A stretch of 64,000 bases of DNA from positions 434,001 through 498,000 of the forward strand of contig JACRHT010000012.1 of assembly GCA_016217545.1 (NCBI GenBank), in the 5' to 3' direction. Source of the DNA: Opitutia bacterium (lineage in GTDB: Bacteria > Verrucomicrobiota > Verrucomicrobiia > Opitutales > Opitutaceae). The translations under genes were made by a program, and so were the position numbers. The notes beneath the pieces are model-generated. The model made no database searches. It saw only the letters and a list, made by a program, of their open reading frames with translations, and was not told where the DNA came from. The first letter of the stretch is position 1; each line of letters begins with the position of its first letter. Positions 1 through 64,000 of the stretch are shown piece after piece.

Positions 1-2138
1 GCCGCCGCGCGGCCGGTGAGCTCGCCGAACTGTTCGGCAAGGCCGCTCTCCCGGTCGACCGCCGCTCGCGCCTGCACGGCTTCCGCGCTACGTCGGCCAA
101 GATAGTCGCCGCGCTGTCGCCGGAAGACCGCGCGATGCTCGACGCCTACGTCGCCGGCGCCAACGCCGGCCTCGCCGCGCTCGGCAAGACCCCGTGGGAA
201 TACCAGGTGCTCCGCGTGACGCCGCGCGCGTGGACCGCCGAGGATTCCATCCTCGCCGTCTACGCGATGTGGTTCGACCTGCAGGACAGCACCGGCAACG
301 AAGACCTGGCCCGCCGCGCGCTGCAGACCGCCTACGGCGCGAGCGGGCTCGCGTTCTTCGATCCACGCGGCAGCTCGAGCGACGCCGCGCTCGACGGGAC
401 GACGTTCCCCGCGCCCGATTTGCCCGCCCTGCGTCTCAAGGCGCCGGAGGAAAAACCCACCGCGGCGCTCGCGCCGGATTTCTACGAACCCGCGCTGCTG
501 CCCGGCAGCAACAGCTTCGCCGTCGACGGCGCGCACACCACCACGGGCGCCGCGCTGCTCGCGAACGACATGCACCTCGGCCTCAGCGTCCCGCACGTCT
601 GGTATCGCGCCGAGATGAACTGGACCGATGCTGCCGGCACCGCCCGCCGCGTGGTCGGCGTGACGTTCCCCGGCACGCCCACGATGGCCGCCGGCAGCAA
701 CGGCTCCATCGCGTGGGGCTTCACCAACTCTTACATCGACACCACCGACGTCGTCGTGGTCGATCCTTACGCTGACCTCCAATATCGCGCACCCGGCGGC
801 TGGAAGGACATCGAGGAGCGCACCGAGACCATCAAGGTCAAGGGCGAGCCCGACGTGTCGCTCACCGTGCGCTGGACTGAGTGGGGGCCGATCATCGGGC
901 CCGCCGACGAAGGCCGCTACTACGTCGTCCGCTGGACCGCCCATTCGCCCGAGGCGATGAACCTCAACCTCACGCGCCTCGAGACCGCCGCCACCGTCGA
1001 GGAAGGCATCGCCCTCGCCCATCGCGTCGGCATGCCGAATCAAAACATCCTCCTCGCCGACCGCGCCGGCCGTATCGCTTGGACGCTCACCGGCAAAATT
1101 CCGAAGCGCGCCGGCTTCGACGGCCGCGTGCCCGTGAACTGGGGTTACGGCGACCGCCGCTGGGACGGCTGGCTCCCGGAAAACGAAGTCCCCGTCGTCT
1201 CCACCGCCCCGCTCGGCCTGCCCGGCGAGATCGTCGTCAAGGAAGGCGCGCTCTGGACCGCGAACAACCGCATCGTCGGCGGCGCGGCCCTCGCGAAGAT
1301 CGGCGACGGCGGCTACGACAACGGCCACCGCGCCGCCGCCATCCGCGACGACTTGCGCGAACTCGTGGCGAAGAAGAAAGCCGAACCGACCGACCTGCTC
1401 GCCATCCAACTCGACGACCGCGGCCGCTACCTCGAGCGCTGGCAGAAACTCTTCCTCGAGGTCGTCACCGACGAAGCCGTCGCGCAGAAAAAAGCCCGCG
1501 GCGAAATGCGCGACCTCGTGCGCGCCTGGAACGGCCGCGCCTCCACCGACTCCGCCGCCTACCGCATCCTGCGCACCTTCCGCGCCAAGGTCAGCGAGCG
1601 CACGCTCGCCCCGTTCCTCGACAAGCCGCAGCGCAGCTACGAGGCGTTTCGCTGGGGCACCATGACCGAGGACGCCGTGTGGCGCCTCGTCAGCGAGAAG
1701 CCCGCGCGCCTCCTCAACCCCGAGCACCGCTCGTGGGAGTCGCTGCTCCTCGCGGCCGCAGACGACGTCCTCGCCGATGCCGACCAGTCCGGCACCACGC
1801 TCGCGAAATACACCTGGGGCGCCCGCAACACGCTCAAGATGCAGCATCCGCTCGCCCGCGTGATGCCCGCGTGGCTCGCGCGTTTCGTGAGCATGCCCGC
1901 CGAGCAACTACCCGGCGACAGCAACCTGCCGCGCGTGCAGGGCATCAGCTTCGGCGCCTCCGAGCGGCTCGTCGTCTCGCCCGGCCACGAGGACGAGGCG
2001 ATCTTCGAAATGCCCGGCGGTCAGAGCGGCCACCCGCTCTCGCCCTTCTTCCGCGCCGGCCACGACGACTGGGCGCAAGGCCGCCCCACGCCGCTCTTGC
2101 CCGGCAAAGCCGTGCACACCCTCACGCTCTCGCCGTAA
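1..2138 (+). CDS. Penicillin acylase family protein, 5' end outside window
   Basis: This is an N-terminal nucleophile hydrolase that would cleave amide bonds, such as acyl-homoserine lactones or beta-lactam side chains; the substrate cannot be told from sequence. The reading frame is open from base 3, so the true start lies upstream, and 711 residues are visible. The autocatalytic processing site is PGSNSF at 501-518: the Ser codon at 507-509 would become the N-terminal nucleophile of the beta chain. Downstream lie the family features ANDMHLGLSVPHVWYRAEM, an oxyanion-type Asn region (NQNILLADRAGRIAW, near 1039) and a C-terminal GGQSGHPLSPFF block. Enzymes of this family are normally periplasmic or exported; the signal peptide would be outside the window. 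Family assignment is firm, substrate unknown. Confidence 0.93.
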   Translation, partial: RRAAGELAELFGKAALPVDRRSRLHGFRATSAKIVAALSPEDRAMLDAYVAGANAGLAALGKTPWEYQVLRVTPRAWTAEDSILAVYAMWFDLQDSTGNEDLARRALQTAYGASGLAFFDPRGSSSDAALDGTTFPAPDLPALRLKAPEEKPTAALAPDFYEPALLPGSNSFAVDGAHTTTGAALLANDMHLGLSVPHVWYRAEMNWTDAAGTARRVVGVTFPGTPTMAAGSNGSIAWGFTNSYIDTTDVVVVDPYADLQYRAPGGWKDIEERTETIKVKGEPDVSLTVRWTEWGPIIGPADEGRYYVVRWTAHSPEAMNLNLTRLETAATVEEGIALAHRVGMPNQNILLADRAGRIAWTLTGKIPKRAGFDGRVPVNWGYGDRRWDGWLPENEVPVVSTAPLGLPGEIVVKEGALWTANNRIVGGAALAKIGDGGYDNGHRAAAIRDDLRELVAKKKAEPTDLLAIQLDDRGRYLERWQKLFLEVVTDEAVAQKKARGEMRDLVRAWNGRASTDSAAYRILRTFRAKVSERTLAPFLDKPQRSYEAFRWGTMTEDAVWRLVSEKPARLLNPEHRSWESLLLAAADDVLADADQSGTTLAKYTWGARNTLKMQHPLARVMPAWLARFVSMPAEQLPGDSNLPRVQGISFGASERLVVSPGHEDEAIFEMPGGQSGHPLSPFFRAGHDDWAQGRPTPLLPGKAVHTLTLSP

Positions 2139-2184
2139 TCTGTCCTCAGTTCTCAGTCTTCCGTTATCCGTCTTCCGTCTCACC

Positions 2185-2802
2185 ATGCCGCTCCACGTCC
2201 TCGCCCATCCGCTCGCGCTGCACGTCCTCACGCATCTGCGCGACAAGACCACCAAGCCCGTGCTCTTCCGCACGCTGAGCTACCAGATTTCGCTGCTCCT
2301 CGCTCTCGAAGCCACGCGCGACCTCGCCACCGTGGAAAAGGAAATCGAGACGCCGCTCGAGACGATGAAAAGCAAGGTGCTCGCGAAGCCGCTGGTCATC
2401 GTGCCGATCCTGCGCGCCGGCCTCGGCATGCTGCAGCCGTTCCACGATATTTTTCCCGACGTCTCCGTCGGCTACGTCGGCCTCGAGCGCGACCATGAGA
2501 CGGCGATCGCGCGCAGCTATTATTGCAAACTCCCGCCGCTCGCCGGCGCGCGCGTCCTCGTGGTCGATCCGATGCTCGCCACCGGCGGCAGCGCCGCGCA
2601 GGCGCTCTCGCTCGTGAAGGCGCAGGGTGCGACCGACATCGGCTTCGTCTGCATCGTCGCCGCGCCCGAGGGCGTGGAAACCGTGCAGAAGGCGCACCCG
2701 GAAATCCCCATTCACGCCGGTGCGCTCGATCGTCAGCTCAACTCCCGCAAATACATCCTGCCCGGCCTCGGCGACTTCGGCGACCGGCTCTACGGCACGT
2801 GA
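2185..2802 (+). CDS. upp: Uracil phosphoribosyltransferase
   Basis: It converts uracil and PRPP to UMP in pyrimidine salvage and acts in the cytosol. The 205 residues match the usual length of about 208. The N-terminal block (LRDKTTKPVLFRTLSYQIS), the VPILRAGLGML segment and the PRPP-binding loop VDPMLATGGSA near residues 128-138 are all characteristic. The C-terminal GLGDFGDRLYGT is also typical of the family. The stop overlaps the GTG start of the next gene (GTGA at 2799-2802), so the two are probably translationally coupled. Confidence 0.95.
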   Translation: MPLHVLAHPLALHVLTHLRDKTTKPVLFRTLSYQISLLLALEATRDLATVEKEIETPLETMKSKVLAKPLVIVPILRAGLGMLQPFHDIFPDVSVGYVGLERDHETAIARSYYCKLPPLAGARVLVVDPMLATGGSAAQALSLVKAQGATDIGFVCIVAAPEGVETVQKAHPEIPIHAGALDRQLNSRKYILPGLGDFGDRLYGT

Positions 2803-3203
2803 GCCCATCCGCTGAGCCGCCGGAAATCCCTCCGCCGCTGCCAGCAACGCAGTCGCGATTTCCGTGGCTCGCGATGCCCCTCGGGGTCGCGATCGGTGCC
2901 GTCGGCTGGGAAATCGCGTGTCGCCTCAGCGGTCAGCGCGAAGCGTGGGACTCGTCGAGCTACTGGGCCGTCGCCTATCCCGGCTTCGGCCTTGCGGTGC
3001 TGGTGCTCGCATTCATTTGGCCGCGCTCGGGTTGGTTCACCTGGATCGCGATCGCCGTCGGGCAGGCGGTCGCAATGTTCGCGAAAAATCCCGGTGGCAC
3101 GCTGCTGCCGCTCGGCGTGATGGTGATGCTCGTGATGTCCGCCCCGCTGCTCATCGCCGGCCGCCTCGGCGCGCGGCTGCGCTCGTGGCGGCGCGGAACT
3201 TGA
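2799..3203 (+). CDS. Small hydrophobic membrane protein, function unknown
   Basis: A 134-residue protein begins with GTG at 2799, overlapping the upp stop by four bases. After a Pro-rich N-terminus there are three probable membrane spans (WLAMPLGVAIGAVGWEIAC, then AYPGFGLAVLVLAFIW leading into WFTWIAIAVGQAVAMF, then LPLGVMVMLVMSAPLLIAG) and an Arg-rich C-terminus. I do not recognise the family. The overlap with upp argues that it is a real, coupled gene and suggests, without proving, a link to nucleobase uptake or membrane physiology. Confidence 0.7.
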   Translation: MSPSAEPPEIPPPLPATQSRFPWLAMPLGVAIGAVGWEIACRLSGQREAWDSSSYWAVAYPGFGLAVLVLAFIWPRSGWFTWIAIAVGQAVAMFAKNPGGTLLPLGVMVMLVMSAPLLIAGRLGARLRSWRRGT

Positions 3204-3261
3204 TCCGCCGTCCGCTGCCTGCGGGATTGCCCCGCGCGCGTCGCCCGCGTGGAGTTCGCAC

Positions 3262-3597
3262 ATGGAATTTTCCCAGCTCTCCGACCGCGCGATGCAGATC
3301 CGCGAGTGTTTCGCCCGCTACGAACAGCGCCGCGTCGGCCGCACGTGGTCGCGCGAGGAGATCGCGCAGGGGTTCGTCGTCGATGTCGGCGACCTGATGA
3401 AACTCGTCATGGCCAAGGCCGGCGCGCGCCGCGTCGAGGGCGACGTCGACGCAAAACTCGCGCACGAACTGAGCGACTGCCTCTGGAGCGTGCTCGTGCT
3501 GGCCAAGCTCTACGGCTTCGATCTGGAGCAGGAGTTCGTGAAAACGATGGACGAGCTCGAGCGCGGCACGGCGGCGAAGACCGAGCAGGATTACTGA
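3262..3597 (+). CDS. MazG-like nucleotide pyrophosphohydrolase
   Basis: A short all-alpha protein of 111 residues with the MazG-type pattern: an acidic segment in the first half (REEIAQGFVVDVGDLMKLVM) and HELSDCLWSVLVLAKLYG in the second, where ExxD (ELSD) would bind Mg2+. Members hydrolyse non-canonical or excess NTPs to NMP and pyrophosphate as house-cleaning enzymes. It is a single-domain form, much shorter than the two-domain MazG of E. coli. It lies downstream of the upp pair, which fits nucleotide metabolism. The substrate cannot be told. Confidence 0.75.
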   Translation: MEFSQLSDRAMQIRECFARYEQRRVGRTWSREEIAQGFVVDVGDLMKLVMAKAGARRVEGDVDAKLAHELSDCLWSVLVLAKLYGFDLEQEFVKTMDELERGTAAKTEQDY

Positions 3598-3641
3598 GCC
3601 GCGACCGCGCGCGGGGCGCACGCCGCGTTCCAGCGTCTCCT

Positions 3642-3735
3642 TTGGCCACGGATTTCACGGATTGAAACGGATCACGCGGCGGGAGCGCAGCATGCATCCG
3701 TTCTATCCGTCTCGATCCGAGTAATCCGTGGTCAA
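3642..3735. repeat. Palindromic repeat, CCACGGATT type
   Basis: An imperfect inverted repeat of two arms of about 31 bp. The left arm starts TTGGCCACGGATTTCACGG at 3642 and the right arm ends GAGTAATCCGTGGTCAA at 3735. It lies between the MazG-like gene and the methyltransferase and would fold into a long hairpin if transcribed. A single related arm (ATCCGTGTCCTCCGTGTAAT) occurs at 37871-37905 just before hsdM, so it belongs to a dispersed family. Confidence 0.75.
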
Positions 3736-3837
3736 TAGAACTCGCGTCCGCAGCATGGCTCCGGCTCGCCGGCGCGCGCCTACCTGTCATTTTTTCATGT
3801 TCTTCCGCGCGTTTCGCCGCCAATTCTCCCGCATCGC

Positions 3838-4728
3838 ATGCAAATCGACCGCCCGGGCCTCATCGTCGCCGACCAGTGGAAGGACTACCAGCTCCTCGAC
3901 TGCGGCGACGGCATGAAGCAGGAGCGCTGGGGCGCTTACACGCTCGTCCGCCCCGACCCGCAGATCATCTGGCCCAAGACCGGCGACCGCACCTGGAAGG
4001 GCTGGGACGGTTTCTACCACCGCAGCGAGAGCGGTGGCGGCAAGTGGGAGTTCCGCACCAAGCTGCCCGACCAGTGGACGATCAGCTACGGCAAGCTCAC
4101 GTTCCGCATCCATCCCACGAGCTTCAAGCACACCGGCCTGTTCCCCGAGCAGGCGGTGAACTGGGATTGGTTTTTCCAGAAAATCCGCGACGCTCGCGCC
4201 ACCGGCCGCGAAGTGAGCGTGCTGAATCTCTTCGGCTACACCGGCGCCGCCTCCGTCGCGGCGGCCGCGGCGGGCGCGAGCGTCTGCCACGTCGACGCCG
4301 CTGAAGGCATGGTGAAATGGTGCCGCGAAAACGCCGCGCTGTCCGGCCTCGCCGACGCGCCCGTGCGCTACATCGTCGACGACTGCCTGAAATTCGTCCG
4401 CCGCGAGATCAAGCGCGGCCGCAAATACGACGCCATCATCATGGACCCGCCGACCTACGGCCGCGGGAGCACCGGCGAGATGTGGCGGCTGGAAGATCAC
4501 CTCTGGGAATTGCTCAGCGAGTGCAAACAGGTGCTGAGCGACCGCCCCGTGTTTTTTCTCATCAACGCTTACACGGCGCGCCTCTCGCCCTCGGTCGTCA
4601 TCAACCTCCTCGACGGCCTGCTGCGCGACGCCGGCGGCCGCATCCACGGCGGCGAAGTCGGCCTGCCGATCCAGCGTGACGGCAAAATCCTCCCGTGCGG
4701 CATCTACGGCCGTTGGGAGTGCGCGTGA
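3838..4728 (+). CDS. Class I SAM-dependent methyltransferase (RlmI-like)
   Basis: A 296-residue methyltransferase related to the COG1092/RlmI rRNA cytosine methyltransferases. The SAM-binding motif I is VLNLFGYTGAASVAAAAAGA (residues about 126-145), followed by an acidic residue in CHVDAAEG. The catalytic/substrate loop is MDPPTYGRG near residue 202, in the place of the DPPxF motif. It is shorter than RlmI (about 396 residues) because the N-terminal PUA domain is missing; instead the N-terminus carries DQWKDYQLLDCGDGMKQERW. An RNA substrate is inferred from the family; the exact target is unknown. Confidence 0.82.
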   Translation: MQIDRPGLIVADQWKDYQLLDCGDGMKQERWGAYTLVRPDPQIIWPKTGDRTWKGWDGFYHRSESGGGKWEFRTKLPDQWTISYGKLTFRIHPTSFKHTGLFPEQAVNWDWFFQKIRDARATGREVSVLNLFGYTGAASVAAAAAGASVCHVDAAEGMVKWCRENAALSGLADAPVRYIVDDCLKFVRREIKRGRKYDAIIMDPPTYGRGSTGEMWRLEDHLWELLSECKQVLSDRPVFFLINAYTARLSPSVVINLLDGLLRDAGGRIHGGEVGLPIQRDGKILPCGIYGRWECA

Positions 4729-4768
4729 GCGGCGACGCAGTGTGAGGAAAAAACTGACCGCCGCGTGC

Positions 4769-4841
4769 GGTAGGGCGGGACCGCTGGGCCCGCCGAGAAC
4801 GTGATGCCGACCGCGCGGCGGGCCCGGCGGTCCCGCCCACC
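4769..4841. repeat. Dispersed palindromic repeat family A, copy 1
   Basis: Left arm GGTAGGGCGGGACCGCTGGG continues into CCCGCCG; the right arm is its approximate reverse complement, ending GGTCCCGCCCACC. It is one of four copies in this window (also 10686-10750, 41603-41667, 55272-55345), all in the same orientation on the + strand. It lies in the gap after the methyltransferase gene. This copy has diverged most in its right arm. Confidence 0.85.
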
Positions 4842-4891
4842 GTCGCGGCGTCGAACTGGGATTTCGTTTCAGCACCGAGGCGCGTTCCACG

Positions 4892-4949
4892 AGGTGGTCG
4901 CCGCTGTCCCAGCGGCGACAGGCGTCGGTGGGGACACCGACGCCCACCT
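4892..4949. repeat. Double-hairpin repeat bounded by AGGTGG/CCACCT, copy 1
   Basis: An outer AGGTGG...CCACCT stem encloses two hairpins: TCGCCGCTGTCCCAGCGGCGA and GCGTCGGTGGGGACACCGAC plus GC. The same architecture with different stem sequences is seen at 54092-54168, 16802-16886 and 61114-61172. It occupies the gap between convergent genes (methyltransferase and S9 peptidase), where it could also act as a bidirectional terminator. Confidence 0.65.
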
Positions 4950-5010
4950 AGGCATGAACCTCACCGCGGCGGAAGCCCGCGATGCGGCGCGCAACTCGCG
5001 TGCCGCACGC

Positions 5011-7029
5011 TCACGGCGCCTTCAGGTGCTGCGCGAGGAAACGCTCGATGGCTTGGTAGAACTTCACGCCCTTTTCGTGGCTGGGAATCCAGTGGCCCAC
5101 TTCGTTCAGATAGAGCGTCTGCGGCGGGCGACCGGCCTTCGTCAACGCCGCGGCCATCGCCTCCGAATGCTCGAACGGCACGGTGTTGTCGGCCTTGCCG
5201 TGGATGAGCAGGAGCGGGGCCGTCATCTGGCCGGCCATGTGCACGGGTGAGACGGCGGCGAGTCGCTGTTGCACGGCGGGGTCCTCCATGTCGCCGATGC
5301 GCTTGCTCCAGTAATAGTAAGATTCCTTGGCCGCATCGTCAGCGCGGCTCTTCCACAAGAGCGGCCAGTCCGCGACTCCGGCGAAGGAGATGCCGCAGCG
5401 ATACATCGCGGGCGTTTGGGCGAGCGCGAAGAGCGTGCTGTAGCCGCCGTAGCTCGCGCCCATGATCGCGAGGCGGCGCGGGTCGGCGATGCCCTGCTTC
5501 ACTACCCATCCGGTCATGTCGGTGATGTCGTCCTGGATTTTGCCGCCGATCTCCTTGGCACCTTGATCGAGGAACTCCGCGCCGTAACCGGAAGAACCGC
5601 GGTAGTTCACCTGCAACACCGCGTAGCCGCGGTTGGCGAGGAACTGCACGATCGGATCGTAGCCCCAGACGTCGCGCACCCAAGGGCCGCCATGCACGAG
5701 CGTCACCATCGGCAGGTCGCGCTGCGGCCGGCCGGTGGGCAAGGTGAGGTAGCCGTGCAACGCCAGTCCGTCGCGCGCGGTGCACGCGACCGGGTAAGTG
5801 TCGGCCATGTGCTCGGGCTTGATCCACGGGCAGCGGCGCGCGAGCACGCGGACTTTGCCGGTCTCGAGATCGACGAGCGTGTAGAGGCCGGGTTCGCGGG
5901 CGGAGTAGGACAACACCAGCAGGCGCTTCACCGCATCGTCCATGCTGACGATCAGGTTCACGTGGTCCGGGTGCATCTGCTGGATCTGCTTCTGGATGTT
6001 TTCCAGGTCGGGATTGAACCAGTATTCGTGCGGCCCATCGGTCACGTAGCGCACACCGAGGAGACGCTGGTAACCTTCCGAAAAAATCGGCTTGGCCAGC
6101 GTCTCGCCCGCGAACACCGGCATCCACTCCGGCGGCGTGAGGTCGTAGTCGCCCGCGCGGAACAACGGAGCCTCGGCCACCGCGCCCGTCTTCAAGTCGA
6201 GTTCAGCCAGCTCCCAGCGCCGCGTCGGGCCTTCGCGCGAGACGTAGAGCGTGCCACCGTCGGCGCTGATGCCGGAAATCCAGAAATGCCGCGCACGTTC
6301 CCCCAGCTCGCGCTTGCGCCACGGTTGGCCGGGGCCGTCGCGCTGGATCAGTTGGTAGGGGTCTTCGACTTTCTCGCCCTTCACGACGCCGAACCGCACC
6401 TCGCCGTCCCACCCTTGCAGCCACTGCGCGACGCGGCCGGGATTCAGGATGTAGGTGCGGAACATCGCGCTCGACGCGTCCATCTCCAGCACGTTCGGGA
6501 ACCACTCGGCTTTCTTGCCCCAGCCCTTGTGGTCGAAATCGTTGATCAGAATGCGCTGCTTGTCGGGGCCGCGATGCCCGAGCACCTCGTCGGTCCACAG
6601 GTAATTGGCGTCGCCGCGCTGCGTCTCGTGGCGAATCCAGCCGGTCAGCCCGGTCATCATGCTGAAGTTGCGATTGATCGCCGCCAGACCGCCTTCCCAG
6701 ATCAACAGGCGCTCGGAGCTCAGCCAATCGAAGCCGACCACGGGCCAGTAGCCGTAGCTGAACGAGCGCGCGCGCTCCGTCTCCAGCGGCATGATGCCCA
6801 GTTCGAGCCGCTTCTCGCGCGCGAAGAGGTAGCCGAGGTGTTTGCCATCGGGCGAGAGCTTGGCGGCTGTGATGTCGGGCGGCCGGGCGAAATCCTCGAC
6901 GGGCAGGAGCGGCGGTGGCACCGCCGCCGCACCGGTTGATTTCTCCGCGTCCGCCCGCGCTTCCGCGCAAGCCAGCAGCGCGAGCCCCGCCAGCCCGCAC
7001 AGGGTGGCCCTCCCGAAGTGCCGATTCAT
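5011..7029 (-). CDS. S9 family peptidase (prolyl oligopeptidase type), paralogue 1
   Basis: An exported serine peptidase of 672 residues that would release dipeptides or cleave short peptides. The start chosen is ATG at 7029 because it begins a good signal sequence (MNRHFGRATLCGLAGLALLA, then C); LLAC could be a lipobox, so it may be a lipoprotein. The N-terminal half is the beta-propeller region. The C-terminal alpha/beta hydrolase domain shows HGGPW, the nucleophile motif GASYGGYS (Ser near residue 525), Asp in HGKADNTVP and His in EVGHWIP. It lies in tandem with a paralogue at 7121-9106. The 36 bp covering the signal-peptide start are identical between the two genes. Confidence 0.93.
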   Translation of the reverse strand: MNRHFGRATLCGLAGLALLACAEARADAEKSTGAAAVPPPLLPVEDFARPPDITAAKLSPDGKHLGYLFAREKRLELGIMPLETERARSFSYGYWPVVGFDWLSSERLLIWEGGLAAINRNFSMMTGLTGWIRHETQRGDANYLWTDEVLGHRGPDKQRILINDFDHKGWGKKAEWFPNVLEMDASSAMFRTYILNPGRVAQWLQGWDGEVRFGVVKGEKVEDPYQLIQRDGPGQPWRKRELGERARHFWISGISADGGTLYVSREGPTRRWELAELDLKTGAVAEAPLFRAGDYDLTPPEWMPVFAGETLAKPIFSEGYQRLLGVRYVTDGPHEYWFNPDLENIQKQIQQMHPDHVNLIVSMDDAVKRLLVLSYSAREPGLYTLVDLETGKVRVLARRCPWIKPEHMADTYPVACTARDGLALHGYLTLPTGRPQRDLPMVTLVHGGPWVRDVWGYDPIVQFLANRGYAVLQVNYRGSSGYGAEFLDQGAKEIGGKIQDDITDMTGWVVKQGIADPRRLAIMGASYGGYSTLFALAQTPAMYRCGISFAGVADWPLLWKSRADDAAKESYYYWSKRIGDMEDPAVQQRLAAVSPVHMAGQMTAPLLLIHGKADNTVPFEHSEAMAAALTKAGRPPQTLYLNEVGHWIPSHEKGVKFYQAIERFLAQHLKAP

Positions 7030-7120
7030 GTCGGATGTTTTGCCGCCGCGCCGCCGCCCTCGCAAACGAAAAGCCGCGGCGCGCCACGCGACGCCTCGTG
7101 CGCTGCGCCGCGCTCGCGCC

Positions 7121-9106
7121 TCACGGCGTGAGGTTCTTCGCGAGGAAGGCTTCGAGCTTCGTCAGGAATTCGACGCCGTCTTTGTCGGCCGGCCAATTGT
7201 GGCCTTGGTTCTCGAAGAACTGCGTTTCCGGCGGGTGGCCGACTTTCTTCAGCGCCGCGACCATGGCGCGCGCCTGCCGGATTGGCACGCGCCCGTCTTC
7301 CTCACCGTGCATGATGAAGAGCGGAGCGGTGATCTTCGCGGCCAGGTTCACCGGCGACACGTCGGCGAGCCGGCGCTTCTCCTCGGGTTTGTCGATGTCG
7401 CCGACCTGCGTGCGCCACCAGTTGATGGCCTCGATCATGTGCTCCTCAATCAAGTCGTCGGAGAGGCTGACCCAATTCGTCACCGCCATGCAGGCGACGC
7501 CGCATCGGAACAAGTCCGGCGTGCGCGCGAGCGCCATCAGCGTGCTGTAGCCGCCGTAGCTCGCGCCCATGATGGCGACGCGGCGCGGATCGGCGAAGCC
7601 CTGTTTCACGGCCCACCGCGTCATGTCCTCGATGTCGTCCTCGATCTTGGCGCCCACTTCGTGGCGTCCCTTGAGGTAGAATTCATCGCCGTAGCCGCCC
7701 GAGCCGCGGTAGTTCACCTGCAGCACGGCGTAGCCGCGATTGGCGAGGAACTGCACGAGCGGATCGAAACCCCATTCGTCGCGCACGCCGTAGGGACCGC
7801 CGTGCACGAACACGACCATGGGGTGGTTCTTTTGGCCGCGTCCGACGGGGATCGTGAGGTAGCCATTGATTTCCAGTCCATCGCGCGCCTTGCAGGCGAC
7901 GGGGAACATGTCGGCCATTTCCGAGGCCTTGATCCAGGGGCGCACGGCGGCGAGCGGCTTGCTTTGACCGTTTTCGAGATCGAGGAGCGTGTAATACCCC
8001 GCCTCGCGCGCCGAACTCGAGTAGACGAGCATCCGGCGCAGGTCGCGATCCATGCTGACGATCAGGTTCACGAGCCCGGGATGCGCCGCGTCGATCTGCT
8101 TCTGCAACGTGGCGAGCGCGGGCTCGAACCAGAATTGGCGCGGGCCCTCCGTGATGTAGCGCACGCCGAGCAGGCGCTGGTGTTTTTGGGAAAATATCGC
8201 CGTGTCCACGTCGTATTTGTCGTGCTGGAAGAGCGGACCCGTGACTTCGCCGGTCGCGAGGTTGTGCGCGTAGAGCGCCTTGCGGCCTTTCGCGTTGGGT
8301 TTGAACACATACAACGTCTCGCCGTCGCCACCCACGCCCGCGAAGCCGTGACCGATCGTGTCCTGGCCGAACGGGATGGGCTGGCTCCACGCGTCGTCCG
8401 GCTTGCGGCGGAAGATCAGGCTCGCGTTCACGCCGTCGGTCGCGAGTCCGAAGCGCACCGCGCCATTCCAGTCCGCGAGCCACGCGGTGACGTTGCCCGG
8501 ATTCTTCATCACGGAATTGAACGCGCCGTTCTCGGTGTTGAGCCGGAAAACATCGGGGTGCACGCGATCCGCGCCGACCTCGGTGGGCGCCACGCTCACC
8601 AGCAGCCGCTTGGTATCATACAATTTCTGGCGGATGATCGCGTTCGGCAGGAAAAGCTCCGGCGAGCCGAGCGAATACTGGCCCGGATGCTCATCGGCCC
8701 AGCGACCGAAGCCCGTCAAATAGCGCAGGTGCTCGCGATTCGCGTCCACGGCCACCCAGCCCATCGACGTCATCATCACGATGCGGCGATCGCCGACCCA
8801 CTCGAAACCGTAGACGTCGTTCTTGAAGCGGAAAGCCTTGTCCCGCCTCGCCCAGAGGAACTCGGCTTTCCCCGTCGCGACGTCGAGGAAACCGACCCCC
8901 GAGTTCTCGTCCTTCTGCACGATGTAGCCGACATAGGCTCCGTCCGGCGAAAGCGCAGGGGCGAAGAATTGCGGCGCGCGCGCGAAATCCTCCACCGGTA
9001 TGAGCCGCGGCACGCTGCCGCCAGCGGGCTTCTTCTCGTCGGCGCACGCGACCGTCGCGAGCGCTGCCAGCCCGCACAGGGTGGCCCTCCCGAAGTGCCG
9101 AATCAT
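7121..9106 (-). CDS. S9 family peptidase (prolyl oligopeptidase type), paralogue 2
   Basis: A 661-residue exported serine peptidase, paralogous to the gene downstream of it. The start is ATG at 9106, giving MIRHFGRATLCGLAALATVA followed by C. The catalytic serine is in MGASYGGYST, with Asp in HGEEDGRVP and His in ENQGHNWP. HGGPYGVRDEWGFDPLVQFL and NRGYAVLQVNYRGSGGYG are typical of the S9 catalytic domain. The gap to paralogue 1 is about 90 bp on the same strand, so they are probably cotranscribed. It diverges from the ridA-lpxR pair at 9236. Confidence 0.93.
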   Translation of the reverse strand: MIRHFGRATLCGLAALATVACADEKKPAGGSVPRLIPVEDFARAPQFFAPALSPDGAYVGYIVQKDENSGVGFLDVATGKAEFLWARRDKAFRFKNDVYGFEWVGDRRIVMMTSMGWVAVDANREHLRYLTGFGRWADEHPGQYSLGSPELFLPNAIIRQKLYDTKRLLVSVAPTEVGADRVHPDVFRLNTENGAFNSVMKNPGNVTAWLADWNGAVRFGLATDGVNASLIFRRKPDDAWSQPIPFGQDTIGHGFAGVGGDGETLYVFKPNAKGRKALYAHNLATGEVTGPLFQHDKYDVDTAIFSQKHQRLLGVRYITEGPRQFWFEPALATLQKQIDAAHPGLVNLIVSMDRDLRRMLVYSSSAREAGYYTLLDLENGQSKPLAAVRPWIKASEMADMFPVACKARDGLEINGYLTIPVGRGQKNHPMVVFVHGGPYGVRDEWGFDPLVQFLANRGYAVLQVNYRGSGGYGDEFYLKGRHEVGAKIEDDIEDMTRWAVKQGFADPRRVAIMGASYGGYSTLMALARTPDLFRCGVACMAVTNWVSLSDDLIEEHMIEAINWWRTQVGDIDKPEEKRRLADVSPVNLAAKITAPLFIMHGEEDGRVPIRQARAMVAALKKVGHPPETQFFENQGHNWPADKDGVEFLTKLEAFLAKNLTP

Positions 9107-9190
9107 GCCGGGTTTTCTGACGGCGACCACGCCCCGCCGCAACCGGATTTGCGCGCCCGGGCGCCGCCGTCGCGGCCGTGGTTTGAAATC

Positions 9191-9222
9191 TTTCTCGTTC
9201 TCCTTCCCGTTCCTCGTTCTCC
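9191..9222. repeat. Single degenerate arm of the GAGAAC-hexamer element
   Basis: TTTCTCGTTCTCCTTCCCGT continuing TCCTCGTTCTCC resembles the arms of the element at 45363-45444 and 62894-63355, without a visible partner arm. It ends 13 bp before the ridA start codon. It may be a remnant of an insertion or a chance pyrimidine-rich leader. Confidence 0.5.
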
Positions 9223-9235
9223 TTCCGCCACCACC

Positions 9236-9613
9236 ATGAACGTTATCTCCGCTCCCCAAGCTCCCGCCGCCATCGGCCCCTACTCTCACGCGATCCACGC
9301 CGGCCCGTTCGTGTTCTGCTCCGGCCAGACGCCCCTCAATCCCGCCACCGGCAAACTGGTCGAAGGCGACATCGAGCCGCAGACCCATCAGGTCTTCGCC
9401 AACATCAAGGCCGTCCTCTCCGCCGCCGGCCTCACGCTGCAGGACGTCGCCAAGTCCACCGTCTACCTCAAGGACATGGCCGACTTCGCCAAGATGAACG
9501 CCATCTACGAAGCCGCCTTCGCCCCGCACAAACCCGCCCGCACCACGATCCAGGCCGGCAAGCTCCCGCTCGATTGCCGCGTCGAGATCGAGGTCATTGC
9601 CTACAAGGGATGA
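9236..9613 (+). CDS. ridA: RidA family deaminase (2-iminobutanoate/2-iminopropanoate deaminase)
   Basis: It hydrolyses reactive enamine/imine intermediates released by PLP enzymes such as threonine dehydratase, protecting other PLP enzymes; cytosolic and trimeric. The 125 residues match the family length. Diagnostic segments are IGPYSHAI, FCSGQTPLNPATG, NIKAVLSAAGLTLQDVAKSTVYL and the C-terminal CRVEIEVIAYKG containing the substrate-binding Arg. The start ATG at 9236 follows a TTCTCGTTC-rich leader that resembles an arm of a dispersed repeat. Its stop overlaps the next gene's start (ATGA at 9610). Confidence 0.94.
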   Translation: MNVISAPQAPAAIGPYSHAIHAGPFVFCSGQTPLNPATGKLVEGDIEPQTHQVFANIKAVLSAAGLTLQDVAKSTVYLKDMADFAKMNAIYEAAFAPHKPARTTIQAGKLPLDCRVEIEVIAYKG

Positions 9614-10641
9614 CCCGTCGCGCACTCGCGCTCGTGGCGCTGAGCCTCGCGCTCGGCGCCACCGCCCGCGGCGGCGATGACCCGATCTGGCACGATCTCT
9701 CGGTGCGGCGAGGATCGTTCACGCTCGTCACGGAAAACGACAAATACTTCGCCGGCACGGACCGGCACTACACCAACGGCTTCAAGCTGCTCTGGCTCGG
9801 CGAGACCACGCTCGATCGTTCGCAGGAATTCCTGAAGAAGGTTTCCGAGTTCATCCCCACGCTGCGCGGCATCGAGGCCCAGCAACGCTACAAGATCGGC
9901 CTCGCGCTCGGGCAGGACATCTACACGCCCACCGACACCGAGACCGCCGCCCTCATCCCGACCGACCGGCCCTACGCGGGCTGGCTCTATGCCTCGATGA
10001 TCGCGCAGGCCCAGGAAAAGGACGGCAGCATGCTGCGCGTCGTCGAACTCTCGCTCGGCGTCGTCGGCCCATCCGCGCTCGGCCAAGCGGCGCAAAACGG
10101 CTGGCACGACGTCATCCACGTCCCGCACGCCCAAGGCTGGGCCAACCAGCTCCACGACGAGCCCGGCATCATGCTCTCGTGGGAACGCCGCTACCGGAAC
10201 TACACCTTCGTCGCCGACGGCCACCGGCTCTTCGACTTCATCAGCCGCGCGCGCATCACCCTCGGCAATGTCTACACGCACGTCGCCGCCGGCGCCCGCG
10301 TGCGTCTCGGCTGGAATCTCCCGCCCGATTTCGGCGCCGACCTCATCCGCCCCGCCGGCGGCAGCATGGCCAACGCCCGCGCCAAGGCCGGTTTCTCGAC
10401 GCACCTCTTCCTCAGCGCCGAGGCCCGCGCCGTCGCGCGCAACATCTTCCTCGACGGCAACACCTGGCGCGACAGCCACTCCGTCGACAAGAAACCCTTC
10501 ATGGGCGACTTGTCCGCCGGCCTCGTGGTGACGTGGCCGCGCTTCCAGCTCACCTACACGCAGGACATGCGCACGAAGGAATTCCGCAGCCAGCCGCGCA
10601 ACGACGTCTTCGGCTCCATCGCGCTGACGTGGTTTTACTGA
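9610..10641 (+). CDS. Lipid A deacylase LpxR family protein
   Basis: A 343-residue outer-membrane beta-barrel enzyme of the LpxR (DUF2219) family, which removes the 3'-acyloxyacyl chain of lipid A. A signal peptide (MTRRALALVALSLALGATAR) precedes the family signature TENDKYFAGTDRHYTNG at about residues 37-53, which holds the conserved Asn-Asp pair and Thr. Further on lie GLALGQDIYTP and DRPYAGWLY, also typical. The final residue is aromatic (TWFY), as expected for a barrel. The start overlaps the ridA stop by four bases. An outer membrane with LPS-like lipid A is implied. Confidence 0.88.
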   Translation: MTRRALALVALSLALGATARGGDDPIWHDLSVRRGSFTLVTENDKYFAGTDRHYTNGFKLLWLGETTLDRSQEFLKKVSEFIPTLRGIEAQQRYKIGLALGQDIYTPTDTETAALIPTDRPYAGWLYASMIAQAQEKDGSMLRVVELSLGVVGPSALGQAAQNGWHDVIHVPHAQGWANQLHDEPGIMLSWERRYRNYTFVADGHRLFDFISRARITLGNVYTHVAAGARVRLGWNLPPDFGADLIRPAGGSMANARAKAGFSTHLFLSAEARAVARNIFLDGNTWRDSHSVDKKPFMGDLSAGLVVTWPRFQLTYTQDMRTKEFRSQPRNDVFGSIALTWFY

Positions 10642-10652
10642 GCGCGGACTTC

Positions 10653-10675
10653 GCGCCATTGTTCCGCAATGGCGC
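10653..10675 (+). terminator. Hairpin after lpxR-like gene, probable transcription end
   Basis: A perfect 9-bp inverted repeat, GCGCCATTG (10653-10661) and CAATGGCGC (10667-10675), encloses a TTCCG loop 11 bp after the LpxR-family stop codon. There is no clear T-run, so Rho-independent termination is not certain; it could also protect the 3' end. Confidence 0.5.
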
Positions 10676-10685
10676 CGCAGCCTGG

Positions 10686-10750
10686 GGTAGGGCGGGACCG
10701 CTGGGCCCGCCGAAACACGTTCGCGGCGCGCCCAGCGGTCGCGCCCTACC
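10686..10750. repeat. Dispersed palindromic repeat family A, copy 2
   Basis: GGTAGGGCGGGACCGCTGGG at the left and CCCAGCGGTCGCGCCCTACC at the right form an inverted repeat of about 65 bp. The right arm is nearly identical to those of copies 3 and 4. It is part of the 338-bp stretch without genes between the LpxR-like gene and the sugar kinase. Confidence 0.9.
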
Positions 10751-10794
10751 AGTGATGCCGACATCGTCGCTCCCTGCCGCCACGAATCCGCTCA

Positions 10795-10884
10795 TGTAGG
10801 AGCCTGCTCGCAGGCGACCAAAGACACTCGCACGCGCCCGCCGTTTACGATCTCCAAAAAATCGCCTGCAAGCAGGCCCCCACA
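10795..10884. repeat. Palindromic repeat with GCCTGC hairpins
   Basis: TGTAGGAGCCTGCTCGCAGG at 10795 and its partner GCCTGCAAGCAGGCCCCCAC ending at 10884 each form a small hairpin, and the outer TGTAGG/CCCACA ends pair weakly. It fills most of the remainder of the 10642-10979 gap. The layout (two inner hairpins, outer stem) resembles the other repeat families here. Confidence 0.7.
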
Positions 10885-10979
10885 GGCGAGAAGCCCGCGC
10901 CCCCGCCCTCGCCCATCGGCCCACGTCACGGCGTGGATTTTTATTCGTCGCCTCCCTGTTTCCCGTCTTTCGTTTCCGC

Positions 10980-11885
10980 GTGGCGAACCCCTCTTACCGC
11001 ATCGGCGTCGACGGCGGCGGCACCAAAACCGAACTTCTCCTCGTGGACTCGGCCGGCGCGATCGTCGCGCGCCACGTCGGCCCCGGCTGCAACCCCAGCC
11101 ACCTCGGCGCGGACAAAGCGCGCACGGTGCTCCTCGTCGCGCTCGAATCCCTCCTCGCCGCCGCAAACGTCGCCCAAACCCAAATCGCCGCCACGCGCCT
11201 CTTCGTCGCCGGCAGCGCCGTCACCTGGCGCGAGATCGTCGCGCAGCTCCGCGGCTACGGCACCGTGACGCACGGCCCCGATTCACTGCCCGTGCTCGAA
11301 CTCGCCACTGGCGGCGCGCCGGGGCTCGTGTTGCACGCCGGCACCGGCTCGTTCGTCGCCGCGCGCGCGCCCGACGGCTCGGTGCATTTCGCGGGCGGAC
11401 TCGGCTGGCGCTTCGGCGATCCCGGCAGCGGCTACGAACTCGGCCGCCGCGCCATCGCCTCCGCCCTGATGGAGCTCTACGGCTGGTCGCCCGCCACCGG
11501 CCTCGGCGCCGCGCTCCAGGCGCACCTCGGTCTCGCAGACGCCGCCGCGATCAAAGGCGCGCTCTACGCCGACCCGGAGGCCAACACCAAAGTCGCCGCC
11601 TTCGCCCCGGCGGTGATCGAGCTCGCGCAAAATGGCTGCCGCCCCGCGCAAATCGCCCTCGCCAGCTCGATCGGCGAACTCGTCGCGCAAGGTCGCCTCG
11701 TCACCGAGAAGCTTTTCCCTGGCGCCAAGGACATCACCTGCGGCGTCAGCGGCGCCGTGCTCAACAACCCCGCCGCGCACTACGCGCTGCAAGCCTTCGT
11801 CGAATCGAACGCCTGGCCGGTGAAAATGCACTTCATCACCGAGCCCCCGAGCGAAGGCGTCCGCCGCCTCCTGCTCCGCGACTGA
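10980..11885 (+). CDS. BadF/BadG/BcrA/BcrD-type ATPase, probable N-acetylglucosamine kinase
   Basis: A 301-residue ASKHA-fold kinase. The phosphate-1 motif is IGVDGGGTKTELLLVD at residues 7-22, and a second nucleotide motif is LHAGTGSFVAAR. The GDPGSGYELGRRAI segment is typical of the N-acetylglucosamine kinase branch of the BadF/BadG family. It would phosphorylate an amino sugar in the cytosol, perhaps from cell-wall recycling. The start is GTG at 10980; no better in-frame ATG precedes the conserved motif. The sigma-factor gene begins 8 bp after its stop. Confidence 0.83.
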   Translation: MANPSYRIGVDGGGTKTELLLVDSAGAIVARHVGPGCNPSHLGADKARTVLLVALESLLAAANVAQTQIAATRLFVAGSAVTWREIVAQLRGYGTVTHGPDSLPVLELATGGAPGLVLHAGTGSFVAARAPDGSVHFAGGLGWRFGDPGSGYELGRRAIASALMELYGWSPATGLGAALQAHLGLADAAAIKGALYADPEANTKVAAFAPAVIELAQNGCRPAQIALASSIGELVAQGRLVTEKLFPGAKDITCGVSGAVLNNPAAHYALQAFVESNAWPVKMHFITEPPSEGVRRLLLRD

Positions 11886-11892
11886 TCGCCCC

Positions 11893-12648
11893 ATGCCGCC
11901 CGCGGCTCAGTCTCCTTCCGATTCCCAACCCATCGCGGGTGAGGCCGTGTTTGGCTCCACCCAATGGAGCATCGTGATCGAGTCGCGTCGCGACTCCTCC
12001 AGCCGCCGCGAGGCGCTCGAGAAGCTCTGCCGCATCTACTGGCTCCCCGTCTACGGCTACCTGCGCCGTCGCGGCTATTCCACGCCCGACGCCGAGGATC
12101 TGACGCAAGGCTTCTTCGCCTACGTGATCGAGGGCGATTTCCTCGACCGGCCCGATCCCGAGAAGGGCCGCTTCCGCGGTTACCTGATCGGCGCGCTGAA
12201 ACATTTCCTCGCCCGCCACCACGAGCGCGAGAACACCCAGAAACGCGGCGGCGGCGCCCGCGTGCTCGATTGGACCGCGCTCGACGCCGAGCGTGAGTTC
12301 GCCGTCATCGACCAGCCCCAGCTCGATCCCGGCGCCACCTACGAACGCGGTTGGGCGTTGGCGCTTTTCGCGCAGGCGTTGCGCCGGCTCGAAGCCGAGC
12401 AAGCCGCCGCCGGACACGCCGAGGAATTCGCCGCCCTGCGGCCGTTTCTCAGCAGCAGTCCGTCGCAAAACGAATACGCTGCCATCGCGGAAAAACTCGG
12501 CATCGCCCGCGCCACCGTGGCCGTGCGCATCTTCCGCCTCAACCGCCGTTACGCCGAACTCGTCCGCCTTGAGATCGCGGCCAGCGTCCGGAGTCCCAGC
12601 GACATCGAGCAGGAGATGAGGCATCTGCTGGGCATCCTCCGCGGTTGA
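11893..12648 (+). CDS. RNA polymerase sigma factor, ECF-like, kinase-associated type
   Basis: A 251-residue sigma factor. Region 2 is recognisable at LEKLCRIYWLPVYGYLRRRG followed by DAEDLTQGFFAYVIE (about residues 48-85); the DLTQGFF form is typical of sigma factors paired with Ser/Thr kinases in Planctomycetes and Verrucomicrobia. Region 4 is the helix-turn-helix EYAAIAEKLGIARATVAVRIFRLNRRY near residues 196-222. It is longer than standard ECF factors. The kinase/TPR gene follows after 48 bp, and no anti-sigma factor is seen, so control by phosphorylation is a reasonable inference. Confidence 0.86.
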   Translation: MPPAAQSPSDSQPIAGEAVFGSTQWSIVIESRRDSSSRREALEKLCRIYWLPVYGYLRRRGYSTPDAEDLTQGFFAYVIEGDFLDRPDPEKGRFRGYLIGALKHFLARHHERENTQKRGGGARVLDWTALDAEREFAVIDQPQLDPGATYERGWALALFAQALRRLEAEQAAAGHAEEFAALRPFLSSSPSQNEYAAIAEKLGIARATVAVRIFRLNRRYAELVRLEIAASVRSPSDIEQEMRHLLGILRG

Positions 12649-12696
12649 AATCGGCATGAAATCCCCCGGGCGAAAACCGGCAATCCGTGGCTGAAG

Positions 12697-15267
12697 ATGC
12701 CTGTGTCCGCCCAACTCTGTCCGCACTGCCACCGCTCGACCGCCACGCCGTTCGGCACCACCGGGCTCTGCCTCCTCTGCGCCGGACAACGCGCCCTTGC
12801 GCTCGACCTGGAGGAGGGCGACCCGCTCCCCGCGCCCGCCGCCTCCGGGATCTCGCACTCGCCCTTTGGCGGTGAGCTGCCGGATCGCATCGGCCCCTAC
12901 GACATCATCGACGAGATCGCCCGCGGCGGCATGGGCCGCGTCTTCGCCGCCCGCCAACCGAGGCTCGACCGCGTCGTCGCGCTGAAGGTTCTCGTCGAAA
13001 CTGCGGGCACGCTGGACCTCGCCCAACGTTTCCTCCGGGAGGCCCAAACCGTCGCGCGGCTGCGCCATCCTCACATCGTGACACTGCACGACTCGGGTCG
13101 CGCCGACGGATTCGCCTACTTCGCGATGGATTACCTCGAAGGCGGCGACCTCGGTCGACGCCTCCGCAATGGACCGCTCGCCCCGCGCGCCGCGGCCGCG
13201 CTCGCGCAAAAGATCGCGGCCGCCCTCGCCTACGCGCACGCGGAAGGCGTGCTCCACCGCGACATCAAGCCGTCGAACATCCTCCTCGACGGCGACGAGC
13301 CGCTCCTCGCCGACTTCGGCCTCGCCGCGCAACTCGAACCCGGCGGCGACCTCACCGCCGTCTCCACCGTGCTCGGCACGCCGCACTACCTCGCGCCCGA
13401 AGCCTTGCACGGCGGCAGCGCCGCCCTCGGCATCGCCAGCGATCTCTACGCCCTCGGCGTCGTGCTTTACGAGATGCTGGCGGGGCGCACTCCGTTTGCC
13501 GGCGCGACAGCCGCGGAGTTGCCGGCGCTGCTCGATCACAGCGAGGCGCCGCCTCTCCGCCTGCTCGCTCCCGCCACGCCGCGCGACCTCGTGGTGATCT
13601 GCCTGAAGTGTCTCGAACGCGATCCCGCGCGCCGCTACGCCGACGCGGCGGCGCTGGCGGAGGATCTGCGGCGTTTCCTCGCCGGCGAACCGATCCTCGC
13701 CCGCGCGCCGGGCGCGCTGGCGCAATTCCGGCGCTTCGCCCGCCGCCACCGCACGATGCTCGCGGTCGCAGCCGGCACCGGCGCGGCGCTGACCGTCGGC
13801 ATCGTCACCAGCACCGTCCTCGCGGTGCGCGCCCGGCAAGCCGAGCGCCGCGCCTCGACCGAGGCCGCCACCGCCCGCGCGCTGCTGGAATTTTTCCAGC
13901 GCGATATCCTGCTGCAATCGAAGCCCGGCGCCCAAGCCGACCGCGACCTCAAGCTCCGCACTGCGCTCGACACCGCCGCGGCCCGCATCGGCGGGCGCTT
14001 CGCCCAGGAGCCGGCCGCCGAATCCGCCCTGCGCGCGACGCTCGGCGAAGCCCTGCTCTCGCTCGGCGAATACGCCAAGGCCGCCGAACAGTTCTCCGCC
14101 GCCGTCCGTCTCCGCCGTCAACTCGGACTCGACGCCGCCGACACCTGGCGTTTGGTCACGGCGCACGCCTCCGCGCTCGCGGCGAACGCCCAGCTCGTGG
14201 AAGCGGAGCGCCTGCTCACCCCCAATGTCGCCGCGCTGCGCCGCGCGCTCGGCGCCGACGATCTCGCCACTCTCGCCGCCGAGCAGACGCTCGCGCGCGT
14301 CTGGGTGGGCCAGGACAAGCTCGCGCAAGGCCTGCAGCTCCGCCGCAGCCTGCTGAGCCGCCGCACGCACCTGCAGGGGCCCGAGCATCCGGACACGCTC
14401 ACCGCCGCGAACGAGGTGGCCACGGCGCTGCTCGACCAAGGGCAATTCCCCGAAGCGCGCGACATCCTCACCCGCACCGCCGAGGCGCGCAAACGCGTCC
14501 TCGGCCCCGAAGCGCCGGAAACGATCGAGTCGCTCAACGATCTCGCCGGCGCCAACTGGGCGCTCGGCCGCCTGCCGGAAGCCGAGGCGCGTTTCCGCGA
14601 AGTCGTGACGGTCGCGCGGCGCGTGCTCGGGCCGAATCACCCCGACACGTTGCGCACGCTCGGCAACCTCGGCCACGTGCTCAGCGCGCAGGCGCGCTGG
14701 GACGAAGCCGCCGGTGTCTTCGAGGAAGCCTACGCCCAAACCCGCGCGGTGCACGGCGAAGGCCATCAGGATGTGCTGCGGATGGGCGGCGCGCTGGCCG
14801 CGGTTTATCTTGAGGAGGGCTATTTCGACAAAGCCGAAGCCATGTGCCGCGAAATCATCGAGCCCACCGCGCGCCGCATCGGCGCAATGCATCCCGAAGT
14901 GCTCGCCTCGCGCACCCAGCTCGGCGGCATCCTGGTGGCCGCGCAGAAATACGCGGAGGCGGAGACGGAACTCCGCGCCACGCTCGCCGCGCATCGCGAG
15001 GTCGATGAGCGGCGTCCGCTTCCTTTCATCGCCGAATCGCATCTCGGCGCCGCGCTGACCGGGCTCGGCCGTTTGGCGGAGGCGGAGGAACATCTGCTCA
15101 GCGCCGATCGCGGCCTCGAGTCTCTCGCCGGGCAGCTGACGCCGCGGCAAATGGCCGTGCGTCGCCTGACCCTCGTGCGGCTGGCCACGCTCTATCGCGC
15201 GACGGGCCGCAGCGAACTCGCGGACGGCGTCGAGCGCCGCCTCAAACAGCTCGGCGCGGCGCACTGA
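12697..15267 (+). CDS. Membrane Ser/Thr protein kinase with TPR repeats
   Basis: An 856-residue Hanks-type kinase. A zinc-ribbon-like N-terminus (CPHCH...CLLC, residues 8-28) precedes the kinase domain (about 66-335): glycine loop IARGGMGRVF, Lys in VALKVL, catalytic HRDIKPSNILL, DFGLA and the APE-like APEAL. One membrane span follows (LAVAAGTGAALTVGIVTSTV, about residue 353). The C-terminal half is tetratricopeptide-like, with repeated segments such as LGPEHPDTL-type blocks, probably a sensing or binding domain outside the membrane. It follows the sigma-factor gene and is probably its regulator. It ends 9 bp before the stop of the convergent pseudopilin gene. Confidence 0.92.
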   Translation: MPVSAQLCPHCHRSTATPFGTTGLCLLCAGQRALALDLEEGDPLPAPAASGISHSPFGGELPDRIGPYDIIDEIARGGMGRVFAARQPRLDRVVALKVLVETAGTLDLAQRFLREAQTVARLRHPHIVTLHDSGRADGFAYFAMDYLEGGDLGRRLRNGPLAPRAAAALAQKIAAALAYAHAEGVLHRDIKPSNILLDGDEPLLADFGLAAQLEPGGDLTAVSTVLGTPHYLAPEALHGGSAALGIASDLYALGVVLYEMLAGRTPFAGATAAELPALLDHSEAPPLRLLAPATPRDLVVICLKCLERDPARRYADAAALAEDLRRFLAGEPILARAPGALAQFRRFARRHRTMLAVAAGTGAALTVGIVTSTVLAVRARQAERRASTEAATARALLEFFQRDILLQSKPGAQADRDLKLRTALDTAAARIGGRFAQEPAAESALRATLGEALLSLGEYAKAAEQFSAAVRLRRQLGLDAADTWRLVTAHASALAANAQLVEAERLLTPNVAALRRALGADDLATLAAEQTLARVWVGQDKLAQGLQLRRSLLSRRTHLQGPEHPDTLTAANEVATALLDQGQFPEARDILTRTAEARKRVLGPEAPETIESLNDLAGANWALGRLPEAEARFREVVTVARRVLGPNHPDTLRTLGNLGHVLSAQARWDEAAGVFEEAYAQTRAVHGEGHQDVLRMGGALAAVYLEEGYFDKAEAMCREIIEPTARRIGAMHPEVLASRTQLGGILVAAQKYAEAETELRATLAAHREVDERRPLPFIAESHLGAALTGLGRLAEAEEHLLSADRGLESLAGQLTPRQMAVRRLTLVRLATLYRATGRSELADGVERRLKQLGAAH

Positions 15268-15276
15268 GCGGCGCGC

Positions 15277-15753
15277 TCAGGGCTGGATCACGTAGACGAA
15301 CTTGTTGCTGATGCGGCGGAGGTTGCCGGTCGTGAGATCGCCGTCGTCGAACGCGCGATCGATGGCGCGCAGATCCTCGTCCGACGCCGTGAAGCCATAG
15401 ATCGAAATCGACGCGGTGAAGTCATTCTCGCCGTAGTCCCAATCCCACACGCCGCCGATGGGTGGCGTCGCGCTGAAGAGTTTGTCCGGCACGTAACCGC
15501 GCAACTCGGGATGCAACGCGCCGATGCCGTTGGGCGGAAAGTCGCCATGCTCGAGCGCGTAGCGTTCCGCGCCGTCGCGGATCTGGCGCGCGTCGTTGAA
15601 ATAGCTCCTGCCCATCGCGGCGCGCCGCACGCGCTGCAACGCCGGCAGCGCGATCGCCGCGAGCAGACCGATGATCACGACGACGACCATCAACTCGACG
15701 AGCGTGAAGGCGCGCGCGGCGCGTGGAAGGCGGAGTGAAAAGACGTGGCGCAC
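15277..15753 (-). CDS. Type II secretion-like pseudopilin / prepilin-type protein
   Basis: A 158-residue protein with a textbook class III prepilin leader: ARAFTLVELMVVVVIIGLLA at about residues 13-32, where prepilin peptidase would cut before the Phe and the Glu at +5 is kept. The hydrophobic helix is followed by a small globular domain (ARQIRDGAERYALEHGDFPP, VWDWDYGEN) like those of GspG-type or Verrucomicrobial pseudopilins. No other secretion genes are nearby. The start at 15753 gives a 15-residue positively charged leader. Confidence 0.88.
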   Translation of the reverse strand: MRHVFSLRLPRAARAFTLVELMVVVVIIGLLAAIALPALQRVRRAAMGRSYFNDARQIRDGAERYALEHGDFPPNGIGALHPELRGYVPDKLFSATPPIGGVWDWDYGENDFTASISIYGFTASDEDLRAIDRAFDDGDLTTGNLRRISNKFVYVIQP

Positions 15754-15774
15754 GGCTAGGGTGTTGGCGGTTTC

Positions 15775-15857
15775 CCTGTAGCCGGGCTCGCTGAGCCCGG
15801 TCGGCGCGGTGGCGCGGGGAGAGCGACCGCACCGGGGTCAGCGACCCCGGCTACAGG
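15775..15857. repeat. Palindromic repeat CCTGTAGCC...GGCTACAGG
   Basis: An outer inverted repeat CCTGTAGCCGGG (15775) and CCCGGCTACAGG (ending 15857) encloses two inner hairpins, CCGGGCTCGCTGAGCCCGG and CCGGGGTCAGCGACCCCGG. Their apical parts are complementary to each other (CTCGCTGAG, GTCAGCGAC). It lies between the pseudopilin start and the NlpC/P60-like gene. Confidence 0.8.
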
Positions 15858-15943
15858 ATTTCGCCGCGACTGGCGGCTACTGGGTTCATGCTGGCTCGGC
15901 GCCCGCAGACCGCCGCCACAGGTCACGTTGCGTTCGCAACAAC

Positions 15944-16795
15944 TCACGGCATACGGCCGACGGCGATTTCCCACTGGGGAACGCGCTTGAGGCGGCTCGT
16001 GAGGCCCTGGAGCCAGCCGTTGGGTTGCGTCTGGTAATTCGAGGTGGGAAGGCTCCACGTCGTGGCGACGATCTCGAGCGTCGTGCGATCCACGAGCACG
16101 CCGATCGTCGCGGTGCCGACGCCGGCGAGGAAGGTTGGAGTGCCGTTGACGTTCACGAGGCGCGAGTCGGCGGTGTGGATGTTCTCGGTGCTGTCGATGA
16201 TCTCGACTTCGTAGTAGGTCGCGTTGGCGAGCGTGGGGTCGGAGGCGGCGAGGTTCGTCGGATAGTTCTTCGCGCTGGCCCAGTTCACGGCGGAGATGAT
16301 CATCGCGTGGTCGTTCTGGTCGGAGCCGGGCTTCCACCAGAAGAGGAGATCGCCGGCCTGCCACTGGTCGAGGCGCGTGAGGCGCGCGGCGAAGCCTCTG
16401 CCCTGCTTGAGGAGCGCGATGTATTGGTAGGGCGTGGGGCTGGCGACGGCTTGCGTCGTGAGCGTGAGAGGGTCGAGGAAGGAGTAGTTCTTCCAATTCC
16501 AACCGTAGCACTGCTGGAGCAGACGCGAAACGAGCGGGGAACACTTGGTGAGGTTGCCGGGCCAGTGACCGTGCGCGAGGTCGGCGAAACGGATGTAGGA
16601 TTGCTCGGCGCTGGTCCAGTTGCCGCCGTAGCGGTTGAGCGGGCGGCCGATTTCGTCGTTGAACACGCCGGCGTCCTGCGCGGCGGTGATCTCGTCCACG
16701 AGCTGGACGGCCTTCGTGTAGTGCAACGGCTGCGCGAGCGCGGTGGTGGCGGCGAAAGCGAGCGTGGCGGTGGCGAGGAGGTGGCGGAGGTCCAT
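15944..16795 (-). CDS. Secreted protein with NlpC/P60-like Cys-His pattern
   Basis: A 283-residue exported protein with a clear signal peptide (MDLRHLLATATLAFAATTALA, cut before QPLHY). A possible NlpC/P60 (papain-like) core is seen: a Cys in NLTKCSPLVSRLLQQCYGW near residue 84, then WQAGDLLFWW and a His in NDHAMIISAVNW near residue 158. NlpC/P60 enzymes cut peptidoglycan peptides. The match is by pattern only, and the C-terminal domain (HTADSRLVNVNGTPTFLAGV) is not recognised. It could instead be a non-enzymatic secreted protein. Confidence 0.6.
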   Translation of the reverse strand: MDLRHLLATATLAFAATTALAQPLHYTKAVQLVDEITAAQDAGVFNDEIGRPLNRYGGNWTSAEQSYIRFADLAHGHWPGNLTKCSPLVSRLLQQCYGWNWKNYSFLDPLTLTTQAVASPTPYQYIALLKQGRGFAARLTRLDQWQAGDLLFWWKPGSDQNDHAMIISAVNWASAKNYPTNLAASDPTLANATYYEVEIIDSTENIHTADSRLVNVNGTPTFLAGVGTATIGVLVDRTTLEIVATTWSLPTSNYQTQPNGWLQGLTSRLKRVPQWEIAVGRMP

Positions 16796-16801
16796 GAGTG
16801 G

Positions 16802-16886
16802 AGGTGGAGCGCGTTGACCTCAACGCGCTCGGGGATTCGATCTGCGGCGGGAGTTCAGGAACGCGTTGAGGTCAACGCGTTCCACC
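16802..16886. repeat. Palindromic repeat family B (AGGTGGAGCGCGTTGACCTC), copy 1
   Basis: AGGTGGAGCGCGTTGACCTC at 16802 and GAGGTCAACGCGTTCCACC ending at 16886 form an inverted repeat around two inner hairpins (GCGCGTTGACCTCAACGCGC and ACGCGTTGAGGTCAACGCGT). A second copy lies inside the MBL-fold gene at 61114-61172. This copy sits between two minus-strand genes. Confidence 0.8.
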
Positions 16887-16895
16887 GTCGCGTCG

Positions 16896-19800
16896 TTAGT
16901 TAGGTTGTTCGAGCGCGCCGAGGTCGGGCGCGGCGCCTTGCGTGGTGCGCGGCTGGCCGTCGGCTTCGGGGAGGTATTCGAACTCGACTGGCAACGCGCC
17001 GGCGGGGAGCGGTTGCGCGGCGTCGAGGAGCGGCGAGCCGGCGGCGGGGTGAAGGTCGCCGGTGGCGAGATTCACGAAGCCGGGGTTGGCGCCCTTGAGG
17101 ACGAGCGCGGTGCCGCCCACGGCGTTGCCGCCGACGGTGACGTTGCTCGTCGTCCAGTTGCGGCCGAGCGCGATGGCGCGGCCGGAGTTGATGAGATCGA
17201 ACGGACCGGCGCCGGACTTCACGCGATGGACGACGTTGTTGTTCGCGACGACTTGCGCGGCGGCGAGCGTGAGGTTGAACAGCGACGTGGACCAGCGCTG
17301 CGAATCCATGACCACGGTGTTGTGGTGGAAGTGCAGCGTGCCCGCGCGGAAGTTGGCGGCGTTGCTCCAGTCGCCGCCGTAGCGGATGAGCGTGCTGCCG
17401 TCGGTGCCGTAGTCGCCGCCGCCGTTGCGCAGGATGTTGCCGTAAACGTGCGTGGTGGCGAATGACGGATCGGCGACGATCAACGCGGGCGCGCTGACGG
17501 GCTCGATGAACGAGAGGAGATTCGCGCCGCCCTCGATGCGGTTATAGCGGACAACGACGCCGGCGGAGCGGTCGAGGACGTTGGGCGTGTTGCTGCCGTT
17601 GAGGCCGCGGTCGAGACGCGAGAACTGCACGGTGAGGCCGATGGCTTCCGTGAGGAGATTGGAGCCGTTGTAGCTGCCGCCCTTGCCGGCGTGGTAGAGC
17701 CAGCAGCGGTCGACGATGACGTCGCGCGTGAGCGTGGCTTCGGACGAGCCGGACGCGGCGACGATGCCGTTGGGCGTGTCGTGGATCTCGCAATCGCGGA
17801 TCGTCACGTGCTCGGCGCCGTAGAGGAAGATCGCGCCGGCGCTCGAGTAGTAGGTGGCGGTGGAGCCGTCGGGCTTCACGTAGCTCGGCATCGGGTTTTG
17901 CGCGCCGCTCATCGTGAGTTCGAGGTTCGAGATCACGAGGTAGCCGGGCTTGTAGGCGGACGGCTGCGCGGCGTTGCGCGCGACGGCGATGAGCGAGCGC
18001 TCCATCACGTCGCCGAACCACGGCGCGTAGCCGATGTTGGCGGCAGCGGTCGCGCCGGTGCCGTCGATCACGGGGAGTTGGCCGTTCGGGCCGGCGACGC
18101 CCTCGATCTTGATCGGTTTTTCGGCGGTGCCGCGCGCGGAGAGGAGGAGCTTTTCCTTGTAGGCTTCGGCGCGCCAGTGGATGCGCACGGTGTTGCCGGC
18201 GGCGAGCGTGGACCAGGGAACCTGCGCGAGGCTGGTGAACTGCTGGCCCGGGCCGACGTGGTAGACGATCTCGTCGTCGTCGATCGTGATGGTGGCGGTG
18301 GAGCCGGCGCCGAGCGTCGCGCCGCCGGCGGGCGAATCGAGCGTGAGCTGGAAGCTCTTGGTCGGTTCCTCCTGATCGTCGTCCTTGATCGGGATGTCGA
18401 TGGTCTGCGCCTGGCTTTCTCCCGCAGCCCAGTGGAGGGTGCCGTAGGTGTATTGGTAGTCGGTCGTCGAGTTGGCGGAGCCGGCGAGCGTGTAGTAGTT
18501 CACGCTCACGGCGCCGTCGGTGCCGCCGACGCGATTGACGGTCAGAGTGGCGACGCCGGCGCCTTCGGTGACGGAGAGCGCGGTCGAGGCGAAGGAGAAC
18601 GAGCCGGGGTTGGCGGGATTGGCGGGCGGGACCACGACGACGCCACCGTTGTTGTTGTTGCCGCTGCCCGAGTTGTTGTTGCCGCCGCCCGAGTTGTTGT
18701 TGCCGCCGCCGTTGGGAGGAGGCGTGCCGCCGTCGTCGTCGGTGAGGGTGACGGTCGACTCGACGAGCGCGCCGAGGACGCCGCCGTTGCCGGGCGATTG
18801 GAGCGCGACCTTGAAGTAGCGCGAGGCTTGCGGCGTGGCGTTGTCGTAAACCGGGATCGAGATGATCTTGTCGGTCTCGCCGTCGGCGAACGTGACGGTG
18901 CCGCCGCCGGCCTGGTAGTCGGTGCCGCCCACGGCGGAGTAAGCGAGCGTGTAGTAACTGACGCTCACGACGCCGATGCTGCTGACCGTGCGCGAGACGT
19001 GGAGCTGCGCGGTGCCGGCGGCTTCGCTGACGGTGTAGTCGGCCGCGGCGAACTGGAGCGTGCCTTCGCCCGGCGTGAGCGGGACAACAGGCGTGCCGCC
19101 GCCGTTGTTGTTATTGTTGCCGCCGCCGAAGTCAGTGCCGCCGGGCGTCTCGTCGTCGCCGATGGTGAGCGTGGCGAGCGCGGGCGCGCCGATGGCGCCG
19201 GCTATGGATGGCGCGGTGAGCGTGACGGCGATGTTGCGCGCGCCGTTCGGCACGGCGTTGTCGATGATCGGAATGTCGATCGTCTTCGCGGCGCTCTCGT
19301 TCTCGGTCCAGACGAGATCGCCGCTGACGGACGTATAATCCGTGCCGGCGACGGCGGTGCCGCCGGTGATCGAGTAATGCACGGTGAGCGCCGTCTGGAA
19401 CCCGCCGGTGCGCGTGACCGTGAGCGTGCCGTGGCCGGACGCGGCGTTTTCGGCGACGTTGAAATTGGTCGCGGAGAACTGGACGTGGCCGGCCTGCGGG
19501 GCGGTTTCGTTGATCGAAACGGTCGCGGACTCGCTCGCGGCGTCGACTTGATAGCCGGCGCCGGCGGCGAGTTTCACGACGAGGGCTTCGTTGCCTTCGG
19601 CGAGGCCGTCGGCGACCGGGGTGACGTTGAACGACGTGCTGGCGCTGCCGGACGGGATCGTGATTTGCGACGGCAGGCCCGCGACGTCGGCGAAGGTCGC
19701 AGCGGACGTGGTGGCGTCGAGTGCGAGCGAGACGGTCAGCGGCTGGCTCACATCGCCGGAGCGCGAGACGGTGAAGGACACCGGCGCACCGGACGACTCT

Positions 19801-22601
19801 TGCACGAAGCTCGCGGCAGCTTGAAGCGCAACGGACGGGAGTGCGGCAACGCCCAGCGTGAGCACGCCGCCGCCGTCGGCGTGGAGCGTGGCGGCGGCAT
19901 CGGCCGTGAGGGTCACGCTCGTGCCGTCCGCGGTGGCGAGTTGCGCGACCGCGTAGCCGGCGAAGGGCGTGAGGCCGGTGATGTAGTGCTGCGTGACGGC
20001 GGCGGGCGCGACGTAGGTGAGCGTGGCCACGGTGTCGGTGAGGTTCTTCTTGAACAGGATCGCGCTGGGGCCTACGACGGCGCCTTCGTAGGCGGCGCCG
20101 GCGGTGCTCTGGATCAGTTGCGTGGCGTCGGGCGTGGCGACGCCGGCATCGGTGCCTTGCAGCACGTGGAGGAAGCGGGCTTCCTGCGGCGCGCCCGGAG
20201 CCTCGGTGAACAGGCGGGCTTTCTCCTTATCCTCGGTGTCGGCGGGTTCGCCGCTTTCCTGATCGGTGATTTGCGGCGTGGCGTTGAGCGGAAGGAGCGC
20301 GCTGACGAAGAGCTCGGCCTTGGGCGTGCTGCCGTCGCGGGCGGTGGCGTGCACGAGGTTGCCGGCGACGGTGATGTTGCCGCCGTATTTCGCGGTGTTC
20401 TCGGGGAGGTTCAGGAAAAACCGTTTGTAGTAACCGGCGGACTTCGAGCGGGCGCGGTCGTAGACGACGACGTGGTTGGGTTTCAGCCACACGATCGAGC
20501 GCGAGGCGTGCGTGATCTCTTGGAGATTCGTGTAGTGGTAATGGTTGTAGAGCTCCGTGGCGTCGGCGGTGAAATACGCGAACTCGCCGCGCAGGCTGCG
20601 CGCGGTGATCGCGGGATCGCCGTGCGGGCTGTAGAACCACTGGCTGCCGTGTTCGGCGGCGACGACTTCGTTCGTGGGGTTCTGCGTCTGCGGATCGGGC
20701 ACGCCGTTCTCGAGGCTGAGGGCGTTGCGGTAATCGGAGCTGCCCTGCAGGCCGCCGTAGCCGGTCATCGCCTTGGTGAGCCAGAGTCCGTTTTTCCACA
20801 GGCCGAAGGAGAGCGAGTCGCCGCGCTGATGGTTGATCTGGTTCCAATCATTGCGGAAGTGGAACATCGTGTCGGCGGCGGTCTGGCCGGTGCGGCCGAG
20901 GTAGGTGCCCATCTCTTTGCCGGCGACCGTGTGCGCGGCGAAGAAGTCGAGCGGCTGCATCGCGGGGCGCGGATCGGTGGCCGCGGGCGTGTCCGGCGAC
21001 GGATCGAAGAGCAGGAAATAGTAGATGGAGTCGCGGAGGCGTTTCTCGGAGCGCGTCTCGGCGATGCGCGTGGCGAGGGCATTGGGTCCGCCCTTGGCGA
21101 GGTTCTTCTGGATGAAGCGGACGGCCTGGACGGTGGGCGACGCGGTGCCGTTGATGCGCGCGTCGGTGAGCGCGAGCGGGGCGAGGAACTTGATGAACTG
21201 GTCGTTGACGATCGTGAGCGAGCTCTCGAGGTCGCCATACATCGGCGGCTGGAAGACGGCGCCGAGGTAGTTGTAGGGACCGTTCGGCGTGCGCGGCGCG
21301 GGCGTGAGCATCGAGAGATAAGCGGAGACCGCGCGCGACCAGTGCGGGTGGTTTTTCAAAGACACCTGCGGGCCCCACACGGCGGGATCGTCCTGGCCGG
21401 CGGTGTGCAGCGCGCTCATGAAGACGCCGACCGGGCCGAGGCCGTTCGAGGCGTATTCGATGCCTTCCACGGAGAGACCGCCGGCGCCGTCGTGGCGATA
21501 GGCGTAGTCGGTGAGGTAGAGCCAGACGCCGGTGGCGTCGCGCAACGCGCCGTAGTTGACGGGCGTCCAGGAATTGTCGGCGGGGGAGACGATCTGCGAA
21601 GTGATCGAGCCGGCCGGGGCGGTGTCGGCGACGCCGGCGTTGGCGGCGGCGGGGACGTCGTCCTGCGGGTCGAGCGCGAGGCCGTAGAGGCCCATTTGGC
21701 GAAGGTGGTTGCCCCAGTGGTTGTTCAGCGCGAGGCGGATCTCGTTGTGGCGTTCGGCTTGTTCGGGCTCGTTGAGGCGGAGCAGTTCGGGCGAGTTGGC
21801 GGGCAGGTGCTGGCCGTTCACGCGATACGGAGCGAAGTAGTAATGGGCGTTGGCCTGCTCGGTCCACTCGAGGAAGGCTTTGCGGATCTTCGCCTTCTCG
21901 GTCGCGGTGAGGTGTTCGTAGATGAGGTCGACGGTGATGGGGAAGGCTTCCTGCGAGAAGCTGCGGTCGTTGGTGGCGAAGCCGGATTGGCGGAAGGGCG
22001 ATGCGTTGGACGGATCGGTGCCGAGCGCGGCCTGGTCGATCACGTGGAAGAGGCAGGCCTTCGCCATCGTGAGGTATTCGTCGCGCGTGGTCTGGTGCTC
22101 GGGTTTGCCGTCGTCGTAGAGGCGCGCCATGAGCGCGAAGATCATCGCGTATTGCTCGGAGAAGAGGCGGACGTTGCCGCTGTCCTGGCCGACATCGTCC
22201 TCGGGCGCGGCGGGGAGGTTGTCGTTGTTCTCCCACGCCGACCAATCGTTGTCGTTCTCGGTGTGGACGGTGCCGTTGGCCTCGGTGAGCGAGGTGCGCA
22301 CCCAGCGCATCTCGCCGCCTTTGCTGTGGTCGTTCTTGTCGTAGTAGACGAAGCGGTAGGCGGAAGTGCTGCTCCGCTGGTAGGCGTCGACGGCGGGTTT
22401 GACGATGTTGTTCAGGAAAGCGGCCCAGACGGGATTCTGGACCGGGTCCATGCGGGTGCGGAGCGCGGGCAGGTCCTCGGCGCGGAAGAGGATGCGCGGA
22501 TGCGTGGTGACGGGCGCGGCGCTGGCGGCGGCGCAAAAGCTGGCCAGGGCGGCCAGCGCGAGGCACAGCCGAAGCCAGAGGGGGCGGAAGTTCGTAGGCA
22601 T
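16896..22601 (-). CDS. Giant secreted lyase-like protein: heparinase-type N-terminus, Calx-beta domains, beta-helix C-terminus
   Basis: A 1901-residue exported protein. A signal peptide (about 1-28) is followed by THPRILFRAEDLPALRTRM, typical of secreted polysaccharide-lyase/heparinase II/III-like proteins, and a long alpha-helical then beta region to about residue 850. Next come about four Calx-beta-like domains (about 925-1440; motifs such as VAENAASGHGTLTVTR, GTDYTSVSGDL, TLTIGDDE), with two Asn/Gly/Ser/Pro-rich linkers near residues 1164 and 1307. The C-terminal part (about 1445-1901) looks like a right-handed parallel beta-helix (YLVISNLELTMSG, HVTIRDCEIHDTPNGI). It would bind and degrade an acidic or algal-type polysaccharide outside the cell; the substrate is inferred from architecture only. 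Confidence 0.83.
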   Translation of the reverse strand: MPTNFRPLWLRLCLALAALASFCAAASAAPVTTHPRILFRAEDLPALRTRMDPVQNPVWAAFLNNIVKPAVDAYQRSSTSAYRFVYYDKNDHSKGGEMRWVRTSLTEANGTVHTENDNDWSAWENNDNLPAAPEDDVGQDSGNVRLFSEQYAMIFALMARLYDDGKPEHQTTRDEYLTMAKACLFHVIDQAALGTDPSNASPFRQSGFATNDRSFSQEAFPITVDLIYEHLTATEKAKIRKAFLEWTEQANAHYYFAPYRVNGQHLPANSPELLRLNEPEQAERHNEIRLALNNHWGNHLRQMGLYGLALDPQDDVPAAANAGVADTAPAGSITSQIVSPADNSWTPVNYGALRDATGVWLYLTDYAYRHDGAGGLSVEGIEYASNGLGPVGVFMSALHTAGQDDPAVWGPQVSLKNHPHWSRAVSAYLSMLTPAPRTPNGPYNYLGAVFQPPMYGDLESSLTIVNDQFIKFLAPLALTDARINGTASPTVQAVRFIQKNLAKGGPNALATRIAETRSEKRLRDSIYYFLLFDPSPDTPAATDPRPAMQPLDFFAAHTVAGKEMGTYLGRTGQTAADTMFHFRNDWNQINHQRGDSLSFGLWKNGLWLTKAMTGYGGLQGSSDYRNALSLENGVPDPQTQNPTNEVVAAEHGSQWFYSPHGDPAITARSLRGEFAYFTADATELYNHYHYTNLQEITHASRSIVWLKPNHVVVYDRARSKSAGYYKRFFLNLPENTAKYGGNITVAGNLVHATARDGSTPKAELFVSALLPLNATPQITDQESGEPADTEDKEKARLFTEAPGAPQEARFLHVLQGTDAGVATPDATQLIQSTAGAAYEGAVVGPSAILFKKNLTDTVATLTYVAPAAVTQHYITGLTPFAGYAVAQLATADGTSVTLTADAAATLHADGGGVLTLGVAALPSVALQAAASFVQESSGAPVSFTVSRSGDVSQPLTVSLALDATTSAATFADVAGLPSQITIPSGSASTSFNVTPVADGLAEGNEALVVKLAAGAGYQVDAASESATVSINETAPQAGHVQFSATNFNVAENAASGHGTLTVTRTGGFQTALTVHYSITGGTAVAGTDYTSVSGDLVWTENESAAKTIDIPIIDNAVPNGARNIAVTLTAPSIAGAIGAPALATLTIGDDETPGGTDFGGGNNNNNGGGTPVVPLTPGEGTLQFAAADYTVSEAAGTAQLHVSRTVSSIGVVSVSYYTLAYSAVGGTDYQAGGGTVTFADGETDKIISIPVYDNATPQASRYFKVALQSPGNGGVLGALVESTVTLTDDDGGTPPPNGGGNNNSGGGNNNSGSGNNNNGGVVVVPPANPANPGSFSFASTALSVTEGAGVATLTVNRVGGTDGAVSVNYYTLAGSANSTTDYQYTYGTLHWAAGESQAQTIDIPIKDDDQEEPTKSFQLTLDSPAGGATLGAGSTATITIDDDEIVYHVGPGQQFTSLAQVPWSTLAAGNTVRIHWRAEAYKEKLLLSARGTAEKPIKIEGVAGPNGQLPVIDGTGATAAANIGYAPWFGDVMERSLIAVARNAAQPSAYKPGYLVISNLELTMSGAQNPMPSYVKPDGSTATYYSSAGAIFLYGAEHVTIRDCEIHDTPNGIVAASGSSEATLTRDVIVDRCWLYHAGKGGSYNGSNLLTEAIGLTVQFSRLDRGLNGSNTPNVLDRSAGVVVRYNRIEGGANLLSFIEPVSAPALIVADPSFATTHVYGNILRNGGGDYGTDGSTLIRYGGDWSNAANFRAGTLHFHHNTVVMDSQRWSTSLFNLTLAAAQVVANNNVVHRVKSGAGPFDLINSGRAIALGRNWTTSNVTVGGNAVGGTALVLKGANPGFVNLATGDLHPAAGSPLLDAAQPLPAGALPVEFEYLPEADGQPRTTQGAAPDLGALEQPN

Positions 22602-22798
22602 GGTGCTCTCAATTTGCGGATTTCCGGCGCGGAATTTCCGGCACGGCGCTTCTTTTCCCGGGCCGAACGGCTAGGTTCCGGTAATTCCGGCTGCTTCGCC
22701 CGCCTGTTCTCCTCGGTTGCCTCGCCCACCCGGGCGCGGGGCCCGCGTGAGCGGAGTGGTGGCCGCACCGCGGGCTCGCGCCGGGCGGGCGCGGACGC

Positions 22799-23230
22799 AT
22801 GCTCGCGCGCATGTGGTGGATCTACGCTCTCCTTTCCGCGGTGTTCGCCGCGCTCACCGCCATCCTCGCCAAGATCGGCATCCGCGGCGTCGACTCCAAC
22901 GTCGCGACCGCCGTGCGCACGGTTGTCGTGCTCGTCTTCGCGTGGGGACTTGTCGCGCTGCAGGGCAATCTCGGCGCGGTCACGTTGCTCTCGCGACACA
23001 CACTGATGTTCCTCGCGCTCTCGGGCGTGGCGACGGGCGTGTCGTGGCTGTTCTATTTCAAGGCGCTGCAACTCGGCACCGCCTCGCTCGTGAGCGCGGT
23101 CGACAAGTCGAGTCTCGCGCTGACGCTCGTGCTCGCGGCGGTGTTCCTCGGCGAAACGCTCACGCTGCGCACGGCGCTCGGTTGCGGGTTGATTCTCGCC
23201 GGCACCGCGCTTGTCGTGTGGCCGAAGTGA
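22799..23230 (+). CDS. EamA family (drug/metabolite transporter-type) membrane protein
   Basis: A 143-residue half-size EamA transporter with five predicted helices: WWIYALLSAVFAALTAILAK, NVATAVRTVVVLVFAWGLV, LMFLALSGVATGVSWLFYF, TASLVSAVDKSSLALTLVLA and the last ending ILAGTALVVWPK. Two copies would be needed to make the ten-helix transporter. The substrate is unknown. An alternative start exists 12 bp downstream (MWWIYA). Its stop overlaps the next gene's GTG start (GTGA, 23227-23230). Confidence 0.88.
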   Translation: MLARMWWIYALLSAVFAALTAILAKIGIRGVDSNVATAVRTVVVLVFAWGLVALQGNLGAVTLLSRHTLMFLALSGVATGVSWLFYFKALQLGTASLVSAVDKSSLALTLVLAAVFLGETLTLRTALGCGLILAGTALVVWPK

Positions 23231-24114
23231 ACACGCTCTCGCCCGCACCGCTGCAACTCGCCGAGTCCGACTGGCTCGAGCGCCGGCGCGCGCATGAGGC
23301 GCGCGTGCGCGTCTGGACCGATCCGCATCAGGCGCGGCAGGCGCGCGGCGAGAAGCATCCGGTCGAAGATTTCCTCTGGGAATACTATGCTTACCGCCCG
23401 AGCTGGCTGCGCCGCTGGCATCCGGGACCGGATGTCGTGCTGCTCGGCGACGCCGCGCGCGAGTATCTGCGCTGGCCGGAATACGTCGAGGCCGACGGCG
23501 GCGTGCGCGTGAACTGCAGCGCGTTCGACCCGAAGCGCCGCGAGTCGCTCGCGTGGCTGCTCGGGCTGCTGCGCGCGACCGCGGAGCGCCCGCCGGCGTT
23601 TGCCTGCTTCGGCCTGCACGAGTGGGCGATGGTTTACCGGCTCGCGCCGGAGGAAATCCGCCACGCGCAGCTGCCGCTGCGTTTTCCGCCGGAGGAAGTC
23701 GCGCGCATCACCGAGTCGCTGCCGATCCGCTGCTCGCATTTCGACGCGTTCCGCTTTTTCACGCCGGCCGCGCGGCCGCTGAACCGCCTGCAGCCCGAGC
23801 GCGCGACCACGACGCAGCTCGAGCAGCGCGGCTGCCTGCACGCCAACATGGATCTCTACAAGTGGGCGTTCAAACTCGCGCCGTTCACGCCGAGCGAGCT
23901 GATGGCCGACTGCTTCGCGCTGGCGCGCGAGATCCGCGAGGTCGACATGCGCGCGAGTCCCTACGATTGCCGCGCGCTCGGCCTCGCGCCAATCGCGATC
24001 GAGACGCCCGAGGGTCGCGCCGACTACGAGCGCCTCCAGCGCGGCTTCGCCGAGCGCAGCCAGCCGCTGCGCGCGCGCTTGATCGCGCTGTGCGAGCGGT
24101 TGCTGGGCAATTGA
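23227..24114 (+). CDS. Conserved protein of the type annotated as 3-methyladenine DNA glycosylase in actinobacteria
   Basis: A 295-residue cytosolic protein starting with GTG at 23227, coupled to the transporter by a 4-bp overlap. Highly conserved-looking blocks are FGLHEWAMVYR, RCSHFDAFRFFTPAARPLNR, RGCLHANMDLYKWAFKL and EVDMRASPYDCRALGL. From memory, proteins with these blocks are labelled 3-methyladenine DNA glycosylase in Streptomyces-type genomes, but they do not show the usual AlkA or MPG motifs, so the biochemical role is doubtful. Cys, His and Asp residues are well placed for metal or nucleotide chemistry. Confidence 0.62.
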   Translation: MNTLSPAPLQLAESDWLERRRAHEARVRVWTDPHQARQARGEKHPVEDFLWEYYAYRPSWLRRWHPGPDVVLLGDAAREYLRWPEYVEADGGVRVNCSAFDPKRRESLAWLLGLLRATAERPPAFACFGLHEWAMVYRLAPEEIRHAQLPLRFPPEEVARITESLPIRCSHFDAFRFFTPAARPLNRLQPERATTTQLEQRGCLHANMDLYKWAFKLAPFTPSELMADCFALAREIREVDMRASPYDCRALGLAPIAIETPEGRADYERLQRGFAERSQPLRARLIALCERLLGN

Positions 24115-24120
24115 GGTTCC

Positions 24121-24163
24121 GGCGGCGCGCCCGGGGCGATTCGATCGCCGCGGGCGCCGGGCT
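24121..24163. terminator. Probable bidirectional terminator between convergent genes
   Basis: A hairpin GGCGATTCGATCGCC lies inside a longer imperfect GC stem (CGGCGCGCCCG / CGGGCGCCG). It fills the short gap between the + strand gene ending at 24114 and the minus-strand receptor ending at 24170. No T-run of note is present. Confidence 0.45.
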
Positions 24164-24169
24164 GCGGGT

Positions 24170-27100
24170 TTAGAACGCGAACGTATTGGTGATCGTCCAC
24201 TGCTGCGGCTGCGGGATGCGGAACGAAGCGGTGGTGCCGTTCGGTTGCGCGGTGACGGCGATGAGGTCGTCGGTGCCGAGGATGTCGCGCACATTGAGCT
24301 GCACGGTCCAGCGGACTTTGTCGCGCGCGAGGCGGCGGGTGTATTTCAGCCAGAGGTCCACGTCGAGTTCGTCGCTGCCGTAGTAGGGCTGGTTGACGTC
24401 GGAGACCCATTGGCCGGCGGCGTTTTTCTTCACGCCGTAACCGATGGCGACGCGGTCCTGCCAGCGCGTGGCGCCGCCGATGGAGAAGCCCTTGAGCGGG
24501 CCGCGCGTGAACTCGTAGTTGCTGACGAAGTTGAAGCGCCACTTGCGCAGCTCTTGCACCGACGCGTTGTTGGCGGCGAGCGCGTTCAGGTAGGGCACAT
24601 ACATGTTGTTGATCGCCATCACGCCGAGGCGCGAGCCGGTGACGCTGTTGAAATACGGGATGTCCTCGAAGCCGTTCTGGTCGCGAATGCTGCCGGCGAT
24701 GACGCCGTCGCCGTCGGTCCAGAGCGGGAGGTTGCGGGTGATGAATTCCTCGAAGTCCTTGCCGTAATTCGTGCGCACGGCCTCCTGGCGGACGGCGTTG
24801 AAGGTCATGCGCCAGTTCGGGAGCGGGTTGTAGGTGACTTCGAGTTCGGTGCCGCGCGATTCGGTGTCGGCGATGTTGCCGACATTGGGCGGGCGCGTGG
24901 CGGACCAGGTGCCGCTGGCGTTTTGGGTGAAGGCCCAGGTCTGCGCGAGCAACGGGTCGACGGGGCGCAGCCACTCGGCGACGGTGCGGCGGGCGAACCA
25001 CGCGTCGCGCGCGGTGCGTTCGGCGGTGGTGAGGCCGGGATTGGCGCTCGTGCCGCTCGTCAGGCCGGAGCGGAGCGGCAGGTAATCGGCGTCGCCGGGC
25101 TTGAAGCCGAACCAGCGGTTGATGAGCACCTCGGAGGTGTTGGTGCCGCGAAGGCCGTTCATGGCGCGGACGACGTCGTTGCCGGGCCAGAAGGTGTTGT
25201 AGAACGTGCTGACGTCGTTCGCTTGGAGCGTCTCGTAGCGGATGGCGCGGAGGACGAGTTTGTTGTCGGCGAACGAGAGCGTGATGCCGTAGTCGCGCGT
25301 CGAACCGCGCGGCGGCGAGAACGGCCGGCCATAGACGTCGGCGACGGTGGAGGACGGACGGAAGTTTTCCGAGCGGTTGTAGGAGAGGCTGACGTCCATG
25401 CCGCGCGGCAGGCGGCGCTTGATGAAGTCAGGCGTGTGGCCGACGACGCTCCAGCTGACGGTCGAGTCCTTGGCGTGGATGGTGGCTTGTTGCGGATAAA
25501 CCCAGGACGCGGCGAACGGGTCGACCTGGCCGGTGGGGCTGACGGTCGGCGGCGTGCCGGCGTCGAAGAGATCGTATTCGTCCTGGCGCCAGCCGACGAG
25601 GCCGACGAGTTTGCGGTTCAGGAGGTAGCTCTGCCAGATCGCGGAGTAGCTCTCGGTGCGGTTGAAGGAGCGCGAGGCGTTGGAGTAGAGTTTGTCGAGA
25701 TCGCGCTCGGGCGTGATCACCGAGACGGGCGCGTAGACCCATTTGTCGATGCGGTTGTCGAAGAGCAACGCGGTGCCGGTGGCCGCCGGCTCGTGCAGTG
25801 CGGTGAGGCCCTGGATGTTGGCGCCGGAGGCGGAGGTGCGGTTGGCGATCGAGCCGCCGAGGTAGTGGAGGGCGACGTAACCCGGATAGGACTGCGCGGT
25901 GGAGCTGTCGGCGTAGACGTTCTGGTCGAGCGTGTAGGCGTAGCCCTGGTAGGTGCGCGAGAGGCGCTCGCTCTCCTGTTTGCTGTAGACGCCGGTGAAG
26001 ACGTGGCGGCCGAGGTGGCGCAGCCAGGAGGTTTTCTTCGTGAAGTCGGCGGTGCCGTAAGCGGTGGCGCGCCAGGCTTCGCGGTCGGTGTCGACCATGT
26101 AGTTGCCGATGGAGTCGGAGGCGAAATACGGGCGGCCGAAGTTCGGGTTGGGCGAGCCGTCGACGAGCTTGGACTGCATGTCGACGTGGATTATGGCGGC
26201 GTCGAAACCGATGAGGCTGCGATTGCGGCGCGAGTGCTCCTGCTTGTCGTAGGCGAGTTCGAGGCCGACGGCGTCATTGAGGAACGTCTGGCGGACGACG
26301 GCGTTGAGGGCGTTGAAGTCGGTGCTCTCGGATTTGTTCGGACCGTCGAGGAGCTGGTCGTAGAAGTTGAAGATCGACGGGTCGCTGATTTCCTGCGCGC
26401 GCCAGAGTCCGGCGTAGGCTTCGCCGGCGGGCGCGTAGAGTTTGTTGAGGAAGAAATTCGGGTTGTTGCCGGCGGAGGTGTAATTGTAGACGCCATACCA
26501 CTGGGTGTAGGTGGGCGTGCCGCCGCGGCTCATCATGTAAGCGGGGACGCCGTTGCCGCCCTGCGCGTTGGAGGCGGGATCGGTGAACACGGCGCCGACC
26601 TGGCCGAACCAGCGGCCGGCGGAGCCGAGGTGCGCGGCGAGCGTGGGATTGTTCGTGACCGCGCTGGTGTTGGTGGGATCGAGCGCGACCTTGTTGAGCA
26701 CATCGAACCAGACGGTGAGACCGTCGGCGGGCGGGTTGAGGCGCGGGCGGTTGGCGCGGATATTGCCGTCCTCGTAGCTGACCTGGATCTGCGTGGTGCC
26801 GTTCTTCACGAGGCGCGGCTCCCAGCGAACGGCGGCGTAGAGGCGGCGGTCGTCCTCGAAGGCGGGTTCCTGGCGGAATTTTTCCTCGTCGTTCAGGCCG
26901 ATGATGCGGATGCCGAGGCGGTCCTTCTCGACGACTTGGTTCACGTCGATCACTTCGCGGTGCGACTCGTAGCGACTCACGCTCTGGGTGAATGTGACGC
27001 CGTTTTTCCGCAGGTTCGGCATCTTGAGCTGGTTGTTGATGATGCCGGCGGGGCTGCCGAGGCCGAAGAGGATGGCGTTCGCGCCGCGCGAGATGTCGAT

Positions 27101-27673
27101 GCGCTCGGTGTTGTAGGAATCGAGGCCGATGTCGGTGGAGAAGAAGTCGCGCGTGAGGTCGGCGCCGCTGAGGCCGCGAACGCGCGTCATCGAGTTCGGG
27201 CTGGCGAGACCGTCTTCGGCGTTGGAGAAACCCTGGCCGGTGGAAAGACCGGAGTAGTTGCCGCCCAGGCCGGCGGCCTCGGTGCCGGTGGTGTAGACGA
27301 GGACGTCCTTCGCGTTGGTCGACGCGGTGTCGGCGAGGAACTGCGCATTGACCACCGAGATCGCGGCGCCGACGTCGCGCAGTTCGGTGCGCAGGCGCGT
27401 GCCGGCGAGCGTCGACGTGGCTTGGTAGCCGCGATCGGCTTCGCCCGCGACGACGAACGGCGCGAGTTGCACGACCTCCTCGTCGTTTTCCTTTTCGTCG
27501 GCGGTATTCGCGGACTCGCTCGCGCGCGGGAGCTCGATTTTCTTCGGCTCCGGTTTGGTCGACGGAGATGCTGGGGCTACCGTCTGGGCGGCCGCGCTGA
27601 GGGTCAGTCCGAGGAGACCGGCAACGGCGGCAAGCCACCAGGCGGATGACGAGGGCGTGCGAGGGGTGATCAT
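24170..27673 (-). CDS. TonB-dependent outer-membrane receptor
   Basis: A 1167-residue outer-membrane transporter. ATG at 27673 is preferred because it begins a signal peptide (MITPRTPSSSAWWLAAVAGL, cleavage after SAAAQ). The EEVVQLAPFVVAGEADRGYQ segment near residues 64-83 is typical of Opitutaceae receptors. The plug domain follows (residues about 85-230: VGAAISVVNAQFLADT, RVRGLSGADLTRDFFSTD, RIDISRGANAILFGLGSPAG). The rest is the beta-barrel, ending in an aromatic residue (TITNTFAF). The substrate is unknown; proximity to a XylR-like regulator and an acetylxylan esterase suggests a plant-type oligosaccharide. No SusD partner is present. Confidence 0.92.
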   Translation of the reverse strand: MITPRTPSSSAWWLAAVAGLLGLTLSAAAQTVAPASPSTKPEPKKIELPRASESANTADEKENDEEVVQLAPFVVAGEADRGYQATSTLAGTRLRTELRDVGAAISVVNAQFLADTASTNAKDVLVYTTGTEAAGLGGNYSGLSTGQGFSNAEDGLASPNSMTRVRGLSGADLTRDFFSTDIGLDSYNTERIDISRGANAILFGLGSPAGIINNQLKMPNLRKNGVTFTQSVSRYESHREVIDVNQVVEKDRLGIRIIGLNDEEKFRQEPAFEDDRRLYAAVRWEPRLVKNGTTQIQVSYEDGNIRANRPRLNPPADGLTVWFDVLNKVALDPTNTSAVTNNPTLAAHLGSAGRWFGQVGAVFTDPASNAQGGNGVPAYMMSRGGTPTYTQWYGVYNYTSAGNNPNFFLNKLYAPAGEAYAGLWRAQEISDPSIFNFYDQLLDGPNKSESTDFNALNAVVRQTFLNDAVGLELAYDKQEHSRRNRSLIGFDAAIIHVDMQSKLVDGSPNPNFGRPYFASDSIGNYMVDTDREAWRATAYGTADFTKKTSWLRHLGRHVFTGVYSKQESERLSRTYQGYAYTLDQNVYADSSTAQSYPGYVALHYLGGSIANRTSASGANIQGLTALHEPAATGTALLFDNRIDKWVYAPVSVITPERDLDKLYSNASRSFNRTESYSAIWQSYLLNRKLVGLVGWRQDEYDLFDAGTPPTVSPTGQVDPFAASWVYPQQATIHAKDSTVSWSVVGHTPDFIKRRLPRGMDVSLSYNRSENFRPSSTVADVYGRPFSPPRGSTRDYGITLSFADNKLVLRAIRYETLQANDVSTFYNTFWPGNDVVRAMNGLRGTNTSEVLINRWFGFKPGDADYLPLRSGLTSGTSANPGLTTAERTARDAWFARRTVAEWLRPVDPLLAQTWAFTQNASGTWSATRPPNVGNIADTESRGTELEVTYNPLPNWRMTFNAVRQEAVRTNYGKDFEEFITRNLPLWTDGDGVIAGSIRDQNGFEDIPYFNSVTGSRLGVMAINNMYVPYLNALAANNASVQELRKWRFNFVSNYEFTRGPLKGFSIGGATRWQDRVAIGYGVKKNAAGQWVSDVNQPYYGSDELDVDLWLKYTRRLARDKVRWTVQLNVRDILGTDDLIAVTAQPNGTTASFRIPQPQQWTITNTFAF

Positions 27674-27828
27674 GATTTGGGGAAGGGTTGCCGTGGCACC
27701 GGACACGGAGGCGACCGGGAGGCGACGGAGCGGGGTGACAGCGAAACCGGGGTGAGCGCCGCGAAGGTAGCGCCCCGGCGGCTCCGTGGAAATGAGTTCG
27801 GTTGGCCCCGCGACTTAGAATCTTTGCG

Positions 27829-29001
27829 TCATCGCGCGTTCGCCGGACGCTGCGTCTGCACGCGGCGGCGATACGCCCCGGGCGAAACGCCGGTGAGGCG
27901 CTTGAAGACGACGCACATGTATTCGTCGTGCTCGAAGCCGGTGAGCTCGGCGATTTTCTTCATCGGGAAATCCGTCTCGAAGAGCAGCTGCTTGATCTTG
28001 GAAATCTGCACGCGCCGGATCTCGGCCTGCGGCGAACGGCCGAGGAGGCTGCGGAACTTCCGCTCCAGCAGGCTGCGCGAGGCGCCGGTGATTTTCTGCA
28101 GCTGCGCCACGGTGACGCCGTGGCAGGCGTGCTCGCGGATGTGGCCGAGCGCGGCGGCGACGATGCGGTCCTCGATCGCGAGGACGTCGGTGGAGTAGCG
28201 CGGCACGACGGCGATCGGCTCGACGCGGATGTCGGTGGCGCTCGGCGTCTCGCCGCGCATGAGCTGGGCGAGGCACTCGGCCGCGAGGTAGCCGGATTGG
28301 AAGGCGTTGGTCGCGACGCTCGAGAGCGGCGGGTAAGCGAGTTCGCAGCGAATGGTCTCGTTGTTGGCGCCGAGCACGGCGACCTCCTCGGGCACGAGCA
28401 GGCCGGCGTTTTGCGCGGCGCTGACGACCTGCAGCGCGCGCAGGTCGTTGCAACACATCACGCCGACGGGTTTCGGCATGCCCTTGAGCCAGGCAGCGAG
28501 AGCGTCGGTCTGACTCTCGTCCCAGAACGGCGTGAGGTTGCCGGGATAATCGACGTCGAACACGTGGCAGCTGCGCCCGGCGAGCGCGAGCGCCTCGAGG
28601 AAGCCGTCGCGGCGCTCGCAGGCCCAGCCGTCGTTGCGAAAACCGCAGAAGGCGAAGTGGCGGTAGCCGCGCTCGAGGAAGTGCTCGGCGCCGTAGTGGC
28701 CGAGGGCGACGTTGTCCGGACGAATTTTCGGCACGCCGGGAAACGGCGGCACGTCGTTGAGATCGACGAGCGGGAGGCGCAACTGCCGGCACGACTCGAC
28801 GAGCGCGGGCGTCGTGTGGCGGCTGATGACGCCGTCCCAGCGCTTGCTGCGCAACCACTGCGGGTCGATTTCGGCGCGCGCCTCATCGTCGAGGAACGCC
28901 GCCCACGGCCGGTGCGAACGCTCGTAGTGCGCGACGCCCTGGAGCATGGCGTTGCACTCCTCGAAGCGGGTGAGAAAAACGAGCAGGATCTGGGGTTTCA
29001 C
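27829..29001 (-). CDS. XylR-type transcriptional regulator (LacI-like sensor + AraC DNA-binding domain)
   Basis: A 390-residue regulator. Residues about 1-275 form a periplasmic-binding-protein-like sensor (GVISRHTTPALVESCRQLRL, ALGHYGAEHFLERGYRHFAF, GVMCCNDLRALQVVSAAQNA), as in E. coli XylR. Residues about 285-380 are an AraC-type double helix-turn-helix (HACHGVTVAQLQKITGASRS, FPMKKIAELTGFEHDEYMCV). It would respond to a sugar, possibly xylose or a related pentose, and control the adjacent receptor and esterase genes. It is on the same strand as both, about 155 bp before the receptor start. Confidence 0.9.
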   Translation of the reverse strand: MKPQILLVFLTRFEECNAMLQGVAHYERSHRPWAAFLDDEARAEIDPQWLRSKRWDGVISRHTTPALVESCRQLRLPLVDLNDVPPFPGVPKIRPDNVALGHYGAEHFLERGYRHFAFCGFRNDGWACERRDGFLEALALAGRSCHVFDVDYPGNLTPFWDESQTDALAAWLKGMPKPVGVMCCNDLRALQVVSAAQNAGLLVPEEVAVLGANNETIRCELAYPPLSSVATNAFQSGYLAAECLAQLMRGETPSATDIRVEPIAVVPRYSTDVLAIEDRIVAAALGHIREHACHGVTVAQLQKITGASRSLLERKFRSLLGRSPQAEIRRVQISKIKQLLFETDFPMKKIAELTGFEHDEYMCVVFKRLTGVSPGAYRRRVQTQRPANAR

Positions 29002-29114
29002 AGGACACGAAGGTGATCTCCGGGGCGGGAGCGGCGCGATCCGCGCGCCAAGGGCGGTCAGTCGTGGCGAGCGGAGCGCCGCAGGTCAAGGCGGCGGCGG
29101 CACCGCGATCAACG

Positions 29115-30488
29115 TCAACGCGGCGCGGTTTGCCGCTCGATCCACGCCTGCATCGCGTCCCATTGCTCGCTCGTGTAGGCGTGGCCGAGTTCGAGGGTGA
29201 GTTCGAGCGTCTTGGGCGCGGTGATGGCGTTGTAGGCGGCGTGCAGCGAAGTCGGCGTGACGATCTCGTCGTTGTAGCCCCACGTGTAGTAACCCGGCAC
29301 GCGCAGCCGGCGCGCGAAGTTGACGGTGTCGTAATAGGCGGCGGTCGCGCACTTCGCCGGCGTGGCGTGCACCGAGGCGGCCAACTCTTCGGCGCTGAAC
29401 GGCTGCAGCCGCCCCGTGCCGCGCCGGTGCAGCGCGGCGGGCGTCACGTCGCAAAACCCCGGATGCACGGCGACCACGCCCGTCACGCGCGGATCGAGCG
29501 CGGCCGTGACGATCGCGAGCCGCCCGCCCTGGCTCGAGCCGGCCGCGATGAGATTGCGTCCGTCCCACGAGGCGCGCGTGGCCAGAAAATCATTCGCCCG
29601 CACGCACCCGAGATAGACGCGGCGAAAGTAGAACGTCTCGCGATTATCGAGGTTGAACGTCGCGTAGTCCGACAGCGCCCCGGCGTAGAGGCGGTCGTAG
29701 ACCTCCTTGGGCAAATTCACCGGGAGTCCGTGGATGCCGATCTCGAGCGTGATGAAACCGCGCGCCGCGGTGGATTTGTCGCCCGCATAGGGCCGCACGC
29801 CCGCGCCGGGCAGGCGGAGCAACGCGGGGTATTTCCCCGGCGCCTTCGGCTCGCACAGGATGCCGTAGATGCGCGACGGCCCGAGCCACTCGACGCCGAT
29901 CGTGCGGAAGCTGACGTGGTAGACGTTCAACTCGTCCGTGCACGCCTCGGGCAGGAGCGTCACCTCGGGTTGCATCGGCACCGCGGCGAGTTCGCGGCGG
30001 CTCTTTTCCCAGAACGCGTCGAAATCCGTCGGATTCACCTGCGCCGACTGGACCCGCTCGGGCGCGAACGCCACGGTGGCCAGCCCGCGGTATTTGCGAC
30101 CGCCGACTTCCGTCTCCGCGATGCAACGCAGGAAACCCGGCTCGCTCCGCGTGCCGCCGTCGATCGTCAATCCCTCCGCCGGCACTTCCGCACGCACGCG
30201 CGGGGCGCGCGTGTGCTCGGGCGCGACGGTGTAGGTGATCGCGGCGCCGGGCACCGGATGACCGTCCGCGCGCACCGCCACGCGGAAACGCACCGGCTCG
30301 CCGACCGTATACGTCCAATCGGCGCGGTCGGGCACGACTTCCACGCGCACCGTCGCGAGTCGGCGCTGCGCGGCCGGAGGCACGGGGGAGATTTCGAGCG
30401 CCGGGGAAGCGCCGACCGCGGCGAGCACGCCGCAGAGTGGAGCGACGCGGAACCACCCGGCCCAGGGCAACGCGATCGAAAAACGCAT
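29115..30488 (-). CDS. Acetylxylan esterase (AXE1/cephalosporin C deacetylase type)
   Basis: A 457-residue exported esterase. ATG at 30488 is chosen because it starts a signal peptide (MRFSIALPWAGWFRVAPLCG...). An N-terminal beta-rich region precedes the alpha/beta hydrolase domain, with the nucleophile in AAGSSQGGRLAIVTAALDPR, the acid in the region of YYTWGYNDEIVTP and His in LELGHAYTSEQW. AXE1-family enzymes remove acetyl groups from xylo-oligosaccharides. It is the most direct hint that the neighbouring receptor and XylR-like regulator deal with acetylated xylan. It lies directly upstream of the regulator on the same strand. Confidence 0.88.
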   Translation of the reverse strand: MRFSIALPWAGWFRVAPLCGVLAAVGASPALEISPVPPAAQRRLATVRVEVVPDRADWTYTVGEPVRFRVAVRADGHPVPGAAITYTVAPEHTRAPRVRAEVPAEGLTIDGGTRSEPGFLRCIAETEVGGRKYRGLATVAFAPERVQSAQVNPTDFDAFWEKSRRELAAVPMQPEVTLLPEACTDELNVYHVSFRTIGVEWLGPSRIYGILCEPKAPGKYPALLRLPGAGVRPYAGDKSTAARGFITLEIGIHGLPVNLPKEVYDRLYAGALSDYATFNLDNRETFYFRRVYLGCVRANDFLATRASWDGRNLIAAGSSQGGRLAIVTAALDPRVTGVVAVHPGFCDVTPAALHRRGTGRLQPFSAEELAASVHATPAKCATAAYYDTVNFARRLRVPGYYTWGYNDEIVTPTSLHAAYNAITAPKTLELTLELGHAYTSEQWDAMQAWIERQTAPR

Positions 30489-30634
30489 GGCGCCACGATG
30501 CCACACCGGCCCCGGCCGCGACATGAGAACCTTTGTCCGCGCCGCTGAGAACCGTGCGGACGCACCGCCGAGTCCGCGCCTGACACTTCCTGCGGAGTTG
30601 CGCCGCGCGCATCCGGGCCTACGTTGGCCGACGC

Positions 30635-31714
30635 ATGTCCGCACCGGGCTACATCATCCAGGACCGCACGCCGAAGAAGCCCGCCTACCCGATTCGCGAC
30701 GAGTTGCGCGGCTACTTGCGCCGCTACCGCCGCGAGCGCGACCTGCCCGTCACCTACGAGCGCCTGCGCGACTTCCACGAGGCGATGCCACTCGTCGACA
30801 ACGACGGCAAAAACACCCTCTGGGACACCGTCGTCTACCGCGCCGAGGAAATGCAGACGATCAACGAGGGCCTGAAACGCATCTACGCCCTCCTGAAGGT
30901 CGACGGCGACTTCTCGGTGATGCAGCACCTCTACATCGACCGCGTGGATTTCTGTTCCTTCGGCAACTCGATGCCGTTCCGCGTGCGCATCGTGAACGCC
31001 TACAACGAAAACCCGGACTACTTCTACGTGAAGAAGGCCGACTCGTCGCGCGTCTACGGCCTCGAACTCGAGCACCTGCTTTCGCCCAACCGCCTGAATT
31101 TCCTCACCCACGGCAACACGCTCATCGAGGAACACATCGCCGGTGTGCCCGGCGACGTCTTCATCGAACGCTGGCTCGGCGACCCCACGCTGCGCCCGAT
31201 CCGCATCGCAAAGGAGTTGGTGAAGTTCAACGAGCGCTGCTTCATCCGCCTGCTCGGCGACATGCGCAGCTACAACTTCGTCTTCGTCGTCACGCCCGAC
31301 TTCGAGAGCGCGCAAATCCGCATCCGCGCGATGGATTTCGACCAGCAAAGCCATCACGCGCGGAAAAATTTCTACCTGCCGCAGTTCTTCAAGGACAACG
31401 GCCCGCTCGTGCAATTCTGCACCAAGCACCTGCACGCGAAGACTGCCTTCCAATACCAGCGCGAGGAACAGACGCTGATGCTGCAACGCGCCGAGCTCGC
31501 GAAAGCGCGCCTCGACGCCCTGCTCGACGCCATGTCGGTCGATCCGATCGCGCCGGACGAGAACGTCCACCAGCTCCGCGAAGGCCTCGCCGACCACTAC
31601 GAATCGAAGGACTTCCTCGCCTGCACGACGATGGGCCAGCTCGTCCGCGAAAGCCTCGCCAAGACCCGCGCCCGCATCGAGCACGACGCCACCGGCCACC
31701 TGCCGCGGCCGTAG
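30635..31714 (+). CDS. Conserved protein of unknown function upstream of hsdR
   Basis: A 359-residue cytosolic protein without signal peptide or membrane span. Conserved-looking blocks are YIDRVDFCSFGNSMPFRVRI, VYGLELEHLLSPNRLNFLTH, GNTLIEEHIAGVPGDVFIER and IRAMDFDQQSHHARKNFYLP. I have the impression that similar proteins occur in Bacteroidetes and Verrucomicrobia but know no function. It ends 57 bp before hsdR on the same strand, so it could be cotranscribed with the restriction genes, or simply lie next to the island. It diverges from the esterase gene. Confidence 0.75.
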   Translation: MSAPGYIIQDRTPKKPAYPIRDELRGYLRRYRRERDLPVTYERLRDFHEAMPLVDNDGKNTLWDTVVYRAEEMQTINEGLKRIYALLKVDGDFSVMQHLYIDRVDFCSFGNSMPFRVRIVNAYNENPDYFYVKKADSSRVYGLELEHLLSPNRLNFLTHGNTLIEEHIAGVPGDVFIERWLGDPTLRPIRIAKELVKFNERCFIRLLGDMRSYNFVFVVTPDFESAQIRIRAMDFDQQSHHARKNFYLPQFFKDNGPLVQFCTKHLHAKTAFQYQREEQTLMLQRAELAKARLDALLDAMSVDPIAPDENVHQLREGLADHYESKDFLACTTMGQLVRESLAKTRARIEHDATGHLPRP

Positions 31715-31771
31715 GAGGAGAAAAGCTCGCGCGCCCATCCGGCGCCGACATGAATCACGGCGCCCCGCGTC

Positions 31772-34636
31772 ATGTCCACCGCCTCGTCGCCCAATCAGAC
31801 TCCCGAGCAGGTCGCTCGCGACGCGATCGATGCCCAGCTCCGCGCCTCCGGCTGGACCGTGCAGTCGAAGGACGAGATCGATTTCCACGCCGGCGAAGGT
31901 CAGGCCGTCCGCGAATACTCCACCGACTCCGGCCCGGCCGACTACGTCCTCTTCGTCGATGGCAAACCGGTCGGCGTGATCGAGGCCAAGAAGGAAACGC
32001 TCGGCCAAACGATCACGACCGTGGAGGAGCAAACCGCCGACTACGCCGCCGCCAAATTGAAGTGGGTCCAATCCACCGGCGTGCCACTCCCGTTTCTCTA
32101 CCAAGCCACCGGCGTCATCGTCCGCTTCACCGACCAGCGCGATCCCAAGCCCCGCTCGCGCGAAGTGTTCTCGTTCCACCGTCCCGAAACACTCCGCGAA
32201 AATCTCCGCCATCGCTCCCTCCGCGCCCGCCTTCACGATCTTCCCGCGCTCGACCCCACCGGCCTGCGCGCCTGCCAGATCGACGCCATCACGAATCTCG
32301 ACGCCTCTCTCAAAGCCGCCAAGCCCCGCGCGCTCGTCCAGATGGCCACCGGCTCGGGCAAGACCTTCACCGCTATCACGTCGATCTACCGGCTGCTCAA
32401 GCACGCCCGCGTCCGCCGCGTGCTCTTCCTCGTCGACACACGCAACCTCGGCGAGCAGGCCGAGCAGGAGTTCCTCGCCTACACGCCGAACGACGACAAC
32501 CGCAAGTTCACCGAACTCTACACCGTCACGCGCCTCGCTTCCTCCCACCTGCCGACCGACGCCGAGGTCTACATCTCCACCATCCAGCGGATGTATTCGA
32601 TTCTCCAAGGCGAGGAGCTCGACGCCTCCGCCGAGGACGAAAATCCCGCCGAGCGCTCCGACCGCAAGCGCGAGCCCATCCCCGTCGCCTATTCCGCCGC
32701 CGTCCCGCCCGAGTTCTTCGATCTCATCGTCATCGATGAGTGCCACCGCTCGATCTACAACCTCTGGCAACAGGTCCTCGACTACTTCGACGCCTTCCTC
32801 GTCGGCCTCACCGCCACGCCCGACGCCCGCACCTACGGCTTCTTCCGCCAAAACGTCGTCTCCGAATACACCCACGAACGCGCCGTCGCCGACGGCGTCA
32901 ACGTCCAGGGCGAGATCTACGTCATCGAGACCGACGTCTCCAAAAACGGCGGCACCGTCCTCAGAGGCCTCGTCGAGAAACGCGAAAAACTCACCCGCGC
33001 CCGCCGCTGGCAGCAGCAGGACCAGGACGAGGCCTACTCCGCCAAGAAACTCGACCGCGACATCGTCAACCCCTCGCAGCTCCGCACCGTCATCCGCACG
33101 TTCCGCGACCAGCTCCCTGAAATATTCCCCGACCGCCGCGACGCCGCCGGCGCCTTCGAGGTCCCCAAGACCCTCATCTTCGCCAAGACCGACTCCCACG
33201 CCGACGACATCATCAACCTCGTCCGCGAGGAGTTCGGCGAGGGCAACGCCTTCTGCAAAAAGGTCACCTTCGGCTCCGACCAGGGCGTCAAAAAGATCAC
33301 CTTCACGCCCGGCTCCGACGAGCGCGTCGTCGCGGACGACTTCGTCATGCCGCCCGAGGACCCCAAGTCCGTCCTCTCCCAGTTCCGCAACGGCTACCAC
33401 CCGCGCATCGCCGTCACCGTGGACATGATCGCCACCGGCACCGACGTGAAACCGCTCGAGTGTCTGCTCTTCCTGCGCGACGTGAAATCGAAGGGCTACT
33501 TCGAGCAGATGAAGGGCCGCGGCACGCGCACGCTCGACCTCGACGGCCTCCGCAAGGCCACGCCCAGCGCCAAGTCCGCGAAAACCCACTACGTCATCGT
33601 CGACGCCATCGGCGTCACCCGCTCCCTCAAGACCGACAGCCGCCCGCCCGTCACCCGCCCCACCGTCCCCTTCAAAGACCTCGCCATGGAGGTCGTTATG
33701 GGCGCGACCGATGCCGACACCGTTTCCTCCCTCGCCGGCCGCCTCGCCCGCATCGACCGCCAGCTCACCCCGCTGCAAAAACACGCCCTCGCCACCCGCA
33801 TGGGCGGCACCACCGTCAGCCAGATTGTCGGCGCGCTCTTCCACGCGCTCGACGGCGACGCCATCGAGCAAAAAGCCCGCGAACTCGCCGGCGTCCCGCC
33901 CGCCGCCGACCCCGGCGACACCGCCCGCGAACGCGCCCAGCAGCAGCTCGTCGCCGCCGCCCGCGCCCCGCTCACCGGCGCCGTCGTCACCCAGATCGTC
34001 GCCTTCTGCACCGAAAACATGCAGACCATCGACCACGACACGCAGGACAAAGTCCTCCGCGCCGAGTGGGATGCCGACGCCCAGACCCGCGCCACCGCCT
34101 TCGTCTCCGACTTCGAGACCTTCTGCCGCGATCACCGCGACCGGCTCGACGCGCTCACGATCTACTACACCCAGCCCCAACGCCGCGCCCACGTCACCCT
34201 CGCGCAGATCCAGACCGTGCTCGACACCCTCCGCACCCACGCCCCGCGCCTCGCGCCCCACCGCGTGTGGGACGCCTACGCCCGTCTCGACGCCGTGCCG
34301 GACAACGCCCGCCCCCTCACCGAATTGACCGCCCTCGTCGCCCTCCTCCGCCGCGCCTGCGGCCTCGATCAAAAACTCACGCCCTTCGCCGACACCGTGC
34401 GCCGCAACTTCCGCGACTGGATCCTCCGCAAAAATGCGGGAAAACCCTTCAACGCCGAGCAGACCGCCTTCCTCCAACTCATCCGCGACCACGTGGCAAC
34501 CGCCTGCCGCCTCGAACGCGAGGACCTCGACTACGCCCCCTTCGACGCCAAAGGCGGTCTCGGGAAAATGTATGAACTCTTCGGCGAACGCATGGACGCC
34601 CTCATCGAAGAAGCCAACCAGGAGCTGACGGCGTGA
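31772..34636 (+). CDS. hsdR: Type I restriction endonuclease subunit R
   Basis: The 954-residue motor and nuclease subunit of a type I restriction system. The N-terminal PD-(D/E)xK nuclease is seen at GPADYVLFVDGKPVGVIEAK (residues about 48-70). The superfamily 2 helicase/translocase has Walker A MATGSGKTFTA (about 191-201), DECHRS (about 323) and KGRGTRTLDLDGL (about 578-590). The C-terminal helical part resembles the EcoEI R C-terminal domain. It cuts unmodified DNA in complex with S and M. The gene overlaps hsdS by four bases (GTGA at 34633). Confidence 0.95.
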   Translation: MSTASSPNQTPEQVARDAIDAQLRASGWTVQSKDEIDFHAGEGQAVREYSTDSGPADYVLFVDGKPVGVIEAKKETLGQTITTVEEQTADYAAAKLKWVQSTGVPLPFLYQATGVIVRFTDQRDPKPRSREVFSFHRPETLRENLRHRSLRARLHDLPALDPTGLRACQIDAITNLDASLKAAKPRALVQMATGSGKTFTAITSIYRLLKHARVRRVLFLVDTRNLGEQAEQEFLAYTPNDDNRKFTELYTVTRLASSHLPTDAEVYISTIQRMYSILQGEELDASAEDENPAERSDRKREPIPVAYSAAVPPEFFDLIVIDECHRSIYNLWQQVLDYFDAFLVGLTATPDARTYGFFRQNVVSEYTHERAVADGVNVQGEIYVIETDVSKNGGTVLRGLVEKREKLTRARRWQQQDQDEAYSAKKLDRDIVNPSQLRTVIRTFRDQLPEIFPDRRDAAGAFEVPKTLIFAKTDSHADDIINLVREEFGEGNAFCKKVTFGSDQGVKKITFTPGSDERVVADDFVMPPEDPKSVLSQFRNGYHPRIAVTVDMIATGTDVKPLECLLFLRDVKSKGYFEQMKGRGTRTLDLDGLRKATPSAKSAKTHYVIVDAIGVTRSLKTDSRPPVTRPTVPFKDLAMEVVMGATDADTVSSLAGRLARIDRQLTPLQKHALATRMGGTTVSQIVGALFHALDGDAIEQKARELAGVPPAADPGDTARERAQQQLVAAARAPLTGAVVTQIVAFCTENMQTIDHDTQDKVLRAEWDADAQTRATAFVSDFETFCRDHRDRLDALTIYYTQPQRRAHVTLAQIQTVLDTLRTHAPRLAPHRVWDAYARLDAVPDNARPLTELTALVALLRRACGLDQKLTPFADTVRRNFRDWILRKNAGKPFNAEQTAFLQLIRDHVATACRLEREDLDYAPFDAKGGLGKMYELFGERMDALIEEANQELTA

Positions 34637-36717
34637 GTGACGAGTCCCTTCCGAATTCGTGGACCTCGATCAAGCTCGCCGAGGTCGGCCAATGGCGCGG
34701 CGGCGGCACGCCAAGCAAAGCTAATCCAGCCTTCTGGACGAACGGCACCATTCCTTGGGTTTCGCCCAAGGATATGAAGCAACCGCGACTGTCGACCGCT
34801 CAGGACCTGATCACCGAGTCGGCCGTAGAATCGTCGGCCACCAACCTCATCGCGGCGGGCTCAGTCTTGCTCGTCACGCGCTCCGGGATTCTGGCGCATT
34901 CGCTTCCAGTCGCGGTGAACCTTGTGCCTGTCGCGCTGAATCAGGACATCAAAGCTGTAACGCCTCACGAGATCACCGACGCTGAGTATCTCCGCCTGAT
35001 TTTTCAGTGCTTCGAGCGCGATATTCTCAACACCTGTCGGAAAGGAGGAACCACGGTTCACAGCATCGAATTTCCTGCGCTCCAAGATTTCTCAATCCCC
35101 CTGCCGCCGCTGACCGAGCAGAAGCGGATCGTGGCGAAGATCGAGGAGTTGTTCAGCGAGTTGGAGGCCGGGGAGGAGAGTCTGCGGGTGGCGCGGCGGC
35201 AACTCGGCGTCTATCGCCAGTCGCTCCTCAAACAAGCCTTCGAGGGCAAGCTGACCGCCCAGTGGCGCACCCAAAACCCCGCCCAACTCGCACCCCCGGC
35301 GACTAACTCAGCTGATGGGCCTACAGCTGGATTGCCACCTGGTTGGATGAGATGCCGATTCGGCGACGTCGCTCGAATCCGAAATGGCTACGCGTTCAAA
35401 AGCGAATGGTTCAAAGATCGTCGTGAGAACCCGAGCGAAGTGCCGATAATTCGCCAATCCCAGCTACAGGGCGACACAGTCGACATTACCCACGCAGTCT
35501 ACGTGGATGCCGCGTATTTGAGGCAGCATTCCGGTTTCACTCTTGTGAAGGGCGACATCCTCATCGGCATGTCCGGCTCGATCGGAAAAGTCTGTCGCTA
35601 CGAGTTGGACGAAGTCGCGTTGCAGAACCAACGGACCGGCAAGATCGAGCTGTTCGAGCCCGAAGCGCATGATCCGCGGTTTCTTGGTCTTTTTTTGGCC
35701 ACGGCCGAGCAGTCGCTGATCCGTCTGGCGAAGGGAATGGGGGTGCAGAATATCAGTTCCAAGGACATCGCGTCGCTTCCGTTCGTGCGTTGCTCCTTCC
35801 CCGAGCAACAGGAGATCGTGCGGAAGCTGGACGAGCAATTCGAGGTGATCGAGCGGAACGAGCGGGAGATCGACGCCGCGCTGAAGCGGAGCGAGGCCTT
35901 GCGGCAGGCGATCCTGAAAAAAGCCTTCACCGGCCGCCTCGTCCCCCAGATCGTCACCGACGAGCCCGCCTCCGCGTTGCTGGCCCGCCTCCACGCCGAG
36001 CGCGGCAGCCACTCCGCTCCTGCCCGTCGCGTGGCCGCCGCAAAAGCGAGCCGCGGCCCCACGCAACCGGAGCCCGATCTTTTCCCCGAGATCGCGGCCT
36101 TTAAGCCGCTCGGCAAAACCGACCTCCAGGCCGGCATCGTCGCCCTGGCCATCGACCGCTTCGACCGGCGGAAACAGTTCCTCGGCCACACCAACGCCGA
36201 GAAGATCGTCCATCTGGCTGACGCGTTGGTCGACTTGCAGCTCGACCGCCATCCGGTGAAGGACGCCGCCGGTCCGAACGACTTCCGCCGGGCCAAACAG
36301 ATCGAGCACCGGGCGCGCGCGAAGGGCTGGTTCACCGTAACGCATGACGGCCCGGTTTATCACTACCATGCCGGCCGCAACCTGCCGGCCTTGCTTATCG
36401 CCACTGAGCGCACACTTGGTCCCAAGTTTGCCATCGTCGAGAATCTGTTGGAGCAGCTGCACGTCCTGAAGGACACCAAGGCCATAGAGATCTTCGCCAC
36501 CGTTTACGCCGCCTGGAACAACCTGCTCCTGCGCCAGACGCCGATCACCGACGAAGCTATCGTCACCGAAGCCCGCGAGAACTGGCACAGGCGAAAGCTG
36601 GACATCCCCCGGAATCGCTTCTTCGGCGCGATCGCATGGATGACGCAGCACGGCTTTGTCCCCAAGGGCACCGGTCAGTTGGTCGCCAGCCAAAAGCAGC
36701 AAGCCATTTTGCCTTAA
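34633..36717 (+). CDS. hsdS: Type I restriction-modification specificity subunit with extra C-terminal domain
   Basis: A 694-residue S subunit, well above the usual 400-450. Two target-recognition domains are present (about 1-155 and 232-390), each followed by a conserved helical spacer: LPPLTEQKRIVAKIEELFSE near residue 156, and FPEQQEIVRKLDEQFEVIER near 389. The TRD regions are less GC-rich than their surroundings, as expected for exchanged specificity modules. Residues about 440-694 form an additional domain (HTNAEKIVHLADALVDLQLD, IFATVYAAWNNLLLRQTPIT, FFGAIAWMTQHGFVPKG). I recall similar tails on some S subunits but know no function. The start is GTG, overlapping the hsdR stop. Confidence 0.93.
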   Translation: MSDESLPNSWTSIKLAEVGQWRGGGTPSKANPAFWTNGTIPWVSPKDMKQPRLSTAQDLITESAVESSATNLIAAGSVLLVTRSGILAHSLPVAVNLVPVALNQDIKAVTPHEITDAEYLRLIFQCFERDILNTCRKGGTTVHSIEFPALQDFSIPLPPLTEQKRIVAKIEELFSELEAGEESLRVARRQLGVYRQSLLKQAFEGKLTAQWRTQNPAQLAPPATNSADGPTAGLPPGWMRCRFGDVARIRNGYAFKSEWFKDRRENPSEVPIIRQSQLQGDTVDITHAVYVDAAYLRQHSGFTLVKGDILIGMSGSIGKVCRYELDEVALQNQRTGKIELFEPEAHDPRFLGLFLATAEQSLIRLAKGMGVQNISSKDIASLPFVRCSFPEQQEIVRKLDEQFEVIERNEREIDAALKRSEALRQAILKKAFTGRLVPQIVTDEPASALLARLHAERGSHSAPARRVAAAKASRGPTQPEPDLFPEIAAFKPLGKTDLQAGIVALAIDRFDRRKQFLGHTNAEKIVHLADALVDLQLDRHPVKDAAGPNDFRRAKQIEHRARAKGWFTVTHDGPVYHYHAGRNLPALLIATERTLGPKFAIVENLLEQLHVLKDTKAIEIFATVYAAWNNLLLRQTPITDEAIVTEARENWHRRKLDIPRNRFFGAIAWMTQHGFVPKGTGQLVASQKQQAILP

Positions 36718-36774
36718 TTCGACCAAAAGCGACTAAACATCAGTCGGTTAGCATCAATCGCGCAAGAATCGCTT

Positions 36775-36798
36775 ATGGCGAATATGGCGTTTATAGCG
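36775..36798. promoter_or_regulatory. Three 9-bp tandem repeats before the HTH-PIN pair, possible operator
   Basis: ATGGCGAAT, ATGGCGTTT and ATAGCGTTT follow one another at 36775, 36784 and 36793. They lie in the most AT-rich gap of this region, 70 bp before the start of the excisionase-type DNA-binding protein. Tandem sites before an antitoxin gene often serve autoregulation; that role is inferred, not shown. Confidence 0.5.
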
Positions 36799-36844
36799 TT
36801 TAAGCACTTGAATTCGTGCCTCCGCTGACGATGTTTGCCCCACT

Positions 36845-37300
36845 ATGCTCACCACCCGAAACAACCGCCTGGACCCGTCCCTGATCCCGGAGGAGCAGCT
36901 GGCCGAGCTGGCTAAGCTTTTTGCCAAGCCAGATCACATCGCCCTGATCGACGCGCAAGGCCATCGGACGCACCTGCCGGAGGCCTTGTTCGCCCACTTC
37001 GCCCGCATCGTGCGGCTGATGTCCGAGAAGAAGGCTATCGTGCTCGTGCCGGAAGACGAAGCGTTCACCACCCAAGCTGCCGCCAACTACCTCGGCGTCT
37101 CGCGGCAGCATCTGGTCGATCTCCTGGAGAACAAGGAAATCCCTTACCACAAGGTCGGCACGCACCGCCGCGTGACGTTCAAGGACTTGCTCGCCTACGA
37201 ACGCACGCGCGACACCACGCGCCGCGAGGCGCTCAACAAGCTCGCCGCCGCCGCCGAAGCCGCCGGCGTTTACGATTCCGACTACACCGGGAAAAAATGA
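36845..37300 (+). CDS. Excisionase-family helix-turn-helix protein, probable antitoxin of PIN pair
   Basis: A 151-residue protein with an N-terminal unknown region and an excisionase/MerR-type helix-turn-helix at about residues 75-123 (FTTQAAANYLGVSRQHLVDL, then NKEIPYHKVGTHRRV). This domain is common in antitoxins that partner PIN-domain toxins. The gene overlaps the PIN gene by four bases (ATGA, 37297-37300), as expected of a toxin-antitoxin pair. It lies between hsdS and hsdM, preceded by three 9-bp tandem repeats (36775-36801). Confidence 0.85.
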   Translation: MLTTRNNRLDPSLIPEEQLAELAKLFAKPDHIALIDAQGHRTHLPEALFAHFARIVRLMSEKKAIVLVPEDEAFTTQAAANYLGVSRQHLVDLLENKEIPYHKVGTHRRVTFKDLLAYERTRDTTRREALNKLAAAAEAAGVYDSDYTGKK

Positions 37301-37848
37301 GAGCGGACTACCGGGTCTTTCTCGACGCATGCGTGCTCGCCAACTTCGGCGTGTGCGACCTGCTGCTGAGATTGTCCGAGCGTCCGCGCCTGATCGTGCC
37401 GCATTGGTCGGAAGAGGTGCTCGCCGAAGTGCAACGCACGCAGCTGAGGGATCTCCAGTGGCCGCCGCCGCTAGCCGAGACGTTCCAGACCGAGATCCGC
37501 ACGGCGTTTCCCGACGCGGTAGTGACCGGCTACGAAAACCTGCTGCCGGCGCTGACGAACCACGAAAAAGACCGGCATGTGCTCGCCGCCGCGATCCGGG
37601 GAAACTGCCCGCTCATCGTCACGTTCAACCTGAAGCATTTTCCAGTCGCGGCCCTGCAGCCTTGGAACCTCGCCGCGAGCCACCCGCAAGACTACCTGCT
37701 GGTCCTCTACGAAATGGAGCCCAAACAAGTGACCGCGTGCCTCGGCGCCATCGCCGGCAAGCGCAAGCTTGAGGTGCAGGACGTGTTGATCCGCCTCGGC
37801 AAGACGCTCCCGGATTTTTCACAGCGCCTCCTAGACGATCTGACCTGA
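37297..37848 (+). CDS. PIN-domain protein, probable RNase toxin
   Basis: A 183-residue PIN-domain protein. The acidic residues expected to bind metal are seen: Asp10 in VFLDACVLANF, Glu39/Glu40/Glu44 in PHWSEEVLAEVQ, Asp92 in EKDRHVLAAAIR, and the TFNLKHFP strand that follows. PIN toxins cleave RNA; the target cannot be told. The start overlaps the stop of the HTH gene. The C-terminal 60 residues (EPKQVTACLGAIAGKRKLEV) are probably involved in partner binding. The pair splits the restriction operon. Confidence 0.87.
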   Translation: MRADYRVFLDACVLANFGVCDLLLRLSERPRLIVPHWSEEVLAEVQRTQLRDLQWPPPLAETFQTEIRTAFPDAVVTGYENLLPALTNHEKDRHVLAAAIRGNCPLIVTFNLKHFPVAALQPWNLAASHPQDYLLVLYEMEPKQVTACLGAIAGKRKLEVQDVLIRLGKTLPDFSQRLLDDLT

Positions 37849-37870
37849 GCAAACCGCGTTTACGTCCTTT

Positions 37871-37905
37871 CATATCCGTGTCCTCCGTGTAATCCGCAAT
37901 TAAGT
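37871..37905. repeat. Single arm related to the CCACGGATT palindrome
   Basis: CATATCCGTGTCCTCCGTGT followed by AATCCGCAATT resembles the right arm of the inverted repeat at 3705-3735. No partner arm is seen nearby. It lies just before the hsdM start, so it marks a possible recombination or insertion scar between the PIN gene and hsdM. Confidence 0.5.
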
Positions 37906-37909
37906 CTTC

Positions 37910-39394
37910 ATGACCACCGACAGCATCATCTCCAAGGTCTGGTCCTTCTGCCACACGCTGCGCGACGACGGTGTGGGCTACGGCGACTACCTGGAGCAGC
38001 TCACCTATCTCATCTTCCTCAAGATGGCGGACGAATACTCGCAGCCGCCGCACCGCCGGAAAGTCGGAGTGCCCGCGCGCTTCGCGTGGCCGGTCATGCG
38101 TCCGCTCAAGGGCGCCGAGCTCGAGGTCCACTACGTCGAGGCGCTGCGCGAACTCGGCACGCAGAAGGGCATGCTTGGACAGATTTTCACCAAGGCGCAG
38201 AACAAGATCCAGGACCCCGCCAAGCTCGCCCGCCTGATCGAGATGGTGGACAACGTCACCTGGACCACGCTCGACGCCGACACCAAGGGCGACATCTACG
38301 AAGGCATCCTCGAAAAAAACGCCGAGGACACCAAGTCCGGCGCCGGCCAATATTTCACGCCCCGCGCGCTCATCAAGGCGATGGTCGCGTGCGTCGCACC
38401 GGAGCCCGGCAAAACCATCGCCGACCCCGCGTGCGGCACCGGCGGCTTCTTCCTCGCGGCCTACGACCACCTCAAGAATCTGCCGCTCACGCCCACGCAG
38501 AAGCGTTTCCTCAAGAACGAGACCTTCCACGGCAACGAGATCGTCGCCGGCACGCGCCGCCTGTGCCTGATGAATCTCTTCCTCCACAACATCGGCGAGA
38601 TCGATGGCGAGACCCGCGTCGCCTCGACGGATGCGCTCATCGCCGCGCCGGCGGAGACGCACGACTACGTCCTCGCCAATCCGCCCTTCGGCAAGAAGAG
38701 CTCGATGACCTTCACCAACGAAGAAGGCGAACAAGAGAAGGAAGACCTCGTCTACAACCGGCAGGATTTCTGGGCCACGACGTCGAACAAGCAGCTCAAT
38801 TTTCTCCAGCACATCCGCTCGCTCCTCAAAACCACCGGCCGCGCCGCCGTGGTGCTGCCCGACAACGTCCTCTTCGAAGGCGGCGCCGGTGAGACCGTGC
38901 GCCGGAAGCTGATGGAGACGGCAGAACTGCACACGATCCTGCGCCTGCCGACCGGGATTTTCTACGCCAACGGTGTGAAGGCCAACGTGCTCTTCTTCGA
39001 TAACCGCCCCGCGAGCAAGGACACCGCGACGAAGGAGGTCTGGTATTACGACTACCGGACCAACATCCACCACACGCTGAAACGAAAGCCGCTGCGCCTC
39101 GAAGACCTCGCCGACTTCATCGCCTGCTACAACCCGGAGAACCGCCACAAGCGGAAGGAGACGTGGCACGCGGAGAAGAATCCGACGGGCCGCTGGCGGA
39201 AGTTCACCCACGCCGAACTCGCCGCGCGCGACAAGACGAGCCTCGACCTCTTCTGGCTGAAAGACGACAGCCTCGCCGACCTCGACAACCTGCCCGAGCC
39301 CGCCGATCTCGCGGAGGAGATCATTGAAAACATCGAGGCAGGTCTCGCGAATTTCCGCACCGTCGCCGCATCGCTGGGTAAGTCAGCGTCCTAG
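37910..39394 (+). CDS. hsdM: Type I DNA methyltransferase subunit M
   Basis: The 494-residue N6-adenine methyltransferase subunit. An N-terminal helical domain (KVWSFCHTLRDDGVGYGDYL) precedes the SAM-binding motif ADPACGTGGFFLAAYDHL at about residues 171-188 and the catalytic NPPFGKKS near 257. It protects host DNA and is part of the R-M-S complex. The gene lies 61 bp after the PIN gene rather than next to hsdS, so the order is R-S-HTH-PIN-M. A single-arm repeat lies immediately upstream of its start. Confidence 0.95.
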   Translation: MTTDSIISKVWSFCHTLRDDGVGYGDYLEQLTYLIFLKMADEYSQPPHRRKVGVPARFAWPVMRPLKGAELEVHYVEALRELGTQKGMLGQIFTKAQNKIQDPAKLARLIEMVDNVTWTTLDADTKGDIYEGILEKNAEDTKSGAGQYFTPRALIKAMVACVAPEPGKTIADPACGTGGFFLAAYDHLKNLPLTPTQKRFLKNETFHGNEIVAGTRRLCLMNLFLHNIGEIDGETRVASTDALIAAPAETHDYVLANPPFGKKSSMTFTNEEGEQEKEDLVYNRQDFWATTSNKQLNFLQHIRSLLKTTGRAAVVLPDNVLFEGGAGETVRRKLMETAELHTILRLPTGIFYANGVKANVLFFDNRPASKDTATKEVWYYDYRTNIHHTLKRKPLRLEDLADFIACYNPENRHKRKETWHAEKNPTGRWRKFTHAELAARDKTSLDLFWLKDDSLADLDNLPEPADLAEEIIENIEAGLANFRTVAASLGKSAS

Positions 39395-39451
39395 CGAAAC
39401 CCGACCGCTCGCGGCCGAGCGCTCCCGCGCCCGGAAGCGCACGCTCCTCGC

Positions 39452-40081
39452 TCACCCCTGCGGCACGATCTTCTCCAGCGCGAGCGTCACTGCGGCGGTG
39501 CGGTTTTCCACGCCGAGCTTCACGAACGTGCTTTCGAGGTGCTTCTTCACCGTTGTGAGCTGGATGCCGAGGATCGTGCCGATTTCCGGATTCGTCTTCC
39601 CCTGCACCACCCACGACAAAATCTCCGCCTCGCGCGGCGTCAGGCCGAGCGCCTTCTCCAGCGCGGCGGGCGTCGCGTCCGCCACCGAAGCGGAGCGGCC
39701 GGAGCCCGTTTGCTTGCGCCGACGCAGGCGCGCCGCGACCGCGGAAATCAAATCCGCCGGCTCGACCGGCTTCACGAGATAGTCGTCCGCGCCGAGATTC
39801 ATGCCCGCGCGCAGATCCTCCTTCTCGCCCCAGCCGGTGAGGAAAATGAACGGCGTCGCCGCGGTCGTGGCCTCCTCGCGCAACGCCTGCAACACGCGGT
39901 GCCCGTTCATCTCGGGCATGGTGATATCGCACACGACGAGGTCGGGCTTCTCCCTCAACGCGAGCGCGACGCCTTCGCGGCCGTTGTGCGCCTCGATCGT
40001 TTGGTAGCCTTCGGAGGAGAGCAGCGCGGCGATTTGCCGGCGCATCTTCGCATCGTCGTCGATCACGAGGATTTTTTCCAC
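39452..40081 (-). CDS. Response regulator, NarL/LuxR family
   Basis: A 209-residue two-component regulator. GTG at 40081 is chosen because the receiver domain begins immediately (VEKILVIDDDAKMRR). The phosphoacceptor Asp is in LVVCDITMPEMNG; the conserved Thr and Lys are in FIFLTGWG and DYLVKPVEP. The C-terminal LuxR-type helix-turn-helix is LTPREAEILSWVVQGKTNPE, followed by TTVKKHLESTFVKLGV. It is divergent from the globin gene (170-bp gap) and may control it. No dedicated kinase is adjacent, but two kinases lie within 6 kb. Confidence 0.92.
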   Translation of the reverse strand: MEKILVIDDDAKMRRQIAALLSSEGYQTIEAHNGREGVALALREKPDLVVCDITMPEMNGHRVLQALREEATTAATPFIFLTGWGEKEDLRAGMNLGADDYLVKPVEPADLISAVAARLRRRKQTGSGRSASVADATPAALEKALGLTPREAEILSWVVQGKTNPEIGTILGIQLTTVKKHLESTFVKLGVENRTAAVTLALEKIVPQG

Positions 40082-40250
40082 GCGCGGAGATTGGTCAGCC
40101 GCTGCGCCGAAGTAAAGCGGGCAGCGCTGCGCCAAGCGTCCCGATAACGGGAAAAAATTCCTAGCCGACCGGCCCGCGCCCGCTGGCCAATACCGCGGCG
40201 CAACGCGGCGCGCTATCCTCGCCGCAACAAATCCGTCCTCCCTCCACGCC

Positions 40251-40685
40251 ATGACGCCCCAGGAAAATCTTCTCGTCCGCCAATCGTTCGCCAAGGTCGT
40301 GCCCTTCGCCGACCAGGCGGCCGCGATTTTCTACGCGCGTCTCTTCGAACTCGATCCGTCGCTCCGCGCGCTCTTCCGCGGCGACATGGCGGCGCAGGGC
40401 AAGAAGCTCATGCAGGCCATCGGCTACTGCGTCGGCAGCCTCGACCGCCTCAACACCCTCGTCCCCGTCGTCCGCGAGATGGGCCTGCGCCACGGGGGCT
40501 ACCAGGTGCGCGACGATCACTACGACACCGTCGGCGCCGCGCTGCTCTGGACGCTCGAAAAAGGACTCGGCGCCGACTTCACCGCCGAAACGCGCGCCGC
40601 GTGGGCCAAGGTCTATTGGATCCTCGCCGAGACGATGAAAGCCGGCGCGCGCGACGGCGCGGCGCAACAGGCCCGCGTCGCCTGA
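40251..40685 (+). CDS. Single-domain globin (flavohaemoglobin-type globin domain)
   Basis: A 144-residue haem protein. The globin fold is recognisable from QENLLVRQSFAKVVPFADQA, LFELDPSLRALFRGDM (CD region) and GLRHGGYQVRDDHYDTVGAA, which holds the probable proximal His (LRHGGY) and the conserved YDTVG. The reductase domains of flavohaemoglobin are absent. Likely roles are binding of O2 or NO. It is followed by a 39-residue membrane protein and a c-type cytochrome gene, suggesting a small respiratory or NO-response group. Confidence 0.9.
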   Translation: MTPQENLLVRQSFAKVVPFADQAAAIFYARLFELDPSLRALFRGDMAAQGKKLMQAIGYCVGSLDRLNTLVPVVREMGLRHGGYQVRDDHYDTVGAALLWTLEKGLGADFTAETRAAWAKVYWILAETMKAGARDGAAQQARVA

Positions 40686-40720
40686 CACCGCTTCGCCCGC
40701 CCGCCGTTTTCCTTCTCCCG

Positions 40721-40840
40721 ATGCATTCCGCCCTCGAAGCCGCCCCGATCGAAGCCCCGCTCCCCGCCTGGGCCTGCGTCGCGGCGATCGTCCAAGCCTC
40801 GTTGTTCTTCGCCAGCCTGACGCTGGTCTTTCTCACCTGA
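40721..40840 (+). CDS. Tiny single-span membrane protein
   Basis: A 39-residue frame (MHSALEAAPIEAPLPAWACV then AAIVQASLFFASLTLVFLT) between the globin and cytochrome c genes on the same strand. The C-terminal half is one hydrophobic helix. No family is recognised. Conserved gene order or length in relatives would be needed to confirm it; the compact spacing (35 bp after globin, 51 bp before cytochrome c) favours a real gene. Confidence 0.45.
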   Translation: MHSALEAAPIEAPLPAWACVAAIVQASLFFASLTLVFLT

Positions 40841-40891
40841 TTTTCCCGATCGACGGACACACACACCGCCCGACTCCACGCTCCCGTCATC

Positions 40892-41309
40892 ATGAAAACT
40901 ACGAACACCCTCCTCCTTGCCGCCGGCCTCCTGGCCGTCGCTCCCGTTCTCTCCGCGCAAGCGCCGGCCGAAAACGCCGCCGTCACGCGCGGCCGCTACC
41001 TCGTGGAGAACGTCATCGGCTGCGCCGACTGCCACTCGCAGCGCGACCAGCGCGGCCAGATCATTCCCGAAAAGCACCTCATGGGCGCGCCGCTGCCGTT
41101 CGCCCCGACCGTGCCGATGCCCGCCTGGGGCGCCGTGACGCCCGCAGATCGTCGATCTGCCCGGCTACACCGACGCCCAAGCCGCGACGCTCTTCATGAC
41201 CGGCGTGAAACCCGACGGCTCGATGCCGCGCCCGCCGATGCCGCAGTTCCGCCTCAGCGAGGAGGACGCACGCGCCGTCGTCGCCTACCTCCGCGCGTTG
41301 AAGAAATAA
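40892..41309 (+). pseudogene. Class I c-type cytochrome, frameshifted
   Basis: A signal peptide (MKTTNTLLLAAGLLAVAPVL, ending SAQA) is followed by the haem site GCADCHSQRD (CxxCH) in frame 2. After MPAWGAV, near 41140, the homologous continuation is found in another frame: PQIVDLPGYTDAQAATLFMT, then DGSMPRPPMPQFRLSEEDAR and AVVAYLRALKK, with TAA at 41307. A single inserted base or a two-base deletion would explain it. The Met ligand is probably in the second part (GSMPRPPMP). Either the gene is recently broken or the sequence has an error here; the intact protein would be about 138 residues. Confidence 0.8.
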
Positions 41310-41409
41310 CTTTCGCTTCCGGTGGGCGCGCAGCGCTCGCCGGCCAACAACAGGGGTAACACTCGGGGCGCGGGCGGTCACCGCTCGCGCCCCGAACACC
41401 ACTGCCGCC

Positions 41410-41547
41410 ATGACTCCCATTCTCGACCAGATTTCCAAATCCAACTTCGCGTCCATCGACGGCGGCCTGCTCGTCATCGCCGGGTGCATCGCGCTCGTTT
41501 CCGTGCTGCTCGTCAGCCTGAACGCGCCGCGTCGGCGCGAGCGGTAG
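41410..41547 (+). CDS. Small single-span membrane protein
   Basis: A 45-residue frame from ATG at 41410 to TAG at 41545: MTPILDQISKSNFASIDGG then LLVIAGCIALVSVLLVSLN and a basic tail APRRRER. It has one membrane helix with a positively charged C-terminus (inside). It follows the frameshifted cytochrome c gene by 100 bp on the same strand and might be an accessory subunit, but no family is recognised. Repeat family A copy 3 lies downstream. Confidence 0.5.
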   Translation: MTPILDQISKSNFASIDGGLLVIAGCIALVSVLLVSLNAPRRRER

Positions 41548-41602
41548 GACCGGTCTCCGACCGGCCCAAAGCCGCGAGCGTCAGCGGATCCGCGAAGCAT
41601 GC

Positions 41603-41667
41603 GGTAGGGCGGGACCGCTGGGCCCGCCGCAACCCATTCGCGGCGCGCCCAGCGGTCGCGCCCTACC
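41603..41667. repeat. Dispersed palindromic repeat family A, copy 3
   Basis: The left arm GGTAGGGCGGGACCGCTGGG and right arm CCCAGCGGTCGCGCCCTACC are identical to those of copy 2 (10686-10750); the central spacer differs slightly. It lies between the small membrane protein gene and the hybrid kinase gene. Confidence 0.9.
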
Positions 41668-41741
41668 TATTCAACCTCGTTCGCCGCCTCCGCCCTCCGT
41701 CCTTCGCTTCCGGCATTGCCCGCGCGCCCCACCCGGCAAAG

Positions 41742-45329
<3,588 letters not shown>

Positions 45330-45362
45330 CCTCCATGGCGAAACCCACCCGCCGTCTCTCAA

Positions 45363-45444
45363 TCGTTCTCGTTCCTCATTCTCTTTCTCGTTCTCCGTTC
45401 CTTACGAGCCGAGAGAACGAGAACGAGTAAGAGAACGAGAACGA
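45363..45444 (+). mobile_element. Solo GAGAAC-hexamer inverted-repeat element (internally deleted form of the IVP cassette)
   Basis: The left arm (45363-45396, TCGTTCTCGTTCCTCATTCT then CTTTCTCGTTCTCC) and right arm (45413-45444, GAGAACGAGAACGAGTAAGA then GAACGAGAACGA) are separated by 16 bp. By eye the left arm matches the left arm of the IVP cassette (63322-63355, reverse strand) at 32 of 34 positions and the right arm matches its right arm at 31 of 32, where TAA replaces the TAG stop of the IVP gene. It contains no gene and would fold into a long hairpin. It lies between two kinase genes. Confidence 0.75.
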
Positions 45445-45474
45445 TTCTCTCGCCGCCGCTCATTTTCCGCTGAC

Positions 45475-46545
<1,071 letters not shown>

Positions 46546-46561
46546 CGACCGAGCGATGTCG

Positions 46562-46569
46562 TAAGGAGG
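46562..46569 (+). promoter_or_regulatory. Strong Shine-Dalgarno before a TTG start
   Basis: TAAGGAGG ends at 46569, five bases before the TTG at 46574. It is the clearest ribosome-binding site noticed in the window and decides the start of the ICMT-like gene. Confidence 0.55.
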
Positions 46570-46573
46570 ACAT

Positions 46574-47149
46574 TTGCTTGCGCCCGGGAGGCCATTAGGG
46601 TGTTTTCCCGGCGGCCCAGCCACCCCTGTGCTCCTGCTTCTGCGAAGCTTTCTGTTTGCGTGCCTGTTTCCCGCCGTAGTTGCGGGCTGGGTGCCTATTG
46701 TGATGTTCGAGCGTCATCCCGTGTGGCTCGAGGAATCGCTGGGCTGGCACGAGTATACGGCAATCGCCTTGGCCGCCTTTGGGCTCGGCAGCTATTTCCA
46801 GTGCGCGTGGCATTTCCTGCAAAAAGGCCGCGGCACGGTGGCGCCGTTCGACTCGCCGCGGAAGCTCGTCCAACGCGGCCTGTATCGCTGGGTGCGCAAT
46901 CCGATGTATATCTCGCTCGGGTTGATCGTCGCGAGCGAGGTGATCTATTTCGAGTCGTGGCGCATCGCGCTCTACCTGCTCTGCCTCGCGTGCGTCGCGC
47001 AGATCGCGGTCGTGCTCCACGAGGAACCGGAACTGGGCTTTCGCTTCGGCGCGATGTATGAGGACTACAAGCGCATCGTGCCGCGCTGGATCCCGCGCCG
47101 TCCGCGTGAATCCGCCTTCGCGCCCGATCCGGGCAACGTGGGACGCTGA
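46574..47149 (+). CDS. Isoprenylcysteine carboxyl methyltransferase-like membrane protein
   Basis: A membrane methyltransferase of the ICMT/PEMT type. TTG at 46574 is chosen because AAGGAGG (46563-46569) lies at good spacing; GTG at 46628 is the alternative, giving a shorter N-terminus. The full form has 191 residues. Family features are the RGLYRWVRNPMYISLGLI motif that binds SAM and the C-terminal HEEPELGFRFGAMYEDYKRI VPRWIP segment. At least four hydrophobic helices are present. The substrate (lipid or small molecule) is unknown, since prenylated Cys proteins are not expected in bacteria. Confidence 0.82.
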   Translation: MLAPGRPLGCFPGGPATPVLLLLRSFLFACLFPAVVAGWVPIVMFERHPVWLEESLGWHEYTAIALAAFGLGSYFQCAWHFLQKGRGTVAPFDSPRKLVQRGLYRWVRNPMYISLGLIVASEVIYFESWRIALYLLCLACVAQIAVVLHEEPELGFRFGAMYEDYKRIVPRWIPRRPRESAFAPDPGNVGR

Positions 47150-47181
47150 GCGCGCCCCGGGGCCGTCGCCCGCTCGCGGGT

Positions 47182-47643
47182 TCAGTCGATCCGGCCTTCG
47201 TCGAAATCCATCAGGTCCGCGACGCTGAGGATTTGGTCCACGCGGTCGGCGCAACCCATGTTGGTCAGCGCCTCTTTCAGGAAATCGCGGCCGCTCGCGG
47301 TCATGCCTTTCTGGACGTATTCGCGGTTCCATTTCGCCACGCGCAGGTCGGCCGGGAAAAGGGTCTTCAGTTTCGCGTCGATCTCCTCGTCGGAAGACGA
47401 CTCGAACACGATCTTCTCCACCGCCGCCGGGTCGATGCCGAGGTGGAGAGAGAGGAAGCGATCCATCCCGCGCTTGTAGTTCTTCGCGTAGCTGGGCGGG
47501 AGCGCGCCGTGCTGCTTCACGTATTTCGCCTTCGCAAGGAAACGCGGCAAGTGCAGCAGGCCGGTCGCCGCGTGCGGCACGTAGGGCGAAGGCAGGCACG
47601 TCAGCACGTCGCCGCTGGAGCCGGGGATGGGTTTCGAGGGCAT
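47182..47643 (-). CDS. DUF5069 domain protein
   Basis: A 153-residue cytosolic protein with the DUF5069 features, including LLHLPRFLAKAKYVKQHGAL and PSYAKNYKRGMDRFLSLHLG, common in Verrucomicrobia. The C-terminal part (RVAKWNREYVQKGMTASGRD) completes the domain. No function is known. It is convergent with the ICMT-like gene and stands apart from the cyclase operon. Confidence 0.78.
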   Translation of the reverse strand: MPSKPIPGSSGDVLTCLPSPYVPHAATGLLHLPRFLAKAKYVKQHGALPPSYAKNYKRGMDRFLSLHLGIDPAAVEKIVFESSSDEEIDAKLKTLFPADLRVAKWNREYVQKGMTASGRDFLKEALTNMGCADRVDQILSVADLMDFDEGRID

Positions 47644-47693
47644 CGGTGCACAGCCAACTTATCCGCCGCCGACTGGCAAGCGCGCGGGTGACC

Positions 47694-48623
47694 CTAGAAC
47701 TCCCAACGCACGCCCGCACCCGCGCCGGCTTCCCAGCGGGCGTAGTCCGCGATGCCGGGCTCCGTGCTGTCGCGGCGCTCGTGACTCACGAAGACGCGCA
47801 GTTCGCACCGCTCGCGCCACGCGTAGATCAACTCGGCACCGAGCGAGCCGGTGACGTCGCGGCGCGAGCGGTCGGCATGAGTGTAGCCGGTCGCGAGGGC
47901 GCGCGCGGTGGCGCGCCAGGAGAGTTTGCCGCGCACCGGCTGCTGCCAGGCCGCCGTCAGGCCGGCTTCGGCGCGGTCGTTCCAGCTCCGCGGCAGCAAG
48001 CCGTAGGTGTCGGTGACCGACCAGCGCCGGGTGAGATCGACGCCGAGCAGGAGGATCGACTGGCGCGCCAGGCTCCATTGCCGATAGACGGCGGCATCCC
48101 ACGCGAGCTCGCGATAAAAGGTGCGGTGCGCGCTGCGATTGTGGAGCAGCGTGCCTTGGAGCGAGCTGGCGGCGAGCCATGGGCCGCGTTGCCAAGTCGC
48201 GCGAGTGTGCGCGCCGAGCAGGTCGAAGTTGTTTCGGTCGACCTGGAGGAAATCGATCACCCGGTCGTCGCCGCCCGCGAGACCGTAGCGGAAAACCTGC
48301 CCGTGCGCGCCGGCGGAGAGGCGCAACCGGCCTTCAGCGAACGCACGGTCGAGGCAATGCACGTCGCCGCCGAGCTGGAAGGACGACACCGTCGTCTGTC
48401 CGGGATTGGTCTCGGTGAACGTGGTGTTGTCGGTCCACGAGGCATCGACGCGCGACCACAGCGTGAAACGCGCGGCGCGCGCGGCCGCGGGCTGGAGCAG
48501 GTATTGCGGACCGGTGTCGTCGAGCTCGCCGCGGTAGATTTCCTCGACCGCCGCGGAGCGCTCGGCGGCGAACAGGCCGAGCGGCAGCAAGGCGAGGAGG
48601 AGAGAGCGAAGTGACAGGGACAT
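47694..48623 (-). CDS. Probable outer-membrane beta-barrel protein, third gene of cyclase-FecR operon
   Basis: A 309-residue exported protein (signal peptide MSLSLRSLLLALLPLGLFAA). The rest is rich in alternating polar/aromatic strands (RFTLWSRVDASWTDNTTFTE, WRATARALATGYTHADRSRR, CELRVFVSHERRDSTEPG) and ends in an aromatic residue (GVRWEF), as outer-membrane barrels do. It follows the FecR-domain gene after 11 bp. It could be the outer-membrane partner of that protein, by analogy with autotransporter or two-partner arrangements. The family is not recognised. Confidence 0.65.
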   Translation of the reverse strand: MSLSLRSLLLALLPLGLFAAERSAAVEEIYRGELDDTGPQYLLQPAAARAARFTLWSRVDASWTDNTTFTETNPGQTTVSSFQLGGDVHCLDRAFAEGRLRLSAGAHGQVFRYGLAGGDDRVIDFLQVDRNNFDLLGAHTRATWQRGPWLAASSLQGTLLHNRSAHRTFYRELAWDAAVYRQWSLARQSILLLGVDLTRRWSVTDTYGLLPRSWNDRAEAGLTAAWQQPVRGKLSWRATARALATGYTHADRSRRDVTGSLGAELIYAWRERCELRVFVSHERRDSTEPGIADYARWEAGAGAGVRWEF

Positions 48624-48634
48624 CGCGGGCACGA

Positions 48635-50461
48635 TCAGTTGGGTTTGGCGATTTGGATCGCGACGGGTTGCGCGCCCGTGCCGCCCACGGCGGCGGGCAC
48701 GTAATCCTGCGCCGGCTTGCCGTCGTAGGTGACATCGCGGATGAAGTTCACGTAGCCGGTGAGCGCGGAGGCGCCGGTGTTGGGGTTCGGCGCGAGCAGG
48801 CCGTTTTCGCTGACCAGCCGCACCGTCGTGCCGCCGGCGAAGTGCACGGACTCGAGGACGAGCGTGCGCGCGCCGAGATTGACCTCCGCAAAGGCGCGGA
48901 AATCCAACGCGCGCGCGGTGAGCGTATCGTTGCCCGTGCCTTGGAAAACGCTGTGCGCCGGCGCGGTGAACGTGAGCGTGTCGAACGTCACCGGCCCGCC
49001 GGAGTCGGCCCAGAAGTTCCCGCCGAGCGCGAAGGACGTCTGCCGGATCGTGACGCCGCTCGCCCCGGAAATCGCAAAGCTGCCGCCGGGCGCATCGACG
49101 AGCGCGCGCGCCACCGACACGCTGCCGATGCGGGCGTCGAGATTCACCGCTCCGGCGACCGTCGCGTCCGCGCCGATCGGCGCATCCGCGTGGAAGATCG
49201 TGCCGTCGAGCACGACGTCGCCGCTGTGCGATTGGAGGATCACGCCGCCGCCGTGCGATTCGAAGGTGACCGCGCCGAGCGTGAACGTCTCGTCGGTGTC
49301 GAAATAGAACGTCCCGGGCCTCGCGCTCGTGAATGTCGCCGAGATGATGCCGCTGCCGGGCAGGTTCACGCGCGGGCTGAAGAACCGCAGATAGCTCACG
49401 TTGCCGAGATCCGTGAAGCGCAGCGAGCCGGTCACGTCGATCCGCTGCTTCCCGACAAGCTGGAAATCCGCCGGGCCGCCCCACGTGGCGAGGCTGAGGG
49501 TCGGCGTGGTGATCGTCAGCGTGTCGGCGAGGAGGCCGGTGAGCAACGTGTCGGATTGCGAATTGAGGAAGGTGCTCTCGCTCATCGGCACCAGCAACGG
49601 CGTGCGGAAGAGGCGCGCTTCCGGGAGCGTGGCGCTGGCGAGCGTCGTGGACGTGTTTAGCGCGAGGCGCTGCGCCCCGGTGAACTCGCCGAAGAGATGG
49701 TTGTCGGCGTCGGGACCCGCGGTCTCGATGCCGCTCACCTGCGTCTCGCTGCTGGCCGCGAACACGAGAAATCCCGTCGTGACGTAGCGGCCGAGCCCCA
49801 CGGCCTTGCCTTGCGTCTGGATCGCGCGATCGATCCGCGCCTGCGAGGGCAGTGGGCGCGAGAAACCCTGGACGAGCTTCGAGCCCTTCACCTGCCGCGC
49901 GAGGTCGAACGGCACCACCGGGCCGGGCAAGCCGACGCCGCCAGCGCCGGGGCGCACGAAGGTGAGCTGGCCGGCCTCGAGCTGGAGCGCGTTGCCGGAG
50001 GCAAATTTCACCTCGGCGCGGCCTTCGAGCACGAGCAGCTTGTAGCCGCCATCGGGAGTGGTCGCGGCGATGAGCGTGGTGCCGAGCACCGTGGCGGAGG
50101 CCGACGTCGTGCGGATCGTGCCGCCGCCCTTGCCGGTCGGGGAATGGAACAACAGGCTGCCGCGGTCGAGGCGCAGCTCGCGGCCGCGCGGATCGAAGGC
50201 GAAGAGCGTGTTCGCGCCGACGCGCGTGATCGTGCCGTCCTCCGCGCGCAACTCCGCGCGCGACTCTCGCCCCGTGCGCAGGCGGTCGGGCGCGCGCAGC
50301 TCCATTTGCACGGCGGCCGGCGTCACGGCGTCCGTCGGCACGGCGATGCGGTCGACCTGATTGACGACTTCGGTGACGGTGGAGCGGTCCAACACCAGCG
50401 GCGAGGCGGACAAGACGGAGGCGGCCAGCGCGAAGAAGCAGAGGCTGGGAACGATTTTCAT
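48635..50461 (-). CDS. Secreted FecR-domain protein with adhesin-like repeats
   Basis: A 608-residue exported protein (signal peptide MKIVPSLCFFALAASVLSAS). The FecR-type domain lies at about residues 50-170 (RTGRESRAELRAEDGTITRV, GRELRLDRGSLLFHSPTGKG, TTLIAATTPDGGYKLLVLEG). The C-terminal two thirds are beta-rich, with strands such as GVILQSHSGDVVLDGTIFHA and FAISGASGVTIRQTSFALGG, like filamentous-haemagglutinin-type surface proteins. In this form FecR is not an anti-sigma factor. The cyclase gene precedes it and a barrel gene follows, suggesting one operon for a surface structure under cyclic-nucleotide control. Confidence 0.82.
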   Translation of the reverse strand: MKIVPSLCFFALAASVLSASPLVLDRSTVTEVVNQVDRIAVPTDAVTPAAVQMELRAPDRLRTGRESRAELRAEDGTITRVGANTLFAFDPRGRELRLDRGSLLFHSPTGKGGGTIRTTSASATVLGTTLIAATTPDGGYKLLVLEGRAEVKFASGNALQLEAGQLTFVRPGAGGVGLPGPVVPFDLARQVKGSKLVQGFSRPLPSQARIDRAIQTQGKAVGLGRYVTTGFLVFAASSETQVSGIETAGPDADNHLFGEFTGAQRLALNTSTTLASATLPEARLFRTPLLVPMSESTFLNSQSDTLLTGLLADTLTITTPTLSLATWGGPADFQLVGKQRIDVTGSLRFTDLGNVSYLRFFSPRVNLPGSGIISATFTSARPGTFYFDTDETFTLGAVTFESHGGGVILQSHSGDVVLDGTIFHADAPIGADATVAGAVNLDARIGSVSVARALVDAPGGSFAISGASGVTIRQTSFALGGNFWADSGGPVTFDTLTFTAPAHSVFQGTGNDTLTARALDFRAFAEVNLGARTLVLESVHFAGGTTVRLVSENGLLAPNPNTGASALTGYVNFIRDVTYDGKPAQDYVPAAVGGTGAQPVAIQIAKPN

Positions 50462-50474
50462 GACGGAGAGCGGT

Positions 50475-52562
50475 TTATTTTTCTTCGAGGCGGAGCGTGC
50501 CATCCCACGACGCGGGCGGGTGCGCGGCCAGCGCCTCGGCGCGTTGCGCCTGGAATGCGACCAGCTCGCGCGCTCGCGGCGCGTCGGGGGCGAGCGTGGC
50601 AAAGTTCGCTCGCGCCGCAGCGAATTCGCCGGCCTGGAGCAGCGCGACGGCTTTTTGGTAACCATTTTGCCACAATGGCTCGGGCTCGTCGGCGCGGCCG
50701 ATCGGAGTGAACACCTCCACCGGCGCCGCCCGGCCCGCGAGGCCGAGACGCGCGACGGACGCGAACCGGAAACGCCCCGCGGCGAGCCGCGCGACCGGCT
50801 CGCCCACGAGCAGCGGCAGCCCGAGGTGCTTCGTCGCGCCTTCGAGGCGCGAGGCGGTGTTCACGGCGTCGCCGAGCACGCCGAACTCCATGCGACGCGG
50901 GTGGCCGATGTTGCCGACGGTGACGACGCCGTGCTGCAAACCGACGCCCATGCGCAGCGGCACGCGATCGACGCGCGCCGCCCACCCGGCGTTGAGGCGC
51001 GCGAGCGCCTCGTCCATCGCGAGCGCGGCGGCGACGGCGCGCTCCGCGTCGGCGGCCTCGCCCGCCGAATGCGTGTCGCCCCACACCGCGAGGATCGCGT
51101 CGCCGATGAATTTCTGCACCGTGCCGCCCTCCGCGAGGATGCAATCGACCGTCGCGTGCAGATACTCGTTGAGCTGCGTCACGAGTTCGGCCGCCGGCCG
51201 TTCCTCCGAGAGTCGCGTGAAGCCGCGCAAATCCGAGAACAACACCGTCACGGGCCGACGCTCGCCCCGCATGGTCGCGGCGAGCGACTCCGGCTGGCTC
51301 ACGATCACCGCCGCGATCTGTTCCGAGACGTAGCTGCCGAGCAGATTCCGCAACCGCCGCCGTTCGCGCTGCTCGCCGACGTAGCGCACCGCGATGCCTC
51401 CGAGCCCCGCAGTCAACAGCGCCAGCGAGGGCGCCGCCACCGGCAACAAGCCGCCGCCCTGCAACAGCACGAGCTGCGCGACCAGCAGCCACGTCACCAG
51501 AGCGGCACTCAGGACAAGCAGCTGCCGCACCGGACCCGCGGCGCGCAAGCAGACGCCACCGGCCAACGCCGCCGCCAGCGCCACCGCCAGCCAGTCCAAC
51601 CACGCGGGCAGCGCCCACAGCAGACCGCGGCCCGTGATCGATGCGATCAAGTTCGCCTGCACCTCGGCGCCGGCCATCAGACCGAACGGCGTGGCGTGGT
51701 AATCCTTGAACCGCACTTCCGACCCCGGCCCGATCACCACGATGCGATCGCGGAAGAACTCGCCGCGCGCGAGCACCGAGCCATTCCAGCGGTCGGCGAG
51801 AAAGAGGTGCTCGATCGGCACGCGGGGAATCGTCCCGCCCGGTCCGGCGTAATTGACGATGCCCCCGTGGGGCGCGGCCGGCAACGCGCCGCCTAGTGCC
51901 CGCGCCACGGCCAACGCGAACGACGGCTCGCGCGGCTCACGCCCGAACGCGTCGCCGAGCAACTCGCCCGCCGTCAGGCTCAGGCGCGTGGTGCGCACGA
52001 CCTGGTCGTCGTCCGGCCAAATGTTCGCGTATCCAGTGCTCACCCGCGGCAACCCCCGCGTGAACGCCGCGCGCGGCTCGATCACCGTCACGCTGCGCTC
52101 ACCCTCCAGCGTGTCGCCGACTTCGTATTGCCGCGCCAAAATCACCGGCAACGGCGCCGCGGCGAGCGCCGCCGCGAACTCCGGATCGCCGGCCGTCTCC
52201 GCCACGAAGACGATGTCGAACGCCACGGCGCGAGCCCCGGCGCGCGCGAGCTGGTCGAGCACCGCGGCGAACACCCGCCGATCCCACGGCCACGGCTGCC
52301 CCATGCGCGCGAGCACGGGCTCGCGCCGCGCGACGTCCGGCACCCGCTCCGCCAGCGAAAAACTCGACTCCTCGATGCTCACGATCACCACCGGAGGCAC
52401 GTCGCGCACCGCCCCGCGCAACCGCAGCCGGAAGTCCGCCGTGTCCGCCTCCCAATGGCGGAGCCACGCCCAGGGGAGTGCGAAAAAGCCCGCCGCCGCG
52501 AACGTGCACAGCAGGATGGCACGGCGACCGAAAGACACGGAGCTGGAGCGTGGATTTCTCAC
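50475..52562 (-). CDS. CHASE2-domain adenylate/guanylate cyclase
   Basis: A 695-residue membrane cyclase that would make a cyclic nucleotide in response to an extracellular signal. GTG at 52562 is the likely start (VRNPRSSSVSFGRR, then the first span). The CHASE2 sensor (about 35-330) is followed by three spans (WLDWLAVALAAALAGGVCL, LLVLSAALVTWLLVAQLVLL, LPVAAPSLALLTAGLGGIAV) and a class III cyclase domain (about 440-640), with metal Asp residues in VLFSDLRGF and KFIGDAILAVWG, and LGDAVNTASRLE. It heads the minus-strand operon with the FecR-domain gene. Transcription is divergent from serA. Confidence 0.92.
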   Translation of the reverse strand: MRNPRSSSVSFGRRAILLCTFAAAGFFALPWAWLRHWEADTADFRLRLRGAVRDVPPVVIVSIEESSFSLAERVPDVARREPVLARMGQPWPWDRRVFAAVLDQLARAGARAVAFDIVFVAETAGDPEFAAALAAAPLPVILARQYEVGDTLEGERSVTVIEPRAAFTRGLPRVSTGYANIWPDDDQVVRTTRLSLTAGELLGDAFGREPREPSFALAVARALGGALPAAPHGGIVNYAGPGGTIPRVPIEHLFLADRWNGSVLARGEFFRDRIVVIGPGSEVRFKDYHATPFGLMAGAEVQANLIASITGRGLLWALPAWLDWLAVALAAALAGGVCLRAAGPVRQLLVLSAALVTWLLVAQLVLLQGGGLLPVAAPSLALLTAGLGGIAVRYVGEQRERRRLRNLLGSYVSEQIAAVIVSQPESLAATMRGERRPVTVLFSDLRGFTRLSEERPAAELVTQLNEYLHATVDCILAEGGTVQKFIGDAILAVWGDTHSAGEAADAERAVAAALAMDEALARLNAGWAARVDRVPLRMGVGLQHGVVTVGNIGHPRRMEFGVLGDAVNTASRLEGATKHLGLPLLVGEPVARLAAGRFRFASVARLGLAGRAAPVEVFTPIGRADEPEPLWQNGYQKAVALLQAGEFAAARANFATLAPDAPRARELVAFQAQRAEALAAHPPASWDGTLRLEEK

Positions 52563-52782
52563 GTGAATACTCGATCCATTCCCGGCTACGGCCGCTCCGC
52601 GGCAAGCGCCAACAGTGCGCAGATCTTGCTCACCGGCGGCCGCGGAGGTCTCGCTCGATCCGGCGCGCTCCGGTCCGAGGGCCCAGCGCGACGCACGGCC
52701 TGGGGATTTCCCCGCCGCCACCGCGCGTGACACAAGACGGCCTTGCCCGCGCCGTGGTTCGCAGAGACCCTGCGCTCCCGCC

Positions 52783-54018
52783 ATGCAAAAGCACTCCTTC
52801 GACAAACGCCGCATCAAGATCCTGCTCCTCGAAGGCATCCACCCGAACGCCGTGGATGTCCTCTCCGCCAGCGGCTACTCGTCGGTGAAGTCCCTGCCCA
52901 AATCCCTCGCGGGCGACGCGCTCAAGTCCGCATTGAAGGACGTGCACTTCCTCGGCATCCGCTCCCGCACTGACATGACCGCGGAGATGCTCGAAGCCGC
53001 GCCGAAGCTCACCGCGATCGGCTGCTTCTGCATCGGCACCAACCAGGTCGATCTCGCCGCCGCCGCCAAGCGCGGCATCCCCGTTTTCAACGCGCCCTAC
53101 TCGAACACCCGCAGCGTCGCCGAGCTCGTCATCGGCGAAGCCATCATGCTCCTCCGCGGCATCCCCGACAAAAACGCCCTCGTCCACCGCGGCGGCTGGT
53201 CGAAGAGCGCCGAGGGCAGCGTCGAGGTCCGCGGCAAGACGCTTGGCGTCGTCGGCTACGGCCATATCGGCACGCAAGTCAGCATCCTCGCCGAACACCT
53301 CGGCATGCGCGTGCTCTTCTACGACATCGAGGGCAAGCTCCCGCTCGGCAACGCCAAGCCCGTCCAGAAACTCTCTTCGCTCCTCGCGGAGTCCGATGTC
53401 GTCTCGTTGCACGTTCCGGAAAACGCCTCGACGAAGAACCTGATCGGCAAGGCCCAGCTCGCGCAGATGAAAAAAGGCGCGCATCTCATCAACGCCGCCC
53501 GCGGCACCGTCGTCGACATCGACGCCCTCGCCGACGCGCTCGAGAAAAAGCACCTCGGCGGCGCCGCCATCGACGTTTTTCCCGTCGAGCCCAAGGGCAA
53601 CGACGAGGAATTCCTCTCGCCGCTCCGCAAGTTCGACAACGTCATCCTCACGCCGCACATCGGCGGCAGCACCATCGAGGCGCAGGCCGGCATCGGCACC
53701 GAAGTGGCCGAAAAACTCGTCCGCTACTCCGACAACGGCTCCAGCGTCACCGCGGTGAATTTCCCCGAGGTCACGCTCCCCGAGCACGCTGGCACCGGCA
53801 AATCGCGCCTGCTGCACGTGCACAAGAACATCCCCGGCGTCCTCGCGCACGTGAACGAAAAATTCTCCAAGCGCGGCGTGAACATCTCCGCGCAATACCT
53901 GCAGACCAACGAGCACATCGGTTACCTCGTCATGGACGTCGACGCCGGTGCCAGCGAGATCGCCATCGACGAACTGCAGACCGTCCCCGGCACCATCCGC
54001 GCCCGCCTGCTCTACTGA
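52783..54018 (+). CDS. serA: D-3-phosphoglycerate dehydrogenase
   Basis: The first enzyme of serine biosynthesis, oxidising 3-phosphoglycerate to 3-phosphohydroxypyruvate with NAD. 411 residues match the short E. coli-type enzyme (410). The NAD-binding motif is GVVGYGHIGTQVSILAE, followed by the Asp-type acidic residue in VLFYDIE. Catalytic Arg is in INAARGTVVD and the His in LTPHIGGST. The C-terminal ACT domain (RLLHVHKNIPGVLAHVNEKF) would bind serine for feedback control. ATG at 52783 gives MQKHSFDKRRIKILLLEG. Confidence 0.96.
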   Translation: MQKHSFDKRRIKILLLEGIHPNAVDVLSASGYSSVKSLPKSLAGDALKSALKDVHFLGIRSRTDMTAEMLEAAPKLTAIGCFCIGTNQVDLAAAAKRGIPVFNAPYSNTRSVAELVIGEAIMLLRGIPDKNALVHRGGWSKSAEGSVEVRGKTLGVVGYGHIGTQVSILAEHLGMRVLFYDIEGKLPLGNAKPVQKLSSLLAESDVVSLHVPENASTKNLIGKAQLAQMKKGAHLINAARGTVVDIDALADALEKKHLGGAAIDVFPVEPKGNDEEFLSPLRKFDNVILTPHIGGSTIEAQAGIGTEVAEKLVRYSDNGSSVTAVNFPEVTLPEHAGTGKSRLLHVHKNIPGVLAHVNEKFSKRGVNISAQYLQTNEHIGYLVMDVDAGASEIAIDELQTVPGTIRARLLY

Positions 54019-54091
54019 GCCGGAGCGCACGCCTCGCCACACTCTTCTGGGCAGCGCGCTCGCGCGCCGACGCGCCACCCTCGTCGATCCG

Positions 54092-54168
54092 AGGTGGGCG
54101 CCGTCGTCCCTGACGGCGCCGCGAACGCGCCACCGCGCCTCGTCGCCGCCGGGACGTCGGCGACCACC
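54092..54168. repeat. Double-hairpin repeat bounded by AGGTGG/CCACC, copy 2
   Basis: AGGTGG at 54092 and CCACC ending at 54168 enclose a hairpin GGCGCCGTCGTCCCTGACGG plus CGCC, and a second with CCGCCGGGACGTCGGCG. The loops carry GTCCC and GGGAC, as in the copy at 4892-4949. It sits in the 280-bp gap after serA, which holds no gene. Confidence 0.55.
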
Positions 54169-54298
54169 CCACGCAGGCGAACTGCGCTCAGTCGACCGGT
54201 CAGCGCGACCAAATCCACACGGCCGCCTGACTGGCGTGTTATCCCGCCGTGCCGCTCCGCGATTGAATAACCCCGCCGCTTCTGGCGTCCTATTCGGC

Positions 54299-55114
54299 AT
54301 GAATCTCCGCCGCGCCCTGCCCCTGCTCGCCGTGTTGCCCGTTCTCCTGTTCGCGCAACCGCGCGATGAGCGCCGCGGCCCGCGCGTCGTGCTGTTCGAG
54401 CACCCGAACTTCCAAGGCGGCGCCATCGTCCTCTATCCCGGCCAGAGCGTGGAGAACTTCGCGCGCTGGGATTTCGACAACGGCCGTCGCGCCAACGACC
54501 GCGTCACCTCCATCCGCGTCGAGGGCGGCGCCGAGGCGATGGTCTACATCGACGCGAACTACCGCGGCGAAGCCTTGCGCGTCACGAGCGACATCCGCGA
54601 CCTCTCGCGCGGCGACAACGCCATCGTCCGCTTCAACGACCAGATTTCATCCATCCGCGTCGACTTCCGCCGCGGCCCCGAACGTCCGCCCGGCGGCGGG
54701 CCGCGCCCGATGCCGATGCCCGGCATCGACCCGGAAAAAATCGTGCGCCGCTCGTTCCAAGACGTGCTCGAGCGCGAGCCGACCGACGCCGACATGCGCC
54801 GTTATCGCAGCCTCATCATCGAGCGCGGCTACGACGAGAAACGCATCCGCGAAGAACTCCGCCGCACTGAAGAATACCGCGTGCCCTACATGACCATGCG
54901 CCTCAACCGCATCTACCGCGAGGTCCTCGGACGCGACGTCGATCCGCGCGGCTTCGAAGACTATCGCAACAAGATCATCGAACACGGCTGGAACGACGAC
55001 GACATCCGTCGCAGCCTGCGCAACAGCGCCGAATTCCGCAACCGCCCGCGCGTGCAGCCCGCGCCACCGCCCAACGCGGTGCAGGAGCCCGCTGCGCCCG
55101 AGCCCGCGAAGTGA
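54299..55114 (+). CDS. Exported beta/gamma-crystallin protein with two DUF4214-like repeats
   Basis: A 271-residue exported protein (signal peptide MNLRRALPLLAVLPVLLFA). Residues about 28-125 form two beta/gamma-crystallin Greek-key motifs (RVVLFEHPNFQGGAIVLYPG and AMVYIDANYRGEALRVTSDI), each closing with the Ca-binding type motif NDRVTSI and NDQISSI. After a Pro/Met-rich linker, two helical repeats follow (VRRSFQDVLEREPTDADMRR and LNRIYREVLGRDVDPRGFED), resembling DUF4214 repeats found in calcium-binding surface proteins. A role in Ca-dependent structure of the envelope is likely but not proven. The combination of domains is unusual. Confidence 0.8.
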   Translation: MNLRRALPLLAVLPVLLFAQPRDERRGPRVVLFEHPNFQGGAIVLYPGQSVENFARWDFDNGRRANDRVTSIRVEGGAEAMVYIDANYRGEALRVTSDIRDLSRGDNAIVRFNDQISSIRVDFRRGPERPPGGGPRPMPMPGIDPEKIVRRSFQDVLEREPTDADMRRYRSLIIERGYDEKRIREELRRTEEYRVPYMTMRLNRIYREVLGRDVDPRGFEDYRNKIIEHGWNDDDIRRSLRNSAEFRNRPRVQPAPPPNAVQEPAAPEPAK

Positions 55115-55141
55115 TCGGAGCTGGGGCGCGTTCAGCTGCCT

Positions 55142-55595
55142 TGTCATCGCGAGACCCGCAACGCGGGCCGTGGCGATCCCGCTGGAACTGCAGATGGAAG
55201 TCACGTTCTCGCTGCGCTCGCTAGCTGCCTCGCTGCCTACTGGGATTGCGGAATGAAGTGGCGAAGCGTGCGGTAGGGCGGGACCGCTGGGCCCGCCGAG
55301 AACGTGATGCCACCCTCGCGGCGCGCCCAGCGGTCGCGCCCTACCGGTTGTGCCGCCCTCGTCACATCTTCGGAATATCCTCCATAGTGTAGCGCAGTTC
55401 TCCGGCCTGCTCCGGGCAAGGCGGGCTGGAAGCCCGCGCGACGAAGCCCCCGTTTCCGCCCACCGTGTTTTGGCACGCTCTGGCACTGCTCCGTCAGGTC
55501 CCCGATTTATTCTCGGAGAACGCGAGGTAGCCCGGCCTCTCCGAGGACGGGTCCCAAGCACCCGCGCCCGGAGGTCCACTGACGTAACGGAGTAG
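55142..55595. other. Gene-free stretch packed with palindromic repeats
   Basis: The 483 bp between the crystallin-type gene and the first paralogue hold no convincing gene. They contain repeat-like hairpins: TCATCGCGAGACCCGCAACG running to 55176, family A copy 4 (55272-55345), GGCGGGCTGGAAGCCCGCG near 55428 and GGCCTCTCCGAGGACGGGTC near 55533. It looks like a site that has collected several repeat insertions. Confidence 0.6.
55272..55345. repeat. Dispersed palindromic repeat family A, copy 4
   Basis: GGTAGGGCGGGACCGCTGGG at 55272 and CCCAGCGGTCGCGCCCTACC ending at 55345, with a centre (GAGAACGTGATGCC) shared with copy 1 (4769-4841). It has the right arm of copies 2 and 3 but the centre of copy 1. 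Confidence 0.9.
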
Positions 55596-55597
55596 TG

Positions 55598-56836
55598 CTA
55601 GCCGCCACCCGGCAAGCGCACGGCCGGCATGCTCGCGCCGCCGGCGCGCGGCAGCGAAAGCACGCGGGCGTTTTCCGCTTCTTGCGCGTATTGGGCGCCG
55701 AGAATCTGCACGGCACGCGCGCGCAGCCGCTCAGCCGCCGCCGCCATCTGCGCGCGCCGCTCGTCGTTGCTCAGTCCGGGAACGCTGGCCTGCTGTATCT
55801 CGAGCGGGATCGAACGCGTCAGGCGCGCGATATCCTGCATCTGGCTCGTGGTGATGCCCGGGCGCTCGGCGAAGAAGCTCCGCGCGGACGGATTGTTCAT
55901 TTGGGAATTCAGCAGATACTCGCGGTAACGATCCGGACCGAGCAGGTTCTGCGTGGCCTTCTGGTAGTCGTCCCACGCCGCGAGGCCGGCCTGCATCTGC
56001 GCCGGAGACACCGGACCGCCGATCGAGCGCGGATTGGCGGCTTCATACGCCTTCTCCGCCGCGAACAAGGTGCGGAACTCCTGTTCGCTCACGTCGACGC
56101 CGTTGAGGTGCGAGCGCACTTGGTTGGCCGCATTGGAGTTGCGGAGCTCGTATTCGATTTTCTCCTCCGGTGTGAGCAAGGCGGCGATGTCGCGCTCCTG
56201 CTCCTCCTGCAAAAGTTTCTGCTGCGCGGCGATATCGCGGGCGCCCGCGGCGCCGCCGCGCTGCGACTGTTCGAACATCTCCTGACGCAGGTCGTTGTAG
56301 TCCTGCTGGATTTTCTCCAGCGCCGAGATTTTCGCCTCCGGCAGGCCGCCGAATTGCCGGCGGCGGAACGCGTCCTCCATCGGCGAGACCGGCAGGCCCG
56401 CTTCCGCGAGCAACGCGCGACGCTCCTTCTGCAGCTCGCGCATCGCGCGCTGCTGCTCCGGCGTCGGCCGCACGTTTTTCCAATACGGCACGGCGGACCA
56501 ATCGAAGATGGCCTGCTGGCGGCGCATCAGCTCCTCGTTCACCAGCGATTGCATGATCGTCTTCACGAGCTGGTCCGAGAAGCCGGCGGCGCGCAGCTCG
56601 GCGGCGATCTCCCGGAGATTCGCGCCGGTGCGCGGTGCCGCGATCTTCTCGCTGAGTTTGACGGCCGCTGCAGCCAGACCGGGGGAGCCCGGCGAAGCTT
56701 TCGCGGCCGCGGGAGTGACGGACGCCGACGCCGGCGCACTGACCGCCACCGGAGTGCGACGCAGCGCGAGGAAGCCCAGCGTCGCGTTGGCGGCGACCGA
56801 GAGAGCCAGCAGGGCGAAGAGAGCGGAGCGATTCAT
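55598..56836 (-). CDS. Membrane-anchored paralogue family, member 4 (unknown function)
   Basis: A 412-residue protein with an N-terminal span (MNRSALFALLALSVAANATL) and an Ala/Pro-rich linker, then a mostly helical periplasmic domain. Blocks shared with the next three genes are LREIAAELRAAGFSDQLVKT, PYWKN, LLTPEEKIEYELRNSNAANQ and VSEQEFRTLFAAEKAYEAAN. Its stop lies nearest the repeat-rich gap. The family is not recognised; the LTPEE segments faintly resemble LTXXQ-type periplasmic proteins (Spy/CpxP), but this is weak. Confidence 0.78.
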   Translation of the reverse strand: MNRSALFALLALSVAANATLGFLALRRTPVAVSAPASASVTPAAAKASPGSPGLAAAAVKLSEKIAAPRTGANLREIAAELRAAGFSDQLVKTIMQSLVNEELMRRQQAIFDWSAVPYWKNVRPTPEQQRAMRELQKERRALLAEAGLPVSPMEDAFRRRQFGGLPEAKISALEKIQQDYNDLRQEMFEQSQRGGAAGARDIAAQQKLLQEEQERDIAALLTPEEKIEYELRNSNAANQVRSHLNGVDVSEQEFRTLFAAEKAYEAANPRSIGGPVSPAQMQAGLAAWDDYQKATQNLLGPDRYREYLLNSQMNNPSARSFFAERPGITTSQMQDIARLTRSIPLEIQQASVPGLSNDERRAQMAAAAERLRARAVQILGAQYAQEAENARVLSLPRAGGASMPAVRLPGGG

Positions 56837-56847
56837 GAGAGGAGCGG

Positions 56848-58071
56848 TCAGCCTTTCGGCGGGGTGGCGGCAGGCGGCGAGGAGGGACGGAAACTGGAGA
56901 ATACCATGCCCGAACCTTGCTTGCGGTAAGCCTCCGCGGCGGCCGGGCCGACCAGCTTGTCGAGGCGCGCGTTCAAATCGCTCATGGTGGCCTGTAGTTT
57001 CCCAATGTCGCGGACGCCCCCGCCATCGGGTCCACGCAGGGCGGCCTGCGCTTCACCCTGGAGCTTGTAGAGTTCGTAGGTCTGCGCGGGGGTGATCGCG
57101 GGATATTTCTCCGCGAAGCGCGCGACCATGCCGTAGTTGAAATCGGCCGACTTCAGATAAGTGTTCGCCTGCGCATCGCCGAGCGTGGCACGAACCTGAT
57201 CCATGTAGGCGAGTTTCTCCGGCGTGACCGTGCCGAGCGAGCCGACGAAGTTGTTGTTGTAGGGATCGCGCGCTTTCTCGAGAGCGAGGAGCGAGAGGTA
57301 GGCGTCCTCCGTCAGGTTCAGGTCGCGCAACGAGCGTTGAGCGCGCTGCGCGGCGGGCGACTGCCGGCGTTCGTATTCGGCGAATTCCTCCGGCGTCAGC
57401 GCGGCGGCGACATCGGCGAGGCGCTCTTTTTCCAGGTGCTCTTGTTCCTTGCGCCGCGCGTCGGCCTCCTCGCGCGTGATAATGCCTCCGCCCATCGTCG
57501 CGAACAGATCGTTGCGCAGGTCGTCGTAGTCGCGCTGGATGCGCAGCAGCGCGGTCACCTTGTCGTCGGGCAGATCGCCGTAATCGAGCCGGCGCTGCGT
57601 GGGATCGAGGTTCTTGACCGGCGAACCGGCGGGGCCGGCGATTTCCTCCTGCAAGCGCAGCAACTCGCGCGCGGCCTCGCTCTGGCGGCGGCGCGTCTCC
57701 TTGTTCGGCGCCATCAGCTGCCAGTGGGGCAAGCGGGCGATGTCGGCGAAGAGTTGGGCGCGCAGCGTCTCGCCGATAATGCGCCCGACGATCGCCGGTG
57801 GCACGCCGGCGGCGCGCAGATTGGCCGCGAGTTCGCGCAGGGCTTCGGGAGAGTTGCCGGGATTTTTCCAGACAAAGGGGCGCGCGGCATCGGCGGAGGT
57901 TTTCTCGGCAGCGCTAGCGGACGCGAGGGCTTCTTTCGCCGCGGCCGGTTTGGCCTGATGGTCGGGCGCAGCCACGGGCGCATTCGCCGGCGTGACGCGG
58001 ATGGAGGAGAAGGCCAGCCAAGCGTTTAGTCCGACCGACGCGACGAGGAGGGCGAGGAGGATGCGGTTCAT
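56848..58071 (-). CDS. Membrane-anchored paralogue family, member 3 (unknown function)
   Basis: A 407-residue relative of its neighbours. An N-terminal span (MNRILLALLVASVGLNAWLA) is followed by LRELAANLRAAGVPPAIVGR, LPHWQLMAPNKETRRRQSEA, RRLDYGDLPDDKVTALLRIQ and LTPEEFAEYERRQSPAAQRA. It starts 12 bp after the stop of member 2 (58084) and ends 11 bp before the start of member 4, so these genes form one transcription unit. The domain lies outside the inner membrane if the span is a signal anchor. Confidence 0.78.
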   Translation of the reverse strand: MNRILLALLVASVGLNAWLAFSSIRVTPANAPVAAPDHQAKPAAAKEALASASAAEKTSADAARPFVWKNPGNSPEALRELAANLRAAGVPPAIVGRIIGETLRAQLFADIARLPHWQLMAPNKETRRRQSEAARELLRLQEEIAGPAGSPVKNLDPTQRRLDYGDLPDDKVTALLRIQRDYDDLRNDLFATMGGGIITREEADARRKEQEHLEKERLADVAAALTPEEFAEYERRQSPAAQRAQRSLRDLNLTEDAYLSLLALEKARDPYNNNFVGSLGTVTPEKLAYMDQVRATLGDAQANTYLKSADFNYGMVARFAEKYPAITPAQTYELYKLQGEAQAALRGPDGGGVRDIGKLQATMSDLNARLDKLVGPAAAEAYRKQGSGMVFSSFRPSSPPAATPPKG

Positions 58072-58083
58072 GGCGTGGGCTCC

Positions 58084-59349
58084 TCAGGGGCGCGGCGGCA
58101 CGGGCGCGGTGGGCGTCGCGCTGCGACGGATGGTGGGCGGGTTGAAGACACGGCCGTTCTGCGTCTGGCGGAACTCCGCGGCGGCAGCGGGCCCGAGCAG
58201 GGCATCGAGCCGGCCGTTCCAACCGGCGTAGGCTGCGGTGATGGCGTCGGGCGTCGGGGTGGAGCGGAACAGGTTGTTGCGAGTTGCCTCCAGTTCCGCC
58301 TTCAGCGTGCTCACTTGGTAGGCGACCGGGGCCGTGACCTGCGGGTATTTGGCGCTGAGGTTCAGCGCGGTGCGGTAGTCGGCGTCGGTGGACGCGAGGT
58401 ATTGGTAGAAGCGGTCGTCGTTCAGGACGCCTTTCACGGCGTCGTTGTAAGTCGTCTGGGCGACGCGGCGCTGTTGCATCATCTCGGGCGTGAAGACTCC
58501 CGTCGATTGCGGGCTGGCGGCGTCGAACGCCTGCCGGGCGGCGTAGAGCGCGGCGAACTCGTCGGGGCGGAGGTCGAGGTTGCGCACGGAGGTGGCGAGC
58601 TGCCGCGCGGTGTCGGAGTTGCGGAGGTCGTAGGCGGCGAGTTCGTCGGGCGTGAGGATTTTCGCGAGGTCGGCGCGCTTCTCGTCGTTGAGCAGTTTCT
58701 GCTCCTTTTGCTTGGCGGCCCATTCTTCCGCCGTGAACGCGCCGCTGCCTGTAGCGCGATACGAATCGGTCACCATCTCGGAGTAATCGCGCTCGAGGGC
58801 CGCGATGGCGTCGATCTTCGCGTCCGGCAAATCGCCGTAGCGGCGGGCGCGGGCGACGGGATCGAGCCGCGCGGAGAGCCGGCCGTCGGGGCCGGCGAAT
58901 TCCGCGGCCTTCGCCTCGATGCGGCGATAGACCTCCTGCATTTCCTTGCTCTGCTCGACGGTGCGGCGCTGCCAATACGGCGCCGACGCCAGCGGACTCG
59001 CGGCGAGTTCGCGGGCGGAATAGAGCTCCTGCACGATCGAGTAGATCAATCGCGAGGGCACTCCCGCCGCGCGGAGGTCGTCGGCGAGCCGGCGAAAATC
59101 GTCGTCGCTCTTCGGCGTGCGCCAGACGAAGCCGTGCGACGTGCCGGCGGCAGCGGTGTTCTTCGCGGTCTCGGGAGCCGAGGACGCTTGCGACTCAGCC
59201 TTCGCGAGCTGAGCCGATGGGCGAGCCGCGACCATGGCGGCGGATTGCGCCGGCGAGTTTTCGGGAGCGGCCGCGCGACCGGTGCGGAAGAGCCACACGT
59301 TGCCCGCGAGCGACAGGCCGAGGAGGATGAGAAGCAATACGCGTTTCAT
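58084..59349 (-). CDS. Membrane-anchored paralogue family, member 2 (unknown function)
   Basis: A 421-residue relative. The N-terminal span is MKRVLLLILLGLSLAGNVWL. Shared blocks are FRRLADDLRAAGVPSRLIYS, SAPYWQRRTVEQSKEMQEVY, ARRYGDLPDAKIDAIAALER and LTPDELAAYDLRNSDTARQL. The linker after the span is Ala/Pro/Ser-rich. It is separated from member 1 by 88 bp, the longest gap in the array. Confidence 0.78.
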   Translation of the reverse strand: MKRVLLLILLGLSLAGNVWLFRTGRAAAPENSPAQSAAMVAARPSAQLAKAESQASSAPETAKNTAAAGTSHGFVWRTPKSDDDFRRLADDLRAAGVPSRLIYSIVQELYSARELAASPLASAPYWQRRTVEQSKEMQEVYRRIEAKAAEFAGPDGRLSARLDPVARARRYGDLPDAKIDAIAALERDYSEMVTDSYRATGSGAFTAEEWAAKQKEQKLLNDEKRADLAKILTPDELAAYDLRNSDTARQLATSVRNLDLRPDEFAALYAARQAFDAASPQSTGVFTPEMMQQRRVAQTTYNDAVKGVLNDDRFYQYLASTDADYRTALNLSAKYPQVTAPVAYQVSTLKAELEATRNNLFRSTPTPDAITAAYAGWNGRLDALLGPAAAAEFRQTQNGRVFNPPTIRRSATPTAPVPPRP

Positions 59350-59437
59350 GACAGGAGGCTCTCCCGTTGGCCCAAACGGAAGCGCGACGCAAACATGGGC
59401 GGCCGGACTTTGTCTGTCGAGAAACGGAAACGCGATT

Positions 59438-60604
59438 TTAGGGACCGCCGGGCAATGTCAGCCACATCGCGCCGCCGCGACGATGGAATGCCTCCAACTG
59501 CGCTGGCGTCAGCAGGGCCAGCGCCCCCTGCCGGGTCTCTTTCCGGAGTTTGGCCAAGGCGGCGTCTCGAGCGGGCGCGTCATTCCCCAATTGCCGGAGG
59601 ATTTCGCCCGCGCGCATGTTCGAGTCGCGATCGATCTGCCACAATGCCACCGCGGTCGAATTCGGCAGACCGGAATCCTTCACGAACGCCTGGGCAAATC
59701 GGTAGACCGGCTCCGTGGCTTCCAGGTATTTTTCGAAGCGCTCGGGACCCAACACGCGCCGAATCTCGGCGAGTTGGGCGTCCTTGGCCTCCACGTATTT
59801 TCTCGGCCCGGACAAATCCGGCGGCCCAAGCGGGTCGAGCCGCGCGTTGAAGTGCTCCTCGGCGGCCACCAGCGCGCGAAATTCCACCTCCGACATTTCG
59901 AAGGCACTCGCGACTTGCATGACTGCCGTGCTGGCCTCGGACCGGCGAGCGACGAGGTCGTCGAGTTCTTCCGGCGTCAACAACGCCGCGAGATCGCGCT
60001 CGCGCTCTTCGCGCATGAGGCGGAGCGCGGCCCGTTGGTCCTCGCCGAAATTGTCCGCGTTTTCGCGGTTAAATTTGGCCACGAGCTCGTCGTAGTCGCG
60101 CGCGAGCTTTTCCACCTGCTCGATCTTCTCGGGCGGGATGCGGCCGTAGAGTCGCTCGCGTTGCGCATGTTCGTCCGGCACCTCCACGCCGGCGCTGCCC
60201 ATGATCGCGCGCACGCGCCGCTGCTCCTGGGCATCGAGGTCGTAGATGGCTGCCATGTCGGCCGGCTTCCAATACGGCGTGGCGCGCCAAAGCCGGGCAC
60301 GTCGCTCGGCGAACTCCCGGTGCACGGCGGCACGCACGATGGCTTGGACGACCTCCGCGGGAAAACCCGCCTCTTGGGCGCGTCGCACCAAATTCTTGAG
60401 CTCCGATCCTGGTCCCGCCTGAAACGCCGCAGCGAGTTCGGCGCTGGAAGCGTGCGAGCGAACGACGGCCGTCGGACTCGGCGCAGGTCCGCGGCGCGGA
60501 TCGCTCGCCGGCGGCGCAAATCGAGTCATGCCCGCCCAAACCAGCAGCAGCGCATTCAGCGCGAGGGAGAAAATCAGCAGCCAACGCCCAAACGGTTTCA
60601 TCAC
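59438..60604 (-). CDS. Membrane-anchored paralogue family, member 1 (unknown function)
   Basis: A 388-residue relative and the first gene of the array in transcription order. The N-terminal span is GRWLLIFSLALNALLLVWAG. Shared blocks are LKNLVRRAQEAGFPAEVVQA, ATPYWKPADMAAIYDLDAQE, ERLYGRIPPEKIEQVEKLAR, LTPEELDDLVARRSEASTAV and MSEVEFRALVAAEEHFNARL. It is the most divergent of the four and ends LPGGP. The MBL-fold gene ends 31 bp upstream. Confidence 0.78.
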   Translation of the reverse strand: MMKPFGRWLLIFSLALNALLLVWAGMTRFAPPASDPRRGPAPSPTAVVRSHASSAELAAAFQAGPGSELKNLVRRAQEAGFPAEVVQAIVRAAVHREFAERRARLWRATPYWKPADMAAIYDLDAQEQRRVRAIMGSAGVEVPDEHAQRERLYGRIPPEKIEQVEKLARDYDELVAKFNRENADNFGEDQRAALRLMREERERDLAALLTPEELDDLVARRSEASTAVMQVASAFEMSEVEFRALVAAEEHFNARLDPLGPPDLSGPRKYVEAKDAQLAEIRRVLGPERFEKYLEATEPVYRFAQAFVKDSGLPNSTAVALWQIDRDSNMRAGEILRQLGNDAPARDAALAKLRKETRQGALALLTPAQLEAFHRRGGAMWLTLPGGP

Positions 60605-60635
60605 AGCAGTGCGTCGCTCGGCCCGGCACGGCGCA

Positions 60636-61730
60636 TCACCGCAACCCTAGCGTCCGCACCTCGCCGAAGTCGAGCGTAGTGAAGTCGTCCGCGCTCACGC
60701 TGTGCGCCGCGCGCGCGGCGGCGAGGGCATGGAGCGGTTCGTCGATGGCTTCGTTCGTGAGCTGAAACGTGCCGAAGTGCATGCCGATGCTGCGCCGCGC
60801 GCCGAGCGCGAGGTGGGCGCGGATCGCCTCGTCGGGATTCAGGTGCACGGGAATCATGAACCAGCGCGGCTCGTAGGCGCCGATCGGCAGCAGCGCGAGC
60901 GCGGGCGCCCCGACGCGTTCGCGGATGGCGGCGAAGTGCGGACCCCAACCGGAATCGCCGCAAAAAAACACGTCGCCCGCCCGCGTGTGCAGCACGAAGC
61001 CGTTCCAGAGCGTGCGACAGCGATCCCACGGCGCGCGCGCGGCGAAGTGTTGCGCGGGCGTCGCGGTGACGCGCAGCGGCGGCCTCGCTGCCTCGTTCGC
61101 CGCAAGCGCCTCGAGGTGGAACGCGTTGACCTCAACGCGTTCGGAGCGGGTTGGGGTCAACTCGCTCCACCTAGTGTAGCCGGGATATATTTCCGCGCTC
61201 TGCCACCAATCGAGTTCGATCACCGGCGCGATGCCGCGCGCCTCGAGCCAGGCTTTGTTGCCGAGCGAGGTGACGAATCGCGGCCGGCGCTCGCGCGCGA
61301 GCCAGCGCAGCGTGGCGAGGTCGAGGTGGTCGTAGTGGTTGTGCGAAACGACGACGGCGTCGATCGCGGGCAGTTCCTCGAGACGCAGCGCGGGCGGGCG
61401 CACGCGTTTCGGCCCGAGCCGGCCAAACGGTCCCGCGTAGGTCGCGAAGACGGGATCGGTCAGCACGGTGAGCCCGTCGAATTGGAGCAGAAAGGTCGAG
61501 TGGCCGATGAACGTCACCGCCACGTCGCCGGGCGCGACGCGCGCGGGTAACTCGGGCCGGCGCGGCGCGGACGCGGTTTTCGGCCAGCGGTGGAATTCGT
61601 CGCCGGTGAGCTGTTGCCACCACCACTTCGGCAGCGAGGTGAAACCGAGCGCCTGCGGTTGCGGCGGCGGGTTGAAGAAGCGTTCGCCGTCGCAGTGATC
61701 GCTGACCGGGAAGCGCGGCGCGCGCGGCAT
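60636..61730 (-). CDS. MBL-fold metallohydrolase (UlaG/NAPE-PLD-like) carrying a repeat-encoded insert
   Basis: A 364-residue metallo-beta-lactamase-fold protein. ATG at 61730 is chosen because it directly precedes PRAPRFPVSDHCDGERF and follows the gmk stop by 2 bp. Family features are VTFIGHSTFLLQFDGLTVLT, DPVF, the metal motif VVSHNHYDHLD, ATPAQHFAAR, FFCGDSGWG and MHFGTF. It would hydrolyse a phosphoester or lactone, substrate unknown. Between DWWQSAEIY and LRVTATPAQHF lies an insert encoded by a palindromic repeat (61114-61172), reading TRWSELTPTRSERVEVNAFH. The metal ligands are intact. Confidence 0.9.
   Translation of the reverse strand: MPRAPRFPVSDHCDGERFFNPPPQPQALGFTSLPKWWWQQLTGDEFHRWPKTASAPRRPELPARVAPGDVAVTFIGHSTFLLQFDGLTVLTDPVFATYAGPFGRLGPKRVRPPALRLEELPAIDAVVVSHNHYDHLDLATLRWLARERRPRFVTSLGNKAWLEARGIAPVIELDWWQSAEIYPGYTRWSELTPTRSERVEVNAFHLEALAANEAARPPLRVTATPAQHFAARAPWDRCRTLWNGFVLHTRAGDVFFCGDSGWGPHFAAIRERVGAPALALLPIGAYEPRWFMIPVHLNPDEAIRAHLALGARRSIGMHFGTFQLTNEAIDEPLHALAAARAAHSVSADDFTTLDFGEVRTLGLR
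61114..61172. repeat. Palindromic repeat family B, copy 2, inside a coding region
   Basis: AGGTGGAACGCGTTGACCTC at 61114 and GGTTGGGGTCAACTCGCTCC ending ACCT at 61172, with two inner hairpins (ACGCGTTGACCTCAACGCGT and the GGTTGGGGTCAACT part). It matches the family copy at 16802-16886 in its left half. It is read in frame on the minus strand as part of the MBL-fold protein. Confidence 0.85.
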
Positions 61731-61732
61731 GG

Positions 61733-62338
61733 TCAGCCGCCGTGGCCGAGCTTGGCCCGGGCCTGCTCCCAGAAATCCAGCAGCGCGCGGAAGTCCTGCT
61801 CCTTCGTGCCGCTGTGGATGATGTAGTCGTAGGTGTAGCGCTCGGCCATTTCGAGTTCGGCGCTCTGCATGCGGCGTTCGAGCTCCTCGGGCGAGACGGG
61901 GCCGCGGCCCTGGAGGCGTTCGCGGAGCACGTCCATCGAGTCGGGCGCGACGAACATCGTGACGATGCGTCCCTGCAGGCCGGGCGTCGTCTGCGCGGCG
62001 GCGCGGATGCTGCGCACGCCCTGCACGTCGATGTTCATCACGAGGCAATTCTGCTTCAGGCGCTCGAGCACGGTGGATTTTGGGGTGCCGTAGCGATATT
62101 TGCGGTGCACCCACGCCCACTCGAGAAAATCGCCGGCGGCGAGCCGCGCGTCGAACTCGGTTTCGGACAGGAAGTGGTAATCGCGACCGTCGACCTCGTT
62201 GGGTCGGGGCGGGCGCGTCGTCGCGGTGATGACGCGTTCGAAACCGGGAACCTCGCGCACGAGGCGGTCACAGAGCGTGCTTTTGCCCACACCGGCGGGT
62301 CCGGCAAGGATGAGCAACACGGTCGCACTTTGGGCCAT
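61733..62338 (-). CDS. gmk: Guanylate kinase
   Basis: It phosphorylates GMP to GDP with ATP, an essential cytosolic step. The 201 residues match the family. The P-loop is LILAGPAGVGKSTLCDRL, the GMP-binding part is TATTRPPRPNEVDGRDYHFL, and the conserved VMNIDVQGVRSIR follows. The MBL-fold gene starts 2 bp after its stop, so they are probably cotranscribed. The membrane-protein gene at 62342 lies just upstream on the same strand. Confidence 0.95.
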   Translation of the reverse strand: MAQSATVLLILAGPAGVGKSTLCDRLVREVPGFERVITATTRPPRPNEVDGRDYHFLSETEFDARLAAGDFLEWAWVHRKYRYGTPKSTVLERLKQNCLVMNIDVQGVRSIRAAAQTTPGLQGRIVTMFVAPDSMDVLRERLQGRGPVSPEELERRMQSAELEMAERYTYDYIIHSGTKEQDFRALLDFWEQARAKLGHGG

Positions 62339-62341
62339 GGC

Positions 62342-62887
62342 TCAGTAAGTGAAAGCGGCGGCGGCCGTGGCGAGCCCGTAAACCAGCAGAGCCGCGCCGA
62401 GCACGCGCGGGCGGCCGGGTTGTTTGAAAAGCCACTCGAAGAAGTCGCGCAGGCGGAACGGCGAGGCGGCGAGATAGAGCGCGGCGGCGAGCGCCACGTA
62501 GACGGCCGTGACCATCAGCAGGCGCTGCGGGTGCTGCCACTCCATGTAGGCGGCGTAGAGCAGCGGCTCGGCGGCGAGCAGCGTCAGGACCGACAGCCCG
62601 CGCACCGCGAGGAAGTCCGGCGCGTAGATGAAGGCCAGCACCGCGAGCGCGCCGAAGGCCATCATCACCGGCCAGGGATTCTGGAAGAAAATCAGGTCCG
62701 CCTCGCCCAGTTGCGACACGCGCCAGATGAACCACAGCGAGCCGCCACCGAAAAACAGCCACGCGCCGCGCTGCGAGCGCGGCAGGGCCTTGAGGGTGGA
62801 GCTGACGCGCGGATCACCCCACGCCAGCAACGCGCCGCAGAGCGCGAGGAAGAGACCGGGCAGGAGCGTGGCGAGGAAGAGGGACAT
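62342..62887 (-). CDS. Conserved membrane protein, function unknown
   Basis: A 181-residue protein with about five membrane spans (MSLFLATLLPGLFLALCGAL, AWLFFGGGSLWFIWRV, PVMMAFGALAVLAFIYAP, LSVLTLLAAEPLLYAAYM, LMVTAVYVALAAALYLAA). It ends 3 bp before gmk on the same strand. The IVP cassette lies directly upstream of its start codon (6 bp), so its leader is set by that element. The family is not recognised, but the position next to miaB and gmk suggests a conserved operon. Confidence 0.75.
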   Translation of the reverse strand: MSLFLATLLPGLFLALCGALLAWGDPRVSSTLKALPRSQRGAWLFFGGGSLWFIWRVSQLGEADLIFFQNPWPVMMAFGALAVLAFIYAPDFLAVRGLSVLTLLAAEPLLYAAYMEWQHPQRLLMVTAVYVALAAALYLAASPFRLRDFFEWLFKQPGRPRVLGAALLVYGLATAAAAFTY

Positions 62888-62893
62888 GAAAAA

Positions 62894-63355
62894 TCGTTCT
62901 CGTTCTCCTACTCGTTCTCGTTCTCCACAAGCTCAGAACCGTAGGAACCTGCGTCTTCCCGCACGTCGCCCGAGAAGCGAGCAATCAGCCCCGCCACGAG
63001 GGAGACAACCGCGTGGAGCAGAATCTTGCCCTCGGTCGCCTTGGTGGTGTCCAGGGTCTTTCGAGCGACCAAGACATCCAAGCACGCGGCGCACTCGACC
63101 GCCGATCCTCGGGCGATGTCGAGGTAGCGGCAGCGATCCAGGTGCGAGCGCTTGCCGTTACCCTCGGCAATATTGAGCACGATGCTGGTCGACGCTCGGT
63201 CCAGCTGATCCCGCGCGGCCAGCTTGGCCGGGAGCGACGCGAGAACCGGTTCGCACCACGCCGCAAACTTCACGGCTTCTTGGTAGGCCCGGAGTTTTTC
63301 GTGGTCGAAGGTGGGGGGCATCGAGAACGAGAAAGAGAACGAGGAACGAGAACGA
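62894..63355 (-). mobile_element. IVP cassette: four-helix-bundle gene bounded by GAGAAC-hexamer inverted arms
   Basis: In gene orientation, the left arm (63355-63322, TCGTTCTCGTTCCTCGTTCT then CTTTCTCGTTCTCG) abuts the ATG, and the right arm (62926-62894, GAGAACGAGAACGAGTAGGA then GAACGAGAACGA) encodes the last residues ENENE and the stop. The arms are inverted copies of one motif. The unit is 462 bp and fits exactly between the miaB stop (63356) and the leader of the membrane-protein gene (62887). The deleted form at 45363-45444 supports mobility. No transposase gene is present; the four-helix-bundle protein is the only product. Confidence 0.7.
62908..63321 (-). CDS. Four-helix-bundle protein (IVP/S23 type), gene of the cassette
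   Basis: A 137-residue all-helical protein of the TIGR02436 family (23S rRNA intervening-sequence protein, related to Avd of diversity-generating retroelements). The diagnostic segment is ASTSIVLNIAEGNGKRS near residues 44-60; KLRAYQEAVKFAAWCEPVLA opens the first helix. Members bind nucleic acid, but no enzymatic function is known. The start is ATG at 63321, directly after the left arm, with no Shine-Dalgarno visible. The C-terminal ENENE is encoded by the right arm. No rRNA gene is near, so this is not an rRNA intervening sequence. Confidence 0.85.
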   Translation of the reverse strand: MPPTFDHEKLRAYQEAVKFAAWCEPVLASLPAKLAARDQLDRASTSIVLNIAEGNGKRSHLDRCRYLDIARGSAVECAACLDVLVARKTLDTTKATEGKILLHAVVSLVAGLIARFSGDVREDAGSYGSELVENENE

Positions 63356-64000
63356 TCAGGACGGGACGCCCGCCAGCTCCAACTCACCGTAAAGCACGGC
63401 CGTGGATACGCGGTTGATTTTCACCGGGACCAGTTCGCCGATCAGGCGTTCGTGCGCCGGGAAATGCACGATGCGGTTGCCGCGCGTGCGGCCCATGAAT
63501 TGCACGCCCTTCTTGTCCGGGCCTTCGACGAGGACTTCCTGCGTCGTGCCGAGGAGCGTGGCGTTGCGGCGGTCAGAGTTTTGCTCAAGCAGGCGCAAAA
63601 GGATCTGATTCCGCTCCTCCTTCACCTCGTCCGGAATCTGGTCGCCCATGTCGGCGGCGGGTGTGCCGGAACGGACGGAGTATTTGAAGACGTAGGCCAT
63701 GTCGTAGTTGCAGGCCTCGAAGAGCGCGCGCGTCTGCTCGAAGTCCTCCGCGGTCTCGCCGGGGAAGCCGACGATGATGTCCGTCGAGAAATACATGTCG
63801 GGCCGCACGCGGCGCAGGTCGTCGACGATCTGCTTGTAGCGGTCGCGCGAGTAGGGCCGGTTCATCAGCCGCAGGATGCGGTCGCTGCCACTCTGCATCG
63901 GCAGGTGGACGTATTCGCAGAGTTTCTCGAGGCGGCCGTAGGCAGCGACGAGGTCGTCCTTGAAGCCGCGTGGGTGCGGTGAGGTGAAGCGGATGCGGCG
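63356..64000 (-). CDS. miaB: tRNA-2-methylthio-N6-dimethylallyladenosine synthase, 5' part outside window
   Basis: The C-terminal 214 residues of a radical-SAM methylthiotransferase. Visible parts are RRIRFTSPHPRGF, CEYVHLPMQSGSDRILRLMN, DIIVGFPGETAEDFEQT and YSVRSGTPAADM, all typical of MiaB, then the TRAM domain (EVLVEGPDKKGVQFMGRTRG). The enzyme adds a methylthio group to i6A37 of tRNAs. The frame runs to the right edge. Its stop codon (63356-63358) directly adjoins the left arm of the IVP cassette. Confidence 0.95.
   Translation of the reverse strand, partial: RRIRFTSPHPRGFKDDLVAAYGRLEKLCEYVHLPMQSGSDRILRLMNRPYSRDRYKQIVDDLRRVRPDMYFSTDIIVGFPGETAEDFEQTRALFEACNYDMAYVFKYSVRSGTPAADMGDQIPDEVKEERNQILLRLLEQNSDRRNATLLGTTQEVLVEGPDKKGVQFMGRTRGNRIVHFPAHERLIGELVPVKINRVSTAVLYGELELAGVPS

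Follow-up and report, generated by a model that had tools for sequence, protein, structure and literature searches.

The window, a stretch of 64,000 nucleotides from an Opitutia genome of 5.09 Mb in 17 contigs, contains two structures built from the same pair of arms: a cassette with a single gene at 62892-63356 and a gene-less element at 45362-45446. Both lie between protein-coding frames. The gene of the cassette is on the reverse strand (62907-63321) and encodes an IVP of 137 residues, as judged from its translation, profile matches and AlphaFold model. It belongs to the IVP/S23p family, matching PF05635 with an E-value of 2.5e-20 (73.1 bits, cut-off 33.8) and TIGR02436 with an E-value of 2.8e-17 (62.9 bits, cut-off 24). 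It is the only gene there, and neither a nuclease nor a transposase is found inside the cassette. An A-type arm (63323-63356, reverse strand), recognized by arm comparison, forms the 5' end and sits 1 nt ahead of the IVP ATG. The 3' end is a B-type arm on the same strand (62892-62925), recognized by arm comparison and periodicity, which encodes the C terminus of the protein together with its stop codon.

The AlphaFold model of the IVP consists of four helices with a pLDDT of 91.0, and its best matches in the PDB, 2GSC and 2RLD (TM to target 0.85-0.90), identify it as a four-helix bundle. Both of these are solved IVPs with five chains each, and an IVP from Xanthomonas is cited as a homopentameric toroid (PMC4990558). 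The model also matches 4DWL and 8UB7, structures of the Avd protein of diversity-generating retroelements, with weaker E-values than for 2GSC and 2RLD, suggesting that Avd has the same fold. One IVP of this genome has Opitutia or Opitutaceae MAGs as the nearest named entries among the matches listed, and of 194 sampled Verrucomicrobiota genomes 131 contain the PF05635 'four helix bundle protein' family.

The element at 45362-45446 is oriented along the forward strand. Its left arm (45362-45395, A type) carries five words of about 6 nt of the TCGTTC type, counted by eye, and is 97% complementary over 34 nt to the 5' arm of the cassette. The right arm (45413-45446, B type) holds five 6-nt words of the GAGAAC type, with a period-6 tract at 45413-45444, and is 97% complementary over 34 nt to the cassette 3' arm. 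Loop comparison finds no IVP sequence in the 17 nt between them (45396-45412), and the element stops 28 bp short of the next ATG. The initial annotation had recognized both cassette arms at 45363-45444, the right one with TAA in place of the cassette TAG, and in this it was correct apart from the slightly larger extent given here. It was also right that the arms are close together and that a gene start follows at a short distance, although the values it gave, 16 and 30 bp, differ from those measured. The related arm that it placed at 9191-9222, before a gene it called ridA, exists on the forward strand at 9189-9225, where it is a solo and degenerate arm of the same word.

Gene-less copies in the host genome

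The 12-mer TCGTTCTCGTTC occurs 54 times in the genome, whereas its reversed control does not occur at all. At five of these places (L037-L041) the 12-mer stands alone, outside any arm; the rest are in arms, a single arm often having two or more. A BLAST search of the genome with the element returned 52 matches, the two strands of one copy being counted separately. From these data 22 gene-less two-armed copies could be read, the one at 45362-45446 included, next to the cassette and a small number of solo or partial arms. Fifteen of the 22 combine an A and a B end as the cassette does, six have two B ends and one has two A ends, with a small A/B margin in several. Their loops measure 9-50 nt and are devoid of IVP sequence, and most of them bear no relation to one another. 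Thus, the arms seem to enclose arbitrary DNA, and the gene-less copies do not seem to have arisen from the cassette by deletion.

This bears directly on the initial annotation, which took the element for an internal deletion derivative of the cassette. MITEs are such gene-less copies, produced by internal deletions of a transposase-bearing element and sharing both of its ends. The copies here do share both ends with the gene-bearing one, an A and a B end being retained in the 15 just mentioned, and a truncated element consisting of a 5' arm and the start of an IVP gene is present on Nostoc C052 plasmid E (L339). However, there is no transposase in the cassette, and the loops of the typed copies are not deletion remnants. 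Internal deletion was therefore rejected as the origin of the window copy, the loop of which holds no IVP sequence, and we consider a MITE-like derivation very improbable. Target-site duplication, another feature of MITEs, was not established among the 22 copies: matching repeats are weak, with three at k=5, where shuffles give 0.55 (p 0.013), and p 0.23 at k=3, and an exact 5-bp repeat is seen at one cyanobacterial site (described below).

The genome has six IVP genes in all. By eye, each of the other five lies inside inverted arms of a private word, namely AGCTTTA, GCGGAGA, GGACGGA, CCGGATT or CCAAACG. GGACGGAGGAC, the word of the second IVP (L011), is found with at most one mismatch at 71 places against one for the control, these being counts of sequence matches, and three of the 71 are the arms of the L011 IVP itself.

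Other repeats were observed in the window. A solo period-7 tract of a TCTTCCG-type word lies directly before an ATG at 2139-2180 and is probably a single arm of another word. A long G+C-rich palindrome (GGTAGGGCGGGACCGCTGGGCCCGCCG...) occurs four times, at 4763-4838, 10680-10755, 41597-41672 and 55266-55341, and represents another hairpin family. Finally, 5385-5679 and 7492-7786, about 2.1 kb apart, are related with 79% identity over 295 nt, perhaps through gene duplication.

Arms, words and IVP lineages

To test for arms around IVP genes in general, we aligned the upstream flank locally to the reverse-complemented downstream flank and set the threshold at a score of at least 14. Genus and phylum searches in Verrucomicrobiota yielded 101 loci with 106 IVP ORFs, 102 of which had full flanks. 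Arms were present at 83 of these 102; mispaired flanks reached the threshold in 13 of 306 cases and other ORFs at the same loci in 12 of 352 (counts derived from fractions). A second set, the best 80 of at least 553 loci, spans Chloroflexota, Cyanobacteriota, Bacteroidota, Acidobacteriota, Nitrospirota, Proteobacteria and others. Here, 63 of 82 IVP ORFs reached the threshold, against 39 of 246 mispaired flanks and 11 of 366 other ORFs. The 80 loci were selected for their resemblance to a single IVP type, and the loci used here and in the other sets include orthologous or near-identical pairs, so that they are not independent. The higher mispaired value in this set is probably because many close relatives share the word TCAGC.

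The association is weaker in viral contigs, where six of 12 IVP ORFs have arms. Accordingly, six viral IVP ORFs are without arms at this threshold, as are 19 of the 102 from Verrucomicrobiota and 19 of the 82 from the best 80 of at least 553 loci. In cyanobacterial plasmids, arms were found at 16 of 17 IVP genes (17 fetched out of 28 plasmid records, with longer flanks and without a control), with words such as GGGAACA, GTCAGGA and GGTGTAG that by our own reading are of the STRR type. Three of the plasmid elements (L321, L323 and L326) are located within CRISPR operons, with cas6/cas4, or cas10 and a Cmr3-family gene, on either side, and a fourth (L324) follows a TraM-like gene.

The words are of low complexity and the copies intergenic, as would be seen if ordinary simple repeats or terminators happened to surround an IVP gene. 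Yet arms accompany IVP genes across phyla, compared with 3-4% of other ORFs, and the A and B ends are distinct from each other. The initial annotation had itself named ubiquitous simple repeats as the finding that would speak against a mobile origin; the excess of TCGTTCTCGTTC over its reversed control and the association with IVP genes point the other way. A chance arrangement of simple repeats was ruled out on these two grounds, and we regard this explanation as hardly probable at all.

The arms are strongly periodic. Over the 79 upstream arms retained from the 102 Verrucomicrobiota IVP ORFs, identity is 0.633 at lag 7 and 0.598 at lag 14, compared with 0.23-0.29 at the other lags from 2 to 15, and 63 of the 79 have 7 as their best period. 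Among the period-7 tracts of 184 ORFs, the modal number of units is five, both upstream (39 of 96) and downstream (57 of 117). The distribution is long-tailed, with nine units or more in 16 of the 96 upstream and 18 of the 117 downstream tracts. The window family has a period of 6 and, by eye, five words per arm. A word layout of five fixed and two adjacent variable positions was also considered and is not claimed, as an almost identical profile emerged from a control with permuted columns.

The word also follows the protein. We compared IVPs in pairs with non-homologous flanks, retaining 140 of the 184 ORFs (arm score at least 14, arm alignment of 16-75 nt). A word is common to 14 of 22 pairs at 70% protein identity or above and to 92 of 163 at 60-70%, falling to 110 of 894 at 50-60% and 73 of 8448 below 50%; many of the word-sharing pairs belong to a single lineage with TCAGC-type words. 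Since these pairs are at unrelated flanks, the word travels with the protein and not with the site.

Occupied and empty sites in relatives

Orthologues of the cassette are present in two sister genomes, G003 and G005, with a DNA identity of 78-79% across the site. Their arms use TCTTTC, and no unit is TCGTTC. The other copies differ from those of our genome in the same way. In G005, 57 of 68 12-mers are TCTTTCTCTTTC, six are mixed and five are TCGTTCTCGTTC, and in G003 the corresponding numbers are 15, two and one of 18, whereas our genome has five of TCTTTCTCTTTC and 54 of TCGTTCTCGTTC. Mixtures are found in G007 (19 TCTTTCTCTTTC, six mixed and nine TCGTTCTCGTTC, n=34) and G009 (three, 11 and nine, n=23), both without a cassette at the site. 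These are counts of 12-mers, not all of which are shown to be two-armed elements, and plain low-complexity DNA may account for some of the TCTTTC places. We based the comparison on per-word counts because the control for a degenerate pattern was high (24 in G005), the reversed pattern also matching inside TCTTTC arms. A joint change of word in the cassette and in the other copies, seen across the three genomes with a cassette, is what a relation in trans predicts.

The sites themselves are variably occupied. At the 45363 site, located between two regulator genes, the element is missing from G008 and G009 of the same genus, G007 carries one with the word TCTTTC and G005 a different palindrome; the search for an empty counterpart proposed by the initial annotation thus succeeded in two genomes and met other repeats in two. 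The shared mobile origin that it had suggested for the cassette and the gene-less copies is supported by these empty sites, by the dispersal of the copies, by the joint change of word between our genome and G003/G005 and by the empty plasmid sites below. Reading of the cassette site by eye shows gene-less hairpins with other words in G004, G007, G009 and G010. In G008 the hairpin there has decayed, and in G002 none is clear. This suggests either a hot spot or arms that have been rewritten in place. The L011 IVP is common to G006 and G008 at its site, where G009 is empty and G004, G005 and G007 have other sequence. Sites are thus reused across sister genomes.

One copy, E29, is common to our genome and G007 with a conserved loop and changed unit numbers, and therefore some copies are old and inherited. 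The site of another, E28, holds other sequence in G007, with no readable empty site. In G005, the place of E29 is occupied by a palindrome similar to the GGTAGGGCGGGACCGCTGGGCCCGCCG family. Intergenic sites of the genus, in L307 400-10700 against G005/G007 and in L260 and L263, are repeatedly filled by different repeat families in different species and may be insertion-tolerant or hot spots.

Insertion can be read in cyanobacterial plasmids. Plasmid C of T. variabilis ATCC 29413 carries an IVP element that plasmids of N. linckia NIES-25, Fremyella and Aulosira, 98-99% identical, are without. Measured against N. linckia, the insertion comprises 428 bp, of which 5 bp are an exact repeat, GTAAT. 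In Nostoc ATCC 53789, plasmid pNsp_a has an element where its own pNsp_c is empty; it is flanked at either end by TTCTA, adjacent to a 1-nt indel. About 300 bp further, pNsp_c has an IVP element of another word where Nostoc C052 plasmid A is empty, an insert of 506 bp with a 3-bp overlap. In addition, a gene-less element of about 180 bp is inserted inside an IVP gene of the same word on plasmid pNPM1 of Nostoc sp. N6 (L346, approximately 778-959). Its loop is unrelated sequence with a further hairpin, and no target repeat was seen at its ends.

Eight plasmid comparisons thus gave one exact 5-bp target repeat, one of 5 bp with the neighboring 1-nt indel and one of 3 bp, and in the remaining five (L324, L328, L330, L321 versus L349, and the N6 insert) a repeat was either absent or unreadable. 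Target repeats are therefore not general. The 5-bp repeat suggests staggered cutting of the target, from a single exact case.

Part of this variation could have arisen with little transposition. Old intergenic hairpins would then have had their words homogenized, inside each arm through slippage and from one arm of the quasi-palindrome to the other through template switching, with the IVP as a passenger or stabilizer. The different-word hairpins that sister genomes hold at the cassette and 45363 sites fit such rewriting in place, as do the single, identical change that separates orthologous cassettes across both arms and the kept loop of E29. It does not account for empty plasmid sites in close relatives or for an insertion into an IVP gene, nor for dispersed copies that share the word of the cassette in the same genome or a word that tracks the IVP lineage at unrelated sites. 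As the sole explanation we find it unlikely, but rewriting in place and transposition may both act.

The hairpins could instead function as RNA. The element at 45362-45446 is predicted to fold into a strong RNA hairpin (-45.2 kcal/mol, z -7.5 against 200 shuffles). No Rfam family scored above its gathering score at 45000-45800; the 12 matches there were all to microRNA models, none of which reached its gathering score (best E 2.5e-6), such as a plain hairpin may give. TRAP is a ring-shaped RNA-binding protein that recognizes repeated words in RNA, and an IVP could similarly read repeated RNA words in hairpins that serve as mRNA targets or terminators, their spread being secondary. The likeness of the IVP fold to Avd, which is found in a reverse transcriptase ribonucleoprotein, agrees with this, and a regulatory role has been proposed for the TAACTGA heptamers of Beggiatoaceae (PMC4679880). 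On the other hand, the IVP gene is itself flanked by arms as inverted ends, gene-less copies enclose unrelated loops, and plasmid insertions would not be explained by RNA regulation alone. Such a role as the primary one appears distinctly unlikely.

The proposed IVP element and known repeat systems

On balance, the observations as a whole are probably best explained by a mobile family that we name the IVP element, and the structure at 45362-45446 seems to be a gene-less, non-autonomous member of it. A full element would consist of an IVP gene flanked by two inverted arms, each made of a short word in tandem, usually five times, with a word length of 7 nt in most lineages and 6 nt in that of the window. 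One putative IVP ring would bind one arm, with one word per subunit; we infer this ratio from the five chains of the solved IVPs and the modal five units. The IVP lineage and its word would co-evolve. By binding both arms the ring would bring them together in synapsis, and whatever DNA they enclose, whether it contains the IVP gene or not, would be moved or copied in trans. Catalysis would presumably fall to an enzyme outside the cassette, supplied by the host or in trans.

Several known systems resemble the IVP element in part. REPs and REPINs are dispersed, short intergenic hairpins linked to a single copy of a RAYT gene, and RAYT is a Y1 tyrosine transposase. The window hairpins are similarly dispersed, short, intergenic and linked to a single protein-coding copy, but the gene of that copy encodes a four-helix-bundle IVP in place of a Y1 transposase, and the arms are tandem words.

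In rRNA intervening sequences (IVS) of Coxiella and Leptospira, an S23p/IVP ORF is located in the loop of a long stem; they are called selfish, and an older idea is of a mobile element whose ORF served mobility (PMC4990558). The window cassette is likewise an IVP ORF between complementary ends. A further feature of IVS is their excision from RNA by RNase III; in the window, a strong RNA hairpin is predicted for the gene-less element. However, the window elements are found between protein genes, not in an rRNA helix, and the arms of IVP elements are iterated words that vary by IVP lineage, with many gene-less copies.

Closer to the arms themselves are the cyanobacterial STRRs, described as 7-bp tandem repeats that form hairpins, of unknown function (PMC2670836). 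STRR-type words flank IVP genes in Nostocales plasmids and IVP arms generally have a period of 7, whereas the period in the window lineage is 6. Dispersed intergenic heptamers have also been described as GGGAATC in Xanthomonas, GGGGA(T/C)T in Nostoc and TAACTGA in Beggiatoaceae, although as quadruplex or regulatory repeats (PMC4692102, PMC4679880). In the account of X. campestris, there are 186 GGGAATC repeats and 70 inverted pairs, generally with no association with mobile elements, and two Xanthomonas genomes have 70 and 75 inverted pairs (PMC4692102). The solved IVP 2GSC (XCC0516) is from X. campestris, the same species as these repeats. The terms 'four helix' and 'S23' are absent from the main texts of PMC4692102 and PMC4679880. 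Across the open-access titles and abstracts listed, a scope outside which preprints and most subscription journals fall, there was no link of IVP, S23 or four-helix-bundle genes with heptamer arms.

We tentatively extend the IVP element, as a possibility that stops short of probable, to a widespread and unrecognized class of mobile DNA. Its only gene would encode a non-catalytic pentameric ring that reads one word of 6-8 nt per subunit in arms of typically five words. Rings and words would form private codes, several per genome, with hairpins mobilized in trans and a genome-wide word that can switch between sister species. STRRs, the GGGAATC heptamers of Xanthomonas and rRNA IVS would be local faces of this class.

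If this is true, the heptamer repeats of cyanobacteria, Xanthomonas and Beggiatoaceae, which are without a settled explanation in the accounts cited (PMC2670836, PMC4692102, PMC4679880), would gain an owner. A function would be suggested for the common 'four helix bundle protein' family, and the puzzling intervening sequences of rRNA would have a natural home. The many private pairs of word and ring would make the evolution of nucleic-acid recognition directly testable. The IVP element also raises the question of how movement is achieved with one gene and no known nuclease.
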